NCBI GenBank assembly: GCA_009780175.1
Contig: WRAO01000001.1
Coordinates: forward strand, 1-64,000
From: Oscillospiraceae bacterium
Lineage (GTDB): Bacteria > Bacillota > Clostridia > Oscillospirales > Oscillospiraceae
DNA length: 64,000 bases
Reading direction: 5' to 3'
Position numbers and translations under genes: made by a program. The notes under the pieces were generated by a model. It made no database searches and had not been told where the DNA came from. It worked only from the letters and a program-made list of their open reading frames with translations. Every line of letters starts with the position of its first letter. Positions within the stretch are counted from its first letter, which is position 1. Below are positions 1 to 64,000 of this stretch, in pieces.

Positions 1-8
1 ACCCCATT

Positions 9-118
9 CGGGGTGCTTTCGGGGTGCTTTCGGGGTGCTTTCGGGGTGCTTTCGGGGTGCTTTCGGGGTGCTTTCGGGGTGCTTTCGGGGTGCTTTCGGG
101 GTGCTTTCGGGGTGCTTT
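9..118. repeat. 11-bp tandem array, 10 perfect copies
   Basis: The unit CGGGGTGCTTT occurs ten times without a mismatch, then decays into related G/T-rich sequence up to about 150. The 11-bp period is not a multiple of three, so the open frame running through it is not a credible gene. It lies just downstream of the leftward prmC stop codon. The array begins inside the window, because the eight bases before it do not fit the unit. Perfect identity suggests recent slippage expansion. Confidence 0.95.
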
Positions 119-161
119 AAAGGCGTTCTGGGGCGTTTTGGGCTGTTATACGGGACATGTT

Positions 162-1070
162 TTAACGCGTTTGTTCCGGGTTACTCACACGGGTAACTTC
201 TCCCGCTTTGTCGAACTGCCCAACGACGACCCGCTCGATGCCCAAAGTGTCCCTACAGCGAATGATACGGTTCATACCGTTCTGGATAAGGACATCCGCC
301 ACGTCTGCCGCTTGATCTATGCCGACCTCGAAGAGGAACGCGCCTTCGGGTTTTAGAATCTTCTTCCACTCGGCTACGATGACGCGGTAGAAGTCTAGCC
401 CGTCTGCGCCGCCGTCTAGGGCGAGGATGGGCTCGTGGTTGCGCACGGTGTCGTCCAACCAGGAGATGTCGTCTGTGGGTATGTAGGGCGGGTTTGAGAC
501 GATGAGGTCAAACTCACCGAGGAGCGAGTAAGGCGGGGAGCGCCTTGCGTCTACAATGGCGCAGGTGACACGGCCGGTGAGTTTGTTCAGAACCACGTTG
601 GCCCGGCTGACTTTCATCGCCTCGGGAGAGATGTCTGCCAGAACCACTTTGACTTGCGGTACGTTTTTCGCGATCGCAAGGCCGACACAGCCGCTGCCGC
701 AACATAGGTCGAGTACGCGGCTGCCAGCCGGGAGCCATTTTGCCATGGCGATGGCTTGGCTGACTAGGATTTCCGTGTCAATCCGAGGGATAAGCACGTC
801 TCTTGTAACTTCGATGGGGATGCCGTAGAACTCCCAACTGCCGATGATGTAGGCCAGCGGTTCGCCCGCCAGCCTCCGGGAGAGGAGGGCGTCTACCTTT
901 TCTTCGAAGCCCTTGTTGACATAGAGCTTCATGTCTCTGGCGAACTCTTCTCTTGTCTTGTCTGCCGCAGAGGAAACCAGAAGCCGCGCCTCTAAGCCAT
1001 AGCCTTCGATCTCTGCGGCTTTTAGCTCACGGCGGACTTTTATGAAGATGTCATTATAGGTTTTCGGCAT
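162..1070 (-). CDS. prmC: Release factor glutamine methyltransferase (PrmC/HemK)
   Basis: SAM-dependent N5-glutamine methyltransferase that modifies the GGQ glutamine of peptide chain release factors. The N-terminal helical substrate domain (about 1-75) is followed by IPRIDTE (94-100), the SAM loop VLDLCCGSGCVGLA (119-132) and the catalytic NPPY motif (193-196), all in the usual places. At 302 residues it is slightly longer than the usual 280-290 because of a charged C-terminal tail. It follows the sensor kinase gene on the same strand after a 130-bp gap that holds two hairpins. The usual partner prfA is not in the window. Confidence 0.95.
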   Translation of the reverse strand: MPKTYNDIFIKVRRELKAAEIEGYGLEARLLVSSAADKTREEFARDMKLYVNKGFEEKVDALLSRRLAGEPLAYIIGSWEFYGIPIEVTRDVLIPRIDTEILVSQAIAMAKWLPAGSRVLDLCCGSGCVGLAIAKNVPQVKVVLADISPEAMKVSRANVVLNKLTGRVTCAIVDARRSPPYSLLGEFDLIVSNPPYIPTDDISWLDDTVRNHEPILALDGGADGLDFYRVIVAEWKKILKPEGAFLFEVGIDQAADVADVLIQNGMNRIIRCRDTLGIERVVVGQFDKAGEVTRVSNPEQTR

Positions 1071-1118
1071 GATCGTATACCTCTTCCCTTGTGTCTTCTT
1101 CTGCGACTATCTATCAAC

Positions 1119-1180
1119 GGGCGAACACAGTTCGCCCTTGCTTGACGCATACGTTTTCTTCGAAAAACGTATGCGTCAAG
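1119..1180. other. Tandem hairpins in prmC-kinase gap
   Basis: Two consecutive inverted repeats fill the gap between the kinase stop and prmC. Positions 1119-1137 form GGGCGAA/TTCGCCC around CACAG. Positions 1141-1180 form a perfect 17-bp stem (arms 1141-1157 and 1164-1180) closed by CTTCGA. Neither is followed by a U-run on either strand, so a classical intrinsic terminator is not supported. An mRNA-processing or stabilising hairpin, or a small palindromic repeat, is more likely. Confidence 0.7.
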
Positions 1181-1199
1181 AGCAAAATATCTCTCTACA

Positions 1200-2249
1200 T
1201 CAGATCGGGAGGCGGACGGTGACGGATAGGCCGCGGTCTTCGGCGTTTTTGATTTCTAACTGTCCGTCGTGGTAGCGGACGATTTCTTCGCAGACGGCGA
1301 GGCCGATACCGCTCCCTTGCGCTCTTGCGCTCTTGCCTTTGAAGAATTTCATCTTGACATAGTCCAGTTCGTCGGCAGGGATGCCGGGGCCGAAGTCGCG
1401 GATTTCTACGGCTACGTGTTCGTCTTCGAGGGCCATGCGTACGGCGATTTTGCCGCCGTCTCTGCCGTGTTTTGCGGCGTTATCTAGGATGTTGTAAAAC
1501 ACCTGGCGGAGCCGCTCGGGGTCTCCGGGGATGAGGGGGAGGTCGGCCTCCAAGGGAGTGTAGCTGAGTTCGATTCCGTCTCGGCGGAGGTGTTCGCGGT
1601 AAGTAAAGATGGTTTCTCCTAGTTCGCCGGCTAAGTCGATTTGTTGGACATTTAGGGTGAAGCGTCCATCTTCCATGCGGGTGAATTCTAGGAGTTCTTC
1701 GACGAGTTTGCTGAGCCGTCTGGCTTCGCCTAGGATGATTTCGATGCCGCGGCGGTTGTCTGCAGAGAGGGTTTCGTCGTAGAGCAAAGTCTCGCCCCAG
1801 CCGCTGATGGCGGTGAGGGGGGTGCGCAGTTCGTGGGAGATGGAGGAAATGAACTCTGTTTTCAGCGTTTCGGATTGGCTGATGCGCGTGGACATGTTGT
1901 TGACCGCGTCGGTCAGGTCGCCGATTTCGTCGTTGTACTGCTTGGGGATCTGGATTCCGTAGCTGCCTTCACTGATGCGGTGCGCCGCTTTTGTGATTTG
2001 GTCCAGCGGGCCGGTAATGGAGCGGATGAAGGTGATGTTTGTAATCAGCATGGCGATGAGGATCGCGAGGCCTAGGCCGAGGGCAATGATGAATGCGGTT
2101 TGGACGAGACTGTCTTCCGGTGCGAGGAAGGCAAGTCCACCTAGGGCGACTGCCGTGAAGGCGAGCACCACGAAGAAACTGGATGTGAGCCAGCGGCGGC
2201 GAATGCCGTATAAGTAGCCTCGTTTTGTTTTTTTATCTAGAAGCCCCAT
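1200..2249 (-). CDS. Membrane sensor histidine kinase
   Basis: Sensor half of a two-component system. Two N-terminal membrane segments (about 24-43 and 50-75) enclose only a very short outer loop, so the signal is probably sensed in or near the membrane. A HAMP linker (about 76-130), HisKA with SHELRTPL (phosphoacceptor His139) and HATPase_c with the N-box (FYNILDNAAKH), DFGPGI and GSGIGLAV follow. The layout is that of the YycG/PhoR-like class. The start overlaps the response regulator stop by 13 bp, so translation is probably coupled. The stimulus and target genes are unknown. Confidence 0.93.
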   Translation of the reverse strand: MGLLDKKTKRGYLYGIRRRWLTSSFFVVLAFTAVALGGLAFLAPEDSLVQTAFIIALGLGLAILIAMLITNITFIRSITGPLDQITKAAHRISEGSYGIQIPKQYNDEIGDLTDAVNNMSTRISQSETLKTEFISSISHELRTPLTAISGWGETLLYDETLSADNRRGIEIILGEARRLSKLVEELLEFTRMEDGRFTLNVQQIDLAGELGETIFTYREHLRRDGIELSYTPLEADLPLIPGDPERLRQVFYNILDNAAKHGRDGGKIAVRMALEDEHVAVEIRDFGPGIPADELDYVKMKFFKGKSARAQGSGIGLAVCEEIVRYHDGQLEIKNAEDRGLSVTVRLPI

Positions 2250-2920
2250 TTATATCCAAAGCCCCAAACTGTTGTAATATAGGTCGGATTTGTCGCGTCG
2301 TCTTCGATTTTGATCCGCAGGCGGCGGATGTTGACGTCTACGATTTTAAGTTCGCCGTTGTAGTCTTTGCCCCAGACGGTGGAAAGAATCTCTTCCCGAG
2401 ACAGCGCCTTGCCGGGGTTGTCCATGAACATGTGCATGATGGAGTATTCCACTTGCGTGAGACGAATGCGTTCGCCGTTTTTCTCTAGGGATCGGTTTTT
2501 GGTGTTGAGCAAAAACGGACCGTGTTGCAATTCGCCTTGGTCTTCCGCTTCGCCGCCGGTGCGGCGGAAAATGGCGTCTACGCGGGCGGTGAGTTCGACT
2601 GGGGAGAAGGGTTTGGTGACATAGTCGTCCGCGCCGGTCATGAGGCCGGTGACTTTATCCATCTCTTGGCTTTTGGCGGAGAGCATGATGATGCCCAGTT
2701 TGGGGTTCGCGGCTCTGAGTTTGCGGCAGACTTCGAATCCGTCTGTGTCAGGCAGCATGATATCGAGCAGGGCGACTTTGATGTCTGGGTGGGCTTTCAT
2801 CTGCTCGAAGGCTTCCGCTCCGTTGACGGCTTCAATCGGCTCATAGCCGCTGCGGCGCAGGTTGATGACGACAAAACTGCGAATACCGGCTTCGTCTTCC
2901 AGTACTAATACTTTTTTCAA
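2237..2920 (-). CDS. OmpR/PhoB-family response regulator
   Basis: DNA-binding partner of the kinase encoded directly downstream. The receiver domain shows the acidic pair in LEDE, phosphoacceptor Asp53 (LLDIMLPD) and the conserved Lys of VTKPFS. The C-terminal winged helix ends in TTVWGFGYKW, typical of OmpR/PhoB proteins. A TTG at 2920 is taken as the start because GGAGG lies 10 bases upstream (2931-2935) and the protein then begins MKKVLVLEDE. An upstream ATG at 2959 would add an uncharacteristic 13-residue leader. The product is 227 residues, normal for the family. Confidence 0.93.
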   Translation of the reverse strand: MKKVLVLEDEAGIRSFVVINLRRSGYEPIEAVNGAEAFEQMKAHPDIKVALLDIMLPDTDGFEVCRKLRAANPKLGIIMLSAKSQEMDKVTGLMTGADDYVTKPFSPVELTARVDAIFRRTGGEAEDQGELQHGPFLLNTKNRSLEKNGERIRLTQVEYSIMHMFMDNPGKALSREEILSTVWGKDYNGELKIVDVNIRRLRIKIEDDATNPTYITTVWGFGYKWGF

Positions 2921-3061
2921 TGTGGGTTTACCTCCGTATCTCGGCGGGTTTCTTGGCATACTCCGCGCTAGGATACCATAACTGTTTTAGTTTATCACAG
3001 GATCGCAGGAATTGGTAGTCTTTTTCTTTCTCTTTTTCCCCCGGTGTGTTATGCTGGTTTT

Positions 3062-3628
3062 ATGATGATTTACTGTGTCCCTTATGCACCTATTCCGAAT
3101 CGGGCGGCGTTCGAGGCCCTCTTACCCCCTGCTCGTCTGGCGCGGTTGCAGGGAGAGGGCTCTGGTGCGCTGTTTGCCTATGCGCTTTTGGCTTTTGCTT
3201 TGGAGCAGCACGCTGGGGTTTGCGCGCGGAATGCGGTTGCGTATACAGAGGCGGGGAAGCCTTATTTGGTGGGGCATCCGGAACACTTCTCACTCAGCCA
3301 CAGTAAGACGCATGCGCTTTGTGTGGTGGCAGAGTTCCCTATCGGGTGTGATATTGAGACGCATCGGGTTGTTTCGGAGCGGGTGCGGCGGCGGGTGTTG
3401 GGGGAAGCTGAATCTTCTGGGGATTTTTTTGCGCAGTGGGTTTTGAAGGAGAGTTGTGTGAAGCTCAGCGAGGATGCGGTTGTGGGGACGGATGTATGGG
3501 GGTGGTTGTATCACGAGGTTCCGGGGTGCACGGCTGCGGTGGTGGCGCACAAGGCGTTTAAGCGGCCTCCGATCATGATTTTGTCGGCGGAGACACTTTT
3601 TTCCTTCGCCGATGAAAAATGGGCTTGA
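3062..3628 (+). CDS. Sfp-type 4'-phosphopantetheinyl transferase
   Basis: Transfers phosphopantetheine from CoA to carrier proteins. Family motifs appear in order: GKPYL, FSLSHS, the Mg2+-binding IGCDIE and the WVLKES(C)VKL helix. At 188 residues it is shorter than Sfp (about 220-230), mainly after the last motif, so the C-terminal half is compact. The start is uncertain: ATG 3044, 3062 or 3065 are all possible and none has a strong ribosome site; MMIYCVPY fits the family N-terminus best. No NRPS, PKS or acyl carrier gene is nearby, so the substrate is unknown. Confidence 0.85.
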   Translation: MMIYCVPYAPIPNRAAFEALLPPARLARLQGEGSGALFAYALLAFALEQHAGVCARNAVAYTEAGKPYLVGHPEHFSLSHSKTHALCVVAEFPIGCDIETHRVVSERVRRRVLGEAESSGDFFAQWVLKESCVKLSEDAVVGTDVWGWLYHEVPGCTAAVVAHKAFKRPPIMILSAETLFSFADEKWA

Positions 3629-3653
3629 ACTCTCCCCTTTTATCGGTTATAAT
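3625..3653 (+). promoter_or_regulatory. Sigma-A promoter of tRNA-Leu
   Basis: TTGAAC at 3625-3630 and TATAAT at 3648-3653 are separated by 17 bp. The -35 box overlaps the stop codon of the preceding transferase gene, and the expected start site lies a few bases before the tRNA. Confidence 0.75.
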
Positions 3654-3666
3654 GAACCAGCACCGT

Positions 3667-3753
3667 GCCGGTGTGATGGAATTGGTAGACGTAGTGGACT
3701 CAAAATCCACCGATGGCGACATCGTGCCGGTTCGAGTCCGGCCACCGGCACCA
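3667..3753 (+). tRNA. tRNA-Leu (anticodon CAA)
   Basis: The acceptor stem GCCGGTG (3667-3673) pairs with CACCGGC (3743-3749), followed by discriminator A and an encoded CCA. The anticodon stem GTGGA/TCCAC encloses the 7-base loop CTCAAAA with anticodon CAA at 3701-3703. The T-arm GTTCGAGTC and a long variable arm (class II) fit leucine. It decodes UUG. Confidence 0.97.
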
Positions 3754-3795
3754 AGCCCTCACGAGGTAAAGTCTCGTGAGGGCTTGTTTCTTTGA
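3754..3795 (+). terminator. Intrinsic terminator after tRNA-Leu
   Basis: A 12-bp perfect stem, AGCCCTCACGAG (3754-3765) with CTCGTGAGGGCT (3773-3784), is followed by TGTTTCTTT. It begins at the base after the encoded CCA. Confidence 0.85.
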
Positions 3796-3823
3796 TATCT
3801 ACAACATGCGGAGGCAAAGGGTT

Positions 3824-4405
3824 ATGGCGAAATTGTATTTTCGGTATGGGGCGATGAATAGTGCGAAGTCGGCGAATTTGTTGATGGTGGCGCATAATTA
3901 TCATTCGCAGGATAAGCCTGTTTTGCTGATGAAGCCTGCGGCGGATACGCGGTGGGACGCGATTACGTCGCGGGCGATTGCGACGCCGGGTGAGGCGATG
4001 ACGTTTACGAGCGCGGATAATGTGTTTGACATGGTCGCGGCTTACATCGCTGACCACACGATCTATGCGGTGCTTTTGGACGAGGCGCAGTTTGTGACGG
4101 AGGAGCAGGCAGAGCAGTTGGCGGCGATTGTGGATCGGTTTCATATTCCGGTGCTTTGCTATGGGCTGAAGAATCGGGCCGCGAAGGGCAAGTTGTTTTC
4201 GGGGTCTTATGGCTTGCTTTATTGGGCGGATACGATTGAAGAGATTAAGAATACGTGCAGTTATTGCAACAAGAAGGCAACGCAGAATCTGATGCTGATT
4301 AATGGCGTGCCTGAATATCATCCGGAAGAGATTGTGATGGCGGATGTGGATGGGGAACTTCGAATTATCCCAGTGTGCCGGGCGCATTATTTGAACCCAC
4401 AATAG
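3824..4405 (+). CDS. tdk: Thymidine kinase, type II
   Basis: Phosphorylates thymidine to dTMP in pyrimidine salvage. The P-loop GAMNSAKS (9-16), LLDEAQF (84-90, catalytic Glu), CYGLKNR lasso region and the zinc ligands CSYC (145-148) and CRAH (185-188) are all visible in a 193-residue chain, the normal length. ATG 3824 is chosen because GGAGG lies at 3810-3814 and MAKLYFRYG matches the family start; the frame extends upstream to 3776 into the tRNA terminator. Monocistronic by context. Confidence 0.95.
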   Translation: MAKLYFRYGAMNSAKSANLLMVAHNYHSQDKPVLLMKPAADTRWDAITSRAIATPGEAMTFTSADNVFDMVAAYIADHTIYAVLLDEAQFVTEEQAEQLAAIVDRFHIPVLCYGLKNRAAKGKLFSGSYGLLYWADTIEEIKNTCSYCNKKATQNLMLINGVPEYHPEEIVMADVDGELRIIPVCRAHYLNPQ

Positions 4406-4510
4406 GCAGCATTTTATATTCTAATCTATTTCTAATCTTTCACACATGGTGGTCTAAGACTTGCCCAGTATGATGTGAAACGATAGAGGTGGGTCGAGTC
4501 ATTCCGCTCA

Positions 4511-4532
4511 AGTAATGACAAATGTCACTACC
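4511..4532. promoter_or_regulatory. Palindromic operator candidate TGACA-AA-TGTCA
   Basis: AGTAATGACA / TGTCACTACC around AA forms a near-perfect inverted repeat about 62 bp upstream of the serine hydrolase start. A perfect version with 12-bp arms stands at 58821-58846 upstream of the CPBP pseudogene. The recurrence supports a regulator site; a BlaI/CopY-like or NarL/DesR-like regulator is possible, but none is encoded beside it. Confidence 0.6.
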
Positions 4533-4594
4533 GCAAAGCGGCCTCCTCTGTTATGCTCAAGAAAACATTGGAGAATGAGGAAAGTGAAAAATCT

Positions 4595-6499
4595 ATGCGA
4601 AAACTACTAGCGTCTGTATTACTGTTGGCTCTACTGCTCACAATGGTTCCGCCCGCTTTTGCGGCGGAGCCTGCTACCCCGACTGGCATCCCGTTTTCGG
4701 AACTGGAACGGCGCATTGATGAATTGGTTGCGACTTATCTGCACGAATATGCGCCGGGCGCGGCGATTGCTGTCGTGCACGAGGGGGAGATTATCTTTTC
4801 TCGGGGCTATGGGTCTGCGGAGTTTGGGCGGCAGATTTCGATTGATCCTGCCGCGACGGTGTTTGAGTATGGGTCGATCGCGAAATTGTTTGTGTATGTC
4901 GCGACGATGCAGTTGGTCGAGCAAGGGCTTTTGGATTTGGATGCGGATGTCCACACCTATCTGCCAGCGGATTTTGCGCGAGAGCTCAATTTCCAAAGAA
5001 CCTTTACCGTGCGCGATCTGTTGAACCATTCCGCTGGGTTTGGGGAGTTCTTCTTTAATACGTTTTATGATGCGGAATTGCGCGAAACACCGATCCCTCT
5101 GCGCGGTGGTCTGCTCATGAGCCAGCCGAGACAGATTTTTGAGCCGGGGACCGCCAGTTCTTATTCGAACTTTGGGAGCGCGCTGCTCGGGTATATTGTC
5201 GCCACTGTCAGCGGACAAGAGTTTACCGATTTTGAGCGGGAGTCGATTTTAGTCCCCGTCGGGATGGTAAATACGAGGGGGCAGGGGGATTGGTTTGGAG
5301 ACACCGCATATATGAGCACGCAGGCGCGGGGGCATGCGCCGGATGGCAGCGGCGGGTTCTATCAGATGCTTTGGGTTTATATTCCCATCTATCCCGCGGG
5401 GTCGCTCCGGGGGACGGCGGAGGATTTGGCGCGGTTTGCGATTGCTTTGACGCCGCCTACTGGTGAAGCTGGCCCCTTGTTTCAGAGCCGGGAGACTTTG
5501 GATTTGATGCTGAGTCCGAGTTATACGAATCCGGATGTTATGCGTGGGATGCTCCATGGGTTTATGAGCTACGACGGTGTTTATCCCGCAATCGGTCACG
5601 GCGGCGGAACTGTCGGGTTTAATACGGAGTTTGCCATTGTGCCGTCTGAGCGGTTTGGCGTTGTGGTGTTGACCAATGCTGTCGGCGGGGCGATGTTTAA
5701 TGAGAGATTGCTGGATTTGCTGATTGGGAACAGCGTAGATACAATCGGGCCGCCGGTCAATGGACTGCCGGATGCCAGAAGCGTGGCGGGCGATTTTGTG
5801 ATGCTGCGCCGACATGAGGGTAATTTGCTCCAGCCGCTTAATTTTTTGTTTGGCACAAACATGCGAGTAGATGCGATTGACGCGCATACCATCGAAGTGA
5901 ACGCGATGGGTATGACGGTGCAGTATCAGCAGGTGGAGCCCTATGTGTTTCGGATCCTATCGCCCAGTCCGATGATTGGGCGGGTGGGGTATGATATTCG
6001 TTTTCAGATGGAAAATGGGAGCCCCGTTGGAATCTCTATTCGCGGGCCGTTTGATGCGACAGTGCAGACGTTTGGGCAGAGTGTGACCGCTTTGCTCATT
6101 AGCGCGGTGGTTGCGGCGATTAGTATTCTGTTTTTCCTCATTGCGCCCATTGTCGTTTTCATCGGGTTTTTGCGGAAGCGCGAGAAAGGGACTTCGCTGT
6201 TCCACCACCTTAGCAATGGGTTCTTGCTCAGCGGTACAGCCCTTGCGTTGAACAACCTGATTTTGTTCCTCCGCATGGGTGCGAGTATACCTTTTGTCCC
6301 AACGTCGATGGTTACTCCGCATACTTGGATGAACTATATTCTACTGGCTCTGACGGGCGCGTTCTTCTTGGCTTCTCTTTTGGTTTGGAAGAGAGATGTC
6401 ATCACAACTAAGCGCAGGGTACTTTATGTGTTGACGGTCATTTTTACAGCGCTCTTTGCTGTCTTCTTATGGCATTGGAATCTGTTTGTGTTTATGTAG
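4595..6499 (+). CDS. Serine hydrolase (class C beta-lactamase/CubicO fold), membrane-anchored
   Basis: Exported penicillin-binding-protein-like serine hydrolase; substrate unknown (peptide, ester or D-amino-acid bond). A signal peptide (1-23, ending AFA) precedes a catalytic domain with SIAK (Ser94, Lys97), YSN (190-192) and HGGG in the position of the KTG-like third motif. The last third carries four predicted membrane helices, so the catalytic domain is anchored outside by its C-terminus. ATG 4595 is chosen because it starts directly with the signal peptide; ATG 4553 would add 14 charged residues. It has its own upstream operator and a downstream terminator, so it is probably a single regulated transcript. 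Confidence 0.88.
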   Translation: MRKLLASVLLLALLLTMVPPAFAAEPATPTGIPFSELERRIDELVATYLHEYAPGAAIAVVHEGEIIFSRGYGSAEFGRQISIDPAATVFEYGSIAKLFVYVATMQLVEQGLLDLDADVHTYLPADFARELNFQRTFTVRDLLNHSAGFGEFFFNTFYDAELRETPIPLRGGLLMSQPRQIFEPGTASSYSNFGSALLGYIVATVSGQEFTDFERESILVPVGMVNTRGQGDWFGDTAYMSTQARGHAPDGSGGFYQMLWVYIPIYPAGSLRGTAEDLARFAIALTPPTGEAGPLFQSRETLDLMLSPSYTNPDVMRGMLHGFMSYDGVYPAIGHGGGTVGFNTEFAIVPSERFGVVVLTNAVGGAMFNERLLDLLIGNSVDTIGPPVNGLPDARSVAGDFVMLRRHEGNLLQPLNFLFGTNMRVDAIDAHTIEVNAMGMTVQYQQVEPYVFRILSPSPMIGRVGYDIRFQMENGSPVGISIRGPFDATVQTFGQSVTALLISAVVAAISILFFLIAPIVVFIGFLRKREKGTSLFHHLSNGFLLSGTALALNNLILFLRMGASIPFVPTSMVTPHTWMNYILLALTGAFFLASLLVWKRDVITTKRRVLYVLTVIFTALFAVFLWHWNLFVFM

Positions 6500-6513
6500 G
6501 ATTGGCAGAAGGC

Positions 6514-6541
6514 GGGCGACCGAGGACGGTCGCCCCTACAG
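6514..6541. repeat. Short GGGCGACC hairpin repeat
   Basis: GGGCGACCG (6514-6522) pairs with CGGTCGCCC (6527-6535) around AGGA and is followed by CTACAGGG. It belongs to a scattered family of hairpins flanked by a GTAGGG/CCCTAC signature seen elsewhere in the window (36478, 41319, 46539, 54971). Confidence 0.65.
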
Positions 6542-6549
6542 GGCAGCTG

Positions 6550-6583
6550 AAGGGCGCGCTTTTCGAAAAGCGCGCCCTTTTTG
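6550..6583 (+). terminator. Intrinsic terminator after serine hydrolase
   Basis: A 30-bp perfect palindrome centred on TTCGAA (arms AAGGGCGCGCTTTT and its complement, 6550-6579) runs into a T-tract. It would end transcription of the serine hydrolase gene. Confidence 0.85.
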
Positions 6584-6654
6584 TATCGACGCCTCCCCTT
6601 TCTGTGGCAAACATTCGTTTTGGCCATATACTGGGCAAAAAGGAGTTGATATTG

Positions 6655-7218
6655 ATGCACCATCTTCTACCGTCCTCTTGCTCGAAGCAGATTATGCTTA
6701 TCAATGACATGCGGCTCGCTTGGGAGCAGCATGTCTATTGGACGCGGATGCTGCTGATTAGTATTGCGGCGCGGATGCCGGACGAGCCGCATGTGACGGA
6801 GCGTCTGCTCCAAAATCCGCATGACATTGCGCGGATTTTTCGGCGGTATTATTCGGCGGAGATTGAGAAGACCATCGCGGATTTACTCACGGAACATCTG
6901 ATACTGGGAGCGAAGATTATCACCGCATTGCGGGATAAGCAGACGGATCAGGCGGCGGAACTGAACTGCCGATGGTATGCAAACGCGAACCAGATGGCGA
7001 ATGCGTTTTGCGGGTTTAACTCGCACTACGACTGCATGGCTCTGCGGGATATGCTTTACATGCATTTGGATCTCACCACGAAGGAGATCGCGGCGCGTCT
7101 TGCGGGGGATTGGGCGGCGGATATTGCGGCGTTTGACAAGGTGGAGCAGGAGGCGCTGCGTATGGCGGATTATTTTATGGCGGGGATTATGAAGGCGTTT
7201 CCGGAGGCGTTTGTGTAG
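6655..7218 (+). CDS. Helical protein of unknown function (LAWEQHVYWTR family)
   Basis: The 187-residue product is soluble and almost wholly helical by composition. An early block RLAWEQHVYWTRMLL and later blocks LLTEHL, RWYANANQMA and MLYMHLDLT resemble a Firmicutes family of roughly 170-190 residues that is sometimes mislabelled acetylglutamate kinase; no kinase motif is visible. ATG 6655 is chosen for the AAGGAG 8 bases upstream, although the frame is open to 6469. It is flanked by terminators on both sides and so stands alone. Function unknown. Confidence 0.75.
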   Translation: MHHLLPSSCSKQIMLINDMRLAWEQHVYWTRMLLISIAARMPDEPHVTERLLQNPHDIARIFRRYYSAEIEKTIADLLTEHLILGAKIITALRDKQTDQAAELNCRWYANANQMANAFCGFNSHYDCMALRDMLYMHLDLTTKEIAARLAGDWAADIAAFDKVEQEALRMADYFMAGIMKAFPEAFV

Positions 7219-7222
7219 GTAT

Positions 7223-7255
7223 AAAAAAGCTCTGCGCGACATCGCGCAGAGCTTT
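7223..7255. terminator. Bidirectional terminator
   Basis: AAAAAAGCTCTGCGCG (7223-7238), a 4-base loop, then the complement ending in TTTTT. It serves the rightward helical protein gene and the leftward rnf operon. Confidence 0.88.
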
Positions 7256-7348
7256 TTGCTTTCCATCTAGTTTTACGATGTCTTTGCCCCAATTCCTCTC
7301 CTCCGGAGAGAAATTTGCGCGGGGCGATGTGGGCTGCGTCTCTACCAT

Positions 7349-8146
7349 CTACGCATCTACCATGCGGATTGTGTTTTGGGGACATTTGGCGATGCAGGCT
7401 TCGCAGCCGGTGCATTTTGCGTAGTCGATCACGGCGCGGTTGTCTTCCATGCGGATGGCTTCTTCCGGGCAGGCTTTGACGCAGAGGGTACAGGCGATAC
7501 AGCCGACGGAGCAGAGTTTACGCACGATTGCGCCTTTGTCTTGGCTGGAGCAGATCACAACCGCTACGCCTTCCGCCGGGGCCATTGCGACGACGCCTTT
7601 GGGGCAGACGGCTACGCAAAGCTTACAGCCGACACAGAGGGTGGGGTCTACCACGGCGACACCGTTGACCATGCGGATTGCGTTGTAGGCGCAGGCCTCG
7701 ATGCAGGTGCCAAAGCCGATGCAGGCGTAGGTACAGGCCGTCTGTCCGCCGTAGAGTTGGTTGGCCAGAGTGCAAGATTGGGCGCCGATGTAGTTCATTT
7801 TTTCTGAGGTATTGTCGGCACAGCCATTGCAGTGGATCACTGCTGTCTGCCGGACTGTGGCTTCCGCCGCGATGCCCATGATGGCGCTCAATGCTTTTAC
7901 GACTTCTGATCCGCCTGGAGGACAGGCTGTGATAGGGGCCTTGCCTGCCGCCACGGCGTTAGCGAAGCCGTCGCAACCGGGGAAGCCGCAGGCGCCGCAG
8001 TTAGCGCCGGGTAGGGCGGCTTTGATCGCTTCTACCTTTTCGTCCACAGGGACAGCCATCAGGACTGAGGCGACGCCGAGGAGCAGACCGCAGATTGCGC
8101 CGATGCCGCCGAGGATTAGAACGGGGGTCAATACTGTCATCATCAT
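7349..8146 (-). CDS. rnfB: Rnf complex ferredoxin subunit RnfB
   Basis: Iron-sulfur entry subunit of the Rnf ferredoxin:NAD+ oxidoreductase, which couples electron flow to ion export. An N-terminal membrane helix (about 5-30) is followed by the RnfB Fe-S domain C50-x2-C53-x4-C58-x16-C75 and then a long series of ferredoxin-type clusters (CVGCKLCVAVC, CIACTLCVKAC, CTGCEACIAKC and others). Last gene of the leftward rnfCDGEAB operon, 13 bp after rnfA, with a terminator at 7223-7255. The length, 265 residues, is normal for clostridial RnfB. Confidence 0.96.
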   Translation of the reverse strand: MMMTVLTPVLILGGIGAICGLLLGVASVLMAVPVDEKVEAIKAALPGANCGACGFPGCDGFANAVAAGKAPITACPPGGSEVVKALSAIMGIAAEATVRQTAVIHCNGCADNTSEKMNYIGAQSCTLANQLYGGQTACTYACIGFGTCIEACAYNAIRMVNGVAVVDPTLCVGCKLCVAVCPKGVVAMAPAEGVAVVICSSQDKGAIVRKLCSVGCIACTLCVKACPEEAIRMEDNRAVIDYAKCTGCEACIAKCPQNTIRMVDA

Positions 8147-8159
8147 AATTGTCCCCTCC

Positions 8160-8750
8160 TTAGCTAAACAGGCCGTCTGCCAAGCCCACGAAGCCGAGGA
8201 AGCTCATGGACATAATGGCGGCGGCGATGAGGGTGATGGGCATACCCTCGAGGCTTTTCGGGATATCGTTCCCCTCGAGGCGGCTACGGACACCGGCGAA
8301 GAGGACCATTGCGAGCAGGAAGCCGACACCGCCAGCGAAGGCGTTAATCATAGCTTCGAAATAGGTGAGCCCGGTGGTGAAGTGGAGGATGGTCACACCC
8401 ATGATGGCGCAGTTGGTGGTCATCAAGGGCAGAAAGACGCCGAGGGCATTGTAGAGCGGTGGGATATAGCGTTTGAGGAAAATCTCGATGAGCTGGACTG
8501 TGGAGGCGATGACGATGATGAAGAGAATCGTCTGTAGATAGCCGAGGCCCAGCGGGAGCAGAAGCCAGGCGTGGAGCGGGTAGGTGATCGCCGTGGCGAC
8601 TACCATGACGAAGGCAACCGCCGCGCCCATGCCTACCGCTGTGTCGAGTCGTTTGGATACGCCAAGGAAGGGGCAGACACCGAGGAACTTCGAGAGGACA
8701 AAGTTATCGGTGAAGAGACCGGCAATGAGAATCGTGATTATCGCTTGCAT
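8160..8750 (-). CDS. rnfA: Rnf complex integral membrane subunit RnfA
   Basis: Six-helix membrane subunit of the Rnf ion pump, homologous to RnfE and NqrD/E. It starts MQAIITILIAGLFTDNFVLSKFLG, and the NFVLS...GVCPFLG and TTNCAIMGV blocks are typical; paired cysteines in such half-membrane helices hold a shared [2Fe-2S] site in RnfA/RnfE. Its ATG shares an A with the rnfE stop (TAATG), so the two are translationally coupled. At 196 residues it is the standard length. Confidence 0.96.
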   Translation of the reverse strand: MQAIITILIAGLFTDNFVLSKFLGVCPFLGVSKRLDTAVGMGAAVAFVMVVATAITYPLHAWLLLPLGLGYLQTILFIIVIASTVQLIEIFLKRYIPPLYNALGVFLPLMTTNCAIMGVTILHFTTGLTYFEAMINAFAGGVGFLLAMVLFAGVRSRLEGNDIPKSLEGMPITLIAAAIMSMSFLGFVGLADGLFS

Positions 8751-9451
8751 TATGCCTTTACCTCCTCTGCCGCTGTTTCTTTTGCTGTCTCAAAGTTTTT
8801 ACAGGTCACACGTGAGGGGCATCCGGCACAACCGCTGGACCGCTCTGATTGGGGCCGTTTATCCAGCTTGTTCGACAGGGCGACGAGGAGGCCGAAGATG
8901 AAGAATCCGCCGGGAGGGAGGATCATGATGAGCATGGGGTCGATGAGGTGGGCGGTCAACGGAATATCGAACAGGGAGCCCGCGCCAAGGAATTCTCGGA
9001 TGCTGCCGAGCATGGTGAGTGCGGCGGTAAAGCCGATGCCCATGCCGAGCGCGTCTAGGATTGTGGGGAACACTTTGTTTTTTACTGCGAACATCTCCGC
9101 TCGCGCGAAGAGGACGCAGTTGACGGCGATGAGGGGCAGGAAGATGCCGAGCGCGGCATTGAGCGCGGGGGCGAAGGCTTGGATCAGGAACTGGACGACC
9201 GTTGTAAAGCCGGCGATTGTGACAATGAAGACTGGGATACGCACACGGTCTGGGATGGCATTGCGCATGAGCGAAATCGCGATGGTGCTACCCATGAGGA
9301 CGAGCGTTGTTGCGACGCCCATACCCAGGCCGTTCATCGCGCTGGTGGTGACAGCGAGGGCTGGACAGATGCCGAGGATAAGACGCAGAACGGGGTTTTC
9401 TTTGACGATACCCCTTGTAAAGATAGACCATAGACCATTCTTCTTTTCCAT
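8750..9451 (-). CDS. rnfE: Rnf complex integral membrane subunit RnfE
   Basis: Membrane partner of RnfA. The core shows KENPVLRLILGICPALAVT and IAVNCVLFARAE, each with a conserved cysteine. Beyond the last helix it has a 35-residue polar C-terminal tail with a Cys cluster, CAGC-x4-TC, facing the cytoplasm; minimal RnfE/RsxE proteins lack this. The tail might bind a metal or be a lineage trait. Start ATG 9451, stop overlapping rnfA. 233 residues. Confidence 0.95.
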   Translation of the reverse strand: MEKKNGLWSIFTRGIVKENPVLRLILGICPALAVTTSAMNGLGMGVATTLVLMGSTIAISLMRNAIPDRVRIPVFIVTIAGFTTVVQFLIQAFAPALNAALGIFLPLIAVNCVLFARAEMFAVKNKVFPTILDALGMGIGFTAALTMLGSIREFLGAGSLFDIPLTAHLIDPMLIMILPPGGFFIFGLLVALSNKLDKRPQSERSSGCAGCPSRVTCKNFETAKETAAEEVKA

Positions 9452-9463
9452 ACTTCTCCCCTC

Positions 9464-10027
9464 CTAGCTCAACTCGGCGTAGACAACCAGAGCGTCTCGT
9501 ACGGCCAGTACAACAGCGTAGACCGAGACGGTGGCGCCGGCGAGTGATTGAATCTGGTTGTGCCCTGCAACACCGCTCCGGATAAGCTCGGGTGAACCGT
9601 CTACTCCAGCGAATTGCGCTCTGAAACTTGCGTCTTGGATATTGAGCCCGAGGCCGGGGGTCTCGCCTGCGGCATTGATGATCTCGACGCCGACGACTAC
9701 GCCGTCTGTGATGCCGGTCATGACGTAGACGGTGCCGCCGTAGCCTCTGCCGCCGGTGAGAATCAGGTGGCCGCGCACGGTTCCGTCGTCCATGGTCGCC
9801 CGGTATACTTTAGGGGCACCCATTGCGTCGTATAAGACTACATCATATTGGTCCGCCTCGATGAGGCGGCCCATAGAGGCGGCGAGCATGATTCGCTCTT
9901 GCTCGGCAATTCGATCCGCGGTGCCGACGTAGGTCCCCGCTACGGCAAGGGTCACCACGGCGCAGACGGCGAGGAGGAAGGCTGTTGTGCCGAGGATGGA
10001 TTTCCACTGTTGTTTTAGGTTTTCCAT
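9464..10027 (-). CDS. rnfG: Rnf complex flavoprotein subunit RnfG
   Basis: Covalent-FMN subunit with one N-terminal membrane helix (about 12-33) and an extracytoplasmic FMN-binding domain. The flavinylation motif is SLAGATVS near residue 163, with the Thr as expected attachment point, and G-[LIV]-G-L-N-I-Q precedes it as in RnfG/NqrC. The ATG overlaps the rnfD stop (TGATG). A dedicated flavin transferase (ApbE) would be needed; no apbE is in this window. 187 residues. Confidence 0.95.
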   Translation of the reverse strand: MENLKQQWKSILGTTAFLLAVCAVVTLAVAGTYVGTADRIAEQERIMLAASMGRLIEADQYDVVLYDAMGAPKVYRATMDDGTVRGHLILTGGRGYGGTVYVMTGITDGVVVGVEIINAAGETPGLGLNIQDASFRAQFAGVDGSPELIRSGVAGHNQIQSLAGATVSVYAVVLAVRDALVVYAELS

Positions 10028-10992
10028 CAGTCCTTCCCTCCCTTCTGGCCGAAGGCTTTCGGCTGTGTCAATGTCTCAATGTGGGGCGTGAGAATATTCA
10101 TAAGTATGACGGCGAAGGAGACGCCTTCCGGTAAGGCTGCGAAGAGGCGGATTAGGGCGGTGATGATGCCGCACCCGACGCCGAAGACAACCCGGCCTTT
10201 GAAGTTCATGGGGGCTGTGACATAATCGGTCGCCATGAAGAAGGCTACGATTACGAGGGCGCCGGTCATGAGGTGGACCAGGGGGTCTTCGCCGGCGAGG
10301 GTGACGATGAGGAGGGTTGTACCGATGAAGGTGACAGGGATCACCGGGGAGATGACGCGCCGCCAAAGGAGATAGGCCGCGCCGATGAGGAGGGCTAGGA
10401 TTGAGGTTTCCCCCATGCTACCGGCGTGGGCGCCGATGAAGAGCTCCCAGTAGCTTGGCAGGGGCGCGCCTTCGGCGAGGAGCGCCAGCGGTGTGGCTGT
10501 TGTCACGACGTCTGACGTCGCTGTTGTGATCGCGTCTGCCGCGCTCCCGAAGAGGGGCGGGGTCCAGACTGCGCTCAGCGCGACGGGGAAGCTGAACATA
10601 AGCACTAGGCGTCCGGCAATGGCGGGGTTGACGAAGTTTTGACCGAGGCCGCCGAACATTTGTTTGATGACCACAATGGCAATCGCCGCGCCGAGGGCCG
10701 CTTGCCAGACCGGCAAAGAAACCGGGAAGCTGAGGGCGAGGAGCAGGCCTGTGATGACGGCGGAGAAATCGTAGATCGTATCTGTGTCCCGCTTCATAAC
10801 CATCCGGGAGGCCATTTCGGCGAGGATGGCTGCTGAGACTGTCGCTGCGGTGAGCAGGAGAACGCGAGTGCCGAAGAAGAAGGTAGCGGCGATAAGAGCC
10901 GGAATGAGGGCGATGACCACATCGAGCATAATTCTTCTGGTGCTGGCTCCGCTGTGGATATGGGGTGAGGCGGTTACCGTCAGTTTATTCAT
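10027..10992 (-). CDS. rnfD: Rnf complex membrane flavoprotein subunit RnfD
   Basis: Ten-helix membrane subunit related to NqrB, carrying covalent FMN; TTATPL near residue 165 matches the attachment motif. The start is set at ATG 10992 (MNKLTVTASPHIHSG, the canonical N-terminus), which overlaps the rnfC stop as ATGA and has an AGGCGGTGG ribosome site. The longer frame to 11064 lies inside rnfC. At 321 residues the length is usual. Confidence 0.95.
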   Translation of the reverse strand: MNKLTVTASPHIHSGASTRRIMLDVVIALIPALIAATFFFGTRVLLLTAATVSAAILAEMASRMVMKRDTDTIYDFSAVITGLLLALSFPVSLPVWQAALGAAIAIVVIKQMFGGLGQNFVNPAIAGRLVLMFSFPVALSAVWTPPLFGSAADAITTATSDVVTTATPLALLAEGAPLPSYWELFIGAHAGSMGETSILALLIGAAYLLWRRVISPVIPVTFIGTTLLIVTLAGEDPLVHLMTGALVIVAFFMATDYVTAPMNFKGRVVFGVGCGIITALIRLFAALPEGVSFAVILMNILTPHIETLTQPKAFGQKGGKD

Positions 10993-12326
10993 TTTGCCAC
11001 CGCCTTTCGTTCTACTTGTTTGCCTTGTCGGAGATATTGGACCAGCGGTCTTCTTGCGGGGCATTCAAACGCGCAACTTCCGCATTCCATGCAGGCAGAG
11101 GCATTGAGTTTTTTCAGCATCTCCGGATTGTCCAGTCTGGCGTAGCGTTCGATCATCGTGGGCATGAGGCTCATGGGGCAGGCGTCTACACAGCGTCCGC
11201 AGCGGATGCAGGGTTCGTCAATAGGGGCGAATGTCTCGTCTGATGTCATACAAAGGATGCTGTTGTCTTGCTTTTTGATGGGGGCTGCGCCGTCGTATTT
11301 GGCGGCGCCCATCATCGGGCCCCCGGCGACAATCTTGTCCGGCTCTACATTGTAGCCGCCGCAGAAATCGACCACGTCTTGGATAGAGGTACCGATGGGT
11401 ACGATTAGGTTGCTTGGACGGGCGATGGCTTTTCCGGCTACGGTGACACGTTTGCGGATGAGGGGAATGCCGGTGTCTAGGTAGTCATCCAGAATGGCGA
11501 TGCCGGAGATGTTGACCATAACCACACCAACATCGTGCGGGAGGCCGCCGAGCGGAACTGTGCGGCCGGTTGTGGCGTAGACGAGCATTTTTTCCGCACC
11601 GTATGGGTAGTGCGAAGGGAGTTCTACGACTTGGATACGGTCTTCCAGGCCGCCTGCGACGATTTTCTCTGCCAAGAGCGCGATGGCTTTGGGTTTGTTG
11701 TTCTCAATGCCGATCAGGGCATTGGGAATACCTGTGTATTCCATGACGCGGCGGATGCCATTGATGATATGGTCCGCGTTTTCCATGACTTCGCGGTAGT
11801 CGCTCGTGATGTAAGGCTCACACTCCGCGCCGTTGATGACGAGAGTGTCTACGGTTACGCCTTCTCTGATGTTCAACTTGACGTGGGTCGGGAATCCGGC
11901 GCCGCCGATACCGACTAGGCCGCTGGCACGGACAGCTTTTAAGAAGTCCGCTTTATTGTTGATTTCCGGTTTTGTGATTCCCTCCCAGAGGGTTTCTTGA
12001 CCATCGCTTTCAATATGTATGGCTTCTACCGAAACGCCCCGCGATAAGAGGAAGGGGCCGATAGCCTTTACCGTGCCTGAAATGGGCGCGTGGATGGGGG
12101 CTGACACGAAGGCGTCTGAATCACCGATTACTTGGCCGACGAAGACTTGATCCCCTACTTTAACAGTTGGTGTGCAGGGTGCGCCGATATGTTGTTGCAT
12201 GGGCAGCACTACAGTAGCGGGCGCGGGCATTCTCACGCTTTCGAGCTCCGCCGTGTCCTTATGGTGCGGCACATGCGCTCCGCCCCGGAATTTGTGGATT
12301 GCTTTTCTCATACCTCGCATGAGCAT
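10989..12326 (-). CDS. rnfC: Rnf complex NADH-binding subunit RnfC
   Basis: Peripheral subunit that exchanges electrons with NAD(H) through FMN and two [4Fe-4S] clusters. FRGGAHVPHHK near the N-terminus, a barrel-sandwich region, the glycine-rich GLVGIGGAGFPTHVK block, the GAECEPY motif, and two ferredoxin sets (CIRCGRCVDACP and CMECGSCAFECP) appear in the normal order. First gene of the operon, 30 bp downstream of a good promoter. Alternative in-frame ATGs at 12320 and 12311 cannot be excluded. 445 residues. Confidence 0.96.
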   Translation of the reverse strand: MLMRGMRKAIHKFRGGAHVPHHKDTAELESVRMPAPATVVLPMQQHIGAPCTPTVKVGDQVFVGQVIGDSDAFVSAPIHAPISGTVKAIGPFLLSRGVSVEAIHIESDGQETLWEGITKPEINNKADFLKAVRASGLVGIGGAGFPTHVKLNIREGVTVDTLVINGAECEPYITSDYREVMENADHIINGIRRVMEYTGIPNALIGIENNKPKAIALLAEKIVAGGLEDRIQVVELPSHYPYGAEKMLVYATTGRTVPLGGLPHDVGVVMVNISGIAILDDYLDTGIPLIRKRVTVAGKAIARPSNLIVPIGTSIQDVVDFCGGYNVEPDKIVAGGPMMGAAKYDGAAPIKKQDNSILCMTSDETFAPIDEPCIRCGRCVDACPMSLMPTMIERYARLDNPEMLKKLNASACMECGSCAFECPARRPLVQYLRQGKQVERKAVAK

Positions 12327-12356
12327 CCCAGCCTTTCTTGCATTTTCATTCGCCCT

Positions 12357-12386
12357 ATAATAGCAGAAGATAAGCTATTTCGTCAA
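12357..12386 (-). promoter_or_regulatory. Promoter of the rnf operon
   Basis: On the minus strand TTGACG (12386-12381) and TATTAT (12362-12357) are 18 bp apart, about 31 bp before the rnfC start. It is divergent from the ATP synthase promoter 220 bp away in the AT-rich gap 12327-12705. Confidence 0.72.
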
Positions 12387-12601
12387 TAGAAGTTATAGAA
12401 TTAACATACTTTATAACGAAACCTGTGAGTTTTATGGATAAAAGTACAATGACTCGGGAATATTTCCCAGAAAAATCTGCGAGACCTTTGCGAACACGCG
12501 CTTTGCCCGGAAAGTTCCTGTGTTTCTGTAGAATCATTAGTTTTCGCGGTCTTATGTCTTTAAAAAGTTTGCAAAAATTTTCACGATCTTTTTAAAAGCA
12601 C

Positions 12602-12630
12602 TTGACAATTCGGCGCAGATTCTATAAGAT
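12602..12630 (+). promoter_or_regulatory. Promoter of the ATP synthase operon
   Basis: TTGACA (12602-12607) and TAAGAT (12625-12630) with a 17-bp spacer form a near-consensus sigma-A promoter. The leader of about 70 nt before atpZ carries two CTTGCAAG palindromes (12641-12648 and 12663-12670), 22 bp apart. Confidence 0.82.
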
Positions 12631-12705
12631 AAACAGCAATCTTGCAAGTTGTGGGCTTCGTTCTTGCAAGTCGGAGTTTATCCTCTTGCATTTGGGGGGA
12701 TCGTT

Positions 12706-12906
12706 ATGAACCATCATGACCTGATTAAGGGACTCGCTCTTCTCTCTCAAATTGGACTTACTTTTGTTGTATGTATTGCCCTTGGCTTTTTTGGAGGCCG
12801 GTGGTTGGATGGATTCCTCGATACCTCCCCGTGGTTTTTGATGCTGGGTATCATTCTCGGTATTGCATCCGCATTCAAAGCGGTTTTTGATTTGCTCCCA
12901 AAGTAA
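12706..12906 (+). CDS. atpZ: AtpZ/AtpI-type F0 assembly protein
   Basis: A 66-residue protein with two membrane helices and the GFFGGRWLD signature of the AtpZ family (F0F1-ATPase gene 1). It is thought to help c-ring assembly or Mg2+/Ca2+ supply together with AtpI. ATG 12706 is preferred over 12649 because a TTGGGGGGAT ribosome site lies just upstream and MNHHDLIKGL starts the conserved part. First gene of the operon. Confidence 0.85.
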   Translation: MNHHDLIKGLALLSQIGLTFVVCIALGFFGGRWLDGFLDTSPWFLMLGIILGIASAFKAVFDLLPK

Positions 12907-12929
12907 GATACTAAAGGGACTTGGAAAGT

Positions 12930-13307
12930 ATGTATAAACTGAGCGGTACGGCGAAAAACATGATATTGGTCGTCTGCATTCTGGTGGTCGTATTCATCAT
13001 TGCTTCCGCCATTTTTTATCGTTCTTTCGCATTCTTGCCTTTTGCTGTTGGAGCGGCGATGGGCGGCGCGCTCAATGTGCTTAAAATCTTTTTGCTCAAC
13101 CGTGCTGTGGAGCGAGCCGCTTCCGGCGATCCGACGGTGACATCCAGTGGATTTTTGGGCGCATATTTCCTTCGTTTTCTTCTCACCGCGGCAGTGCTTT
13201 TCCTTGCGGTGATCGTGCCTTTTATCAGTTTATGGGGCGCAGTGGCCGGTGTCCTCACTCTGCCTCTCTCCGCCTATTCCATGCATTTCTTTCCGCATCA
13301 GGACTGA
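12930..13307 (+). CDS. atpI: ATP synthase subunit I (AtpI)
   Basis: Four-helix membrane protein of 125 residues in the position of AtpI, the chaperone for c-ring formation in Na+- and H+-dependent synthases. The GAAMGGALNVLKIFLLNRAVERA segment in the middle is typical. The start is either ATG 12930 or TTG 12921; AAAGGGAC at 12913-12920 fits ATG 12930 better. A 73-bp gap precedes atpB. Confidence 0.8.
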   Translation: MYKLSGTAKNMILVVCILVVVFIIASAIFYRSFAFLPFAVGAAMGGALNVLKIFLLNRAVERAASGDPTVTSSGFLGAYFLRFLLTAAVLFLAVIVPFISLWGAVAGVLTLPLSAYSMHFFPHQD

Positions 13308-13380
13308 GATTCTTATGCCGTCTCTAGCTGGAGCATTAAGATAACATATGTAAACCGAGATTTCAGGAGGTGTTCTGTCC

Positions 13381-14067
13381 TTGGATTTTAACATTAGTAA
13401 CATTTGGCTTGTCGAACTATTTGGTGTGGAGTTTTGGATCACCCAGACGATTGTAAACACATGGATCATCATGGTGTTTTTGATCGGTTTTGCTGTCTTT
13501 GTCCGCTTCAAACTGCGAAAGATGGACGATGTTCCCACCGGGTTTCAAAATGTGATTGAGGCTATGATCGAAGCTTTTGAAGGCTTCGTGAAGAGTATGA
13601 GCGGCGAACATGGGAAGTATTTCGCTGGCTGGTTTTTTACAGTTTTTCTTTTCATTTTGGTTTCTAACCTCAGCGCGCTCGTTGGATTCCGTCCTCCGAC
13701 CGCAGACTGGGTTACAACAGCCGCACTCGGCTTTGCGACCTTTTTCCTCACGCTGTATGCGGGCATGCGCTTCCGAGGGATCGGCAGATACTTAAAGAGT
13801 TTCTTTGAGCCGGTCTGGGTATTCTTCCCACTGAATGTCATGGGAGAGCTCTCTCGTCCGATCTCGCTGAGTTTTCGTCTGTTTGGCAATATTCTCTCAG
13901 GTCTCGTACTGATCGCGATGGTCTACACCCTGTTGCCTTTCGCCCTGCGTTTTCTCCTCCCTATCCCTTTGCATATCTTCTTTGACTTGTTTGTCGGCGC
14001 ACTGCAAACGATTATCTTTTGTGCATTGAGCCTCTCCTATATCGGGGCGGCCTGTGCTGAAGAATAA
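13381..14067 (+). CDS. atpB: F0F1 ATP synthase subunit a
   Basis: Stator membrane subunit that forms the ion half-channels. Helix-rich, with the essential Arg in PISLSFRLFGNILSG (about residue 168) and a final DLFVGALQTIIFCALSLSYI helix. TTG 13381 is taken as the start because GGAGG lies 11 bases upstream and no ATG fits. 228 residues. Together with subunit c it determines the ion used. Confidence 0.95.
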   Translation: MDFNISNIWLVELFGVEFWITQTIVNTWIIMVFLIGFAVFVRFKLRKMDDVPTGFQNVIEAMIEAFEGFVKSMSGEHGKYFAGWFFTVFLFILVSNLSALVGFRPPTADWVTTAALGFATFFLTLYAGMRFRGIGRYLKSFFEPVWVFFPLNVMGELSRPISLSFRLFGNILSGLVLIAMVYTLLPFALRFLLPIPLHIFFDLFVGALQTIIFCALSLSYIGAACAEE

Positions 14068-14094
14068 AAAATTCACACGTTGGAGGAATAAATC

Positions 14095-14367
14095 ATGGAT
14101 CCATTGTCATTCGTATTTGGTGCTGCACAGCTCAGCGCCGCAATCGCGCTCTTGAACGGTATTGCCACCACTGTTGGTCAAGGTAAGATCGGTGCGGCCG
14201 CGATCGAAGCAATCGCACGGCAGCCGGAGTCGGCAGGTTCTGTTCGCAGCACCATGCTGATCACACTTGGTGTAGCGGAAACGTCCGGTATTTACGGTCT
14301 GGTTATCGCGCTCCTCTTGCTCTTCCAAAACCCGCTGATCGCGCTCTACCTGCAACTGGCGGGCTAA
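14095..14367 (+). CDS. atpE: F0F1 ATP synthase subunit c, Na+-type ligand set
   Basis: Proteolipid of the rotor ring, two helices, 90 residues. Helix 1 has Gln29 in VGQG; helix 2 has Val60, Glu62, Thr63, Ser64 and Tyr67 (VAETSGIY). These coincide with Gln32, Val63, Glu65, Ser66, Thr67 and Tyr70 of the Na+-translocating Ilyobacter ring, with a conservative Ser/Thr swap. The usual helix-1 proline region is changed to IATTVGQG. Sodium coupling is therefore an inference from ligands; proton use is not excluded. GGAGG precedes the ATG. Confidence 0.94.
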   Translation: MDPLSFVFGAAQLSAAIALLNGIATTVGQGKIGAAAIEAIARQPESAGSVRSTMLITLGVAETSGIYGLVIALLLLFQNPLIALYLQLAG

Positions 14368-14437
14368 GTCTTTGCACGACGCGTTCCTTCATAGGGACGT
14401 GAACTTGTAACCGTAACCGCAGGAAGGAGGGGTGCTC

Positions 14438-14995
14438 TTGCATTCGTTTTTGCCTTTGCAAATTCTAACATCCGCACCCGATGAGCGCGTATTCGGGCTC
14501 GATATGCAAACGTTGATTCACATCATCGCCCAGTCAGTGAACATACTGTTGTTGACGGCCTTGTTGGCGTATCTTTTGTATAAGCCCGTTCAGAATTTTC
14601 TGAAGAAGCGTTCGGAGAAGATCAAGACCCAAATCGATCAAGCCGCGCTCGACATGGCCACGGCAGATACCTTGCGCACACAGTATAAGGAGAATCTGGA
14701 CCAGATCGAGCAGGAGCGCGTAGAAATCCTAGACGCTGCGCATAAGTCCGCCGCTGATAAGAGCAGAAAGCTCGTACAGGCTGGGCAAACGCAAGCGGAA
14801 GGACTGTATACGCAAGCGCTGGTCGATATTGAGAAGGAAAAAGAAAAGGCCCAAGATGCTGTGAAGACGCAAATCATCATGCTTTCGTCTTTGATGGCGG
14901 GTAAAATTGTCGCACATACGGTGGATCAGGAGACCCAGGATCGCCTATTTTCGGAGGCGCTCACGGAATTGGAGGCGACCTCATGGCCCACGTAA
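14438..14995 (+). CDS. atpF: F0F1 ATP synthase subunit b
   Basis: Peripheral stalk subunit: a membrane helix (about 28-48) followed by a long charged coiled coil rich in Lys, Glu and Gln. TTG 14438 is preferred to GTG 14432 because GGAGG (14426-14430) is then 7 bases away. The stop overlaps atpH by 13 bp. About 185 residues, slightly longer than the typical 160-170 because of an N-terminal extension before the helix. Confidence 0.92.
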   Translation: MHSFLPLQILTSAPDERVFGLDMQTLIHIIAQSVNILLLTALLAYLLYKPVQNFLKKRSEKIKTQIDQAALDMATADTLRTQYKENLDQIEQERVEILDAAHKSAADKSRKLVQAGQTQAEGLYTQALVDIEKEKEKAQDAVKTQIIMLSSLMAGKIVAHTVDQETQDRLFSEALTELEATSWPT

Positions 14996-15519
14996 GCACC
15001 CGCTATGGGACCGCGCTCTATAATCTGGCCCTGAAAAACGGCGTTTTAGACGCTTGTTTAGATCAAGCTGTCCTCGTACGGGATGCGTTTGAGGTGCCAG
15101 AATGTCGGCAAATTCTCCAGCATCCGCACATTTCCAGAGCGGAAAAGCGCGCGTTTATTGATCGCGCGTTCTCTGGTGCGCTGAATGAGACTTTGTATGA
15201 CTTCTTGCTACTCCTCATCTCGAAAAACCGCATGGCTATCGCTGTTGACGCGCTCACGGTTTTCATCCAACTCGGCAGAAGTTGGCGCGGCGAGGTGGAG
15301 GCTTGTGTCACATCGGCAACCGCATTACGGGAAGAGCAGGTATCTGCTCTCCAAACTGTTCTAACAGAGAAACTCGGCAAACGGGTGGATATGATTCTCC
15401 ATGTCGATCCTTCTGTCATCGGCGGGTTCTGCGTCGCGGTGGACGGCCACTGCATTGACCGCACAGTGAAGAAGCGGATTGAAGATATGCGGGACTCTAT
15501 CATCTCCAATTACCATTAA
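14983..15519 (+). CDS. atpH: F0F1 ATP synthase subunit delta
   Basis: Links the F1 head to the b stalk (OSCP-like). An N-terminal helical domain (YGTALYNLALKNG) precedes a C-terminal part ending in DPSVIGGFCVAVDGHCIDRTVKKRIEDMR, the delta signature. Start ATG 14983 within the end of atpF. 178 residues, normal size. Confidence 0.94.
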   Translation: MAHVSTRYGTALYNLALKNGVLDACLDQAVLVRDAFEVPECRQILQHPHISRAEKRAFIDRAFSGALNETLYDFLLLLISKNRMAIAVDALTVFIQLGRSWRGEVEACVTSATALREEQVSALQTVLTEKLGKRVDMILHVDPSVIGGFCVAVDGHCIDRTVKKRIEDMRDSIISNYH

Positions 15520-15555
15520 GATTGTTCTCAACTAATTACTGAACGGGGTGGTTCA

Positions 15556-17070
15556 ATGGTCCTCAAACCTGATGAAATCAGTTCTGTGATAAAACAACAG
15601 ATCGAGGCCTTTTCCTCCAAATTGGAGATTGAAGAGGCTGGGAGCGTCATGCAGGTCGGCGATGGGATCGCCCGGGTGTATGGGCTTAAAAACGCAATGA
15701 ACGGCGAGTTGTTGGAGTTTCCGAATGGGATCCAGGGCATTGCCCTCAACCTCGACCAGGACAGTATCGGCGCCGTTATCATGGGTTCCGATCGGCAGAT
15801 CAAAGAGGGCGACCCTGTCCGGCTCACCGGACAAGTGGCGGAAGTGCCCGTCGGAGATGCCTTGCTTGGTCGTGTCGTTAACGCGCTTGGACAGCCAATA
15901 GACCAGGGAGGTCCGCTCAATACCACGACGACACGCAAAATCGAGCGCATCGCGCCGGGTGTTATCACGCGTGAAGAAGTGAACGTGCCGTTGCAGACCG
16001 GTATCAAGGCGATCGACGCTATGGTGCCGATCGGACGCGGACAAAGACAGCTTATCATCGGTGATCGTCAGACTGGTAAAACCACGATCTGTATCGATAC
16101 GATTATCAACCAAAAGGGCAAGGGTGTCTATTGTATCTATGTAGCGATCGGCCAGAAGGCCTCTACCATCGCGCGGATTGAAAAGACCCTGCGCGACGCG
16201 GGCGCGATGGAGTATTCTACCATTGTTGCCGCGACGGCCAGTGAGCCGGCTCCGATGCAATATATCGCGCCTTACGCCGGTTGCGCGATCGGCGAAGAGT
16301 GGATGGAAGCCGGTAAGGACGTACTCGTGATTTACGACGACTTGTCTAAACATGCGGTTGCTTATCGTGCGCTCAGTTTGCTACTCCGCCGTCCTCCCGG
16401 TCGTGAGGCTTATCCGGGCGACGTGTTCTATCTCCACTCGAAATTGCTGGAGCGCGCGGCGCGTCTCAACAAAGATTACGGCGGCGGTTCTTTGACGGCT
16501 CTGCCCATCATTGAGACGCAGGAAGGCGATATTTCCGCCTATATTCCCACCAACGTTATCTCCATCACGGACGGACAGATTTATCTGGAGACGGAGTTGT
16601 TTAACAACGGTATCCGTCCGGCGATTAACGCTGGTTTCTCCGTATCCCGTGTTGGTGGCGCGGCGCAGATTAAGGCTATGAAGAAATTGGCAGGTCCTGT
16701 GCGGATTGAGCTTGCGCAATATCGTGAGTTGGCCGCTTTCTCCCAGTTTGGATCGGATCTCAGCCAGGATACTTTGGACCGTCTGCGGCAGGGTGAGCGG
16801 ATTGTGGAGATTTTGAAACAGCCGCAGTATAAACCCATCCCGGTTGAGCGTCAGGCACTTACTTTGTATGTGCTCACCAAGCGCTATCTCTGCGATATCC
16901 CGCTGGAACGCGTTTTGGAGTTTGAGCGCGAGTTCCTCGACTATATTGACGAGCATCATCCTCAAATCTTCCAAACTATCCGAGACACAAAAGACATCTC
17001 GTCGGAGTTGGAAGAGCAGATCAAATCCGCGATTGACACGTTCCGGGCAAAACACCCGTATGACAAGTAA
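15556..17070 (+). CDS. atpA: F0F1 ATP synthase subunit alpha
   Basis: Non-catalytic nucleotide-binding subunit of F1. The P-loop GDRQTGKT spans 169-176; [11 protein letters not shown] at the beta-barrel start, [12 protein letters not shown] and [30 protein letters not shown] blocks are present. GAACGGGGTGG lies 7 bases before the ATG. 504 residues, standard. Confidence 0.97.
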
Positions 17071-17081
17071 GGAGAACGCTT

Positions 17082-17942
17082 ATGCCGTCCAAGAAGGCCA
17101 TTAAGCTCAGGAAAGCAAGCGTTGGCACGATCAAGCAGATCGTGAAAGCCATGAACATGGTCGCGGCGACGAAGTTGCAGCGGTCCAAAGCGCGGCTTGC
17201 CTCTGCCAGACCATTGTTTACTGAGGCGAAACGCATGATGGATGCGATCAGCCAATGCAATGATACCAGAGGACACCTCTTCTTCCGGGAACCGACGGGA
17301 ACCCGTGTTGCCTATGCCCTCATCACGAGCGACAGGGGTCTCTGCGGAAGCTATAATACCAACGTTTCGGCAGAGGCGCTCAAGCACATCGAAGAGGGTG
17401 GCCGCGAAGAATATATCTATGCCATTGGCACGCGGGGCCGTCTTTATTTTCAACGGCGCGGGAAGAACATTGTTGAGACTTATCCCGGCATGTCTGAAAC
17501 CGCGTTTTACGAGGATGCCAGAGCGGTTGCGCATACGCTGCTTGATCTCTATGTCACCGGGCAAGTCGATGAAGTCTATGTGGCTTATACGCGGTTTGAG
17601 TCTGTTTTGTCTCATGTGCCGCGGCTTGTGCGCCTCCTCCCTATCGGTCCGCTCGATGCGGATACGCCGGAGGCGACCGGCGATCAGGCGGTTCGATTTG
17701 AGCCGGAGATTGATACGGTGTTGGAATATGCAGTTCCCGCCTATCTGAGTGCGGTGCTCTACGGTGCCTTACAGGAGTCTGGCTGCTCCGAGCAAGCCGC
17801 CCGCATGCTCAGCATGGATGCCGCCACGAAGAGCGCCGGAAACATCATTGAAGACCTCAAGCGGGCTTATAACAGAAAACGTCAAGCGGGTATTACACAG
17901 GAAATCGCCGAGATCGTCGGCGGTGCGAATGTAACGAATTAG
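17082..17942 (+). CDS. atpG: F0F1 ATP synthase subunit gamma
   Basis: Central rotor shaft. The N-terminal helix (IKLRKASVGTIKQIVKAMNMVAATKL) and the C-terminal helix (MLSMDAATKSAGNIIEDLKRAYNRKRQAGITQEIAEIVGGA) form the coiled-coil axle, and ITSDRGLCGSYN is conserved. 286 residues. Its start follows atpA by 11 bp. Confidence 0.96.
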   Translation: MPSKKAIKLRKASVGTIKQIVKAMNMVAATKLQRSKARLASARPLFTEAKRMMDAISQCNDTRGHLFFREPTGTRVAYALITSDRGLCGSYNTNVSAEALKHIEEGGREEYIYAIGTRGRLYFQRRGKNIVETYPGMSETAFYEDARAVAHTLLDLYVTGQVDEVYVAYTRFESVLSHVPRLVRLLPIGPLDADTPEATGDQAVRFEPEIDTVLEYAVPAYLSAVLYGALQESGCSEQAARMLSMDAATKSAGNIIEDLKRAYNRKRQAGITQEIAEIVGGANVTN

Positions 17943-17964
17943 ACAGAGCGAGGAGTTGGTCTAG

Positions 17965-19356
<1,392 letters not shown>

Positions 19357-19365
19357 GTGAGCACC

Positions 19366-19815
19366 GTGGAAGAGAACAAGCTGGAGACGAAAAAGAAGGT
19401 CCTTTTGCGGGTCATCACACCTGCAGAGGTCAAGGTCGACCAAGAGGTTGATATGGTCATCATGCGCGCCACCACTGGCGACATGGGCGTTTTGCCAGGC
19501 CATGAACGTCAACTCTGCGTCCTGGCCGACGGGATTGTGCGCCTCTTGAACGGACGCCGGGAACGTCAAATTATCGTGTTTGGCGGGCTTGCAGAGGTCA
19601 CGGGTAGTTCGGTCACTATTCTCACAGACGAGGCCCACTGGCCCGGAGATATCGACAAAGACCGGACAGCAGAAGCGAAGGAGCATCTGGCGCGGAAGGT
19701 CCAAGAGCAAACGGATGACCGCGAATTGCTCCGCGATCAACTCCTGCTCAGCCGGATGATGATGAAACTAGATTTCAGTGCATCGCCGGTGGCGGATGAC
19801 TTCGATGACGAATAG
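19366..19815 (+). CDS. atpC: F0F1 ATP synthase subunit epsilon
   Basis: Regulatory subunit of the central stalk: N-terminal beta-sandwich (ITPAEVKVDQEVDMVIMRATTGDMGVLPGHER) and a C-terminal helical part. GTG 19366 is favoured because GGTGA lies 5 bases upstream; GTG 19357 abuts the atpD stop. About 149 residues, slightly long because of an acidic C-terminal tail. Last gene of the operon, followed by a terminator. Confidence 0.93.
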   Translation: MEENKLETKKKVLLRVITPAEVKVDQEVDMVIMRATTGDMGVLPGHERQLCVLADGIVRLLNGRRERQIIVFGGLAEVTGSSVTILTDEAHWPGDIDKDRTAEAKEHLARKVQEQTDDRELLRDQLLLSRMMMKLDFSASPVADDFDDE

Positions 19816-19821
19816 GAAGAA

Positions 19822-19850
19822 AGAGAGGGCTGGCAGCCCTCTCTTTTTGT
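19822..19850 (+). terminator. Terminator of the ATP synthase operon
   Basis: AGAGAGGGC (19822-19830), loop TGGCA, GCCCTCTCT (19836-19844), then TTTTT. It lies 7 bp after the atpC stop. Confidence 0.88.
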
Positions 19851-19876
19851 TTCCTTGTATGTTATTTACTGTTATT

Positions 19877-22018
19877 TTATGAGAACGGCACAATTTCCTT
19901 CCAGACCACAGCGCCAGCGACACCGCGACCTAGACGGTGATTATTAGCTGCGGCCAGAGTGGAGGGAAAATACCAGCCGGGCTCCGACACGTCGGGGAAG
20001 TCCCGGATGACCTGTGGATTGCGCAGGTAGAGCTCCGCAAGAGCGATCCGGCTGTCAATGCGGTCCAGTGTGCGGTTGACCGTTGTCGCGACCTCTGCTC
20101 GACTGATGTTGGCCAGGGGACGGAAATTGCCTTGATTGTCTCCTACCATCCAGCCGGTCCGAAAGGCGGTGTACACGTATTGCCGCGCCCAATCGTGGGT
20201 TTGATCCCAATCGGAAAATTGCGCAAAATTGCCGCTGAGCTGGTAAATAGCGTTGATCCGGGCTGTCATTGCGGCAAATTCTTGTCTGGTGATGGGGGCG
20301 TCGGGACGGAATGCGCGGACACCGTTCGCGTCCGGCGGATCTCCGGTGATAAGCCCAGCGTGATAGGCCCAGGCGACGTAGTAAAAGTACCAGTATCCGA
20401 GCTGTACATCGGCGAAGGTGTCAAATGTGCTCATCCCGGCGGGGAGCGCTTCGGGTGAGGTAAAGTCGGCAAGCTGGGTCCGTACCAGCACCGCCGCGAC
20501 CTCGGCCCTTGTGATGGCGGCATGCGGCCGGAAGTTGCCATGGTTGTCGCCGAACATGTAGGCGAGGTGGATTTCATATGTCTCCTGCACCAGCGGGGAC
20601 CCAGCATCGGACGAGAAATCGTCTGCCGGAGGAGGTGGTGGTGGCGGAAGAGGCGGGGGCGAAGTGGACACATAAAAACGCACCTCAAACGATTCTGAAA
20701 TACCGTTTGCAACGTTAGACACCGTCACCTCGGCAATATGGAACCCCGGCGAGAGGTCGATATCCGGCACCACAGTGAAACTGGCGGTTTGACCTGAATC
20801 TACGCTGGTGAGGGACGTCGCGCTCAGCAGAAAGGATGTTCCCGTCACTGTGATGGTCAGGTCCCCGGTCGACTCGGTGCCTGTGCTGGTCACGGTCACT
20901 TCGTGGGGCGACTGTGTGCCATAGCCCACTGGGGCTGGCGGGAATACATGGTCTGCCAAGGGGGCGATACTCCGCCGACTCTGCCACACCCAGGTGTCGG
21001 CCATTGTGGAGCCGTCAAAAGTTGCTATCAGTTGGGCGGACGTGAGGAGATGCGGTCCCGCGGGCGCATAAACGGTTCCGGATCCTACGTTTATCCAGAA
21101 ACCTGTGTGTGTCGTGTTTGGCACCGGGGGTAAGGCGGCGTTGCCCATAAAGCTAAACTCTTCTCCCAGCGTAAGTTGGCGCAGATTGGTTGCACCGACA
21201 AACATGTTGAACATGTTCGTTACCGCACTGGTATCCCAGCCGGATAGGTCAAGACGCGCAAGGTTGGTATTTTGAAACATCCTGTCCATGGTGGTCACAT
21301 TGCTGGTATCCCAACCGGACAGGTCGAGTTCTTCCAGGCTGCTTGTGCCGCTGAACATAAAGGCCATGTTGGTCACACTGCTGGTATCCCAGCTGGACAG
21401 AGCAAGCTCTTCTAGGCTGCTTGCGTTGAGAAACATGTTACCCATAGTCGTCACATTGCTGGTATCCCAACCGGACAGGTCGCCAATGCTTGCCAGGCTG
21501 TTTGTACCACGGAACATGTTTCCCATAGATGTCACATTGCCGGTATTCCAGCCAGACAGGTCAAGTTTCTCTAGGCTGCTTGCGTCCCGGAACATCGAAT
21601 ACATCGTTTCCACGTTGCTGACATCCCAGCCGGACAAATCCTCGATGCTCACCAAGCTGCTTGCGCCATTGAACGTGGCGTTCATATGGGTTACGCCGCT
21701 CGTATCGAGAAGCTCCAATCCTGTTATGGTTTGTACATTTGATAGCCCGTTGAATAGGCTCCGTAGTCGTTCGGCAGTAAACCCTGATCCATTAAACACA
21801 ATCTCTTCGATGTCATTGTTGTGATCGTCCCATGGGCTAATCAGAGCCCAATTCCAGTCAATATGTCCTGGGCTCACCACGAGCCGGCCATCGTCGTATA
21901 AACGCCATGGCGCGCCGCTTGTGCCGATTGTACCGTCAATCGGAAAGGCCGCCGCTTGCAGCGGTAGGAGTATGAGCAATAGGCAGCATGCCCAGAACAA
22001 ACTAAATCTCTTCTTCAT
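19877..22018 (-). CDS. BspA-like (DUF285) surface protein with SLH domains
   Basis: Secreted cell-surface protein. A signal peptide (about 1-25) precedes about seven copies of a 24-26-residue repeat of the form LSGWDTSNVTTM-x2-MF-x4-SL, the DUF285/BspA-type leucine-rich variant often linked to adhesion. A beta-rich domain, a proline run (about 455-470) and three SLH modules (GNFRPHAAITRAEVAAVL, RPDAPITRQEFAAMT, GNFRPLANISRAEVATTV) follow; SLH modules bind pyruvylated wall polymers. ATG 22018 is chosen because MKKRFSLFWACCLLLILL begins the signal peptide. It is a lone leftward gene with its own promoter and sits tail-to-tail with atpC. Ligand unknown. Confidence 0.88.
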   Translation of the reverse strand: MKKRFSLFWACCLLLILLPLQAAAFPIDGTIGTSGAPWRLYDDGRLVVSPGHIDWNWALISPWDDHNNDIEEIVFNGSGFTAERLRSLFNGLSNVQTITGLELLDTSGVTHMNATFNGASSLVSIEDLSGWDVSNVETMYSMFRDASSLEKLDLSGWNTGNVTSMGNMFRGTNSLASIGDLSGWDTSNVTTMGNMFLNASSLEELALSSWDTSSVTNMAFMFSGTSSLEELDLSGWDTSNVTTMDRMFQNTNLARLDLSGWDTSAVTNMFNMFVGATNLRQLTLGEEFSFMGNAALPPVPNTTHTGFWINVGSGTVYAPAGPHLLTSAQLIATFDGSTMADTWVWQSRRSIAPLADHVFPPAPVGYGTQSPHEVTVTSTGTESTGDLTITVTGTSFLLSATSLTSVDSGQTASFTVVPDIDLSPGFHIAEVTVSNVANGISESFEVRFYVSTSPPPLPPPPPPPADDFSSDAGSPLVQETYEIHLAYMFGDNHGNFRPHAAITRAEVAAVLVRTQLADFTSPEALPAGMSTFDTFADVQLGYWYFYYVAWAYHAGLITGDPPDANGVRAFRPDAPITRQEFAAMTARINAIYQLSGNFAQFSDWDQTHDWARQYVYTAFRTGWMVGDNQGNFRPLANISRAEVATTVNRTLDRIDSRIALAELYLRNPQVIRDFPDVSEPGWYFPSTLAAANNHRLGRGVAGAVVWKEIVPFS

Positions 22019-22070
22019 TGCCCTTCCCTTTCTTTTGTCGCTCGCTTCACTTATTACTGCGCAATTTATA

Positions 22071-22117
22071 TTTACACTCATAATGTAAATTATATCAGTA
22101 ATATGTTAACCAGTCAA
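22071..22117 (-). promoter_or_regulatory. Promoter and inverted repeat upstream of surface protein
   Basis: On the minus strand TTGACT (22117-22112) and TATAAT (22094-22089) have a 17-bp spacer. Directly downstream, TTTACA and TGTAAA (22071-22089) form an inverted repeat over the expected start site, a plausible repressor site. Confidence 0.72.
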
Positions 22118-22135
22118 TAGAATCGCGCCTATAAA

Positions 22136-22164
22136 TTGCCTTGTAGTGAAATTCGTGGTATACT
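22136..22164 (+). promoter_or_regulatory. Promoter of folC
   Basis: TTGCCT (22136-22141) and TATACT (22159-22164) with a 17-bp spacer, about 37 bp before the folC start. Confidence 0.72.
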
Positions 22165-22200
22165 AAAGGGATCGTACTTCCGGCCACAAGGAGACATCTT

Positions 22201-23490
22201 ATGTCAAAGGCTTCTATCGAATATATTAATAGCTTCTCTTGGCTTGGCAGCCGTTTGGGACTTGACCGGATTCGGGAGCTTATGCGGCGTCTTGGGGATC
22301 CGCAGGAGAAGCTTTCGTTTGTCCACTTGGCGGGGACAAACGGGAAAGGGTCTACCGCTTGCTTTTTGGCCTCTGTGTTACAGGCGGCGGGATATCGGAC
22401 GGGGCTGGATACCTCGCCCTATATTCACACCTTCCATGAGCGGATGCAGATCAATGGTGTGCCGATTTCGGACGAGGCGTTGGATCGAATTGTGGACCGC
22501 GTTCGGGTTGAGGCGGATGCTATGGAGGACCACCCTACTACGTTTGAGCTCGTCACCGCGGTGGCGTTTTGTTGGTTTTTGGAGATGGAATGCGATATCG
22601 TCGTGCTGGAGACTGGCATGGGCGGGGGGCTTGATGCGACGAACGTGATCTCCTCCCCTGCTCTGACGGTGATTACGCCGATCGACATGGATCATATGGA
22701 ATATCTGGGCGATACGATTGCGAAGATTGCGAGCGCGAAGGCGGGGATTATTAAGCCGCGCTGTCCAGTGGTTTCGGCTTGTCAACAGCCGGAAGCGGCT
22801 GCGGTTTTGGCTGAGGTTGCGGCTGAGAAAGAGTCTCCGCTGACGGTGGTGGATTTGAGCCAGCTCTCCCCTGGGCCATTTTCGCTCCATGGGCAGCGAT
22901 TTGCTTTTAGTGGGCTCTCTGACCTTTCCATCCGGCTCCTGGGGCGGTATCAGATGGAGAATGCGGCGCTGGTCATCACCGCGTTGGACGTGCTTGCTGG
23001 CCGGGGCTTTCCGGTGTCGGAGGATGCGATTCGCACGGGGCTCGCGCAGGCGCTTTGGCCGGGGCGGTTTGAGCTGGTTGCTACGGAGCCGGCCGTCATT
23101 GTAGATGGCGGGCATAATGCACAGGGTGCGCGGGCGTTGGCGGATAATCTCGTTCGTTATTTTCCCGGTCAGCGGCTTATATTTGTTATGGGGCTTTTGG
23201 CGGATAAGGATTTGGAGGCCATTGCTGTGCCTATTTTGCCATTGGCGGAGCGGTTTTTCACCTTTGCGCCTAATTCTCCGCGGGCGATGGAGGCTGGGGA
23301 TTTGGCGGCTTATCTTGCTGAGCGAGGGGCGTTGGCTGAGGCTGTTGATGGTGGGGCGGCCCCCGCTTTGGAGCGTGCCAGAGAGGCCGCGGGGCCGGAT
23401 GGGGTGGTTTGTTATTTTGGGTCGCTTTATAGTGTGAGTGAGGCGCGGGGGGCGTTTGGGTTGGGGCATGGCGTGGCGCTGGGAGGGTGA
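22201..23490 (+). CDS. folC: Folylpolyglutamate synthase / dihydrofolate synthase
   Basis: Mur-ligase-like enzyme adding glutamate to folates (and possibly to dihydropteroate). The P-loop HLAGTNGKGSTACFL (42-56), SPYIHTFHERMQING, the METGMGGGLDATNV block and IVDGGHNAQGA in the C-terminal domain match FolC. AAGGAG precedes the ATG. 429 residues, normal. The stop overlaps the next gene. Confidence 0.95.
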   Translation: MSKASIEYINSFSWLGSRLGLDRIRELMRRLGDPQEKLSFVHLAGTNGKGSTACFLASVLQAAGYRTGLDTSPYIHTFHERMQINGVPISDEALDRIVDRVRVEADAMEDHPTTFELVTAVAFCWFLEMECDIVVLETGMGGGLDATNVISSPALTVITPIDMDHMEYLGDTIAKIASAKAGIIKPRCPVVSACQQPEAAAVLAEVAAEKESPLTVVDLSQLSPGPFSLHGQRFAFSGLSDLSIRLLGRYQMENAALVITALDVLAGRGFPVSEDAIRTGLAQALWPGRFELVATEPAVIVDGGHNAQGARALADNLVRYFPGQRLIFVMGLLADKDLEAIAVPILPLAERFFTFAPNSPRAMEAGDLAAYLAERGALAEAVDGGAAPALERAREAAGPDGVVCYFGSLYSVSEARGAFGLGHGVALGG

Positions 23491-24074
23491 TGGGTTTGGA
23501 TTGGAGTGCGGTTGGGCAGATTGTGTTGACTTCTATCGTGAGTTCTGGTGTTGTTGGGGCGATATTGGTTTTTGCTGGGAATCGAAAGCTTGAACGTTTG
23601 AAGAGCCAACTAGAGAGAAAAAATTATGTTAGTAAGGCTCGATTTGATTTGGAGATTGAAGTGTACCGGGAATTGTCGGAAGCAATGCTTCAAATGGTGT
23701 TTGAAAATAGCAATCTGTTCCCTCCCGACCTTACTTTTCCCCCGGCGGACGAAGCGGAGCGACGTGAATATTACACAATACAGTATCAAGAAGCAACCAG
23801 CAGGTTTAACCAAGCAAATCAAACACTTTTGCGCAATGCCCCTTTTATGCCAGAGGATATTTATCAGATGTTTCGTAATATAAAGAATTTATGCGGACAA
23901 CAACTATCGAACTATCGATTGTATGGCCCTCTAGCAATGGAGAACAGACGTTATTCTGAAATAAAAGCAAATGAATGTTTTGACAAAACACGTCAAATAG
24001 ATCAAGATATGACCGCGCTAATGAATCATTTAAGAACACATATCGCAAGCCTCGATACCCTCGATCAAACATAA
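23490..24074 (+). CDS. Hypothetical protein, one N-terminal membrane helix and coiled coil
   Basis: About 194 residues, no family recognised. One hydrophobic helix (about 8-30) is followed by a basic and then helical region (KLERLKSQLERKNYVSKARFDLEIEVYREL), predicted to be a membrane-tethered helical bundle. The start overlaps the folC stop (TGATG). The 3' two thirds are clearly more AT-rich than folC and the uracil-DNA glycosylase on either side, which suggests an acquired insert within an otherwise house-keeping operon. Similar tethered helical proteins occur in phage and defence settings, but nothing here proves that. Confidence 0.7.
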   Translation: MGLDWSAVGQIVLTSIVSSGVVGAILVFAGNRKLERLKSQLERKNYVSKARFDLEIEVYRELSEAMLQMVFENSNLFPPDLTFPPADEAERREYYTIQYQEATSRFNQANQTLLRNAPFMPEDIYQMFRNIKNLCGQQLSNYRLYGPLAMENRRYSEIKANECFDKTRQIDQDMTALMNHLRTHIASLDTLDQT

Positions 24075-24091
24075 AAAGGACGGGCCATTAT

Positions 24092-24655
24092 ATGAATTGG
24101 GATACACTTTACGATGCCTGCATGTCTTGCAAACAATGTCGCCTATCCGAGACGCGGACGAATGTTGTGTTTGGCGTAGGCCGGCGGGATGCGGAGGTTG
24201 TGTTTATTGGCGAGGGGCCGGGGCAGCAGGAGGATTTGCAGGGCGAGCCTTTTGTGGGGCGGTCTGGGCAATTGCTGGACGATATGATGGCGATGATTGA
24301 TCTCAATCGGGAAAATACCTTTATTGCCAATATCGTTAAGTGCCGTCCGCCGGGCAATCGGGATCCGCTGCCGGCGGAGCAGACGGCTTGCAGTCCTTGG
24401 CTGGATCAGCAGTTGAAGTTGATTAAGCCGAAGATCATTGTCTGCCTTGGGCGGGTTTCGGCGATGTATATGATACGACCGGATTTTAAGATTACGAAGG
24501 ATCATGGGCAGTGGTTTATGCATGAGGGGGTTCACATGATGGCTCTATATCACCCTGCGGCCCTGTTGCGGGATCCGGCGCGGCGTCCGGAGACATTTGT
24601 GGATTTGAAGACGCTTCAGGCGAAAATCCGGGAAATTTGCACTTCTACTTACTAA
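24092..24655 (+). CDS. Uracil-DNA glycosylase, family 4 (Fe-S)
   Basis: Excises uracil from DNA in base-excision repair. GEGPGQQEDLQGEPFVGRSGQLL (40-62) holds the catalytic motif, NIVKCRPPGNRDP is family-specific, and HPAALLRDP is the second active-site motif. Cys13, Cys16, Cys84 and Cys100 are spaced as the [4Fe-4S] ligands of family 4 enzymes. 187 residues. It starts 17 bp after the preceding orphan. Confidence 0.93.
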   Translation: MNWDTLYDACMSCKQCRLSETRTNVVFGVGRRDAEVVFIGEGPGQQEDLQGEPFVGRSGQLLDDMMAMIDLNRENTFIANIVKCRPPGNRDPLPAEQTACSPWLDQQLKLIKPKIIVCLGRVSAMYMIRPDFKITKDHGQWFMHEGVHMMALYHPAALLRDPARRPETFVDLKTLQAKIREICTSTY

Positions 24656-24703
24656 GGTGCGCACACTGTGCGCCTCTACCATGATGAAAGAGGCTACATC
24701 TTT

Positions 24704-25651
24704 ATGCAATTTCTCTGTTGCTGCAGAACACAGCAAATCGAAACCATCCACTTCCATCCTGTCACTTTAGAGGACAAGCGCTGGGTCGATCGCATTCTTC
24801 GGCTGGAAGATTCCAGGAGCACGGACTTTTGTTTTACCAGCATTCTCGTCTGGAACGATACCTATCACCAGCAACTCGCCGCGTTTGGAGACAGGCTCCT
24901 GTATAAGCTCTTCTATCATGGCGCGCCTTTTTATGGCTTCCCGGTCGGTCGGGGGCCGCTTCGGCCTGTTATTTGCGCGCTTTATTGCGACGCGGAGACG
25001 GATGGCGTCCCGCTCAAGATTTCGGGGATCACGGCGCAGAACTATCAGGCGCTGGAAGAGGAGTTTCCTGGGCAGTTTGAGTTCACGGCGGATACCTTTG
25101 CTTTTGACTATGTGTACGAGGCGGAGAGCCTCGCCACTCTCGCGGGGAAAAAGCTCTCGGCCAAGCGGAACCATATCAACCGTTTTATTGAAAATAACCC
25201 CGACTGGGCTTTTGAGCCGATTCGTATGGAGACTTTGCTCGAATGCGTTTTTATGACAAGGGAGTGGGCGCGGCACCATCAGAAGGACGAGACTTTCGCC
25301 GCTGAACTCCTCGCGCTGGACATCGCCTTTGCCAATTACGATGCACTCAGGTTGGAGGGCGGCCTGATTCGGTCTGGGGGTAAGGTTGTCGCCTTTGCCA
25401 TCGGAGAGCCGATTAATTCAGACACTTATATCGTCCATTTTGAAAAGGCTTTTTCTGATATTCAGGGGGCCTATCCTATGATTAACCGGGAATTTGCCCG
25501 GTGGATTTGCGCGACGCATCCGCATATTCGCTACATCAATCGGGAAGATGATCTGGGGATCGAGAGTTTGCAGAGGGCGAAGCGCAGCTATTATCCGGTG
25601 TTTATGGTGGAGAAATATTCCGCCGTTTGGAAAGGTGCGGAGCCCCTATGA
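24704..25651 (+). CDS. DUF2156 (phosphatidylglycerol lysyltransferase C-terminal-like) protein
   Basis: About 315 residues made of two GNAT-like halves, the fold of the MprF/LPG synthase C-terminal domain and FemX-type transferases. Visible blocks are DFCFTSILVWNDTY near the start, KLSAKRNHINRF in the middle and INREDDLGIESLQRAKRSYYP near the end, all typical of DUF2156. The membrane flippase domain of MprF is absent. It may be an aminoacyl-tRNA-dependent transferase, but the substrate is unknown. Start ATG 24704 (AGAGG upstream) or GTG 24668. It overlaps the next GNAT gene by ATGA; such pairs are recurrent in Clostridia. Confidence 0.8.
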   Translation: MQFLCCCRTQQIETIHFHPVTLEDKRWVDRILRLEDSRSTDFCFTSILVWNDTYHQQLAAFGDRLLYKLFYHGAPFYGFPVGRGPLRPVICALYCDAETDGVPLKISGITAQNYQALEEEFPGQFEFTADTFAFDYVYEAESLATLAGKKLSAKRNHINRFIENNPDWAFEPIRMETLLECVFMTREWARHHQKDETFAAELLALDIAFANYDALRLEGGLIRSGGKVVAFAIGEPINSDTYIVHFEKAFSDIQGAYPMINREFARWICATHPHIRYINREDDLGIESLQRAKRSYYPVFMVEKYSAVWKGAEPL

Positions 25652-26505
25652 TCCGTTTGTCTCTTCCCGGCGACGAGGCCGCTTTGCAGCTTCTTTGGCA
25701 GGTGGCTTTTGGCGACCCTCCTGCGGTCACGGATGCATTTTTCTCTGAACTCTATCGTCCTGGAGACGCCGTTGTATGGGTGGAGGGTGCGCATATTGCC
25801 TCGGCGATTTATCTCCTCGATGCGGGTACACTGCCGCACGGCGCGGGCAACCGGAAACGATCTCCCTTCCGGGTATCGTATTCTTATGCGCTTGCCACCC
25901 TGCCGGACCATCGCGGCCGGGGGCTGGGCGCGTTGGTGACGCAGGCCGCCATAGCACGCAGTGCGGAACTGGGGTTTGATTGTAATTTGATCTGTCCGGC
26001 AGAGGTGGGGCTCTTTTCTTATTATACGCGTCTCGGTTATCGAGCGGCGTTTTCCATTGTCGAGGGAGAAGTTTTCCGTCCGGAACGTGATTATTGTGCA
26101 GACATTTTCAATATTATGTTAACCAATGTTTCTGATTATATCCGCCTCCGCAAGTCCCTCCTGCCTGATTCTGCCACAGTCTACTCGGAACTCTTCATGC
26201 AATATGTCGCGCAGAACTGCGTGGCGTCCGGCGGTGGGCTGTATCGCTTGGAATTAGAGGGTCAAGTCGGATGCGCCGCTGTGATGCAGCGGGAGAATCA
26301 GCTTTTCATCGCAGAACTCTTACCTGCCGCTCTGGCTGAGGCTTTTGCGCCGCCTTTGCTCTCTCGTCTGGATGCGGAAACCGCCATATTCCGCACCACT
26401 CCAAGCGACAGGCCGCTCTCCCCTTCTCTCCGCTGCCGTCCTTTCGTTTTGGCGGCCGGATCATTGCTCGCGCAAGAGGGGTATTTTCCTTTTGTATTAG
26501 ACTGA
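25648..26505 (+). CDS. GNAT family N-acetyltransferase (Eis-like N-domain)
   Basis: A 285-residue acetyltransferase. The acetyl-CoA loop is visible as LATLPDHRGRGLGALVTQAA (R-G-R-G-L-G), followed by NLICPAEVGLFSYYTRLGYR. The C-terminal half resembles the second domain of Eis-type enzymes but is shorter. Start ATG 25648 overlaps the DUF2156 stop (ATGA), so co-translation and a related job are likely. A strong hairpin terminator follows after 140 bp of AT-rich non-coding DNA. Confidence 0.8.
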   Translation: MIRLSLPGDEAALQLLWQVAFGDPPAVTDAFFSELYRPGDAVVWVEGAHIASAIYLLDAGTLPHGAGNRKRSPFRVSYSYALATLPDHRGRGLGALVTQAAIARSAELGFDCNLICPAEVGLFSYYTRLGYRAAFSIVEGEVFRPERDYCADIFNIMLTNVSDYIRLRKSLLPDSATVYSELFMQYVAQNCVASGGGLYRLELEGQVGCAAVMQRENQLFIAELLPAALAEAFAPPLLSRLDAETAIFRTTPSDRPLSPSLRCRPFVLAAGSLLAQEGYFPFVLD

Positions 26506-26648
26506 CTCTTGTTATGTTAACTAAATAACTTCAAAACTTAATACTTTTGAAATATTTTTACTCTTCTTTCGTAATATTCTCCTGGTAAGATATGTAGCAT
26601 AGGTAGATTCTCTTATCATTTTCATTTTTTCATTTTTCCTCTCATCAT

Positions 26649-26697
26649 AGTCAATCGGCGGGAACCTTGAGGTTCCCGCCGATTGACTGTTTTGTTT
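26649..26697 (+). terminator. Strong terminator hairpin
   Basis: Perfect 19-bp arms (26649-26667 and 26670-26688) with almost no spacer, followed by GTTTTGTTT on the + strand. It ends the rightward folC-to-GNAT run and abuts the leftward CPBP gene stop. Confidence 0.8.
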
Positions 26698-27433
26698 AGA
26701 AAATGATGCCGAATGAGATCAGTGCTAGATTCACAGAGAAGTGTATGATGGTTGGCGCTAAAAATCCTTTGCTCTTTATAGCAATCCCACCCATGTAGAA
26801 TCCCCCGATGGCGAACAGCAAGCAGACCCAAATGGAAAATCCCAATGATAGGTGGTATAGTCCGAATGCAATCGAAGAGACGATCAGCCCTTGTTTCTCG
26901 CCGATGTAGTCGACCATCCGTCCGAGGAGGAACCCCCGCCATATTAGCCCTTCCAGAATGGGGTTAATGATAGCAAAGACAAGGGCATAGGGCATGAATG
27001 CAAAGAAATTGCCAAACAAGAATGCTGGGACAATCCACAAAGCACAGGTGATTAATACAAAACGCCAGACGCGCTCCTCCGCTCCCCACCAAATCAAAGG
27101 AGCTTTCAGCGTTTCTTTCATGCTTCCTGCTTGCAAATACCTTGTGCCCGGTTGAATACGCGCCCAAGTTGCGAATAGAGCGATGTATCCGATCAGACCG
27201 AAGCGATTCAGCACGATCGCTAAGGGCTCATTTGATATCGTTGCGCTTATATATTGCGCTGTCATAAACCAAAGCAAATAACCAAATATCGTGAGCCCAA
27301 ACAGAAGCAATACTCGGAATCGTTCCGTTAAGCCGAACGCAAAGAAGATGGCTCCGAGCGTTAGTGCATACTCCACGGACAGTAATTGCGCAGCAATTAC
27401 CACCAGTGGAAAACCCCACAAGACTATTTTCAC
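26696..27433 (-). CDS. CPBP family intramembrane protein
   Basis: Eight-helix Abi/CPBP-type protein (245 residues), a family of Rce1-like intramembrane proteases and self-immunity proteins. The first motif reads ILEGLIWRGFL, so the usual EE-x3-R has Gly at the second Glu position; the second (FGLYHLSLGF) and third (IIHFSVNLA) motifs keep their His and Asn. Activity is therefore uncertain. GTG 27433 starts 1 bp after the pcrA stop, so it is the downstream gene of pcrA. Its natural substrate is unknown. Confidence 0.82.
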   Translation of the reverse strand: MKIVLWGFPLVVIAAQLLSVEYALTLGAIFFAFGLTERFRVLLLFGLTIFGYLLWFMTAQYISATISNEPLAIVLNRFGLIGYIALFATWARIQPGTRYLQAGSMKETLKAPLIWWGAEERVWRFVLITCALWIVPAFLFGNFFAFMPYALVFAIINPILEGLIWRGFLLGRMVDYIGEKQGLIVSSIAFGLYHLSLGFSIWVCLLFAIGGFYMGGIAIKSKGFLAPTIIHFSVNLALISFGIIF

Positions 27434-27434
27434 G

Positions 27435-29867
27435 CTATACCTTCTCCATATGCTGGGCGGCGGCTTTTAGCATGAGGCGTTTTGTGCCTGTCGATTCGAA
27501 GGCGATCTCTACTAGGGCGTCACCGCCCATGGGGGTGAGATTGGTGATGATCCCTTCGCCGAAGGCTTTGTGGCGCACGGTGTCGCCTTTTTGGAAGGTG
27601 GGCAGGGTGGTTTTTACGGGCGGGGTGTAACACGGCTTTGACGGGGATGGACGCCCGGGGATGGACGCCACGGAGGTCGGTCGATTGCTCCAGGGGGCTT
27701 CGTCTTCGAATTGGATATCTATCCTGTTGTCTCGCGTTGCTCTACGGGTTTCTCCGGCGCGTTCCAGATAGTCTTCGGGGATTTCTTCCAGGAAGCGGGA
27801 GGGCATGTTGGCTGTGGTGCGGCCGAAGAGCATACGCTGGGCGGTGCTGACTAAGTGGAGTTTTTGCTTGGCACGGGTTAGGGCTACGTAGCAGAGGCGG
27901 CGTTCTTCTTCCATCTCATCCCTATCTCCAATCGAGCGGTGGCCGGGGAAGATGCCTTCTTCTAGTCCGACGAGATATACATGGTCGAATTCGAGCCCTT
28001 TTGCGCTGTGCATGGTCATCAAAACCGTCCCGTTTTCGCTCTGTTCCCCACTGTCAAGGTCCGTATAAAGGGCGATTTCGTCGAGAAAACCTCCCAAATC
28101 CTTCCCCTCACTGCGCTCTATATAGCCCGCAATGGTACTTTTAAGCTCCTGAATGTGCTCTATACGGGCGAGATTTTCGTCTGGTTTCTCTTTGAGCATG
28201 GCGAGATAGCCTGTGGCGGTTAGGAGATAGTCGTAAAACTCATCCAGTGGCATGGAGTTGACTTTTTCGCTCAGATCTTTTAGCAAAGCGCGAAACGCGG
28301 TCAGCTTCGTGGCTGAGCGACCTAAATCTGGGATTTCTTCGGCGGTTTGGAGTGTCTCATACACAGACAGTCCTGATGCGAGGCTCGCTTCTCGGACACG
28401 TTCAATTGTGGTTGCGCCGATGCCCCGGGCGGGGGTATTGATGATGCGCAGGAGCCGGAGATCGTCGGCGGGGTTGACCAGGACGGCGAGGTAGGCCAGC
28501 ACGTCTTTGATCTCGGCATAGTCGAAAAAGCGCATGCCGCCTACGACTTTATAGGGGATGCCGTTGCGTTTGAAGGCGAATTCGAGTTGGTTGGAGAGGG
28601 CGCTCATGCGGTAGAGGACGGCGTGGTCGCTCCAATTGCCGCCTTGCCCAAAGCTGGTGAGGATGCACTGGGCGACGTAGTTGGCTTCCTCTTCTTGGCT
28701 GCGGGCGGCGTAGTGGGTGAGCTTTTCGCCCGATCCTTGATCGGTCCAGAGGTGTTTGCCTTTGCGGCCTTGGTTGTTTTTGATTACCGCGTTCGCCGCT
28801 TCCAGGATGTGGCCCGTCGAGCGGTAGTTTTGTTCTAGGCGGATGGTTCGGGCGCCGGGGTGTTGTTGTTCGAAGTTGAGGATGTTTTGGATGGTCGCGC
28901 CGCGGAATTTGTAGATACTTTGGTCATCGTCTCCCACGACGCAGATGTTGCCGTATCCTCCTGCCAAGAGGTTGGCGAAGAGGTATTGGAGGTTGTTGGT
29001 ATCTTGATACTCGTCGATGAGGACGTAGCGGAATTGGCGTTGGTAGTGCCGCCGGACTTCTTCGTCGGTTTGGAGGAGTTTGACGGTGAGAAACAGCAGA
29101 TCGTCGAAATCGACCGCGTCGGCTTTGCGGAGGCGCTTTGCGTATTCGACGTAGACTTCGGCGGTTCTGCGGCGGTAGTGGTCGCCCTCTTTTTCCGCGA
29201 GGGCTTGATAGGCCGCCGGATCTTGTTGGGCGTCTTTGGCTCTGCCGATATCGGCTAGGATTTGGCGGGGTTGGTAGGTTTTGTCGTCTAGATTAAAGTC
29301 GGCCAGGATGCGTTTGACGAGGCTTTGACTGTCTGCCGAGTCGTAGATGGTGAAGCCGTTGTCGTAGCCTAGGCGGTCGATGTAGCGGCGGAGGATGCGT
29401 ACGCAGGCCGAGTGGAAGGTCATGGCCCAGATGTCCCGGGCTTCGTCGCCAAGGCGTTTTTCTAGGCGGTGTTTGAGTTCGTCGGCAGCTTTGTTGGTGA
29501 AGGTGATGGCTAGAATCTCCCAGGGACGCACGGGGGCTAGCGCACAGATGGCTCTGGCTTTTGCGGCGCCGGCTTCGCGGAGGGCTTGGTCATCTAGGTT
29601 ATCTCTATAGAGGCGCAGGAAGGCTAGATCTGTCTCCCTGAGGTCTTCCGGGATTTCTTCTGTGTCGGAGGCGCGACCATAAAGCATCAGATTCGCGATG
29701 CGGCTGATGAGAACTGTGGTCTTGCCGCTGCCGGCTCCGGCGAGGAGGAGGAGGGGGCCTTCTGTGGCTAGGACGGCTTGGCGTTGTTTTTCGTTTAGGT
29801 GTTGGAAGGTGTTTTCTATGATGGTTTTGCGGAGGGATAGGAAGTCTTTTTTTGTTTCTACTGTCAT
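27435..29867 (-). CDS. pcrA: ATP-dependent DNA helicase PcrA/UvrD
   Basis: SF1A 3'-5' helicase for repair and replication restart. Motif I LLAGAGSGKTTV, motif II VLIDEYQDTNNLQYLF, VVGDDDQSIYKFRGA, LEQNYRST and TMHSAKGLEFDHVYLVG, plus the C-terminal tail (KGDTVRHKAFGEGIITN) that contacts RNA polymerase in PcrA, are present. At 810 residues it is about 70 longer than Geobacillus PcrA. Much of the excess is an acidic helical insert of about 45 residues between motif I and motif Ia (about 66-110). The upp-side gap holds a large repeat. Confidence 0.95.
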   Translation of the reverse strand: MTVETKKDFLSLRKTIIENTFQHLNEKQRQAVLATEGPLLLLAGAGSGKTTVLISRIANLMLYGRASDTEEIPEDLRETDLAFLRLYRDNLDDQALREAGAAKARAICALAPVRPWEILAITFTNKAADELKHRLEKRLGDEARDIWAMTFHSACVRILRRYIDRLGYDNGFTIYDSADSQSLVKRILADFNLDDKTYQPRQILADIGRAKDAQQDPAAYQALAEKEGDHYRRRTAEVYVEYAKRLRKADAVDFDDLLFLTVKLLQTDEEVRRHYQRQFRYVLIDEYQDTNNLQYLFANLLAGGYGNICVVGDDDQSIYKFRGATIQNILNFEQQHPGARTIRLEQNYRSTGHILEAANAVIKNNQGRKGKHLWTDQGSGEKLTHYAARSQEEEANYVAQCILTSFGQGGNWSDHAVLYRMSALSNQLEFAFKRNGIPYKVVGGMRFFDYAEIKDVLAYLAVLVNPADDLRLLRIINTPARGIGATTIERVREASLASGLSVYETLQTAEEIPDLGRSATKLTAFRALLKDLSEKVNSMPLDEFYDYLLTATGYLAMLKEKPDENLARIEHIQELKSTIAGYIERSEGKDLGGFLDEIALYTDLDSGEQSENGTVLMTMHSAKGLEFDHVYLVGLEEGIFPGHRSIGDRDEMEEERRLCYVALTRAKQKLHLVSTAQRMLFGRTTANMPSRFLEEIPEDYLERAGETRRATRDNRIDIQFEDEAPWSNRPTSVASIPGRPSPSKPCYTPPVKTTLPTFQKGDTVRHKAFGEGIITNLTPMGGDALVEIAFESTGTKRLMLKAAAQHMEKV

Positions 29868-29916
29868 GGGTTTTTGTCCTTGCTCTTTATTTTTTCTCTA
29901 CCATTTTACTTTTTGG

Positions 29917-30347
29917 GCCTGCGGCTCGCTTTGCTCGTTGCGCTGAGGCGCCTTACTTTTTGCATCGCGCAAAAAGTAAGCAAAAAAGCGAGTCAAGGGC
30001 TGCGCCCCTGACAACCCCTGTTTGACTTTTGGTTTGTGGGCGTTTCGGGTTTGGGGTTCCGCCTGCCGGCGGAAGTGGGGCCGCTTTAGGGCGTGTGAAT
30101 TGTAATGCGGCAGGTGCGATTGAATGTGCGGTGGTTTTCGCACCGCATTCCCTTCCGCCGGGCGAGGCGGAAGCTGTGACGTGCGATCCGCTGTGCAGTA
30201 AGGTTAAAAGGAGGAGATTTTCAAGAGAAACCATTCGGTTTCTCTTGAATTGTTTTTTGCCTACTTTTTGCCAACGCAAAAAGTAGGTCGCCTTCGGCGA
30301 CACGGAGCGTTAGGCCTGCTTGGCCAAAGAGAAACATTTCTATAGAA
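29917..30347 (+). repeat. Large palindromic intergenic repeat, copy A
   Basis: About 430 bp filling the gap between pcrA and upp, without a credible gene. Positions 29917-29962 are identical over 46 bp to 55021-55066 in copy C. Further shared blocks are the GCCGGCGGA-containing segment (about 30060-30095), CTCCGCC-type GCCGGGCGAGGCGGAA (about 30155-30175), and the right arm with hairpins AAGAGAAAC/GTTTCTCTT (30222-30248) and CTACTTTTTG/CAAAAAGTAG (30261-30286). The right end (AAAGAGAAACATTTCTATA) matches the ends of copies B and C. Its nested inverted repeats suggest a MITE-like element. Confidence 0.8.
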
Positions 30348-30350
30348 AAG

Positions 30351-30382
30351 AAAAAATGGGGCGACCCCTTCGAGATCGCCCC
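30351..30382 (-). terminator. Terminator of upp
   Basis: On the minus strand GGGGCGA (30382-30376) pairs with TCGCCCC (30364-30358) and is followed by ATTTTTTC. It is 10 bp after the upp stop. Confidence 0.8.
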
Positions 30383-30391
30383 TGTTGGGGA

Positions 30392-31021
30392 CTACTTTGT
30401 GCCAAAAATCCGATCGCCTGCGTCGCCGAGGCCGGGGAGGATGTAGCCGTGGTCGTTGAGGCATTCGTCTACTGCGGTGGTGTAAATATCTACATCTGGG
30501 TGGTCTTTCTGCACACGCTCGATTCCCTCTGGTGCGGCTAGGATGCACATCAATTTGACACGCTTACAGCCATAGCCTTTCAATACGTCGATTGCCGCGG
30601 AGGCGCTGCCGCCGGTGGCGAGCATGGGGTCGAGGAGGATGGCTTCCCGCTCCGCGATGTCGCGAGGCATTTTGCAATAGTATTCTACAGGCTCCAGCGT
30701 CTCTGGGTCCCGATAGAGGCCGAGGTGTCCGATTTTTACGGAGGGAATGAGGTTCTGGATGCCATCTACCATGCCGAGCCCGGCGCGCAGGATGGGGACG
30801 ACGGCAAGTTTTTTACCCGCGAGCTGTTTCACTTTGGCGGGAGCGAGCGGTGTCTCAATCTCTACCTCTTCGAGGGCGAGATCGCGGGTGGCTTCATAGC
30901 ACATGAGCGTCGCCATTTCAGTTACGACTTCCCGAAATTCTTTGACGCCGGTGTGTTTGTCTCGCAGCATTGCTAATTTGTGTTGGAGGAGCGGATGGTC
31001 TAGTACGTGTAGGTTTGACAT
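30392..31021 (-). CDS. upp: Uracil phosphoribosyltransferase
   Basis: Makes UMP from uracil and PRPP in pyrimidine salvage. [13 protein letters not shown], the dimer arm [17 protein letters not shown] and the PRPP loop [14 protein letters not shown] are diagnostic. 209 residues, full length. It follows tsaB by 15 bp on the same strand and ends at its own terminator. Confidence 0.96.
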
Positions 31022-31036
31022 GATATGTTCTCTCCT

Positions 31037-31723
31037 TTATTTCCCACGTTCCATCCGCTCCCGCTCCGCTTGGGAGGGGCGGATGTACTCTGGATTTACT
31101 TCGTACGCGCTTTCGCCGGGCAAGTGTTCCGCTACAATCGCCACGCCCCATGCGGTCTGTTGGACGAGGTGTTCTGGTAGTATTTGTGCGGGGATGCCTT
31201 TGTCTTGCAGCCATGCATAACAGAGCGCCGCGCCGTCTCCGACGAGGAGGTAGGGGCCTTCGTGGTCGGCCTGGGCAAAGAGGTCTTCTATGGCGATGGC
31301 TCTGTCTTCCGTGAGCCGGATGAGCCTAGCACCATCGGCGCGGAACAGGGCGTTATAGACTTGACTTCGCCGGGCGTCCATAACGGGTGTGATGAGGCCG
31401 GGACCCAGATGTTTCGCCTGATGGGCCATTGCCTCTAGGCTGGATACGCCGACGAGAGGTATATCTGCCGCGAAGGCGAGGCCTTTCGCTGTCGCTACGC
31501 CGATGCGGATGCCGGTGAAGGAACCGGGACCTCTGGCTATGGCGATTTTGTCTAGGTCTGCCACTTTGATGTCCAGGCCGTTTAGCAGGGCGTGGATCAT
31601 GGGCAGGAGGGTTTTCGAGTGGGTTAGGCCGGCGTGTTGCGTGGTTTGGGCAATGAGACTCCCATTTTCTACAATCGCTACAGAGGCCGCTTGGGCGGAG
31701 GATTCGATGGCTAGTATTTTCAT
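31037..31723 (-). CDS. tsaB: tRNA t6A biosynthesis protein TsaB
   Basis: Scaffold paralogue of the TsaD kinase-like fold, needed with TsaC, TsaD and TsaE for the t6A37 modification of tRNA. MKILAIESS, HSKTLLPMI and RGPGSFTGIRIGVATAKGLA are family hallmarks. 228 residues. Its start overlaps the tsaE stop by 4 bp. TsaD is not in the window. Confidence 0.94.
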   Translation of the reverse strand: MKILAIESSAQAASVAIVENGSLIAQTTQHAGLTHSKTLLPMIHALLNGLDIKVADLDKIAIARGPGSFTGIRIGVATAKGLAFAADIPLVGVSSLEAMAHQAKHLGPGLITPVMDARRSQVYNALFRADGARLIRLTEDRAIAIEDLFAQADHEGPYLLVGDGAALCYAWLQDKGIPAQILPEHLVQQTAWGVAIVAEHLPGESAYEVNPEYIRPSQAERERMERGK

Positions 31724-32154
31724 AGGTCACCCTCACAGTCTAGGCCGGTGATGGTGATTTTTCGGCTCGTCTCCCCTACTTGTTCTATCCGGATATATAC
31801 TGTGTCCGGCGGGAGGGCAGCGGCTATGTTTTCGCTCCACTCTATGGCGAGGATCGCGTTTTGCTGGAGATAGTCTTCCCAGCCGATCTCGAAGAGTTCG
31901 TCTGGAGAACTGAGGCGGTACATATCGAAGTGGATGAGGGGCGGGGTCCCTTCGTGATATTCGTTGACGATGGTATAGGTCGGGCTTGTGACGGGTACGG
32001 TGATGCCGAGGCCCGCTGCAATGCCACGGGTCAGAGTGGTCTTTCCGGCACCCAGATCGCCTGTAAACGCTAGGACAGTTCTCGGCCGAAGCTGCTTCGC
32101 CAAAGTCTTACCTAGCTCTTCTGTCTCCCTTGCGCTATGGGTCACCACCGTCAT
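31720..32154 (-). CDS. tsaE: tRNA t6A biosynthesis ATPase TsaE
   Basis: Small ATPase that regulates the TsaBD complex. The P-loop is AFTGDLGAGKTTLTRGIA (about 30-47), followed by VTSPTYTIVNEY and IHFDMYRL. 144 residues, usual size. First gene of the leftward tsaE-tsaB-upp operon. Confidence 0.95.
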   Translation of the reverse strand: MTVVTHSARETEELGKTLAKQLRPRTVLAFTGDLGAGKTTLTRGIAAGLGITVPVTSPTYTIVNEYHEGTPPLIHFDMYRLSSPDELFEIGWEDYLQQNAILAIEWSENIAAALPPDTVYIRIEQVGETSRKITITGLDCEGDL

Positions 32155-32227
32155 GGATTTTTCCTCACTTTTGCTGTCATAGCATCTCTGTTTTTCTCAT
32201 CTACTGCGGAGGACATAGAATGTTTAC

Positions 32228-32257
32228 ATTATATCAGAACAGAGGCATTTGCGTAAA
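32228..32257 (-). promoter_or_regulatory. Probable promoter of tsaE-tsaB-upp
   Basis: On the minus strand TTTACG (32257-32252), an 18-bp spacer and TATAAT (32233-32228), about 74 bp before tsaE. The rest of the 227-bp divergent gap holds a perfect 11-bp-arm palindrome (AAAATGATTGC, 32273-32296) that could be an operator or the stem of a terminator. Confidence 0.6.
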
Positions 32258-32381
32258 GGGCGAGTTTGTGTTAAAATGATTGCAAGCAATCATTTTTCTC
32301 ATTGAAACGCATTTAACATTACGATGTAAACGACGATGTTAAAACAAATGGATATACCACGCGGCAAAGGAGCCTCTTGCA

Positions 32382-33521
32382 GTGAAACGCGCACTTTCGG
32401 CATCTTTCGGTTATATGAAAAAAGCAGATATGTTTCTGCTCATCCTTAGTATTATCTGCTCTGTCTTCGGCCTTGTTCTCATCTGGAGTTCTACCCGGAA
32501 TTTCGCCGGCGGAGCGGGGCCTTTTTTGACAGTGCAGATCCTCGCGCTTATCCTAGGGCTGATTTGTTTTGTCCTTTTCTCCCTGGTCGATCTTGACAGC
32601 ATCGCCACACGCTGGAAGGCGCTTTTGATCTTTAGCATTCTGATCTTGCTCAGCCTACGTGTCTTCGGCTACGGCATTGATGGCGGATATCGCATCTGGC
32701 TGCGCTTTTTTGGGATCGGGATTCAGCCCAGTGAGATCGTGAAAATTACCTTTATCATCATGTTCGCCTATCACATTCACTATCTGAAGGAGTATAAGAA
32801 CCTCAACTCCTTTTTCGCCCTTTGTCAATTGGCAATCCACTTTGCCATCATTTTAGTGCTCTTGCCGGATATGGGTAACTCTTTGATTTTCATCTTCATG
32901 TTCCTCACCATGCTTTTTCTGGCAGGGGTGAAGCTGCGCTGGTTTGCCTTGGGCAGCGCAATCGCCGCACCCATTGGGTTTATTCTCTGGCACAGCGAAA
33001 CCTTTTTTCACTACTATCAACGCCAGCGGATTCTCGCCCCGTTTGTTCCCTCCATTGATCCCACCAATACTTGGTGGAATTTCCAGCCCCATCGGAGCCG
33101 GATCGCGATTGCTTCGGGGCAAGTCACGGGGCAGGGCATTGGGCAGGGTACGCAGACCCAATCAGGCGGCGTTCCGGCCCAGTGGACGGATTTCATCTTC
33201 TCCGCCGCTGGGGAGGAACTGGGCATCATTGGGACGAGCTTGGTGATTCTTTTGCTTGCCTTGATTATCATCCGCTGTTTCTATGTCGCCGCGCAGGCCC
33301 GAGATACACTGTCCGCGCTGACTTGTTCCGGGATTGGGGCTTTTATGCTGTTTCAGACCCTCCTGAACATCGGCATGACGCTGGGGCTCGCTCCTGTCAT
33401 CGGGATCGCGCTTCCCTTCTTTGGATATGGGGGTTCATCGCTGGTGACCACCTTCATTGCGATGGGGCTGGTCTGCGGGGTGAAGATGCGGACTGTTTCG
33501 CCTTGGAAGAGGCCGTTGTAG
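32382..33521 (+). CDS. rodA: SEDS peptidoglycan glycosyltransferase (RodA/FtsW family)
   Basis: Polytopic SEDS polymerase of peptidoglycan, 379 residues with about ten helices. RFFGIGIQPSEIVKI, the extracellular-loop catalytic Asp in PAQWTDFIFSAAGEELGIIG, and LPFFGYGGSSL are the family markers; sequence and size favour RodA over FtsW. GTG 32382 has GGAG 10 bases upstream. It is monocistronic, between a divergent promoter region and a terminator, without a class B PBP neighbour. Confidence 0.9.
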   Translation: MKRALSASFGYMKKADMFLLILSIICSVFGLVLIWSSTRNFAGGAGPFLTVQILALILGLICFVLFSLVDLDSIATRWKALLIFSILILLSLRVFGYGIDGGYRIWLRFFGIGIQPSEIVKITFIIMFAYHIHYLKEYKNLNSFFALCQLAIHFAIILVLLPDMGNSLIFIFMFLTMLFLAGVKLRWFALGSAIAAPIGFILWHSETFFHYYQRQRILAPFVPSIDPTNTWWNFQPHRSRIAIASGQVTGQGIGQGTQTQSGGVPAQWTDFIFSAAGEELGIIGTSLVILLLALIIIRCFYVAAQARDTLSALTCSGIGAFMLFQTLLNIGMTLGLAPVIGIALPFFGYGGSSLVTTFIAMGLVCGVKMRTVSPWKRPL

Positions 33522-33597
33522 GGGTGTGTATTGCAGCTAATTGATATAGCCCTACCGATTGCATACCCTAAACATAAACACTTTTCACGCAAATTAA

Positions 33598-33633
33598 AAC
33601 CGGGCCTGCGATGCAGGCCCGGTTCTTTGTTTG
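33598..33633. terminator. Bidirectional terminator
   Basis: AACCGGGCCTGC (33598-33609), loop GAT, GCAGGCCCGGTT (33613-33624); T-rich on both strands. It separates rodA from the leftward CD1247-family gene. Confidence 0.87.
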
Positions 33634-33643
33634 TTTCTATGCC

Positions 33644-34135
33644 TTACGATGGCTCTTCCAATTCGAGTCTCTCTCCGCAGTTGGGGCAGGTCAAGGTGCC
33701 GCGCCTGAGCACCTCGTCGTCTATCTGCATTTCGTTCTGGCAGCTTGGACATTGGACCGCGTAAAGCTGGGGTTTCTTTTGGTGCTTCCCATTGGTGAAA
33801 TTCAACGCTGGGCCGCTGGTATAGGCAGGGGGTTGAGGGGCAGGAATATCGCTCTGGGCGGATTCGTTGCCACAGCCACAGCGGTCACAGCCGCACGCAC
33901 AGGGCTCTTTCTCATCTTCAAAGAGCACATCTTCGATATCTTGCACATCTTCAATGATTGCGCTCATATCGTCGTCTAGGGATAGGACATCTTCTGTGAG
34001 GTCTTCCAGTTCGACAGATATGTCTTCTAAAATCTCGATGATGACCTGGAGGATTTTCTCCTCCTTGGTGTCTTTGCCTAGGTTCAGGCCTTCTGCCATA
34101 CCTTTCAAATAGGTAACGCGTTTTGCAATCGACAT
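33644..34135 (-). CDS. CD1247-family protein with zinc ribbon
   Basis: A 163-residue protein. The N-terminal domain (1-75) is helical and very acidic (RVTYLKGMAEGL...LEDISVELEDLTEDVLSLDDD) and matches the domain named after Clostridioides CD1247. A Cys-rich stretch (CACGCDRCGCG, about 79-89), a flexible linker and a C-terminal CPSC/CPNC zinc ribbon follow. Widespread in Clostridia, function unknown; the zinc ribbon suggests nucleic acid or protein binding. Directly downstream of efp (25 bp), so a link with translation is possible. Confidence 0.82.
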   Translation of the reverse strand: MSIAKRVTYLKGMAEGLNLGKDTKEEKILQVIIEILEDISVELEDLTEDVLSLDDDMSAIIEDVQDIEDVLFEDEKEPCACGCDRCGCGNESAQSDIPAPQPPAYTSGPALNFTNGKHQKKPQLYAVQCPSCQNEMQIDDEVLRRGTLTCPNCGERLELEEPS

Positions 34136-34160
34136 AGCCTGTCCTCCCTTTTGTCTCAGT

Positions 34161-34727
34161 TTAGCCCTTTGCCCGCTCCATATATTCGCCGGTGCGGGTG
34201 TCTACTTTGATCCGATCGCCGGGGTTGATGAACAGGGGCACTCTTACTTCCGCGCCGGACTCAAGCGTTGCCGGTTTGGTCACGTTGGACGATGCCGTAT
34301 CACCTTTGAGGCCGGGGTCGGATTCGGTGACTTCCAGTTCTACAAAATTCGGAGGGTCTACCGAGAAAACCTTGCCTTTGTAGCTCGACACGGTGCAGGG
34401 CATGTTTTCCATGACGAAGCGGAAGCTCGGGCCGAGGATACTTCCGTCGATTGGTTCGAGTTCGTAGGTTTCGTTGTTCATGAAGTAGTATAACCCGCCG
34501 TCTTCGTAGCTATATTCCATCTCGCGGCGCTCTACGAAGGCATTCTCGAACTTTTCCGAGGGGTTGAAGCTTGTCTCGATTACGCCGCCTGTGATGACGT
34601 TTCTAATTTTTGCACGTACAAAGGCCGCACCTTTACCTGGCTTGACATGCTGGAACTCAACGACCTGCATGACCTTGCCGTCGTATTCAAAGGTGACTCC
34701 ATTTCTAAAATCGCTGGCTGATATCAT
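34161..34727 (-). CDS. efp: Translation elongation factor P
   Basis: Relieves ribosome stalling at polyproline. KOW-like N-domain with the modifiable tip Lys32 in [10 protein letters not shown], then the EF-P motif region ([13 protein letters not shown]) and a C-terminal OB domain ([20 protein letters not shown]). 188 residues. No EpmA/EpmB or other modification enzyme lies nearby. 149 bp separate it from the upstream peptidase gene. Confidence 0.96.
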
Positions 34728-34876
34728 CGTTTCTCTTCTCCTCTTAAATGGCTGTTTCTTTGTTACGATTTTACTCTACTTTTCCTACATTTGCAACCTT
34801 TTTCCGAAATTTTCCGGGGAACTCACAAGATGATGTACGGCGCACCTATCCTCCGGCGGGGTTAAGGTCAAGGACA

Positions 34877-35938
34877 TCATAACACGATAAGCTTTTTTGG
34901 CGTCTGAGTCAAGATTTCGCAACCGGTTTCGGTGAGATAGAGCGTGTCCTCGATTCGGACGCCGAATTTCCCTGGGAGGTAGATACCCGGCTCCGCGGAG
35001 ATGACAGCACATTTGGGCAGGGGTTTCTCTTCCGTCGGGCCGACTTTGAGGGATTCGTGGACTTCGAGGCCCAGGCTGTGTCCGAAGCTGTGGTTGAAAT
35101 AGTCGCCGTACCCCGCCGCTTCGATTACGTCGCGGGCAACACGGTCGAGGTCTTTGCCGATGATTCCGGCTTTGGCGGCGGCGATACCGGCGCGTTGTGC
35201 CTGTAAGACCGTCTCATATACTGTGCGCATCTCCTCGTTTGGTGTGCCGAGGCAGAGGGTGCGGGTCATGTCGGATGTGTAGCCTTGGTAGACGGCGCCG
35301 AAATCTAGGGTGATGAAGCCCTCTAGTTTTTGATCGCTTGGTGTGCCGTGGGGCATACTGGAGCGGGAACCGGAGACGACAATGGGGTCGAAGGCGGGGC
35401 GTTCCGCGCCGTTTTTCAGGAGACGATAGATGATCTCCGCCGCGAGGGATCGTTCGGTGAGGTCCTTGGTGATTAGCGGCAGAATCTCTGCGAAGGTTTT
35501 GTCTGTGATCGCTTGGGAGGCGCGCATGAGGGCGTATTCTTCCGGGGTTTTCATGGCACGCAGATCGTCTAGAAGCGTTTGGGCCGGAATGAGTTCGACG
35601 TCTAGTTTCTCCTGATAAACGGTGTAGGTTCCTTGGGTCATCACGTTTTCTTCGAAGCCGAGACGCTTTACGTTGTTTCGGCCCAGTACTTCGTTGATAA
35701 GCGCGGCGTAGGATTGACCGGTCTTGATCTCCACGACGGAGAGCGACCGATCAATCGTTTTTGCGGCCTCGATATAGCGACTGTCGGTGATGAAGACGCT
35801 TTCGCGCTCTGTCACCACTAGCGCACCGGCGGAGGAAGGAAACCCTATCGCCCAGCGGCGGTTGATTGGTCCGGTGAGCAATAGACCGTCGAGATTACGA
35901 GTCGGCAAGGCCGCCTGCATGTCGCGGATGCGGTTCAT
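34877..35938 (-). CDS. M24 Xaa-Pro aminopeptidase
   Basis: Metallopeptidase that removes N-terminal residues before proline. The creatinase-like N-domain (1-125) precedes the pita-bread domain with the metal ligands in LDFGAVYQGYTSDMTRT (two Asp), GHSLGLEVHE (His), AEPGIYLPGKFGVRIED (two Glu). 353 residues, YpdF/YqhT size. The ATG overlaps the yqeG stop (ATGA). A yqhT-efp order is common in Firmicutes and is kept here. Confidence 0.93.
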   Translation of the reverse strand: MNRIRDMQAALPTRNLDGLLLTGPINRRWAIGFPSSAGALVVTERESVFITDSRYIEAAKTIDRSLSVVEIKTGQSYAALINEVLGRNNVKRLGFEENVMTQGTYTVYQEKLDVELIPAQTLLDDLRAMKTPEEYALMRASQAITDKTFAEILPLITKDLTERSLAAEIIYRLLKNGAERPAFDPIVVSGSRSSMPHGTPSDQKLEGFITLDFGAVYQGYTSDMTRTLCLGTPNEEMRTVYETVLQAQRAGIAAAKAGIIGKDLDRVARDVIEAAGYGDYFNHSFGHSLGLEVHESLKVGPTEEKPLPKCAVISAEPGIYLPGKFGVRIEDTLYLTETGCEILTQTPKKLIVL

Positions 35939-36435
35939 TGTAGTTTCTCCTTGCTCAGGGCACGCAGCGGCTTCTCTAGACCGTAGCGCAGGCGGAAGAA
36001 GAGATTTTTCATCTCGATCGGCCGGACGACGATGGAGAGTATCCCGGCGCGGTTTGCCGCTAGGCTGTCGGTAAAGATTTGGTCGCCCATGAGCGCGGAT
36101 TCCTCCGGACGTTTGCCAAACTGCTCCATCGCCGCGTGTAGTGCGCGTGGATTTGGTTTGCCGGCGCGCTTGATGAAGAGCATATCGCAGGCTGCTGCAT
36201 AGTCGTCCGCACGGCGGCTTTTACGGCTATTGGAGATCATAAACACCTCTATGCCGCTGGCCCGCAGTTCGGCAACCCAGGCGAGAACCTGCTCCGAGGG
36301 CATATCTTCGGAATAAGGCGCGAGAGTGTTGTCTAGATCGAGAAGTAAAAAGGTGATCCCCTTTTGCCGGAGGAGCTCCGGCGTCACATAGAAGATATCG
36401 GGGACTACCAGTTTGGGGATGAGGGAAAAGCTCAT
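35935..36435 (-). CDS. YqeG-family HAD phosphatase
   Basis: HAD superfamily IIIA hydrolase. Motif I is LLDLDNTLAPY, motif II ISNSRKSR, motif III KRAGKPNPRAL and motif IV MGDQIFTDSLAANRAG. YqeG relatives dephosphorylate phosphatidylglycerophosphate or act near ribosome assembly genes, so the substrate is open. ATG 36435 (MSFSLIPKLVVPD) is favoured by GGATGG 8 bases upstream; ATG 36447 is the alternative. 166 residues. Confidence 0.88.
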   Translation of the reverse strand: MSFSLIPKLVVPDIFYVTPELLRQKGITFLLLDLDNTLAPYSEDMPSEQVLAWVAELRASGIEVFMISNSRKSRRADDYAAACDMLFIKRAGKPNPRALHAAMEQFGKRPEESALMGDQIFTDSLAANRAGILSIVVRPIEMKNLFFRLRYGLEKPLRALSKEKLQ

Positions 36436-36477
36436 AATCGGTTCCATCCGTTCATAGAGTTAATTGGGGCGCTAAGT

Positions 36478-36499
36478 GGGACGATATAAACATCGTCCC
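36478..36499. repeat. Short hairpin repeat (GGGACGAT type)
   Basis: GGGACGAT and ATCGTCCC flank ATAAAC and are followed by CTGTAG, like the other GTAGGG-associated hairpins in the window. Confidence 0.55.
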
Positions 36500-36522
36500 T
36501 GTAGAATAGTATAGCAAAACAG

Positions 36523-36555
36523 CGCCTCCCTGTCTACTGAACACACAAGGAGGCG
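36523..36555 (+). promoter_or_regulatory. Hairpin that covers the ribosome site of the next gene
   Basis: CGCCTCC (36523-36529) is complementary to GGAGGCG (36549-36555), which holds the Shine-Dalgarno sequence of the gene starting at 36562. TGT/ACA extends the stem after one mismatch. The arrangement could restrict translation, for example by temperature or a bound factor. Confidence 0.5.
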
Positions 36556-36561
36556 TTGCCT

Positions 36562-37335
36562 TTGGAAACGAAAGTGATACTCGCCACCCCGCCGGAGGAT
36601 CTCGGCAGAGCTAGGTCCTTTGACCTGCCCATCGCGCATATGGCCTATCAAATCGGCCAGGGATTTCATCTGTTCCGCGCCAATATCCCCCTGTCTCTCC
36701 GGGGCGGGCTCATGGTATTGGGCGACGGCGGATCCGATCTCGACCTTGGCACCGGTAGTCCTGATCTGCTCGCCGCCGAGGTCATCCGCGAATGCATCCA
36801 GCGCGGCTTCGATGGTGTAATGCTCGCGTTCCAGCGGACTTCCCCAGAACTTCATACGGTAGCGGCAGTCCTAGCGGGGCGGTTACGCCGCCAAGGCGGG
36901 GAGTTCTATCTGCCGGAGGCCTTCGCGAACGACAGCGACTGGGCGCGGGTACTGATCCCTACGGCCATCTCCGGTGGGAGCCTCCCGGCGCGGCTTGAGG
37001 AGATGGTCGGTTATTATGGCAAAGAGCGGATTTGCCTCGACATTGAGCGCCTCCGCATGGACTACTGTCTCGCCACCGAGGGCGAGGCAGGGCAGAAACT
37101 CACCGCCAAGGAACTCTATGATCTCACCCGAGAGCAAGATCCGCAGGCCTACTTTTCGCAAGATCTCTCCGCCTATTATTTCACCTACCAAGATGCAAGG
37201 GGCTCCCACTTTGTGCTCTACGACGATGCCGGAAGCATCCGTAAGAAGCTCTTTCAAGCGGAGAAACTAGGGATTGACCATGCGATGCTCTTTTTTCCAG
37301 AGGTCGAAGATATTTTAAGCGCACTCAATTTGTAA
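36562..37335 (+). CDS. Hypothetical protein, possible TIM-barrel-like
   Basis: A 257-residue soluble protein without a family I can name. Alternating strand/helix segments (GGLMVLGD..., RGFDGVMLAF, GGEFYLPEAF, ARVLIPTAI, ERICLDIERLRMDYCL, YFTYQDARGSHFVLYDD, GIDHAMLFFPEVEDIL) suggest an eight-fold alpha/beta barrel, remotely like the GH18-type domains of spore germination proteins. The DxxDxDxE catalytic motif of GH18 is absent, although LDIERLRMDY occupies a similar place. TTG 36562 is chosen (GGAGG 8 bases upstream). Flanked by divergent yqeG and a terminator. Confidence 0.6.
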   Translation: METKVILATPPEDLGRARSFDLPIAHMAYQIGQGFHLFRANIPLSLRGGLMVLGDGGSDLDLGTGSPDLLAAEVIRECIQRGFDGVMLAFQRTSPELHTVAAVLAGRLRRQGGEFYLPEAFANDSDWARVLIPTAISGGSLPARLEEMVGYYGKERICLDIERLRMDYCLATEGEAGQKLTAKELYDLTREQDPQAYFSQDLSAYYFTYQDARGSHFVLYDDAGSIRKKLFQAEKLGIDHAMLFFPEVEDILSALNL

Positions 37336-37368
37336 TCCTGCGTTTTCTGAGTGCGCTCTTATTTTTGC
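37318..37368 (+). terminator. Terminator overlapping the end of the orphan gene
   Basis: AGCGCACTCA (37318-37327) in the last codons pairs with TGAGTGCGCT (37348-37357), followed by CTTATTTTTG. Confidence 0.7.
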
Positions 37369-37379
37369 ATTTATTTGTC

Positions 37380-38369
37380 TTAAAATCCGTCCGGATGGGT
37401 TCTATGCCACTGCCAAGCGGTTTCTACGATCGTCGTGAGGCTGTCATAGCATGGCTTCCAGCCGAGGACTGTGCGCGCCTTCTCCGAGGATGCTACCAGT
37501 TGGGCCGGGTCTCCGGCGCGGCGGGGCGCTGTGGTCACGGGAATCTCGTGCGCTGTGACGTCTTTCGCCACCTCTATGACCTCTTTTACGGTGAAGCCGA
37601 CGCCGTTGCCGAGATTGAACACATCGCTCGTCCCGCCGTTGCGCAGATATTTCAGAGCTAGGATGTGGGCGTCCGCCAAGTCTGTGACGTGGATATAATC
37701 TCTCACACAGGTACCGTCTTTGGTGGGGTAGTCTTCTCCGAAGACGGAGACTCCGGGCCGCTTTCCGTTCGGCACCTGAAGTACAACAGGGACCAGATGT
37801 GTCTCTGGATTGTGGACTTCGCCGATTTCTCCCGAGATGTGCGCGCCCGCGGCGTTGAAGTAGCGCAGGGCGACGTAGTTCAGGTCATGTGCGCCTTTGG
37901 CCCAGGCTAACATGCGCTCTACGGCTAGTTTTGTCTCCCCGTAGCAGTTGGTTGGGATTGTGGGATCGTCCTCTCGAATCGGGATGTTTTGCGGTTCACC
38001 ATAGACCGCGGCGGTGGAAGAGAACACGATGTGCCGGACGTCTGCCGCTGCCATCGCTTGGAGCAATGTGGTGGTGCCGCCGAGGTTGTTGGCGTAGTAT
38101 TCCAGAGGCTTCTCCATGCTCTCCCCTACCTGACTACTGGCGGCGAAGTGGATAACCCCTTCGACCTGCTCCTGCGCAAACAGTTCGTCCAGGGCGGCTC
38201 TGTTGTGGATGTCGAGTTCATAAAATTTCGCCTTTGGATGGACCGCCCTCCGATGTCCGGTAGACAGGTTGTCCGCCACGATAACGGTGCAGTTTGGGTC
38301 CTGTTCCAAGAGCGCATAGACCGTATGGGAGCCGATATACCCGGCTCCACCAACAACTAGGATTGCCAT
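37380..38369 (-). CDS. galE: UDP-glucose 4-epimerase
   Basis: Interconverts UDP-glucose and UDP-galactose (extended SDR). NAD loop VGGAGYIG (6-13), Ser118 in SSTAAVYG, and Y143-x3-K147 are the catalytic set. 329 residues, complete. It could feed wall or surface polysaccharide synthesis. It overlaps the upstream GNAT gene by 13 bp. Confidence 0.95.
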   Translation of the reverse strand: MAILVVGGAGYIGSHTVYALLEQDPNCTVIVADNLSTGHRRAVHPKAKFYELDIHNRAALDELFAQEQVEGVIHFAASSQVGESMEKPLEYYANNLGGTTTLLQAMAAADVRHIVFSSTAAVYGEPQNIPIREDDPTIPTNCYGETKLAVERMLAWAKGAHDLNYVALRYFNAAGAHISGEIGEVHNPETHLVPVVLQVPNGKRPGVSVFGEDYPTKDGTCVRDYIHVTDLADAHILALKYLRNGGTSDVFNLGNGVGFTVKEVIEVAKDVTAHEIPVTTAPRRAGDPAQLVASSEKARTVLGWKPCYDSLTTIVETAWQWHRTHPDGF

Positions 38370-38893
38370 GTGTCCTCCTCCAGCAAAAGCTGATAGGCGA
38401 GGCGCTTTCCGTCTGTGAAAGGCAGTTCTAAAACGCCCACCTCAATAAACCCATTCCGCGCGATTACTTTCTGCATGATTTCATTTTTCGGGTGCGTGTC
38501 AATGCGGATGTCCGGGTAGCCGAGCTCCCCCGCGATCTGGACCATGCCCGCTATAAAGGCCCCGGCAAAACCCGAGCCTCGCGCGGAGGCGTCTATGGCG
38601 ACACGGTGGATGGTGGTGTATTGTTCGCAAGACCCGTTCCATGCGCCTTCTGCGAGTTCCGGTGAACCTTCCGGCCCGGGAATCAGCGTAGCATAGCCTT
38701 TCGCGTCGCCTTCGACCTCTAGCACATAACCGTATCCGCGCGCAACATCTACCTTCGCTTCCTCCGGACCCGGCCCGGTACCGTTTTGCCATTGGGGGAC
38801 GCCCTGTGCCTTTAAGTATGCCCTACCGCTTTCGATGATCTCGATTACTTTATCTAGTTCATCGGGTTGGGCACGTCTTACCTCGTGTTCCAT
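38357..38893 (-). CDS. GNAT family N-acetyltransferase
   Basis: A 178-residue acetyltransferase. HRVAIDASARGSGFAGAFIAGMV is the acetyl-CoA loop (with R-G-S-G-F-A) and IDTHPKNEIMQKVIARNGF the C-terminal motif. Substrate unknown. First of two genes with galE; the terminator of the preceding gene lies just upstream. Confidence 0.85.
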   Translation of the reverse strand: MEHEVRRAQPDELDKVIEIIESGRAYLKAQGVPQWQNGTGPGPEEAKVDVARGYGYVLEVEGDAKGYATLIPGPEGSPELAEGAWNGSCEQYTTIHRVAIDASARGSGFAGAFIAGMVQIAGELGYPDIRIDTHPKNEIMQKVIARNGFIEVGVLELPFTDGKRLAYQLLLEEDTWQS

Positions 38894-38912
38894 GGAATGC
38901 CTCCTGCTTGGG

Positions 38913-38941
38913 AAAAACAGCCCCTAGATTCTAGGGGCTGT
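38913..38941 (-). terminator. Terminator of the coiled-coil protein gene
   Basis: ACAGCCCCTAG/CTAGGGGCTGT with loop ATT; on the minus strand it is followed by TTTTTCC, 16 bp after the stop of the gene at 38958. Confidence 0.82.
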
Positions 38942-38957
38942 TTGTTTGGATTTTAGT

Positions 38958-39371
38958 CTATTGATCCTCGTCCGCTTCGTCGTCGACGACGGATTCGATG
39001 ATATCTTCGATCGTCTCGTCTACTTTTTCTGCCGCCGCGTCGTATTTGTCTGCCAGGTCTTTCTTGAGGAGTTCAATCTCCGCCTGCTTTGCCGCTACGG
39101 CCTCCAGAGACGCACTGGACTCCAAAATAGCCTGTGCCATATCTGGATCTGGGTTATCCTTGTGCTTTTCATAGTACATTTTGCCGATCTCGGCAAAATT
39201 CTTGCGGACGGTATCTTTCTCCATTGCGATTTCGGTCTTGAGCTTTGTGATCTTGCCCAGCACCTTCGCTTTTTCACCGGCGGTCTTTGCGAGGGCTACG
39301 GATTTGTCTGCCACTTTTCCCGCTGTGGCTAGGGCTTTTTCCTTGAAGGATTCAAAATCGAAGCTTACCAT
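38958..39371 (-). CDS. Hypothetical coiled-coil protein
   Basis: A 137-residue, highly charged, Ala/Lys/Glu-rich helical protein with two coiled-coil stretches (about 30-60 and 88-125) and an acidic tail. No membrane segment and no Cys. Similar short proteins occur in many Oscillospirales, but no function is known to me. AGGAGG precedes the ATG. Single gene between folD and the galE pair. Confidence 0.7.
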   Translation of the reverse strand: MVSFDFESFKEKALATAGKVADKSVALAKTAGEKAKVLGKITKLKTEIAMEKDTVRKNFAEIGKMYYEKHKDNPDPDMAQAILESSASLEAVAAKQAEIELLKKDLADKYDAAAEKVDETIEDIIESVVDDEADEDQ

Positions 39372-39422
39372 GTTGTATTGCCTCCTTTATGTAGTGCTTA
39401 GTCTTTATAGTTTACCAGACTT

Positions 39423-40274
39423 TTATTCTTTTTGCAAGCCCACAGCCGCTTTTGCCGCCGTCAGCGTATTTTCGAGGAGCATTGCGCGGGTCATGGGGCC
39501 TACACCGCCGGGGACGGGGGTGATGTAAGAGGCGATGGGCTCTACATTTGCGAAGTCTACGTCGCCGCAAAGCTTGCCGTTTTCATCGCGATTCATGGCG
39601 ACATCTACTACGACTGCACCGGGTTTTACCATGTCGGCCGTAATGAGGTTCACTTTGCCCACTGCGGCTACCAAAATATCCGCTTGGCGGGTGATCGCGC
39701 TGAGATCGGGGGTGCGAGAATGACAGATCGTCACGGTGGCGTGGCGGTGGAGCATCATCATAGCCTGCGGCTTTCCGACGATATCAGACCGACCCACGAC
39801 AACGCAGTGTTTGCCTTTCGGGTCGATGCCGTAGTGGTCTAATAATTCCATGACGCCCGCTGGGGTGCAGGGCAGGAAGGCATAGTTGCCGACCATGATG
39901 CGACCCACATTGATGAGGTGGAAGGCGTCTACGTCTTTCTCCGGCGCGATGGCTTGGATCACCTTCTGCTCACTGTATCCCTCCGGCAAGGGGAGTTGGA
40001 CTAGGATACCATGGATATCGGGGCGCTGGTTCAGTTCGGCGATTACGGCGAGCAACTTCTCCTCCCCCGCATCCGCCGGAAGGGCGATTTCTTCGCTTTT
40101 GATGCCGCAGACGGCGCAGTCTTTCTTCTTGCTATCTACGTATATGCGAGACGCGGGATTATCGCCAACGACAACAACCGCAAGACCGGGGTGCAATCCG
40201 CTTTGCGCTACCTCTACCCGCAGTTTTTCTTTGATCTCTTCGGCTAGGGCTTTGCCGTCTAGGATGATTGCCAT
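39423..40274 (-). CDS. folD: Bifunctional methylenetetrahydrofolate dehydrogenase/cyclohydrolase
   Basis: Converts 5,10-methylene- to 10-formyl-tetrahydrofolate. VVVGDNPASRIYVDSKKKDC holds the catalytic Lys, ILVQLPLPEG is the family block, and VVGRSDIVGKP plus PVPGGVGPMTRAMLLENT complete the signature. 283 residues. Third gene of the lgt cassette, 1 bp after the small Cys-rich gene. Confidence 0.96.
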   Translation of the reverse strand: MAIILDGKALAEEIKEKLRVEVAQSGLHPGLAVVVVGDNPASRIYVDSKKKDCAVCGIKSEEIALPADAGEEKLLAVIAELNQRPDIHGILVQLPLPEGYSEQKVIQAIAPEKDVDAFHLINVGRIMVGNYAFLPCTPAGVMELLDHYGIDPKGKHCVVVGRSDIVGKPQAMMMLHRHATVTICHSRTPDLSAITRQADILVAAVGKVNLITADMVKPGAVVVDVAMNRDENGKLCGDVDFANVEPIASYITPVPGGVGPMTRAMLLENTLTAAKAAVGLQKE

Positions 40275-40275
40275 A

Positions 40276-40476
40276 TTACGCCCGTCCTTCTCGTCTCTTT
40301 TTCCACAGGTGTCTCACGATCAAGATGCCTGCAATGCCGAGCAATATGGGAAGTAGATTGATCTCAATGGCTGTCTCTTCCTCCACTTCGCCCTCTAGGC
40401 AGCAGCATGCATCGTCTTGGCATTCGCACTCCAGAATATCGTCCTCTTGAATTGTTTCGTCTTTGATGTTTTCCAT
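40276..40476 (-). CDS. Small Cys-rich membrane protein
   Basis: A 66-residue protein with an acidic Cys-rich head (CECQDDACCC, about 17-26), another acidic stretch, one membrane helix (about 41-58) and a basic tail (RHLWKKRREGR). By the positive-inside rule the Cys cluster faces outside. AGGAGG precedes the ATG, and it is packed 1 bp from both lgt and folD, so it is very likely expressed. The clustered cysteines could bind metal or be lipidated, but no lipobox is evident. Confidence 0.7.
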   Translation of the reverse strand: MENIKDETIQEDDILECECQDDACCCLEGEVEEETAIEINLLPILLGIAGILIVRHLWKKRREGRA

Positions 40477-40477
40477 G

Positions 40478-41299
40478 TTAGATTGCCTCCTTTTTATTCG
40501 CTTTTTTGCGGTTCAGTATGATCCAATTGGCCGCGCCCGCTCCGATGACGCAGGCGAAGGCGATTGCCATGTTGATTGGGATCGTACCCAGAAACATATT
40601 TTGGGACGGATCTCGCAGCGCCTCGACCCAGATTCGGCCTAGTCCGTACCAGAATAGGTAAAACAGGAAGAGCTGGCCCTTATACTTCCGGCCTACCCGC
40701 TTCGAGTAGGTGTAGATCAAACACAGGCCTAGCAGGTTCCAGAGCGACTCATAGAGGAAGGTCGGGTGGACATAGATCGTCTGCCCGTCTGCTGTTAGAC
40801 CCATACGCCAGGGCACGTCCGTAGGCAAACCGAAGAGTTCGCGGTTCACAAAGTTCCCCCAGCGGCCGATAATTTGCCCAATGAGCAAGCCCATGCCGCC
40901 GAGGTCGATGAAGGACAGAAAATCAATTTTTCGCACGCGGCTACAGATGAACGCTCCGAGGAATGCGCCGAGAATGACGCCGAAAATCGTGATCCCTCCT
41001 GAACGGATTCCGGTGATGATCGTGATCGGGTTATCCGCGTAGAGGTGCCAGTTGAAGGCTACAAAATAGAGCCGGGAGAAAATGATGGAGGTGGGCACCG
41101 CGGCGATTAACATGTCGAGAATATTGTCCTGTGTGAGCCCGAAGCTGGGCGCCTCTCGCATTGCCCAAATCGCCGCCACCACAAGGCCTGTGCCGAGAAT
41201 GATGCCATAGATGTGAATGTGAAAGCCGAAAATGGCAATCGAGCGGGGCGGGTCTAAAATGAGGCCGAATAAGGGGAAGCTGATGATTGCATTGTCCAC
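40478..41299 (-). CDS. lgt: Prolipoprotein diacylglyceryl transferase
   Basis: Transfers diacylglycerol to the lipobox Cys of prolipoproteins. Seven-helix protein with the Lgt signature GRWGNFVNRELFG and HPTFLYESLWNL. 273 residues. First gene of the lgt-small protein-folD operon. Confidence 0.95.
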   Translation of the reverse strand: MDNAIISFPLFGLILDPPRSIAIFGFHIHIYGIILGTGLVVAAIWAMREAPSFGLTQDNILDMLIAAVPTSIIFSRLYFVAFNWHLYADNPITIITGIRSGGITIFGVILGAFLGAFICSRVRKIDFLSFIDLGGMGLLIGQIIGRWGNFVNRELFGLPTDVPWRMGLTADGQTIYVHPTFLYESLWNLLGLCLIYTYSKRVGRKYKGQLFLFYLFWYGLGRIWVEALRDPSQNMFLGTIPINMAIAFACVIGAGAANWIILNRKKANKKEAI

Positions 41300-41318
41300 A
41301 GGGTCACCTCGTTATGTA

Positions 41319-41338
41319 GGGGCGGCCATTGGCCGCCC
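41319..41338. repeat. Short GGGGCGGCC hairpin repeat
   Basis: GGGGCGGCC-ATT-GGCCGCCC preceded by TGTA. A degenerate second unit with GCGGGCGACTGAGGGC lies at 41371-41386. Same family as 6514 and 46539. Confidence 0.55.
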
Positions 41339-41390
41339 GTTGTTTGGTATGCGATGCTGTATGGGAATAGCGGGCGACTGAGGGCTGGCC

Positions 41391-42656
41391 CTATGGGGTT
41401 ACTACGGACAGAGCAAACTGCTCTGCCTGTAAGTGTTGCGCAATAAACTCCTGCACATCTTGGCTCGTGACATCTGCCAGAATTCCCAGGCTATCTAAGG
41501 CATTCGCGCCGCGGAAGTGGCTGGCGATTTGATCGCAGCAGAGATTTTCCATGCTGTCCAGAGCTCTGATGCGTTGCCCGAGGGTTGCCTTTTTCAGGCG
41601 AATAAATCTGGCTTCGTCTATACCTCCCGTCAGAATCGCCGCGACCTCGGCGCGAATCTCTGCCAGCACACAATCCGGGTCACGGCTCTCACCGGAAAAT
41701 TCGGTGAATGCAAAGCTGCCTCCGCTCATAAAGCCACAGGAAAAGTCGTTCGAGATGAGCCCTTCGTCGTAGAGCCGCAGATAGAGTGGCGCCGATTTTC
41801 CCGCAAGATATTGGATGGCGAGGCTACCCGTCAACTCCTGTTGCAGATAGGCCATCCCCTTCTCTCCCGGCGGCACGCGGGTACCGCAGAGGAACATGGG
41901 CTGAGAGACGGCCATGGAGATCTCCGTCTTCGCCTTTATCACCGGAACAGTATCCGACGGGCCGTGGTCTTTGACGGGCGGTTCGTGGAAGTCTTTCGGC
42001 AGGAGTTCGCGGGCCAACTCTAGTACCCGCTCCGGGTCTACATCTCCAGCGACACAGAGTACCATATTGCTGGGCCGATAGAAGGCGCGGTGGAGGTTGT
42101 AGAGCGTTTGGGCCGTGATTTGTTCGATGCTTTCTATTGTTCCTGCGATAGAATCCCTCACCGGATGTGTGCCATAAAGCCCCTTGAGCAGATTGAAAAA
42201 GGCCACATAACCCGGGCTGTCTTCGATCATGTTGATCTCTTGCCCGATGATGCCCTGCTCTTTGGCCACGCTCTCCTCCGTGAAATAGGGTATGGAAACA
42301 AAATCAAGCAAAGTTTTGAGATTTTCTTCGAACCCTTCGGTACACTCGAAATGATAGGCCGTCATCTCGAAGCTGGTGAAGGCGTTGGGACTGGCACCGT
42401 TTGCGGCAAGGTCCGCCAACGCGTTTCCCGTCTCAGTGTCAAAGAGTTTGTGTTCCAGAAAATGGGCGATGCCCGCTGGGGTGTCTTGCCACGTGCCGTC
42501 TAGTTGGAACCGTCGGTCCGCGCCGCCGTAGCTGGTGGCGAAGAAGGCGTACTTTTTCTCATAGCCGACTTTCGGGATCACATAGACCGTGAGGCCGTTT
42601 TCTAGGGTGCCGCTGTAGAGCGTTTCGCCCAGATTTTCGTAGTATTTCTTGTCCAT
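41391..42656 (-). CDS. M16 zinc peptidase (YmfH-like, active)
   Basis: Pitrilysin-fold protease. The inverted zinc motif H65-F-L-E68-H69 with the downstream Glu in QEINMIED is intact. 421 residues, like Bacillus YmfH. Its ATG shares an A with the stop of the upstream M16 gene (TAATG), so an active/inactive heterodimer is likely. Substrate unknown. Confidence 0.9.
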   Translation of the reverse strand: MDKKYYENLGETLYSGTLENGLTVYVIPKVGYEKKYAFFATSYGGADRRFQLDGTWQDTPAGIAHFLEHKLFDTETGNALADLAANGASPNAFTSFEMTAYHFECTEGFEENLKTLLDFVSIPYFTEESVAKEQGIIGQEINMIEDSPGYVAFFNLLKGLYGTHPVRDSIAGTIESIEQITAQTLYNLHRAFYRPSNMVLCVAGDVDPERVLELARELLPKDFHEPPVKDHGPSDTVPVIKAKTEISMAVSQPMFLCGTRVPPGEKGMAYLQQELTGSLAIQYLAGKSAPLYLRLYDEGLISNDFSCGFMSGGSFAFTEFSGESRDPDCVLAEIRAEVAAILTGGIDEARFIRLKKATLGQRIRALDSMENLCCDQIASHFRGANALDSLGILADVTSQDVQEFIAQHLQAEQFALSVVTP

Positions 42657-43942
42657 TACTCGGCCTCCTCCCCTGTGAGGAAATACACTGCGTCTAGTTG
42701 GAGCTCTTTGGCGATTTCTATAATCTCTGCCTTTTCTACCCGCTCCACCGCGGCGATCAGTGCGTCGATGTCACTGTCTTCGCCGAGGAGGGTTTGGTTC
42801 AGATAAAAATCCTCTAGTTGCGCCTGTTCATCGCAGAGCATGCGGAGATCTGACATGAGGGTTTTCTTGCCCCAGCCAAATTCCTGGTCCGTGATCTCGC
42901 CCTTCTGCATGGCTTCTAGCTGGGCTAAAATCTCGGCCTTTGCCTCGTCATACTTCTCGAACTCAATTCCTGAGGCCACGAGGAGCAGACCTTTGTGCTC
43001 CTCTAGGATGGAAGTGGCATAGTAACAGAGCGAGAGCCGTTCGCGGACGTTGAGGAACAACTTGGAGTTCACCGACCCACCATAGATATAATGAAACAGC
43101 CGGAGCGCGACATAGTCTGGCTCTTCCATAGCGGCGCCCAGACGGAATCCGAGGCTCAGCTTGCCCTGGGTTACGTCGAGTTCTTCCGTGAAATAGCGGG
43201 GGTTTTCCTCCAGGCTGTTCATACGCACATCTGTGCCGAGATCGAGGTCTGGTTCTGTGCGCGGCAGGGTCTTAAAGGCTGTCTCCAGAGCTTGTTCCAC
43301 TTGCTCTAAGGGCACGGCACCGCTATAGAAAATCTCGATCGGCGAGGTTGCTAGCAATTCTTCATAGTGCGCGGTCAGGGCCTCAGCATCAATCTCCTCT
43401 GCCTCCTGCTCACTGCCGAGCCGGAACACCGAGAAAGCCTCTCCGTCGCACATCTGTTCGACCAGACGGCCAATGGCGTAGAGATCCTTGTTGTTGATAC
43501 GTCCGCGAATCTCGTCGAGTAGTTTTTCTCGTTCGCTCTCTACATAGACAGCCTTCAACTTACCGCCCTCTCGGGCAGGCCGCAGCAAAATCTCGCCCAG
43601 CAATGCCGTGACCTCGGGTAAAATCCCGTCTTCTCCTGGCAAGCAGCTGTCGTCTACAAAGCTCGCACTGAGATTTAGACACTGAATCTCGCCTTTTTTG
43701 ACGATCTTCTGCTCGATCTCCGCGCCGTAGAGCTCGTCCAGAGCCCGGGCGATGGATTCCATGTCTGGGTGGCTTTCGGTACCTCTGAGCAAGACTCTCG
43801 GCAGGAGCGCCGTTTTCGCCGCTGTGTCGCGGTCTAGCTGGGTGAGAAGGCTCAGACGCAGGGTGGCGGTTTTGAATTTATTTGTCTGCAAATGTGTCAG
43901 GAATACAAAGGGGGCTATTTCTTTTCTGCTTGGTGCTTGCAT
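42656..43942 (-). CDS. M16-like protein without zinc motif (YmfF-like)
   Basis: Same fold and size (428 residues) as its downstream neighbour, but the position of HxxEH is replaced (LLPRVLLRGTESHP), so it cannot bind zinc. Such partners shape the closed chamber of two-chain M16 proteases. YFTEELDVTQGKLSLGFR and YHYIYGGSVNSKLFLNVRE-type blocks mark the family. Upstream lies repeat copy B. Confidence 0.88.
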   Translation of the reverse strand: MQAPSRKEIAPFVFLTHLQTNKFKTATLRLSLLTQLDRDTAAKTALLPRVLLRGTESHPDMESIARALDELYGAEIEQKIVKKGEIQCLNLSASFVDDSCLPGEDGILPEVTALLGEILLRPAREGGKLKAVYVESEREKLLDEIRGRINNKDLYAIGRLVEQMCDGEAFSVFRLGSEQEAEEIDAEALTAHYEELLATSPIEIFYSGAVPLEQVEQALETAFKTLPRTEPDLDLGTDVRMNSLEENPRYFTEELDVTQGKLSLGFRLGAAMEEPDYVALRLFHYIYGGSVNSKLFLNVRERLSLCYYATSILEEHKGLLLVASGIEFEKYDEAKAEILAQLEAMQKGEITDQEFGWGKKTLMSDLRMLCDEQAQLEDFYLNQTLLGEDSDIDALIAAVERVEKAEIIEIAKELQLDAVYFLTGEEAE

Positions 43943-43998
43943 GGCGATTCTCCGTTTGTGGATTTTTTCTTATTATACAAGATTTTCCTGGTTTTTGC

Positions 43999-44262
43999 TA
44001 TAGGGATATTTCTATTGGCCCGACGGGCCGTAGGCTGTTTGCCCTGCCGGGCGGGCCTTCTTTTTGCTTCGCCAAAAAGAAGCAAAAACGCGATTCATAG
44101 AGAAACTGTGTTTCTCTTGAAAATCTCTTTCTTTTGACTTTGCACTCGTGGTCGTTCAAGGCGTGTGGTTCCGCCTCGGCCGGCGGAGGGGGATGTCGCT
44201 TTAGGGCGTGGGGGTTGTTGTGCTGTGGGTGCGATTGCATGTGCGGTGCGTGTCTGTGGGGT
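43999..44262 (-). repeat. Large palindromic intergenic repeat, copy B (truncated)
   Basis: The left end (TATAGGGATATTTCT...GGCC) is the inverted form of the right ends of copies A and C. Then come a CTTCTTTTTG/CAAAAAGAAG hairpin (44058-44083), the AGAGAAAC/GTTTCTCT hairpin followed by TGAAAATCTCTT (about 44097-44132), the GCCGGCGGAG block and TGTCGCTTTAGGGCGTG (about 44166-44211). It ends abruptly near 44262 in the 3' end of the glucan synthase gene, so the second half is missing. Confidence 0.75.
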
Positions 44263-47200
44263 GGATTTCGAGGCCTTCACCCTTATAGGGTTTTCCGTTT
44301 ACGGTGATATTGCCGTCTTTTACTTCGATGTTCCAAGTTTCCGTTTGCGTTTTCCACGTCACGGTGTAGCTTGAGAGCGCTTTCGGGAGGTTTGGGGCAA
44401 TATAGAGTTTGCCGTCTCGCAGGTTTAGGCCTAACAGATTTTCCATCGCGATACGCCAGAACCAGCCGGAGGCGCCGGTGTACCAGGTCCAGCCGGCGCG
44501 ACCTACGTGTTGGGGATTGCTGTAGACATCGGCGGCTAATACATAGGGTTCGCCGCGATAGATCGCCTGGTCGTGGTGGGCGGGGATGATGGCGTTTAGC
44601 ATGGCGTAACCTTCGTCCACAAGGCCCGCGCGGAATGCGCCCAGGATGAGCCATAGGATACCGTGGGTGTATTGGCCGCCGTTTTCGCGCAGACCGGGGG
44701 CGTAGCCGCGGATATAGCCGGGATTTTCTGCGCCGTCTGCAAAGGAGGGGGTGAAGAGGCGGATGATACCTGCCTCTTGGTCATACAGGCGGCTGATGGC
44801 GGAGTGGATGGCGGTTTTTACCTTTTGCGGGTCCGCGTAACGGGTCATGGTGGAGAAGCCTTGGGCGATGGCGTCGATTTGGCACTCCTTGTCCGCTTTG
44901 CTGCCAAGCGTCTTGCCATTGTCGTAGGTGCCGCGCAAATACCAGGCGCCGTCCCAGGCTTCGTCCGCCGCTTTACCCCAGCGGCGGGCTTCGTCTCGGT
45001 AGTAGACGGCGAGTTCGGTTTGGCCTTGGCGGTCACAGAGATCAGAGAATCGCTCTAGGACGTGGGCGAGGAACCAAGTGAGCCAGACGCTCTCTCCTTT
45101 TCCGTCCGCGCCGACCAGATTCATACCGTCGTTCCAATCACCGGTGCCCATGAGGGCAAGGCCATTGCGGCCCGCCCCACGATAAAGGACGAGGTCTATG
45201 GCTCGCTTCGCATGGCCGAAGAGTGGTTCTGTGCGTTCGCTAATCGCGGGGGATTCGTACCGTTCGTGCTCTCGCTCTTCTAAGATGGGCGAACGGATAT
45301 AGGGGGCTGTGATTTCGCAAATCGTCGCGTCGCCTGTCTTTTCCACGTATTCGCAGAGGACGTAGGGCAAAAATAGCAGATCGTCACTGCACCGGGTGCG
45401 GACGCCTTTGTCCGCTACGCTCGCAAGGCCGGAGGGGTGCCACCAGTGTTGGACATCACCCTCCTCGAATTGATGTGCCGCCGCCAGGAGTAGGATGTTC
45501 TTCGTCACCTCCGGGCTTGTAGCGATTAAGGCCGTGCTGTCTTGAAGCTGGTCGCGAAACCCGTACGCCCCGCCGCATTGATAGACGGAACTGCGCCCCA
45601 TCACACGGCAGGCCAGAGCCTGATAGAGCGCCCAGCCAGAGAGGAGATGATCCAGCGCCTCTACCCCGGTTTGGACAGTTATTCCGCCGATCTGTTCCTG
45701 CCACCATGCTTTGGTCCGCTCTAGAGCGGCATTTGCAGCGTTAGAATGTGCGAGGGTTAAGAGGTCGTGGACACCGCTCGTACCAGTCACGAGGACAAAT
45801 GGCGCATCACCTGGATAGACGGCATAGAAACAGGGATCTAGTCCCGCGCCGGAGCGACGGTTCAACTCTCGCCGTGCCCAAGACTGGCGATCACAGGTAT
45901 AGCCCTCCGGCACCTGACTTGCCGCCAGGGTAAACGTCTGTCCTGGAAATTCGGCGTTGGAGCCGTTTTCCGCGCTAAGGATAGCACCATCGACAGTGGT
46001 AACAACATAGGCTCGGTTTTTATCATCCACGCCTAGAACCAGTTCTGCAAAATAGGCGATTTTATCGCCGGGGCGCAGGTCGCCCTCTACATGGAGCACG
46101 CGGGCATCGACATCTGTTGGGACGAAGGCCGTGACAGTGATGACGTCATCCCCTATCGTTTTCTCCCAGCGGGCGTAGCCGAAGCCGTAGGTGATCTTGC
46201 AGTCTCTGCCGTCTGTATCGGCGAAGAGGGAGATTTCCTCGCCATCGCGGAGCAGGGTGAGGCGCTCGGGCCCTTCAGTCGCCAACGTATCGTTGCGCCA
46301 AGGAGTGAGTTTATTCTCGCGCGCGTTCTTCTGCCACATATGGCCTGTTCCGCTTTCGGTAGCGATGTAGCCATAGCGGTCATTGGCCAGCATATGACTC
46401 CACGTGTTCGGCGGCAGACCGCCGCGGGTTTCGATGACGGCAGAGCCGTCTGGGGCGCGGGAGAAGGCGACGGTGGTCGGCGTAGGGGACGGTGCCCTTG
46501 ATCGCCCGTGTTGATGCGCGGTGTACAGATGAACCAGTGGGCGATCAGGGGCGGTCGCCCCTATAGGGGTATCCGAACCGTCATAGATTCTTGCCGACGC
46601 GGCAAGAATTGCGCCGACGTCTCCGCTGCCATCCACCAGATGAATCCCGCCGCGTGCACCTTTGAAATTCTCTAGCCCGAGGTCTGCGAGCAGATCGCGG
46701 AGGCCGGAATGGAGCGGACGGCGGTAATCTCCGCTGTCTTTGACGAGGAGAACCAAGTCATAGTTTAGGCCGCATTGATGGAACAGACTGTGCCAACGAA
46801 TGAGCCGCCCCGCGAGGGTCAGATCATCCTCCTCCCCAATACGCGCGGTGATGATGGGTAAATCGCCGGAGATGCCGTGCGGCCATAAATCGCGTTGCCC
46901 AGCGGATTGCGGTGTGATGAATCTGCTCCGCTCTCCGGAGTGAGCAAAGGGATAGAGGAGGTCAGATACGGACGCCATTGCCTCGGTGAGTTCCTCCGGT
47001 GGGATACCGAGCCGCTCCGCGCAACGTTCTACAAACCGCTCCTCTTGCCCATTCCCTCCCGAAACGATTCTGCGCGCCGCTTCAGCGGCGTCTCCCCGCT
47101 TTTCCCCTACAGCCAGCGCGAACCTTACCTCACGCGCTTCCCCTGGCGAGAGTTCCAGCGGAATACGGGTCAGGATACAGGGGTCTAGCACTGTCCCGCA

Positions 47201-50200
47201 CGTGCCGCCTGCATCTCGTGATAAGGCTGCGTAGAGGCCGCTACGACCTAGTGCCTTCTCGCGGGAGGTATCAAACGCAAAGTCTGCGGTAACCGCAAAG
47301 GCCAGATAGGATTCTGGCCGCACACCGTTGGAGCGACGGCGGATCATGAGCGTGTTTTCTTCGCGCTCTGTCTCGATCGAGAGTTTTACAAAGGCCGGGT
47401 GCGCGAAATAGTCAGCAGGGCTGGCGAGGACTGGCTCTGCATAACAGATTAGTTCGCCCTCTATCGGCGTGTCACTCTGATTTTGCAACCGGACCACCCG
47501 CCGCTCCCCCAATTCGCCGCCGGGGACGGAGATTGTGACACTGCTCTCCAACCCCGGACGCTGTGCGGTGAGCTCCGCCGCGCCGCCAGTAAAGCGGGCA
47601 ATGTGCCGCACGCCGGGATCAAAGTCCGGCGCGGCTTGAAGGGGGCAGATACCATCCTTCGTGCGCCAATAGAACCCGATCCCCTGCACAGGCCCATCCT
47701 GTCTCGGAGCAAAGCGGACGGTCATTGTCTCCCCCGCCATACTGCGGCTGTGCCCCGTTGCCGTGACGGCAACATGATAGGCTCCGTTGGAGAGTACCGT
47801 CGCCGCTGGACGAAACACGTCCGTCTCCGTATGCTCTATTAGCCACCCTGCCGCGGCGAGCCGTCTTGGTTTGTCCGGCACTTCACGCGGAGGCTGGCGA
47901 AGCACAATCTGCCCGACCGGTACCTTCTCTTGCAAGAGTTCTCGATAGGCGGACATGGCGCAGTCTCGCATGAATCGCTTCTGCATGGCATTGTCTGTGA
48001 GCACGTTGCCAATGGTGAGCAGGCTCATACCAAGATGATGCGCCATATAGGTTTTGACAAGCTGACAATCTCCCGACACACGGCGACTCGGTGTAAAATC
48101 GAGGGCTTCGTAGAACCCGTATTTCCCCTTGGCTCCATATTGCTCCAGCCGCCGCAGATTGTTTACCGAAGCACGGATGTCCACCGGGAGCGCGAGGAAG
48201 GTGGAGTAAGGGCTAATCACCAGTTCTTTGTTCATCCCGCGCCGGAGCGCTAGCCGTTGTACGCCGTGGGCCTTGTAGCTGTAATTCAGCGCCGGATCAA
48301 AGGCATAGAACGCGCTCTCGGAGATACCCCAGGGCGTGTGGTGTTTTTTCTGCACATAGACGCAGAATTTCTGACTTTCATAGAGCAGGCTATCCTTGTA
48401 ACAGGGCATAATGAGGGTTGGCATGAGGTATTCAAACATGGTGCCTGTCCAGGAGGCCATGCCGCTGTAGCGATCTTGGCTAACGAGGGCTCTGCCCAGT
48501 CTGCGCCAGTGCCGGGCTTCGATGTCGCCTCTCGCTATGGCGATATAGCTTGTTTGCCGCGCCTCGGAGGCAAGGAGGTCGTACCAGCCCTCGGTGGGGG
48601 CGTCTTTTTCTAGATCCCAGCCAATGCGGAATAGCTTGCGGCGGGGGTCGTAGAGGGAGGCGAAACCCATGTCCTGGAAGAGTTTGTCGGCTCTTTGGCC
48701 GAGGTCGCGTTGGCCCATTTCATAGAGGCCTTCGCGGAGCGTGAGCAGACAGCCGGAGAGGTTGCCGCTGTCTACGGCGGAGACGTAGACGGGGCGGAGG
48801 GGGCGGAGGGTGCGGGTGTCGTACCAATTATAGAGGTGGCCGTTCCACTTCTCCATGCGCTCCATGGTGGCGAGCATGTTTTCGATATAGCCAAGAGCTT
48901 TATGCTTTGGGCAAAGGCCGAGGTCCATGGCGGCGAGGGCGCTGAGAAGGGCGAGGCCGATGTTGGTCGGGCTGGTGCGGTGGGCGATGCCGACGGCGGG
49001 TTGTTCTTGCCAGTTGTCTGGAGGGAGGAAGTGGTCTTCGGGGGTAAGGAAGTCTTCGAAGTAACGCCAGATGTCTGCGGCCTGTTCGGTCAGGTATTTG
49101 CGGTGTTCGTCTGTGACCCTTTGTTCTTCCCTGCGCTCTCGGCTGAGTCCGAGGGCGAAGAGGGGGCTGATGAGCCAGACAATGCCGACGGCTACTTTGA
49201 AGGGCGTATTCGAAAGAAAAATCGCTGCGAGCGCTATGATGACGGCGGGGAGCATTTTGTAGTAGTGGTAGAGGACGCCTGTCCCCGTTTTCTGTTCGGC
49301 GTCGGCGGAGGTGACCCAGGAGAGCATGTTGCGTTTGGTGATGAGCATGCGGCCCAGCGCTGTCAACGCGCCGGAGAGGCAGATGAAGGCGTGGTATGGG
49401 AGGAGGATGAGTTGGCTCATGGTTTCAAGGAATCCGCCGGTGAATCCGGAGAGGATGGCGGAGTGGTAGCGGGCTTTTGCGCCGCTGTCTCGCCGAAACA
49501 TGAGGTCCGCGGAGGAAATGAGGAGGCTCGATAGTGGGGACAAAATGGCGACTATACCGGCCCAAAATAGGCTGTTTACGGAGATGAACATGGCGGCTAA
49601 CAGGGCCGCCATCGTAAATACGGGGACCATACTGCGGCGGAGGTTGTCGAAGATCTTCCAGCGGCTGATTGCGCTGAGCGGGTTTTGCACTTTTGTACCG
49701 TCGGCCCTTGGGACGCGTGAGAACATCCAGGGGGCAGACTGCCAATCGCCTCTCGTCCAGCGGTGCATGCGGGTGAAGTAGCTGAGGACTTTGTGAGGGT
49801 AGCCGTCGGTCAGCTCTACGTCCCCCAGATAGGCGGCGCGAAGGTAGGCGCCTTCCAGGAGGTCGTGGGAGAGGATGCGGTTTTCGGGGAAGGCCTGGTC
49901 GAGGCAGATGGAATAGGCGGCGACGTCGAAGATGCCTTTGCCGGTGAAGCTGCCTTCGGCGAAGAGGTCTTGGTAGACGTCTGACGCGGCGGAGCCGTAG
50001 GGGTCGATGCCGCCTTGGCCGGCGAAGATGCGGGTGAAGTCGGATCGGCCGGCGGATTTGAGGTCTACGCCGATGCGGGGCTGCATGAGAGCCGCGCCTT
50101 CGCGGACGACGCCTTGTGCGCGGTCTATGACGGGGGTGTTTAGAGGGTGGAGCATGGCGCCGATCATCTCGCGAGCGGCGCCGACGTTGAGGCGGGTGTC

Positions 50201-51637
50201 ACTGTCGAGGGTGATGACGTATTTGACGCCCGCGAGCGTGAGCTTTGTTCCGGCGCGAATTTGGAGGGAGTTCGGCGCATCCATAAGGAGGCGGGTGAGT
50301 TCTAGGATAGCGCCGCGTTTGCGTTCCCAGCCCATGTAGCGGCGGCTTTGGGGGTTATAGGTGCGCTCCCTGAAGAGGAGGAGGAAGGTGGCGTCGTATT
50401 TTTTATTGAGGCCTTCGAGGGCGGCGGTGGTGACGTCGATCCAGATTTTGGCGTCGGGGAGGGTTTGGTGTTCAGATTCGGGGAGGTCGGCTAGGATGCC
50501 GAAGAGAAGATTGGGACCAGCGTCTCGGTTGGCGAGGTAGTATTCTTCGAGTTTTGCGGCATAGTCTATCCCGGCCGCTTCGCTGTTTAGGAGGGCGGAG
50601 ATGACGCAGAGGGTTCTGCCGTCTGCGAGGACGCCTGCGTCCAAGCCCATCCGGGGGACGTGCTGGGGGCGGGTGAATTTGATGATGAAGAAATCGACGA
50701 GGTTTTTCATGATCTCGGAGATGGGGATTACGAGGAGCAGGGTCACAATGACGCTGCAGAGCGCTATGCCCATGAGGAGCGCGAAAGCGAGGCTTGTACA
50801 CAGGATACCGCCAATATAGAGGCCGCTTGGGGTCTGCTTCTTCCCCTTGCCCAGCGGTTCAGTGAAGAGGTAGTGGCCGACGTGTTTGGCTCTCCCCTCT
50901 CCTTTTTGGGACAGCTCCAGCACACGCTTTGCGACTTGGTGTTCTTCCATCCGGTGCAGTTTGGCGAGGATGGAGACTTCGCGGCGGTAGCGGCCGCGGG
51001 TGCATTCGTCCATCAAACGGTAGGCTTTGGCGGGGTCTTGCCGGAGGGTTTGTTCGGTGAGGCTGAGTTCATCTAATAGGCCCTGCATATCGAGGCCTTG
51101 GAGGAGGCGGAGGGCGGTGAAGACGCGGTCCATTTGGTCGGCGAGGCCTTCGGTTTCGGTGCTTTTGAGTTTGGCGGCCAGGGTTTTGAGGCGGAGGAGG
51201 AGGGCGGCAGTGATCGCGGGGATGAGGAGGCTGATTTCTTGCTCGTCTAGCGGGCGCGCGGTTTGCACGCCCTCGAAGAAGGCGCGGATGTGTGCGGGTG
51301 TCACTGCGCCGTCCGCGGATTCTACGAGGGCTTTGGTCAGGACGAGCAAGAGCACGCCGCCATTGACGCGGCGGAGATGTCTGGCGCTTTGGAAATGGAT
51401 GGCGGCGACTTTGCCTTCGCGTTCGGCGATATACCAGTTGTCTAGGAACCACTCGACTTCACCAGGGAGATTGCCGCTTTCGGCGGCGTAGGCCGCGGCT
51501 TTTTTATGTTGGTTTTTTAGGCTACGCAGGCAGGATAATAGCTCTCCCGCCAGTTTTCGGCCGCGGATATGACCTATTCCAGTGAGGCCCTTTGCGGTGT
51601 GTTGTCCGTGGTTGGCTAGGGCTTCTAGTGGTAGCAT
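44201..51637 (-). CDS. Cyclic beta-1,2-glucan synthase-like (GT84-GH94) giant enzyme
   Basis: 2478-residue membrane enzyme of the NdvB/ChvB type. Order: helical N-domain; membrane pair (about 275-335); GT84 glycosyltransferase with LDSDTRL (about 480), EGSFTGKGIFD and MHRWTRGDW (about 625); further helices; glycoamylase-like domain (DIWRYFEDFL, about 857); then GH94 modules with WQEQIGGI and the acid Asp in TGDWNDGMN (about 2165). NdvB makes and cyclises beta-1,2-glucan, with GH94 trimming chain length. NdvB is usually about 2800 residues; the shortfall is N-terminal. The last about 15 codons (HRTCNRTHSTTTPTP) lie in repeat copy B, and a hairpin repeat is inserted in frame near residue 1700. 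ATG 51637. Confidence 0.85.
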   Translation of the reverse strand: MLPLEALANHGQHTAKGLTGIGHIRGRKLAGELLSCLRSLKNQHKKAAAYAAESGNLPGEVEWFLDNWYIAEREGKVAAIHFQSARHLRRVNGGVLLLVLTKALVESADGAVTPAHIRAFFEGVQTARPLDEQEISLLIPAITAALLLRLKTLAAKLKSTETEGLADQMDRVFTALRLLQGLDMQGLLDELSLTEQTLRQDPAKAYRLMDECTRGRYRREVSILAKLHRMEEHQVAKRVLELSQKGEGRAKHVGHYLFTEPLGKGKKQTPSGLYIGGILCTSLAFALLMGIALCSVIVTLLLVIPISEIMKNLVDFFIIKFTRPQHVPRMGLDAGVLADGRTLCVISALLNSEAAGIDYAAKLEEYYLANRDAGPNLLFGILADLPESEHQTLPDAKIWIDVTTAALEGLNKKYDATFLLLFRERTYNPQSRRYMGWERKRGAILELTRLLMDAPNSLQIRAGTKLTLAGVKYVITLDSDTRLNVGAAREMIGAMLHPLNTPVIDRAQGVVREGAALMQPRIGVDLKSAGRSDFTRIFAGQGGIDPYGSAASDVYQDLFAEGSFTGKGIFDVAAYSICLDQAFPENRILSHDLLEGAYLRAAYLGDVELTDGYPHKVLSYFTRMHRWTRGDWQSAPWMFSRVPRADGTKVQNPLSAISRWKIFDNLRRSMVPVFTMAALLAAMFISVNSLFWAGIVAILSPLSSLLISSADLMFRRDSGAKARYHSAILSGFTGGFLETMSQLILLPYHAFICLSGALTALGRMLITKRNMLSWVTSADAEQKTGTGVLYHYYKMLPAVIIALAAIFLSNTPFKVAVGIVWLISPLFALGLSRERREEQRVTDEHRKYLTEQAADIWRYFEDFLTPEDHFLPPDNWQEQPAVGIAHRTSPTNIGLALLSALAAMDLGLCPKHKALGYIENMLATMERMEKWNGHLYNWYDTRTLRPLRPVYVSAVDSGNLSGCLLTLREGLYEMGQRDLGQRADKLFQDMGFASLYDPRRKLFRIGWDLEKDAPTEGWYDLLASEARQTSYIAIARGDIEARHWRRLGRALVSQDRYSGMASWTGTMFEYLMPTLIMPCYKDSLLYESQKFCVYVQKKHHTPWGISESAFYAFDPALNYSYKAHGVQRLALRRGMNKELVISPYSTFLALPVDIRASVNNLRRLEQYGAKGKYGFYEALDFTPSRRVSGDCQLVKTYMAHHLGMSLLTIGNVLTDNAMQKRFMRDCAMSAYRELLQEKVPVGQIVLRQPPREVPDKPRRLAAAGWLIEHTETDVFRPAATVLSNGAYHVAVTATGHSRSMAGETMTVRFAPRQDGPVQGIGFYWRTKDGICPLQAAPDFDPGVRHIARFTGGAAELTAQRPGLESSVTISVPGGELGERRVVRLQNQSDTPIEGELICYAEPVLASPADYFAHPAFVKLSIETEREENTLMIRRRSNGVRPESYLAFAVTADFAFDTSREKALGRSGLYAALSRDAGGTCGTVLDPCILTRIPLELSPGEAREVRFALAVGEKRGDAAEAARRIVSGGNGQEERFVERCAERLGIPPEELTEAMASVSDLLYPFAHSGERSRFITPQSAGQRDLWPHGISGDLPIITARIGEEDDLTLAGRLIRWHSLFHQCGLNYDLVLLVKDSGDYRRPLHSGLRDLLADLGLENFKGARGGIHLVDGSGDVGAILAASARIYDGSDTPIGATAPDRPLVHLYTAHQHGRSRAPSPTPTTVAFSRAPDGSAVIETRGGLPPNTWSHMLANDRYGYIATESGTGHMWQKNARENKLTPWRNDTLATEGPERLTLLRDGEEISLFADTDGRDCKITYGFGYARWEKTIGDDVITVTAFVPTDVDARVLHVEGDLRPGDKIAYFAELVLGVDDKNRAYVVTTVDGAILSAENGSNAEFPGQTFTLAASQVPEGYTCDRQSWARRELNRRSGAGLDPCFYAVYPGDAPFVLVTGTSGVHDLLTLAHSNAANAALERTKAWWQEQIGGITVQTGVEALDHLLSGWALYQALACRVMGRSSVYQCGGAYGFRDQLQDSTALIATSPEVTKNILLLAAAHQFEEGDVQHWWHPSGLASVADKGVRTRCSDDLLFLPYVLCEYVEKTGDATICEITAPYIRSPILEEREHERYESPAISERTEPLFGHAKRAIDLVLYRGAGRNGLALMGTGDWNDGMNLVGADGKGESVWLTWFLAHVLERFSDLCDRQGQTELAVYYRDEARRWGKAADEAWDGAWYLRGTYDNGKTLGSKADKECQIDAIAQGFSTMTRYADPQKVKTAIHSAISRLYDQEAGIIRLFTPSFADGAENPGYIRGYAPGLRENGGQYTHGILWLILGAFRAGLVDEGYAMLNAIIPAHHDQAIYRGEPYVLAADVYSNPQHVGRAGWTWYTGASGWFWRIAMENLLGLNLRDGKLYIAPNLPKALSSYTVTWKTQTETWNIEVKDGNITVNGKPYKGEGLEIHPTDTHRTCNRTHSTTTPTP
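46499..46567. repeat. Hairpin repeat inside the glucan synthase gene
   Basis: TGATCGCCC (46499-46507) and GGGCGATC (46539-46546) are complementary, and GGGCGATC also pairs with GGTCGCCC (46553-46560), followed by CTATAGGGG. This is the GTAGGGGCG hairpin family, here read in frame as a low-complexity linker (AHQHGRSRAPSPTPTT and flanks). Confidence 0.55.
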
Positions 51638-51811
51638 AGTGTGGGTTCCTTTCGTGGGGTGGACGCGCGTAATGCCGCCCCTGTTTTGGGGTTTTGCTCA
51701 GTTTCCCCGGGTGGGGGTGGAAATATTCGCCTGTTGTTGGGTGGAGGTAGGTGGAAATTGGGGCTTGGGTGTGGTAGGATGAAGAGCATAGCAAATTGAT
51801 AGGAGATATTC

Positions 51812-52291
51812 ATGGAAAAAGGGATACCCATTTATTTTAAGACTGTCAGTGCTCTATGCATTCTTTTCAACCTATTGCTCATGAGCCCATTTTTCGGTCT
51901 GCTTTTCTATATTATCATTGTAGGGGGGCTGTCAGACCTCTTCAGAATTTTGTCTCCCCTATCGACCCCTATTGTTGCGGTCTTCTACGTTCACATGTTT
52001 CAGCTTTTCTTGGGAATCAGAGGCGTGAAATGTGGCAACCATGCAGAAAAAGCAAAGGGTTTATATTTTCTCGCTGCGATTAATTTACTTCTTTCTATTC
52101 TTCTCTTTCTTCTTTTCTACATCAACAGCCCCGCATTAGCCATACCTTTTTGGCGCGTATCACGGTTTGCGCCTCGTTTTCTTTGGCCTCTTTTCGATCT
52201 GGCTAGTTATGAGGTTATATCGCTATTTTGCACCCTCACCTTGGCGGTTTTATATTTCATTGGCGCACGGGCAAATTTTAAAAGGAGATGA
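51812..52291 (+). CDS. Hypothetical four-helix membrane protein
   Basis: A 159-residue hydrophobic protein with four predicted helices (about 12-40, 45-68, 82-105, 133-153) and a basic end (RANFKRR). No recognised family. GGAG 8 bases before ATG 51812. It is divergent from the glucan synthase gene and 5 bp upstream of the TfoX-like gene, so probably co-transcribed with it. The preceding 174-bp gap is G-rich with no clear promoter. Confidence 0.65.
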   Translation: MEKGIPIYFKTVSALCILFNLLLMSPFFGLLFYIIIVGGLSDLFRILSPLSTPIVAVFYVHMFQLFLGIRGVKCGNHAEKAKGLYFLAAINLLLSILLFLLFYINSPALAIPFWRVSRFAPRFLWPLFDLASYEVISLFCTLTLAVLYFIGARANFKRR

Positions 52292-52296
52292 TCTAA

Positions 52297-52551
52297 ATGT
52301 CCGAACTAACATCCCTCCGAAACATCGGAAAAGAGCTCGACAGAAAACTCAAGGCAGTGGAGATCACAACGGCGGAAGACCTCCGGAAAGTCGGAAGCGA
52401 AGAAGCCTTCGTCCGCCTGAAACTGCGGGACCCGCAAGTATGCCTCGTCCATCTCTACGCGCTGGAGGGGGCGGTTTCGGATCGGGAATATAATGAGTTG
52501 CCGGAGGATGTGAAGCTGCGGCTCAAAGGGGTTAGCGACAGATTGAAATAG
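52297..52551 (+). CDS. Stand-alone TfoX C-terminal domain protein
   Basis: An 84-residue protein matching the helix-hairpin TfoX_C domain (LTSLRNIGKELDRKLKAVEITTAEDLRKVGSEEAF). In TfoX/Sxy competence regulators this follows an N-terminal domain that is missing here. Single-domain forms are common in Firmicutes; role unknown. AAGGAG precedes the ATG. Confidence 0.82.
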   Translation: MSELTSLRNIGKELDRKLKAVEITTAEDLRKVGSEEAFVRLKLRDPQVCLVHLYALEGAVSDREYNELPEDVKLRLKGVSDRLK

Positions 52552-52565
52552 ATTGCCCAAAAGGC

Positions 52566-52594
52566 TTGACAAATGGAGGCGGGGGCGTTAGAAT
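52566..52594 (+). promoter_or_regulatory. Promoter of the ylxM-ffh operon
   Basis: TTGACA (52566-52571), 17-bp spacer, TAGAAT (52589-52594); about 42 bp before ylxM. Confidence 0.82.
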
Positions 52595-52635
52595 AGCACT
52601 CTAAAGCTTTTCCCCTTTACACGGAGGGTCGCTCC

Positions 52636-52998
52636 ATGGAAAAACAGACCGTGCATATGGCATTGCTGCTCGATTTCTACGGCGAACTGCTGACGGAAAA
52701 ACAGCGAGAGGCGATGGAGCTCTACTACAATGAAGATTATTCCCTCGCGGAAATCGCAAAACTCTCCGGGATTACGCCGCAGGGTGTGCGGGATGCAATC
52801 CAGCGTGGGGAGGCCACTTTGCTCCTGACTGAGGAGAAAACCGGGCTGATGGCCAGGGTCACGGAGGCCAGAGAGGCCGTGGCACGGGCGCGGGAATCGC
52901 TTCGGGTTCTTGAGGCGCAGTGTGATCCGGGGTTTGCGCCTCTGTTTGCGGAGGTGGATCGGGAGTTGGAACATATCGAAGGAGGTGGGCCGCATGGC
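52636..52998 (+). CDS. ylxM: SRP-associated HTH protein YlxM
   Basis: Helix-turn-helix accessory of the signal recognition particle, also called the UPF0122 family. The core DFYGELLTEKQREAMELYYNEDYSLAEIAKLSGITPQGVRDAI is sigma-70-region-4-like. The listed end is approximate to the stop; the stop codon falls at 53002-53004, overlapping ffh by 11 bp. 122 residues. GGAGGGTCGCTCC precedes the ATG. YlxM stimulates Ffh GTPase in streptococci. Confidence 0.9.
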
Positions 52999-54361
52999 GT
53001 TTGAGAATTTAGCTGACAAACTGAATGCCGCGTTTAAGAAACTGCGCGGGAAGGGCCGCCTCTCTGAGGCGGATATCAAAGAGGCGATGCGGGAAGTCCG
53101 GCTTGCGCTTTTGGAGGCGGACGTTAACTTCCTGGTGGTTAAGGACTTTGTAAAGGCTGTGAGCGAGCGGGCGAGCGGGGCGGATGTGTTGGAAAGCCTG
53201 ACGCCGGCGCAGATGGTCATTAAGATTGTCAATGATGAACTCACGGCGCTGATGGGCAGTGAGAACGCCAAGATCAATATGGGTTCTCGGTCGCCGACGG
53301 TGGTGATGATGGTCGGTCTGCAGGGTGCAGGTAAGACGACGAATACGGCAAAATTGGCGGCGCTCATGCGGAGCCAGAATGGGAAACGGCCATTATTGGT
53401 CGCTTGTGACATTTATCGTCCGGCAGCGATTCAGCAGCTTGAGACCGTCGGGGCGCAGCTCAATTTGCCGGTGTTTCAGATGGGGCAGGCGGATCCGGTC
53501 GAGATCGCGAAGGCGGCGATTGCGCATGCCAGGAAGCATGGGAATGATATTGTGTTTCTCGACACGGCGGGTCGGCTTCACATCGACGAGGCCTTGATGA
53601 CGGAACTAAAGAACGTCAAAGCCGCTGTCCAGCCGGATGAGATTTTGCTGGTGGTGGACGCGATGACGGGGCAGGATGCCGTCAGCGCGGCTTCTACCTT
53701 TGACCAGGCGCTGGGGATCAACGGGGTTGTGCTCACCAAGACGGACGGCGATGCGCGTGGTGGTGCCGCGCTCTCAGTCAAGGCGGTTACGGGGAAGCCG
53801 ATTAAGTTCATCGGTACGGGTGAGAAACTCGATCAGATTGAACTGTTCCACCCGGATCGGATGGCGTCTCGGATTCTGGGGATGGGCGATGTGCTCACCC
53901 TCATCGAGAAGGCCGAGCAGGCGTTTGATGAGAAGAAGTCTATCGAGATGGCGGAACGGTTGCGCCAGAACAAGTTTACGCTTACGGATTACTATGAGCA
54001 GATGACGCAACTGCGTGGGATGGGCGGGTTGGATGAGATCGCGGGGATGATTCCGGGTCTCAATACCAAGGCCCTCAAAGGCGCGATGATGGATGAGAAG
54101 CAGCTCGACCGGACGGAGGCGATCATCCTCTCGATGACGCCGCATGAGCGGGAAAATCCCTCTTGCCTCGGGTCCAGCCGGAAGAAGCGGATCGCGCGGG
54201 GGTCCGGTACGGAGGTTGTGGAAATCAATCGGCTGCTCAAGCAGTTTGAGATGATGCAGGCGATGGCGAAGAAGATGAACGGCAAGGATATGGCGAAGGC
54301 CATGAAACGCGGCGGCAAAAAGGGTGGCATGTTCGGCGGACTAGGCGACCTTTTTGGATAA
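52994..54361 (+). CDS. ffh: Signal recognition particle protein Ffh
   Basis: SRP54 GTPase for co-translational membrane targeting. N domain (1-85), G1 GLQGAGKTTNTAKLA (about 106), DTAGRLHID, TKTDGDARGGA, then the Met-rich M domain with MGGLDEIAGMIPG and the RNA-binding SRKKRIARGSGTEVVEINRLLKQF. ATG 52994 is set by GGAGG at 52981-52985; the frame extends upstream inside ylxM. 455 residues. The M domain ends early after GGLGDLFG as in other Clostridia. Confidence 0.96.
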   Translation: MAFENLADKLNAAFKKLRGKGRLSEADIKEAMREVRLALLEADVNFLVVKDFVKAVSERASGADVLESLTPAQMVIKIVNDELTALMGSENAKINMGSRSPTVVMMVGLQGAGKTTNTAKLAALMRSQNGKRPLLVACDIYRPAAIQQLETVGAQLNLPVFQMGQADPVEIAKAAIAHARKHGNDIVFLDTAGRLHIDEALMTELKNVKAAVQPDEILLVVDAMTGQDAVSAASTFDQALGINGVVLTKTDGDARGGAALSVKAVTGKPIKFIGTGEKLDQIELFHPDRMASRILGMGDVLTLIEKAEQAFDEKKSIEMAERLRQNKFTLTDYYEQMTQLRGMGGLDEIAGMIPGLNTKALKGAMMDEKQLDRTEAIILSMTPHERENPSCLGSSRKKRIARGSGTEVVEINRLLKQFEMMQAMAKKMNGKDMAKAMKRGGKKGGMFGGLGDLFG

Positions 54362-54374
54362 ATGACACGGCGTG

Positions 54375-54453
54375 TTGCCTAAGAAGAGCTAAGCTTGTGT
54401 ACTCCCCTGCCTATGGCGGAGGGATGTGCAGAAAGTGATCTCTTTTTAGGCAA
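54375..54453 (+). promoter_or_regulatory. Structured leader upstream of rpsP
   Basis: Positions 54375-54388 and 54440-54453 form a continuous 14-bp stem (with one G-U pair), enclosing 51 nt with a smaller CUCCCC/GGAGGG-type hairpin. It lies between ffh and rpsP and ends about 17 nt before the ribosome site, as an autogenous ribosomal-protein leader might. No U-run follows, so termination is not the obvious mechanism. Confidence 0.5.
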
Positions 54454-54483
54454 TAGGTCAAACTAACATGGAGGTGAATGAGA

Positions 54484-54723
54484 ATGGTAAAGATCAGACT
54501 GCGTAGAATGGGTGCGAAGAAGCGTCCGTTCTATCGGATTGTGGTGGCGGATTCCCGCAGCCCAAGAGACGGACGTTCGATCGAGGAAGTGGGTACCTAC
54601 AACCCGCTGACTGAGCCGGCGGAGATTACCGTCAAGGCAGACCGCGTTCAAGAGTGGATCAAAAACGGCGCACAACCCACAGACACTGTGCGAGCACTGC
54701 TCAAAAGAGTCGGCGCACTGTAA
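54484..54723 (+). CDS. rpsP: Ribosomal protein S16
   Basis: 30S subunit assembly protein. [31 protein letters not shown] is the S16 signature. ATG 54484 is chosen over 54478 because GGAGG (54471-54475) is then 8 bases away. 79 residues, normal. Confidence 0.96.
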
Positions 54724-54738
54724 TGTAAGGAGATCCCA

Positions 54739-54969
54739 ATGAAAGATTTGCTGCTATATATCGCACAAAATCTGGTGGACAACCCCGATGAAGTCACGGT
54801 GACTGAGGTCGAACGGGACGGCGAGACGGTGCTGGAGCTCCGCGTCGCCGCGGGCGACATGGGTAAGGTCATTGGTCGCCAGGGCAGGATTGCTAAGGAG
54901 ATTCGGGCTGTGATGAAGTCTGTCGCCCAGCGGCAGGGGAAGCGTATTTCTGTTGATATTGTAGATTAG
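54739..54969 (+). CDS. khpA: KH-domain RNA-binding protein KhpA
   Basis: Single KH domain (76 residues) with the RNA loop MGKVIGRQGRIAKEIR. It partners with KhpB/Jag in Gram-positives and affects cell division and elongation genes. AAGGAG before the ATG; 15 bp after rpsP, its standard location. Confidence 0.93.
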   Translation: MKDLLLYIAQNLVDNPDEVTVTEVERDGETVLELRVAAGDMGKVIGRQGRIAKEIRAVMKSVAQRQGKRISVDIVD

Positions 54970-55020
54970 GTGTAGGGCGGATTCTGTATCCGCCCTCCTT
55001 TTCTCTATATTGTTTTATTA

Positions 55021-55433
55021 GCCTGCGGCTCGCTTTGCTCGTTGCGCTGAGGCGCCTTACTTTTTGTCTTAACAAAAAGTAAGCAAAAAACAATTCAAGA
55101 GAAACTGCGTTTCTCTTGAAAATCTCTTCCTTTTTTGATTTTTGGCTTGTGCGCGTTTCAGTTTTGTGGTTCCGTCTGCCGGCGGAGGTTTATGTCGCTT
55201 TAGGGCGTACACGTTCTTGTGCGGTACATGAGACGAATGTGCGGTGGATTTCGCATTGCACTCCCCTCCGCCGGGCGAGGCGGAACCACACGACTTTTGT
55301 GCGCACAAGATAAACGTCAAAAGGAAGAGATCTTTAAGAGAAACCAATCGGTTTCTCTTAAATCTCCTTTTTTGCCTACTTTTTTGACGAAGCAATAGGC
55401 CACATGGCCTAAGAGAAATATCCCTATGGAGAA
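55021..55433 (+). repeat. Large palindromic intergenic repeat, copy C (most complete)
   Basis: About 410 bp separating khpA from rimM. The left arm (about 55053-55136) and right arm (about 55319-55400) are imperfect inverted copies of one another, and each contains two local hairpins (ACTTTTTG/CAAAAAGT; AAGAGAAAC/GTTTCTCTT). The centre has a second inverted pair, GTTCCGTCTGCCGGCGGAGG (near 55170) and CTCCGCCGGGCGAGGCGGAAC (55266-55286). The first 46 bp are identical to copy A. No ORF of its own. The right end supplies the ribosome site of rimM. Confidence 0.82.
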
Positions 55434-55441
55434 GAAACACC

Positions 55442-55933
55442 ATGAAAAAAGAGTTTTTAGAGACTGGGAAGATTGTGAATACGCATGGGATCCGGGGTGA
55501 GGTGAAGATTCAGCCCTGGGCGGATTCGGCTGAATTTTTGCAGGGGTTTGAGGTCTTATATATTGACAATAAACCCGTGAGACTTCTCGGCGGCCGGGTA
55601 CATAAGCAGTGTCTCATCGCGCAGTTGGAGGGGGTGGCGGATATCAATGCCGCTGTCGCTATGAAAAATAAGATTGTGTATATTCGCCGGGCGGATGTGA
55701 AGCTGCCGCCGGGGCATTTTTTCATTCAGGATATTTTGGGTCTCCCAGCGGTGGACGAGGCGGGGGTGCGGTTTGGCGTACTCAAAGAAATTCTGCCCCA
55801 GCCCGGCGGGGATGTGTATGTGATCGCAGGGGACGGCGGCGCGGAGCATTTGGTGCCGGATGTTGAGGCGTTTATTTTGGAGAAGAATCTGGACGAGGGC
55901 TTTATTCGGGTTCGGTTGATTGAGGGGATGTAG
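55442..55933 (+). CDS. rimM: 16S rRNA processing protein RimM
   Basis: Assists 30S head maturation and binds S19. GKIVNTHGIRGEVKIQPWAD, a PRC-barrel C-domain with VYVIAGDGGAEHLVPDVEAFI. 163 residues. The ribosome site GGAGAAG is at the edge of repeat C, so this insertion did not remove translation signals. Confidence 0.93.
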   Translation: MKKEFLETGKIVNTHGIRGEVKIQPWADSAEFLQGFEVLYIDNKPVRLLGGRVHKQCLIAQLEGVADINAAVAMKNKIVYIRRADVKLPPGHFFIQDILGLPAVDEAGVRFGVLKEILPQPGGDVYVIAGDGGAEHLVPDVEAFILEKNLDEGFIRVRLIEGM

Positions 55934-55936
55934 GGT

Positions 55937-56731
55937 ATGAAACTTGTTGTCATTCATGGCAGTATGCGGCGGGGCAATACGTATGCGTTGACACAGGAGA
56001 TCATTCGTCGTCTTGCGGCGAAACCTGATGTGGAAATCACTGAGTTTAGTGTCGCCGACCTTGATTTGCCTTTTTGCGTCTCTTGCCATGTTTGCTTTTC
56101 TGAGGGTGAAGAGGCCTGCCCGCATTATGGGCAGTTGCAGGATGTGACCGCCGCGATTCAGGGGTGCGACGGCCTCATTCTGAGCGGGGTATCCTACCTG
56201 CTGGCGCTGAACGCTGCGATGAAGAATTTTTTGGATCATTTCGCGTATTGGTTCCATCGTCCGGCGCTGTTTGAGAAGTACGGGATGGTGATTGCCACGT
56301 CAGCGGGACGTGGGGAGAAGGCGGTTGCCCGATATCTGCAGCATATCATCGGGCAATGGGGAATCAATGGGGCGATGATTGTGACGCAAAATGCGAGACA
56401 GCAGCAGCTGCAATCCACATCGAAGGCCGTGAGACGCTTGGACGAGGCCGCTGAGCGGTTTTATCAGCGGATTAAGACGAAACAGCGGATTTCGCCCAGT
56501 GCGCAGAATATTGTGGTACACAATGCGTTTCGGGCGATGTCGCTTAGTGAGATTACGGATGCTCCAGTCGACACGCAGTATTGGCAACAACCCGGATTTG
56601 TTGACCTGGCGTATCCGGTGAAGACAAGTCCTTTCAAATATTTCATCGGGGCGCTCACTTATCGCGCGGCGAACGCGGGGATCCGCTTGGCTGGGCGGTC
56701 TTATAAGAAAAAGCAAGCGCAAAAGGATTAG
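55937..56731 (+). CDS. Flavodoxin-fold NAD(P)H-dependent oxidoreductase
   Basis: FMN reductase/iron-sulfur flavoprotein family. The phosphate loop is IHGSMRRGNTYALTQEI, and CVSCHVCFSEGEEACPHY has Cys residues like those of iron-sulfur flavoproteins. The C-terminal 80 residues are helical and basic, so the protein (264 residues) is longer than typical. It lies 3 bp after rimM and 5 bp before trmD, an unusual guest in this operon; its role there is unclear. Confidence 0.82.
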   Translation: MKLVVIHGSMRRGNTYALTQEIIRRLAAKPDVEITEFSVADLDLPFCVSCHVCFSEGEEACPHYGQLQDVTAAIQGCDGLILSGVSYLLALNAAMKNFLDHFAYWFHRPALFEKYGMVIATSAGRGEKAVARYLQHIIGQWGINGAMIVTQNARQQQLQSTSKAVRRLDEAAERFYQRIKTKQRISPSAQNIVVHNAFRAMSLSEITDAPVDTQYWQQPGFVDLAYPVKTSPFKYFIGALTYRAANAGIRLAGRSYKKKQAQKD

Positions 56732-56736
56732 TTGCC

Positions 56737-57915
56737 ATGACAATCGACATTCTCACCCTCTTCCCCACTATGTTTGACGCGCCGCTGGGGGAGAGTATTA
56801 TTGGGCGGGCGCAGGCGGCGGGGCATATTACCATCCGTTGCCATCAAATCCGGGATTTTACGGAAAATCGGCAGAACCAGGTGGACGACTATCCTTATGG
56901 CGGCGGGCAGGGCTGTGTGATGCAGGCCCAGCCGCTCTATAGCGCTTGGCAGCATGCCATGGGTCTGGGCGGAGACGGCTCGGCGCGAACGATTTACTTT
57001 TCGCCGCGCGGCAAAGTCTTCACCCAAGCGGACGCACGGCGGCTCGCGGCGGATTATGATCGACTGATCTTCGTCTGCGGGCATTACGAAGGCGTGGATC
57101 AGCGGTTTCTGGACGCTGCGGTGGATGAGGAACTCTCTCTTGGCGATTTCGTCCTCACCGGAGGCGAGATCCCAGCTATGGCGGTGGCGGACGCTGTGTG
57201 CCGCCTGATCCCGGGCGTACTTTCGGATGCGATCTCCTTTACAGACGAGAGTCATTGGGACGGGCTGTTGGAGTATCCGCATTACTCTCGTCCGGACATC
57301 TGGGAAGGGCGGACGGTGCCGGAGGTGCTGACTTCCGGGGGCCATAGGGCTATTGCGAATTGGCGGCGGAAACAGGCGTTTTTGGCAACGCTGTTGCGGC
57401 GGCCGGATATGTTTGAGACTCTGCTCTTCTCTCGGGGCGATTTGAAGCTCCTTGGGGAACTGCGGGACGAGACGGACGACGCCCTGGTTGCCACTTCGCT
57501 TGGGACCTTGCATACGGGGCGGATTACGGTGCGGAGGACTGGTTTTCCGGACCTCAAAGCCCTCTCCCCTGCCGACGCGGAACAGCACATGGCGGACCTT
57601 GCAAGGCAGGGGATCACAGACTATTCTATCTACGCAGACGGACACGGTTTTTGCGGTCACTGCTTTTATACCGCAGACGGGCCGCTGGCAGAGCTTAGAA
57701 TCAAACTCCTCCCGCACGCCAAGGGCATGGGGATTGACACCTTCGCTGCGGCTTTCGCGCTGGATGAGTTGTTTGCTGATCCCGCGGTCAAAATTTGCAT
57801 TGTTTCCGACCCGCTCCCTGCCGATCTTGTGCGGCGGATTGGGTTTTTGCGGGATGAGTTGGGGCAGTATATTTTGGCTCGGACAGACTGGCTTAGTAGG
57901 CGGAATAAGGCATAG
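56737..57915 (+). CDS. trmD: tRNA (guanine37-N1)-methyltransferase fused to GNAT domain
   Basis: Residues 1-235 are TrmD: MTIDILTLFPTMFDAPLGESIIGRA, the knot region with GHYEGVDQR, ELSLGDFVLTGGE and SVLSDAISF-type blocks. It makes m1G37, which prevents frameshifting. Residues about 260-392 form a GNAT-like domain (LAELRIKLLPHAKGMGIDTFAAAF...; the acetyl-CoA loop has A-K-G-M-G-I), which ordinary TrmD (about 240 residues) lacks. The join is in frame with no stop. Usual rplS does not follow; a terminator does. Confidence 0.93.
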   Translation: MTIDILTLFPTMFDAPLGESIIGRAQAAGHITIRCHQIRDFTENRQNQVDDYPYGGGQGCVMQAQPLYSAWQHAMGLGGDGSARTIYFSPRGKVFTQADARRLAADYDRLIFVCGHYEGVDQRFLDAAVDEELSLGDFVLTGGEIPAMAVADAVCRLIPGVLSDAISFTDESHWDGLLEYPHYSRPDIWEGRTVPEVLTSGGHRAIANWRRKQAFLATLLRRPDMFETLLFSRGDLKLLGELRDETDDALVATSLGTLHTGRITVRRTGFPDLKALSPADAEQHMADLARQGITDYSIYADGHGFCGHCFYTADGPLAELRIKLLPHAKGMGIDTFAAAFALDELFADPAVKICIVSDPLPADLVRRIGFLRDELGQYILARTDWLSRRNKA

Positions 57916-57959
57916 AAAAAGAACCGTTCGCTCATCTAAAGAGCGAACGGTTCTTTTTT
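57916..57959. terminator. Bidirectional terminator after trmD
   Basis: AAAAAGAACCGTTCGCTC (57916-57933), 7-base loop, perfect complement ending in TTTTTT. Serves trmD and the leftward CPBP pseudogene. Confidence 0.92.
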
Positions 57960-57972
57960 GGTTTTTGTGATC

Positions 57973-58767
57973 TTATTCGCAGTATGCTCCTGTCAGCAAA
58001 TCCTTTCTGCGCTGTGTCTTGTGCCAGATGATATAGCCGATGGCCGCAAGCACATACAATACCGTGCATATGGTATAGACAGGAATAGAAACATCGACCA
58101 GTCGCGCTAATGTAAAGTTCATCAAGAAATGAATCCATATGGGTATAAAAAGGTTTCTGCATCGGTTGTGACAGACGCCAATGATGATTGCCGCAAAGAC
58201 GGTCGTTGTTGTATACATGGCGATAAAGAGCACAAGGTTCACGCCCGGCGGCGGTGAAGGGTGCGTGCCAAAAGGTCCATACCAGGCCGACAATGACAGA
58301 CACCTTGACTACGCTATATTTCTTCTCCAGCGATGGCCGTAAAAAACCATTCCAGCCGGACTACTCCCCTGTCGCGCCTGTGATAAAAGCCATGACCGCG
58401 CCCATAGCGATTGCCTGTGCGGATACATCAAACAGGCGCAGAAAGCTAGTCTCATCCGTGAACGCTACAAAGCCAGCCGCGCCAGCAACAGCAGCTATCT
58501 GCACTACGGTAACACACAGCATCATTTTCACATTTAGACGTTCCCGAAAGGCATTTTTATAGAATTCCTTGATTGTGCTTTCCGGATCTAGTTTTTTGAA
58601 CAGTACAACGAGCGCAGGGGTAGGCGTCCAGGCGGATAGGGTCATCATCACTCGGATATGACCGCCCTCGCCTACCAGCAGCATAGCCGCGCTTATCAGA
58701 AAAATCGAAAACCAAAAAATCCGTAGGCACATACTACATATGTAATATGCTTCTTTCTATCGGTCAT
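57973..58767 (-). pseudogene. CPBP family intramembrane protease, decayed
   Basis: A recognisable CPBP gene with at least three lesions. ATG 58767 has GGAGG upstream but its frame stops after about 23 codons; the frame of MCLRIFWFSIFLISAAMLL... takes over from 58732. An in-frame TAG at 58361-58363 falls exactly at the second Glu of the first motif (GE*SGWNGFLRP; the Arg is Asn). After FWHAPF (about 58255) a frameshift moves to FIAMYTTTTVFAAII...HFLMNF, which ends at 57973. Together the pieces make a full-length 260-residue CPBP protein. A perfect operator-like palindrome remains upstream. Confidence 0.85.
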
Positions 58768-58820
58768 CGCGTCCTCCAATGAAATCTTCTGCTTCAAGAA
58801 TAACATCGGGGGATAAAGCT

Positions 58821-58846
58821 GAAGTAGTGACAAATGTCACTACTTC
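58821..58846. promoter_or_regulatory. Perfect palindromic operator candidate
   Basis: 12-bp arms GAAGTAGTGACA and TGTCACTACTTC around AA, 54 bp upstream of the CPBP pseudogene start on the minus strand. Same core as 4511-4532. Confidence 0.65.
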
Positions 58847-58878
58847 GCATGGAACTTATAAATGTTCCGCGGCTGTCC

Positions 58879-60495
58879 TCACGGTTGGTAAAACACACCG
58901 ACTACTAGCAAAATCGTTGTGAAAAAGGCGCCGATGGAGAAGACCATGGTCCGAAAACCCATCTCGACGTTTTTGATCCGCTTGAGGAACGCGCTTTCTT
59001 TCACGTAATACTTGTAAATCAAGACGCCGACGGCGAGGCTGGCGAAGAAGATGAGGGTTTTTTCGATGTAGCCCCAGAGATCAATGTAGACGGTGATGTC
59101 GAACAGGAATTGAATGGTCTGCACGCCGAAAATGCCGGAGAGGAAACAGAGGACACCCATCAAGAGCACCATGGTCTGTTGCAGAATGGGTAGTTTCCGG
59201 GGCGCATCTTCCGGCAGTTCTGGTTTGCCGAAGAGTATATTAGAGTATTTGACGAAGGAGACGATGGTGCCGAGGCTCATGAAGATGAGCACACCGTTGA
59301 GGAGCGTATCCGCGTCGGACACCATGAAGTATTTCGAGATGCTACCGTTGAAGAAGGGCGCGCCGATGATGCCGAAGATGGCCATCGCTGTCGCGGCGCC
59401 GATGACGGGGTAGGCGCGGAACACACCGCGAATTTTATACACATTCCGGGTGCCGTAGGCCGCGGCGAGTACGCCGGCGCTGAGGAAGAGGCCGCCTTTG
59501 AAGAGGGCGTGGTTGAAGATGTGATAAAGTCCGCCGACAAAGGAGTAGGTGAATCCGCCCAGGTAGGTCGCGTCGGCTATGCTGAGGGCGGTGAAAATGA
59601 GGCCGACTTGTGAAATCGTATGGTAGGCGAGAATGAGCTTGATGTCTGTCTGGGCGATGGCCATGACGAAGCCGAATACGCCTGTGATGATGCCCAGAAT
59701 CAGGAAGAACTGGGTGGAGGCGACGAGCTCGAACAGGTCTTGGAAGCGGATAAAGAGATAGATCGTGCTCTTGATATGGAGGCCGGAAAGAATCGCGGAA
59801 ACCGCGGGCGGGGCCGCGGCGGAACCGTGGGCTTTGGGCAGCCAGGCGAAGAGCGGGACAAGGGCGCATTTGAGCGCGATAAAGGTCATAATCGCCGCGT
59901 AGGGCAGCATGAGGTAGTTGTAGTGGTAGGCGTGGATGCGCTCGGACATGAGGTACATGTCTACCGTGCCGGTGAGACGGTAGATGTAGCCGAGGCCGAA
60001 GAGGTAGAACTGCATGAGAATGATGTTGACGGCGAAGTAAATGATGCCGTCGTACATCGAGCGTTTTAGGCGGTTGTACATGATGAGTACAGCGACGATG
60101 ACGGCGGAGACTTCCATCAGGACGAAGATGTTGAACAAATCCGCCGCGAGGAAGATGCCGATCAAAGCGGCTTGCCAGATGAACATGAGGAACCAGAACA
60201 GGCGGCCGAAATCTTCGTGGAAGCTATAGATGGTTGCGACCAGGAAGAAGATCGCGGTGAGGAAAATGAACATCGCCGAGAGCAAATCTGCCCGGAGATA
60301 GATGCCTAGGACGCTATGGTAGCTGCCTATGCTGAGGAAGATTTCGCCCTGCCTGGTCTCTAGGAAGAGCCAAAAGGCCGCCGCAGTCAACCCGAGTTGG
60401 GCCAGGAGCGCTAGGAAGCGGGCGGATTTGTTGAGGGGGAACAGGTATAGAAAAACAGCCACTAGGATGGGAATGATGACAAAATTCGTAAGCAT
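58879..60495 (-). CDS. Mrp-type Na+/H+ antiporter subunit D (MnhD/NuoN-like)
   Basis: Fourteen-helix antiporter-like subunit (538 residues). Conserved ion-path residues are the Glu in FVLMEVSAVIVAV (helix 5) and Lys in FIALKCALVPLFAWLPKAHG (helix 7); SAILSGLHIKSTIY and AYHTISQVGLIF are family blocks. Last gene of the three-gene leftward Mrp-like operon, 21 bp after subunit C. It could equally act as part of an Mbh/Mbx-like complex. Confidence 0.88.
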   Translation of the reverse strand: MLTNFVIIPILVAVFLYLFPLNKSARFLALLAQLGLTAAAFWLFLETRQGEIFLSIGSYHSVLGIYLRADLLSAMFIFLTAIFFLVATIYSFHEDFGRLFWFLMFIWQAALIGIFLAADLFNIFVLMEVSAVIVAVLIMYNRLKRSMYDGIIYFAVNIILMQFYLFGLGYIYRLTGTVDMYLMSERIHAYHYNYLMLPYAAIMTFIALKCALVPLFAWLPKAHGSAAAPPAVSAILSGLHIKSTIYLFIRFQDLFELVASTQFFLILGIITGVFGFVMAIAQTDIKLILAYHTISQVGLIFTALSIADATYLGGFTYSFVGGLYHIFNHALFKGGLFLSAGVLAAAYGTRNVYKIRGVFRAYPVIGAATAMAIFGIIGAPFFNGSISKYFMVSDADTLLNGVLIFMSLGTIVSFVKYSNILFGKPELPEDAPRKLPILQQTMVLLMGVLCFLSGIFGVQTIQFLFDITVYIDLWGYIEKTLIFFASLAVGVLIYKYYVKESAFLKRIKNVEMGFRTMVFSIGAFFTTILLVVGVFYQP

Positions 60496-60516
60496 ATGTA
60501 TGTCCCCTATCGGCCC

Positions 60517-60879
60517 TTACTTCTCCAGGCTTCGGATCTTGATGGTGTCCCAATCGGTCGTTTTATACTCGCGGGTGATGGTGATGGTCATGATGAGCAG
60601 TATCGTCGTGACGGAGAGGCCGATGACGATGGCTGTAATCATCAGCGCTTGGGGGAAGGGGTCGGCGATATAGGCCCAGGATTCCACTTCCGCCAGGTTC
60701 GGGCCGATGGGCGCGAGGATGCCGCTCCGGTAGCCAATGCTCAGGAAGAACATGATGGCCGCCGCCTCCATAATGATGATGAAGATGACGGATTTAATGA
60801 TATTCCGCGTGACAATCAGACCGTAGAAGCTGATGAAGAACATGATTACCGCGAACAGTTCAGCTAATTCAACTCTCAT
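60517..60879 (-). CDS. Mrp antiporter subunit C (MnhC/NuoK-like)
   Basis: Three-helix, 120-residue subunit with NuoK-like sequence, including PFPQALMITAIVIGLSVTTILLIM, typical of MnhC. Start ATG 60879 overlaps the upstream B subunit stop by 11 bp. Confidence 0.88.
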   Translation of the reverse strand: MRVELAELFAVIMFFISFYGLIVTRNIIKSVIFIIIMEAAAIMFFLSIGYRSGILAPIGPNLAEVESWAYIADPFPQALMITAIVIGLSVTTILLIMTITITREYKTTDWDTIKIRSLEK

Positions 60880-61831
60880 CTCGTGCCCCCCGTTCTATGG
60901 CGACAAATCGGTAGAACAATAACATAAACCCACAAGCCACTTTTGCCCCGATCAGAGCGTTCATGATGATTAGGTAAATTTCCCGATAGCCCGGGCGGTG
61001 GGTGAAGTCCGCAAACTCAAGGAATACAACCACAGAGGCCAAAAGCGCGATGGCGATGAATACCGCCTCTTCTATCTTGGCAATCCGTGAGACTTTCAGG
61101 TCGTAGATGTTGAAGATCATATATCGGGCGATGAAAAATGTCGCGATGACAAGGCCGCCTTGGAAGCCGCCGCCAGCCGAGATATGGCCGTTGAGGATAA
61201 GAAAAATGCCAAATACTAACAAAATCGGCGTGATGAGGCGAATAGTGAAGACAGACATATTGGACGTCTCTAGTTCACTGCGGAGCCCGTCTTTAATTGT
61301 GGCTTCGCCGAATTTGGACATGTGGATGACCGCGACAACGGCTAGAACCAGCATCAGGGCCTCGAACAGGGTGTCATACACGCGGTAGCGGAGATAGATG
61401 GCGGTGACGGGGTTATAACCGCCTACTTCGTCCATGAAACGGGTTAGGTAGAGTTCTTTTAGGTAGGGGTTTACGACATTATCCGGGATGAAATAGATGA
61501 ATAATCCCGCCGCGAAAATGGTAAAGAGGAGGGGGAGGATATAGCGGATCACGAAGGTAGATTTTGGTTTCTTCTCCGCCTGGGTGTCTTCTACTTCAAT
61601 GAAATCACCCTCGAACTTGTAATACTTTTCTAGGCAGACGATGAAGAAGATCGTCGTGAAGGTGCTGATTGCGGCTTCTGCCATGGCGACGTCTGGAGAA
61701 CCCAGCAGAAAAAAAGCTATAGACGCAAGCAGACCGAAAATGCCCAGATAGAGGGTGACGCGTACATTCTTTTTCTCAAACAAAATCATCAATGCGCTGA
61801 AAATCCATAGGCCGAGCACGACATATAACAT
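60869..61831 (-). CDS. Mrp antiporter fused subunit (DUF4040/MbhD plus MnhB)
   Basis: 320 residues in two parts. The N-terminal 1-90 match the MbhD/DUF4040 module (LLGSPDVAMAEAAISTFTTIFFIVCL), which in MrpA is the C-terminal part. The C-terminal 180 match MnhB (TIRLITPILLVFGIFLILNGHISAGGGFQGGLVIA). MrpA antiporter core and MrpE, F, G are absent from the window. The fused form is like MbhD-E-F of hydrogenase-linked Mrp modules. First gene of the operon; starts 145 bp after the preceding gene. Confidence 0.85.
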   Translation of the reverse strand: MLYVVLGLWIFSALMILFEKKNVRVTLYLGIFGLLASIAFFLLGSPDVAMAEAAISTFTTIFFIVCLEKYYKFEGDFIEVEDTQAEKKPKSTFVIRYILPLLFTIFAAGLFIYFIPDNVVNPYLKELYLTRFMDEVGGYNPVTAIYLRYRVYDTLFEALMLVLAVVAVIHMSKFGEATIKDGLRSELETSNMSVFTIRLITPILLVFGIFLILNGHISAGGGFQGGLVIATFFIARYMIFNIYDLKVSRIAKIEEAVFIAIALLASVVVFLEFADFTHRPGYREIYLIIMNALIGAKVACGFMLLFYRFVAIERGARDES

Positions 61832-61976
61832 CTGTCACACCACCTTCCATTGATCTGAGGCCACTTTTTTCCATTATGGCAAATTCCGCATGTGTTTGCA
61901 AGCGTTAAAATAGACACAAACCCGCCCTCCGATTTGTTTGGTGACGGGGCTGGATTTCTAGCTGTTTTCACGCCTT

Positions 61977-62261
61977 CTACCAATACCGAAACTGTGCCAA
62001 TTCCGGAAACCACAGGAGCATGGATAGGCCGACTGCCAGCATAAATACTCCTGCGAACATCCAGAAGTAGAGCCATTTTTTTGGCTGCGGTTCTCCGATT
62101 TTTTCCATCCATAGGTGATCCCAGATCAGCATACCCATCAGTGCGGATAGCAGCAGGCTTTGTACGGCAATGAGCATGGTGCCGGTGACTACGAAATAGA
62201 AAATCGTGGCTACGATGCCGAAGCCGAATATGAGTGTGCCGAATTGGAGGACTCTTTTCAT
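61977..62261 (-). CDS. Hypothetical small membrane protein
   Basis: 94 residues with three predicted helices (about 7-27, 30-46, 64-84) and no recognised domain. AGGAGAAG precedes ATG 62261. It lies between a GNAT gene and the Mrp operon on the same strand, so it could be a small accessory subunit, but there is no positive evidence. Confidence 0.6.
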   Translation of the reverse strand: MKRVLQFGTLIFGFGIVATIFYFVVTGTMLIAVQSLLLSALMGMLIWDHLWMEKIGEPQPKKWLYFWMFAGVFMLAVGLSMLLWFPELAQFRYW

Positions 62262-62285
62262 TGCGGTCTTCTCCTCTTCCCTTTT

Positions 62286-62768
62286 CTAATACAGTTCTTT
62301 GCGCATGAGCCATTCTTCGTCTTTGTCTTTGACGATCTCGTAGCCCAGCCGCTGATAAAATCGGCAGGCGGGGTTTGCTTTTTGGACGGCGAGCGAAGTG
62401 TGCGTATACCCTTTCGCGCGCAGCTGGGCAAAGAGATGCGCCATTAAGTCCGCGCCGACGCCTTGGTTTCTGTATTCGGGGAGGACGGAGATGGCGAGTT
62501 CCGGGGTTTCGGCGTCTATGTGGCCGAAGGCGGGGATGACGCGGGTCCAGGCTATGCCGATTATGACGCCGTCTTGTTCGGCGACGGAGGCGAGGTCGCC
62601 GGGGGTGTTTTGGGGGTCGAAGCGGTCGATGTAGAGGTGGACTTCCGGCTGGAAGATCACTTCGTAGGGGATGGGCTCCGTGCCGGGTGGTTGGAAGACG
62701 GCTCCGTAGAGGAATTGCTCCAACAGCGGGTGGTCGGCTTCGGTGAGGGGTCTTATGGTTCTGCTCAT
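62286..62768 (-). CDS. GNAT family N-acetyltransferase
   Basis: 160-residue acetyltransferase with ISVLPEYRNQGVGADLMAHLFAQL as the acetyl-CoA loop and LAVQKANPACRFYQRLGYEIV as the C-terminal motif (RimI/YhbS-like). It overlaps the cinA stop by 4 bp, so the two are co-expressed. Substrate unknown. Confidence 0.88.
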   Translation of the reverse strand: MSRTIRPLTEADHPLLEQFLYGAVFQPPGTEPIPYEVIFQPEVHLYIDRFDPQNTPGDLASVAEQDGVIIGIAWTRVIPAFGHIDAETPELAISVLPEYRNQGVGADLMAHLFAQLRAKGYTHTSLAVQKANPACRFYQRLGYEIVKDKDEEWLMRKELY

Positions 62769-64000
62769 TGCGGGGGCTCCTTTAGGCCAGCTAGGTATCG
62801 CCGCACCATGTCTAGGGCGTGGTGGGCGGCCAGGGTACGGATGCGGGTTCTGTCTGTGCCGAGGTTGAGGCGGCGGACAAGTGTCTTGTCTGGCGTTGCC
62901 AGCGCGACGAAGACCGTGCCGACCGGCTTCTCCTCCGTGCCGCCGCCCGGTCCGGCGATGCCGGTGATGCCGATGCCGAAATCGGCCCCCAGGCGTGTGC
63001 GGACGCCTTCCGCCATCGCTCTGGCTACGGGGTCGCTGACGGCACCGTTTGCGGCGATCAGATGGGCTTCGACGCCGAGGAGGTCGGTTTTGACTTCGTT
63101 GGCATAGGCGACTACGCCGCCCAGAAACGCGGCGGACGCGCCAGGGAGGTCTGTGAGGCGTTTGGAGAGGAGGCCGCCGGTGCAGGACTCGGCGGTGGCG
63201 ATGGTCTTTTGGTGGTCGAGCAGGCGTTTTAGCACGCAGGCTTCTAGGCTGTCGATGTCGATGCCGTAGATTACTTCGCCGAGGGTTTCTTGTACTTGGC
63301 GGAGCACCGGGGCCATCAGGCGTTCGGCCTCTTCCCTGTTTTCCGCTTTGGCGGTGAGGCGCAGCATGACTTCGCCGAGTTTGGTGTAGGGAGCCAGAGT
63401 GGGATTCTGGAGCCCTTGCATCAGGCCTTGCAATCGCTCTTCCACTGCGCTTTCGCCGAGGCCGAAGATGTGGATGTTGTGGGAGATGATTTCCGCGTCA
63501 CTCAAAGCGCTCAGATAGGGTTCGGCACCGCTTTGGAACATGCCTCTGCATTCTCTGGGCGGGCCGGGGAGCATAATCACGTGTTTTCCATCCGCAAAGA
63601 AGGCGCAGCCGGGGGCTGTGCCGAAGTTGTTTCGCAGGATGGTGCAGCCCTCCGGGAAATGGGCTTGGCGCAGATTATTTTCTGTCATTTTGACGCCGGG
63701 CAGACGTTTTTCGAAATAGGCTCTGATCTCGGCGCCGATGTCTTCGTGGTAGACCAGTTCTTTGCCGAAGCAGGCGGCTAGGATTTCTTTGGTGAGGTCG
63801 TCGTAGGTGGGGCCGAGGCCGCCGGTGGTGATGATGATATCGGCCCGACCGCAGGCGATCTCTACGGCTTGGCGGAGGCGGTCTGGGTTATCGCCCACCA
63901 CGGTGTGGTAGTAGACGCCGATACCGAGGCCGGAGAGGCGTTCGGAGATGTCTCTCGCGTTGGTGTTGACCACGTTGCCGAGCAGGAGTTCGGTGCCGAT
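62765..64000 (-). CDS. cinA: CinA family protein (NMN deamidase/ADP-ribose pyrophosphatase), 5'-truncated
   Basis: The gene runs off the right edge of the window; the frame reads back to 64000 as IGTELLLGN, so only the first few codons are missing. The N-terminal MoCF-like domain (TTGGLGPTYDDLTKEILA; MLPGPPRECRGMF) and the C-terminal CinA deamidase domain (TAESCTGGLLSKRLTDLPGAS; GITGIAGPGGGTEEKPVGTVF) are both intact. It recycles pyridine nucleotides and is often near recA in Firmicutes, beyond this window. Confidence 0.93.
   Translation of the reverse strand: MGTELLLGNVVNTNARDISERLSGLGIGVYYHTVVGDNPDRLRQAVEIACGRADIIITTGGLGPTYDDLTKEILAACFGKELVYHEDIGAEIRAYFEKRLPGVKMTENNLRQAHFPEGCTILRNNFGTAPGCAFFADGKHVIMLPGPPRECRGMFQSGAEPYLSALSDAEIISHNIHIFGLGESAVEERLQGLMQGLQNPTLAPYTKLGEVMLRLTAKAENREEAERLMAPVLRQVQETLGEVIYGIDIDSLEACVLKRLLDHQKTIATAESCTGGLLSKRLTDLPGASAAFLGGVVAYANEVKTDLLGVEAHLIAANGAVSDPVARAMAEGVRTRLGADFGIGITGIAGPGGGTEEKPVGTVFVALATPDKTLVRRLNLGTDRTRIRTLAAHHALDMVRRYLAGLKEPPQ

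What the first reader, a model, noticed from the sequence alone, without database searches (positions are those of the whole stretch)
55021..55433. Three-copy family of large, nested-palindrome intergenic elements
Copies at 29917-30347, 43999-44262 and 55021-55433 share blocks in the same order: a 46-bp identical start in A and C, ACTTTTTG/CAAAAAGT hairpins, AAGAGAAAC/GTTTCTCTT hairpins, a GCCGGCGGA-TGTCGCTTTAGGGCGT core, and an end with ATTTCT and GGCC. In copy C the left arm and right arm are inverted versions of each other over about 80 bp. There is no ORF, and all three lie between genes. This fits a non-autonomous MITE-like element or a very large REP-type structure. I do not recognise it as a named family.
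Basis: seen in the sequence. Interest (0 to 1): 0.75.

Follow-up and report, generated by a model that had tools for sequence, protein, structure and literature searches.

The report
Mobile repeat with folded knotted ends
This bacterial genome holds 66 detected pieces of a repeat, up to about 400 bases long and with no consistent protein, built from one or two facing arms; arms that match the same model occur in dozens of related genera, and it is likely a mobile DNA element that an unidentified enzyme would recognise by its predicted fold.

Summary
A, B and C belong to a family with 66 pieces (29 two-armed, 37 one-armed) found in 244 kb, window included, of this 1.88-Mb draft genome. Each arm is a chain of hairpins. 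In one (H1) the loop is complementary to the segment just after a CAAAAA run, a pseudoknot topology that covaries between copies and genera. A model of the arm matches 61 of 300 genomes and 37 of 106 genera drawn from the family, and 7 of 391 genomes drawn from the class. Shape is conserved more than sequence. Stems are almost purely Watson-Crick (6 G-T in 2,546 pairs, against 14 in 436 in terminator hairpins), which points to DNA rather than RNA. Some orthologous sites in congeners are empty, others shared, and arms lie in phage contigs, so it is likely mobile. Target-site duplications and association with Y1 transposases were not found; short REPs stand beside it in a congener but rarely here. 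The enzyme is unknown. Best reading: a non-autonomous mobile element with shape-defined ends; the paper searches listed no description.

The parts
55016..55246 (+). copy C, left arm (outer hairpin, H1, H2, core, inner end ATGTGCGGTG)
   Evidence: left-arm profile hit 2-229
55266..55419 (+). copy C, right arm (inverted)
   Evidence: right-arm profile hit 2-151
55056..55083 (+). copy C, H1 (stem S1), CTTACTTTTTG / CAAAAAGTAAG
   Evidence: sequence; covarying stems across copies
55094..55120 (+). copy C, H2 of the left arm; with the T-run on the minus strand it is terminator-like
   Evidence: sequence, scan
55333..55362 (+). copy C, H2' of the right arm; terminator-like on the plus strand
   Evidence: scan
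55168..55186 (+). copy C, core GGTTCCGTCTGCCGGCGGA, pairs with the right-arm core in the predicted fold
   Evidence: pattern hit, 1 mismatch, fold
55414..55429 (-). copy C, outer end motif CYATAGRGATATTTCT
   Evidence: pattern hit, 1 mismatch
29912..30132 (+). copy A, left arm
   Evidence: left-arm profile hit 2-228
30152..30320 (+). copy A, right arm (inverted)
   Evidence: right-arm profile hit 1-168
29952..29991 (+). copy A, H1 (29952-29980) with loop bases TCGC 29965-29968 complementary to GCGA 29988-29991
   Evidence: sequence, loop-segment test
30330..30345 (-). copy A, outer end motif
   Evidence: pattern hit, 2 mismatches
43998..44248 (+). copy B, single arm from outer end (43998-44013) to inner end GTGCGGTG (44248)
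44057..44093 (+). copy B, H1 (44057-44082) with loop TCGC 44069-44072 complementary to GCGA 44090-44093
   Evidence: sequence, loop-segment test

Best explanation
The three copies belong to a large family of repeats without a consistent protein that is likely a non-autonomous mobile DNA element whose two facing arms would be recognised as folded single-stranded DNA by an enzyme acting in trans, not identified here. Shown: the unit is an arm of about 170-240 bp with an outer end, outer hairpins, H1, a CAAAAA run, a segment complementary to the H1 loop, H2 and a core, and it occurs singly or as tail-to-tail pairs; matches to a model of the arm occur in 37 of 106 genera drawn from the family, and two facing arms were read in 14 distant loci. 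Shown: the H1 stem and the loop-segment complementarity covary, and G-T pairs are nearly absent from the stems. Inferred: selection acts on a DNA fold (ssDNA hairpin or cruciform with a loop-to-segment contact). Inferred: this fold marks the ends for copying or moving, as hairpins do in REPIN and IS200/IS605 transposition (recalled), and one-armed copies arise either as monomer insertions or by breakage at the palindrome centre. Predicted side effect: the outward-facing terminator-like hairpin of each arm would make an inserted copy a two-way transcription stop.
For: Copy number: 97 matches to copy C with 40 of 87 candidate places scored; core 57 against 1 reversed-control hit; outer end 26 against 1; 96 arms in 66 pieces. 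Mobility: the khpA-rimM site of C lacks the element in G002 and G003, and the upp-helicase site of A lacks it in G003. Of 7 distinct sites with both flanks found in G002, 6 lack it and 1 is occupied; in 2 of the 6 (A and C9:55878) more than 1.1 kb lies between the flanks. Three viral contigs carry an arm, beside terminase and portal genes (L375) and a major head gene (L377); L376 repeats the L375 flank. Fold: copy C z-score -11.5, A -8.1. Covariation: H1 stems CTTC/GAAG, CTAC/GTAG, TTAC/GTAA, ATAC/GTAT, GTAC/GTAC, CTCC/GGAG. Loop-segment complement: 72 arms of four congeners 3.63 against 2.57 shuffled, maximum of 1,000 shuffles 3.19; 36 arms of other genera 4.17 against 2.07, maximum of 2,000 shuffles 3.14. 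DNA level: G-T 6 of 2,546 pairs in element stems against 14 of 436 in 36 terminator-type hairpins, Fisher p 3e-8.
Against: Shared sites: of 21 G000 pieces with only one flank matched in G002, 10 have a G002 element within 1.5 kb of that gene; the G002 set held was enriched in element loci, but some insertions may be old and inherited. No target-site duplication: longest direct repeat between flanks 5.65 against 5.49 shuffled, 93 of 300 shuffles reach it, 17 elements. No transposase found: ORFs between five neighbouring pairs of copies look like ordinary cellular genes by eye (no family search). Y1 genes are no commoner in genomes with the element (7 of 17) than without (6 of 18). No movement was observed; all empty sites are between species, so loss is possible. 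Copy C itself has a weak loop-segment match, and in G000 alone 5 of 1,000 shuffles reach the observed value. Low G-T could partly reflect homogenisation of palindromes rather than selection.
Confidence: 0.52

Rival explanations
1. A giant REPIN-like element moved by the genome's RAYT (Y1) transposase, with each arm a grown REP.
For: Tail-to-tail inverted doublets and singlets as in REPINs (abstract of PMC3116915). A Y1-like match in G000 and a sub-cut-off one in G001. Small REPINs sit at the orthologous khpA-rimM site in G002 and upp site in G003. In the G002 sample 6 of 11 copies have a REP within 350 bp, and 8 of the 9 REPs face inward; a random position has a REP within 350 bp upstream in 9.6% of draws.
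Against: In G000 GTAG-tagged hairpins are not enriched in the 244 kb (25 against 45 in the reversed control), and only 6 lie within 200 bp of the 66 pieces, 1 inward and 5 outward. Y1 genes in 7 of 17 genomes with and 6 of 18 without the element; 12 of those 18 are shown as negative, the other 6 are not among its positives but may not all have been drawn. No GTAG tag is seen in the outer ends.
Confidence: 0.18
2. An ordinary MITE, a deletion derivative of a DDE-type insertion sequence, with terminal inverted repeats.
For: No consistent protein, 150-600 bp, intergenic, many copies, outer end motif CTATAGRGATATTTCT at 26 places in G000.
Against: No target-site duplication. Outer ends differ between congeners: CTATAG in G000, ACGTTGG in G002, CCTTGACC in G001. 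In other genera the H1 loops of the two arms differ in 14 of 14 two-armed loci, in L346 by one base. No insertion sequence with these ends was seen, but no full search for one was possible.
Confidence: 0.12
3. A multi-copy structured non-coding RNA or portable two-way transcription terminator kept by selection for its RNA.
For: Pseudoknot topology with an A-rich linker, typical of RNA (recalled). Terminator-like sites in C (4 against 0.7 in shuffles) and A (5 against 1.1), some of them outside the arms. Convergent 16, divergent 7 of 58 contexts.
Against: G-T pairs nearly absent. No promoter-like site in A or C. No Rfam family above its gathering score over an element; the sub-threshold hits in C are miRNA-precursor models and one plasmid sRNA model. 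The convergent:divergent ratio does not differ significantly from the window's 11:11 (p 0.23).
Confidence: 0.13
4. Half-elements are breakage products of long palindromes (cleavage at the hairpin tip), not a separate mobile monomer. This can be true together with any of the other explanations.
For: By my reading 14 of 25 left-only G000 pieces stop at ATGTGCGGTG, next to the palindrome centre, and 10 of 13 right-only G002 loci begin 5-13 bases after the centre motif.
Against: The three left-only G002 loci stop earlier, at query 209-218, while the centre motif starts at 243, which centre breakage does not predict.
Confidence: 0.4

Closest known systems
REPIN (inverted REP doublets) with RAYT transposases
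   Same: Inverted doublets and singlets, intergenic, fold as hairpins, non-autonomous, high copy number
   Different: Arm is 170-240 bp with several hairpins and a loop-segment contact instead of a 20-40 bp tagged hairpin; no GTAG tag in the arm; no link with Y1 genes found
TIR repeats of TIRYT genes (RAYT-like genes flanked by long inverted repeats, PMC3733652, passages seen)
   Same: Repeated inverted arms thought to be moved by a Y1-type enzyme
   Different: No Y1 gene seen between arms here; shape rather than sequence is shared
Bacterial MITEs such as Correia/NEMIS, RUP, BOX (names recalled; review PMC10969869, passages seen)
   Same: Short, protein-free, intergenic, stable folds, possible terminator effects
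   Different: No target-site duplication signal; ends not near-identical in sequence across the family
Integron attC sites (recalled)
   Same: Folded single strand recognised, structure conserved more than sequence
   Different: Paired inverted arms dispersed in the chromosome; attC core boxes were not searched for

Membership tests
MITE | short and without protein-coding capacity | tested here: met
   no consistent ORF in 29 two-armed copies
MITE | near-identical terminal inverted repeats | tested here: not met
   G000 has a degenerate outer motif, weaker at left ends; H1 loops of the two arms differ in 14 of 14 two-armed loci of other genera, in one by a single base
MITE | target-site duplication | tested here: not met
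   17 elements, no excess over shuffled flanks; exact ends are uncertain
MITE | partner insertion sequence with the same ends | tested here: inconclusive
   no transposase seen among ORFs between 5 neighbouring pairs (by eye); no whole-genome search was possible
REP/REPIN | inverted doublets and singlets, hairpin fold | tested here: met
REP/REPIN | GTAG tag at the foot of a 20-40 bp palindrome | tested here: not met
   outer ends; REPs near G000 pieces
REP/REPIN | RAYT (Y1) gene as mobiliser | tested here: inconclusive
   Y1-like gene present in G000 but no association over 35 genomes, 7 of 17 against 6 of 18
Rfam structured RNA family | match at gathering score | tested here: not met
   window (only a tRNA elsewhere) and 15 related loci (none)
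IS200/IS605 derivative | element ends resembling those of a resident IS200 | tested here: inconclusive
   IS200-like ends (label recalled) lie inside or beside some copies and look different by eye; no alignment was made

The most novel reading that the evidence does not exclude
A family-wide class of bacterial mobile element whose ends are specified by a conserved DNA fold, a hairpin whose loop pairs with the segment behind an A-run (a DNA pseudoknot), so that the two ends need not share sequence with each other or with relatives, implying an unknown shape-reading transposase.
Probability: 0.35. Interest if true: 0.85.

Novelty: new variant of a known kind. Interest (0 to 1): 0.62.

Why it matters
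If the fold is the recognition signal, this is a mobile element defined by DNA shape, spread over dozens of genera yet nearly invisible to sequence comparison (blastn with copy C finds it in 2 of 40 genomes, own genome included; the arm model finds it in 61 of 300 genomes drawn from the family). It would point to an unidentified trans-acting enzyme that can be sought by gene co-occurrence, and it would explain contig breaks and odd intergenic hairpins in genomes of this family.

Tried and rejected
REPs as the element's ends: rejected for G000; in G002 REPs do stand beside 6 of 11 copies. Y1/RAYT as mobiliser: not supported. Core pattern in viral contigs: 2 hits, chance by eye. Phage and plasmid records by blastn: no match. 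Second viral pattern: none. Autonomous copy between neighbouring arms: none seen. Inverted repeats outside the ends: not in excess. Papers: the listings (titles and abstract openings) of five topic searches and one on Faecalibacterium/MITE terms (87) showed no description of this element, and a search with sequence words had no hit (86); subscription journals and preprints are not held.

Rows dropped and limits: the G-T count for other genera used 34 of the 41 arms (duplicates and weak arms left out); laid out 11 of the 14 two-armed loci (L346, L358, L362 left out; L364 is one hairpin read on both strands). Minimum stem score was 8 and 7, and allowed loops differed; elements were masked in G000 but not in G002. 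The genome search scored only the best 13-40 candidate places per genome, so copy counts are lower bounds: searches show at least four further G000 places (C8:11013, C8:54716, C17:17, C22:11268) outside my catalogue. On the other side, C25:53 and C28:13486 share a flank and may be one copy at two contig ends. Model R1 holds only 10 base pairs because the automatic alignment shifted H1, so it leans on sequence as well as structure.

Full report
What was reported and what is there. All three are real. A and C are two-armed imperfect palindromes of about 400 bp; B is a single arm. Folded as one strand, C reaches -189.6 kcal/mol (z -11.5) and A -208.7 (z -8.1) against dinucleotide shuffles.

Copy number. 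The window lies in an unnamed draft genome, G000 (1,878,405 bases, 33 contigs, 92.55% complete). Copy C finds 97 matches with 40 of 87 candidate places scored. The core GGTTCCGCCTGCCGGCGGA has 57 hits with up to 3 mismatches, 40 of them exact, against 1 for the reversed pattern. The outer end CTATAGRGATATTTCT has 26 against 1. Profiles of the left and right arm, run on 244 kb (the window plus stretches around these hits), give 96 arms grouped into 66 pieces: 29 with both arms, 25 left-only, 12 right-only, spanning 17.4 kb. A few of the 66 are fragments of one interrupted copy, two share a flank at contig ends, and at least four further places seen lie outside the catalogue. Several contigs begin or end inside a copy.

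Anatomy. Read from outside in, an arm has an outer end, one or two GC hairpins, hairpin H1 with a T-run/A-run stem, (G)CAAAAA, a short segment, hairpin H2 (AAGAGAAACC..GGTTTCTCTT or an unrelated GGGGCTNCGCCCC hairpin at the same place), a stretch that pairs with the other arm, a core, and an inner end. Two-armed copies are two such arms tail to tail. By my reading 14 of 25 left-only pieces stop at ATGTGCGGTG and run into unrelated sequence; two run on into the right core, two end with the contig, and the rest stop elsewhere or run on a few bases. In the congener G002, 10 of 13 right-only loci begin 5-13 bases after the palindrome centre. I cannot decide whether half copies are inserted monomers or products of breakage at the centre.

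Spread. blastn with C sees only 2 of 40 genomes, G000 itself and G002. The G002 element as query finds matches in all four congeners, but 8 of the 10 listed G003 matches fall in REP sequence that flanks the query; the two in the element (C3:60282, C16:44) are found again by the arm model, with a third. G002 is a named record in the public collection: Oscillospiraceae bacterium isolate Lab288P1bin3, WRAK01 (lengths of two contigs agree with G002). A covariance model R1 of H1-CAAAAA-H2 matches 61 of 300 genomes and 37 of 106 genera of the family at E 1e-5, and 7 of 391 genomes of the class at E 1e-6, 5 of them outside the family. Eleven distant loci were laid out: 440-1,005 bp from arm to arm, two facing arms, interiors that differ between genera; the two longest (L335, L339) may hold more than one unit.

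Shape, not sequence. In H1 the stem varies with compensation: CTTC/GAAG, CTAC/GTAG, TTAC/GTAA, ATAC/GTAT, GTAC/GTAC, CTCC/GGAG (the table registers some stems two bases off). The H1 loop is complementary to the segment after the A-run: TCGCC/GGCGA, TCGCA/TGCGA, TCACC/GGTGA, CGTG/CACG, GTTGA/TCAAC and others. Over 72 unique arms of the four congeners the mean longest complement is 3.63, shuffled 2.57, maximum of 1,000 shuffles 3.19; in G000 alone 5 of 1,000 shuffles reach the observed value, and G001 alone is uninformative because its arms agree. Over 36 unique arms of other genera it is 4.17 against 2.07, maximum of 2,000 shuffles 3.14, with 28 of 36 at 4 or more. The order (stem strand, loop, stem strand, A-run, segment) is that of an H-type pseudoknot. 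The loops of the two arms of one element differ in 14 of 14 two-armed distant loci, in L346 by one base.

DNA or RNA. Scoring stems by Watson-Crick pairs only, so that G-T and A-C are penalised alike, element stems hold 1,694 Watson-Crick, 6 G-T, 8 A-C and 17 other pairs in G000, and 817, 0, 2 and 2 in 34 arms of other genera. A like procedure on 36 terminator-type hairpins of G000 and G002 gives 414, 14, 3 and 5. G-T share 6 of 2,546 against 14 of 436, Fisher p 3e-8; G-T to A-C p 0.013. An RNA under selection would be expected to keep some G-U pairs, so I read this as selection or homogenisation at the DNA level. That step is an inference.

Mobility. The khpA-rimM spacer, site of C, was read in G002 and G003: both lack the element, and G002 has a small REPIN there. 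The upp-helicase spacer, site of A, in G003 likewise holds only a REPIN; G002 has another gene between upp and the helicase, and G001 is rearranged at both sites. Protein names rest on Pfam: KH_KhpA-B, RimM, UPRTase, UvrD helicase, GH94. Over the G002 sequence held, 7 distinct sites have both flanking genes; 6 lack the element (2 with more than 1.1 kb between the flanks) and 1 is occupied in both species. Of 21 further pieces with one flank matched, 10 have a G002 element within 1.5 kb of that gene; the set was enriched in element loci, yet part of the insertions may be shared by descent or fall in preferred places. Three viral contigs carry an arm; in L375 it lies between terminase and portal genes, in L377 beside a major head protein, and L376 repeats the L375 flank. 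I take this as likely mobility; direct movement was not seen.

What moves it. No target-site duplication. No transposase was seen between neighbouring copies (by eye only). A Y1 transposase is the natural suspect for hairpin ends. G000 has one Y1-like gene over the family cut-off only with its neighbours in frame, G001 one below it, and G002 a Y1 gene at a contig end, IS200-type by recall. Across 35 genomes Y1 genes are about equally common with and without the element, 7 of 17 and 6 of 18, p 0.73. In G000 only 6 GTAG-tagged REPs lie within 200 bp of the 66 pieces, 1 inward and 5 outward, and REPs are not enriched in the 244 kb (25, reversed control 45). In the G002 sample, which is rich in REPINs, 6 of 11 copies have a REP within 350 bp and 8 of 9 of these face inward, so a link with REPINs in that species is open. 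The enzyme stays unknown.

Effects on the host. In G000, 58 pieces with usable flanks lie in 35 tandem, 16 convergent and 7 divergent spacers; the window's own gene pairs are 42, 11 and 11, and the convergent:divergent difference is not significant. In C both arms carry an H2 followed on its outward strand by a T-run, in A likewise; terminator-like sites number 4 in C (shuffles 0.7) and 5 in A (shuffles 1.1), some of them outside the arms. A two-way stop is therefore predicted, untested.

Known or new. No Rfam match over an element; below the gathering score only miRNA-precursor models and one plasmid sRNA model are hit. The abstract of PMC3116915 and passages of PMC3733652, PMC10969869 and PMC2267715 treat REPINs, TIRYT repeats, MITEs and stem-loop families; none of the passages seen describes arms like these. 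The listings of the paper searches (empty) showed no paper on this element. I file it as a new variant of the non-autonomous structured mobile repeat, not as a member of the MITE or REPIN families, since a defining feature of each was tested and not met.

Noticed in passing
L264:1234-1536 and upstream (G000 C2) and L265:1462-1953 (G001 C3): RAYT-like genes with a pair of inverted GTAGGG-type REP hairpins inside or within the reading frame region of the gene itself.
   Followed up: no
L013, L090, L112 (G000) and L269, L270 (G001): A structured insert, 68 bases by my count in L013 and L270, sits at the same point of the H1' loop in some copies of both species; sequences differ, length and place agree.
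   Followed up: partly
L085 near 1200, L263 end, L287 near 580: IS200/IS605-like ends (label recalled) lie inside or directly beside large elements.
   Followed up: no
G002 contigs C1-C3, 400 kb: Dense REPINs: 46 inward-facing REP pairs within 150 bp against 1 outward-facing.
   Followed up: partly
window 44201-44248: Element B supplies the last codons and the stop of the 2,478-aa GH94 gene.
   Followed up: no
window 54972-54995: A GTAG-tagged REP hairpin stands just left of copy C, in a spacer where G002 has a whole REPIN.
   Followed up: partly
L310 about 760-860: Another palindromic repeat built on TGTAGAAT/ATTCTACA downstream of upp in G002.
   Followed up: no
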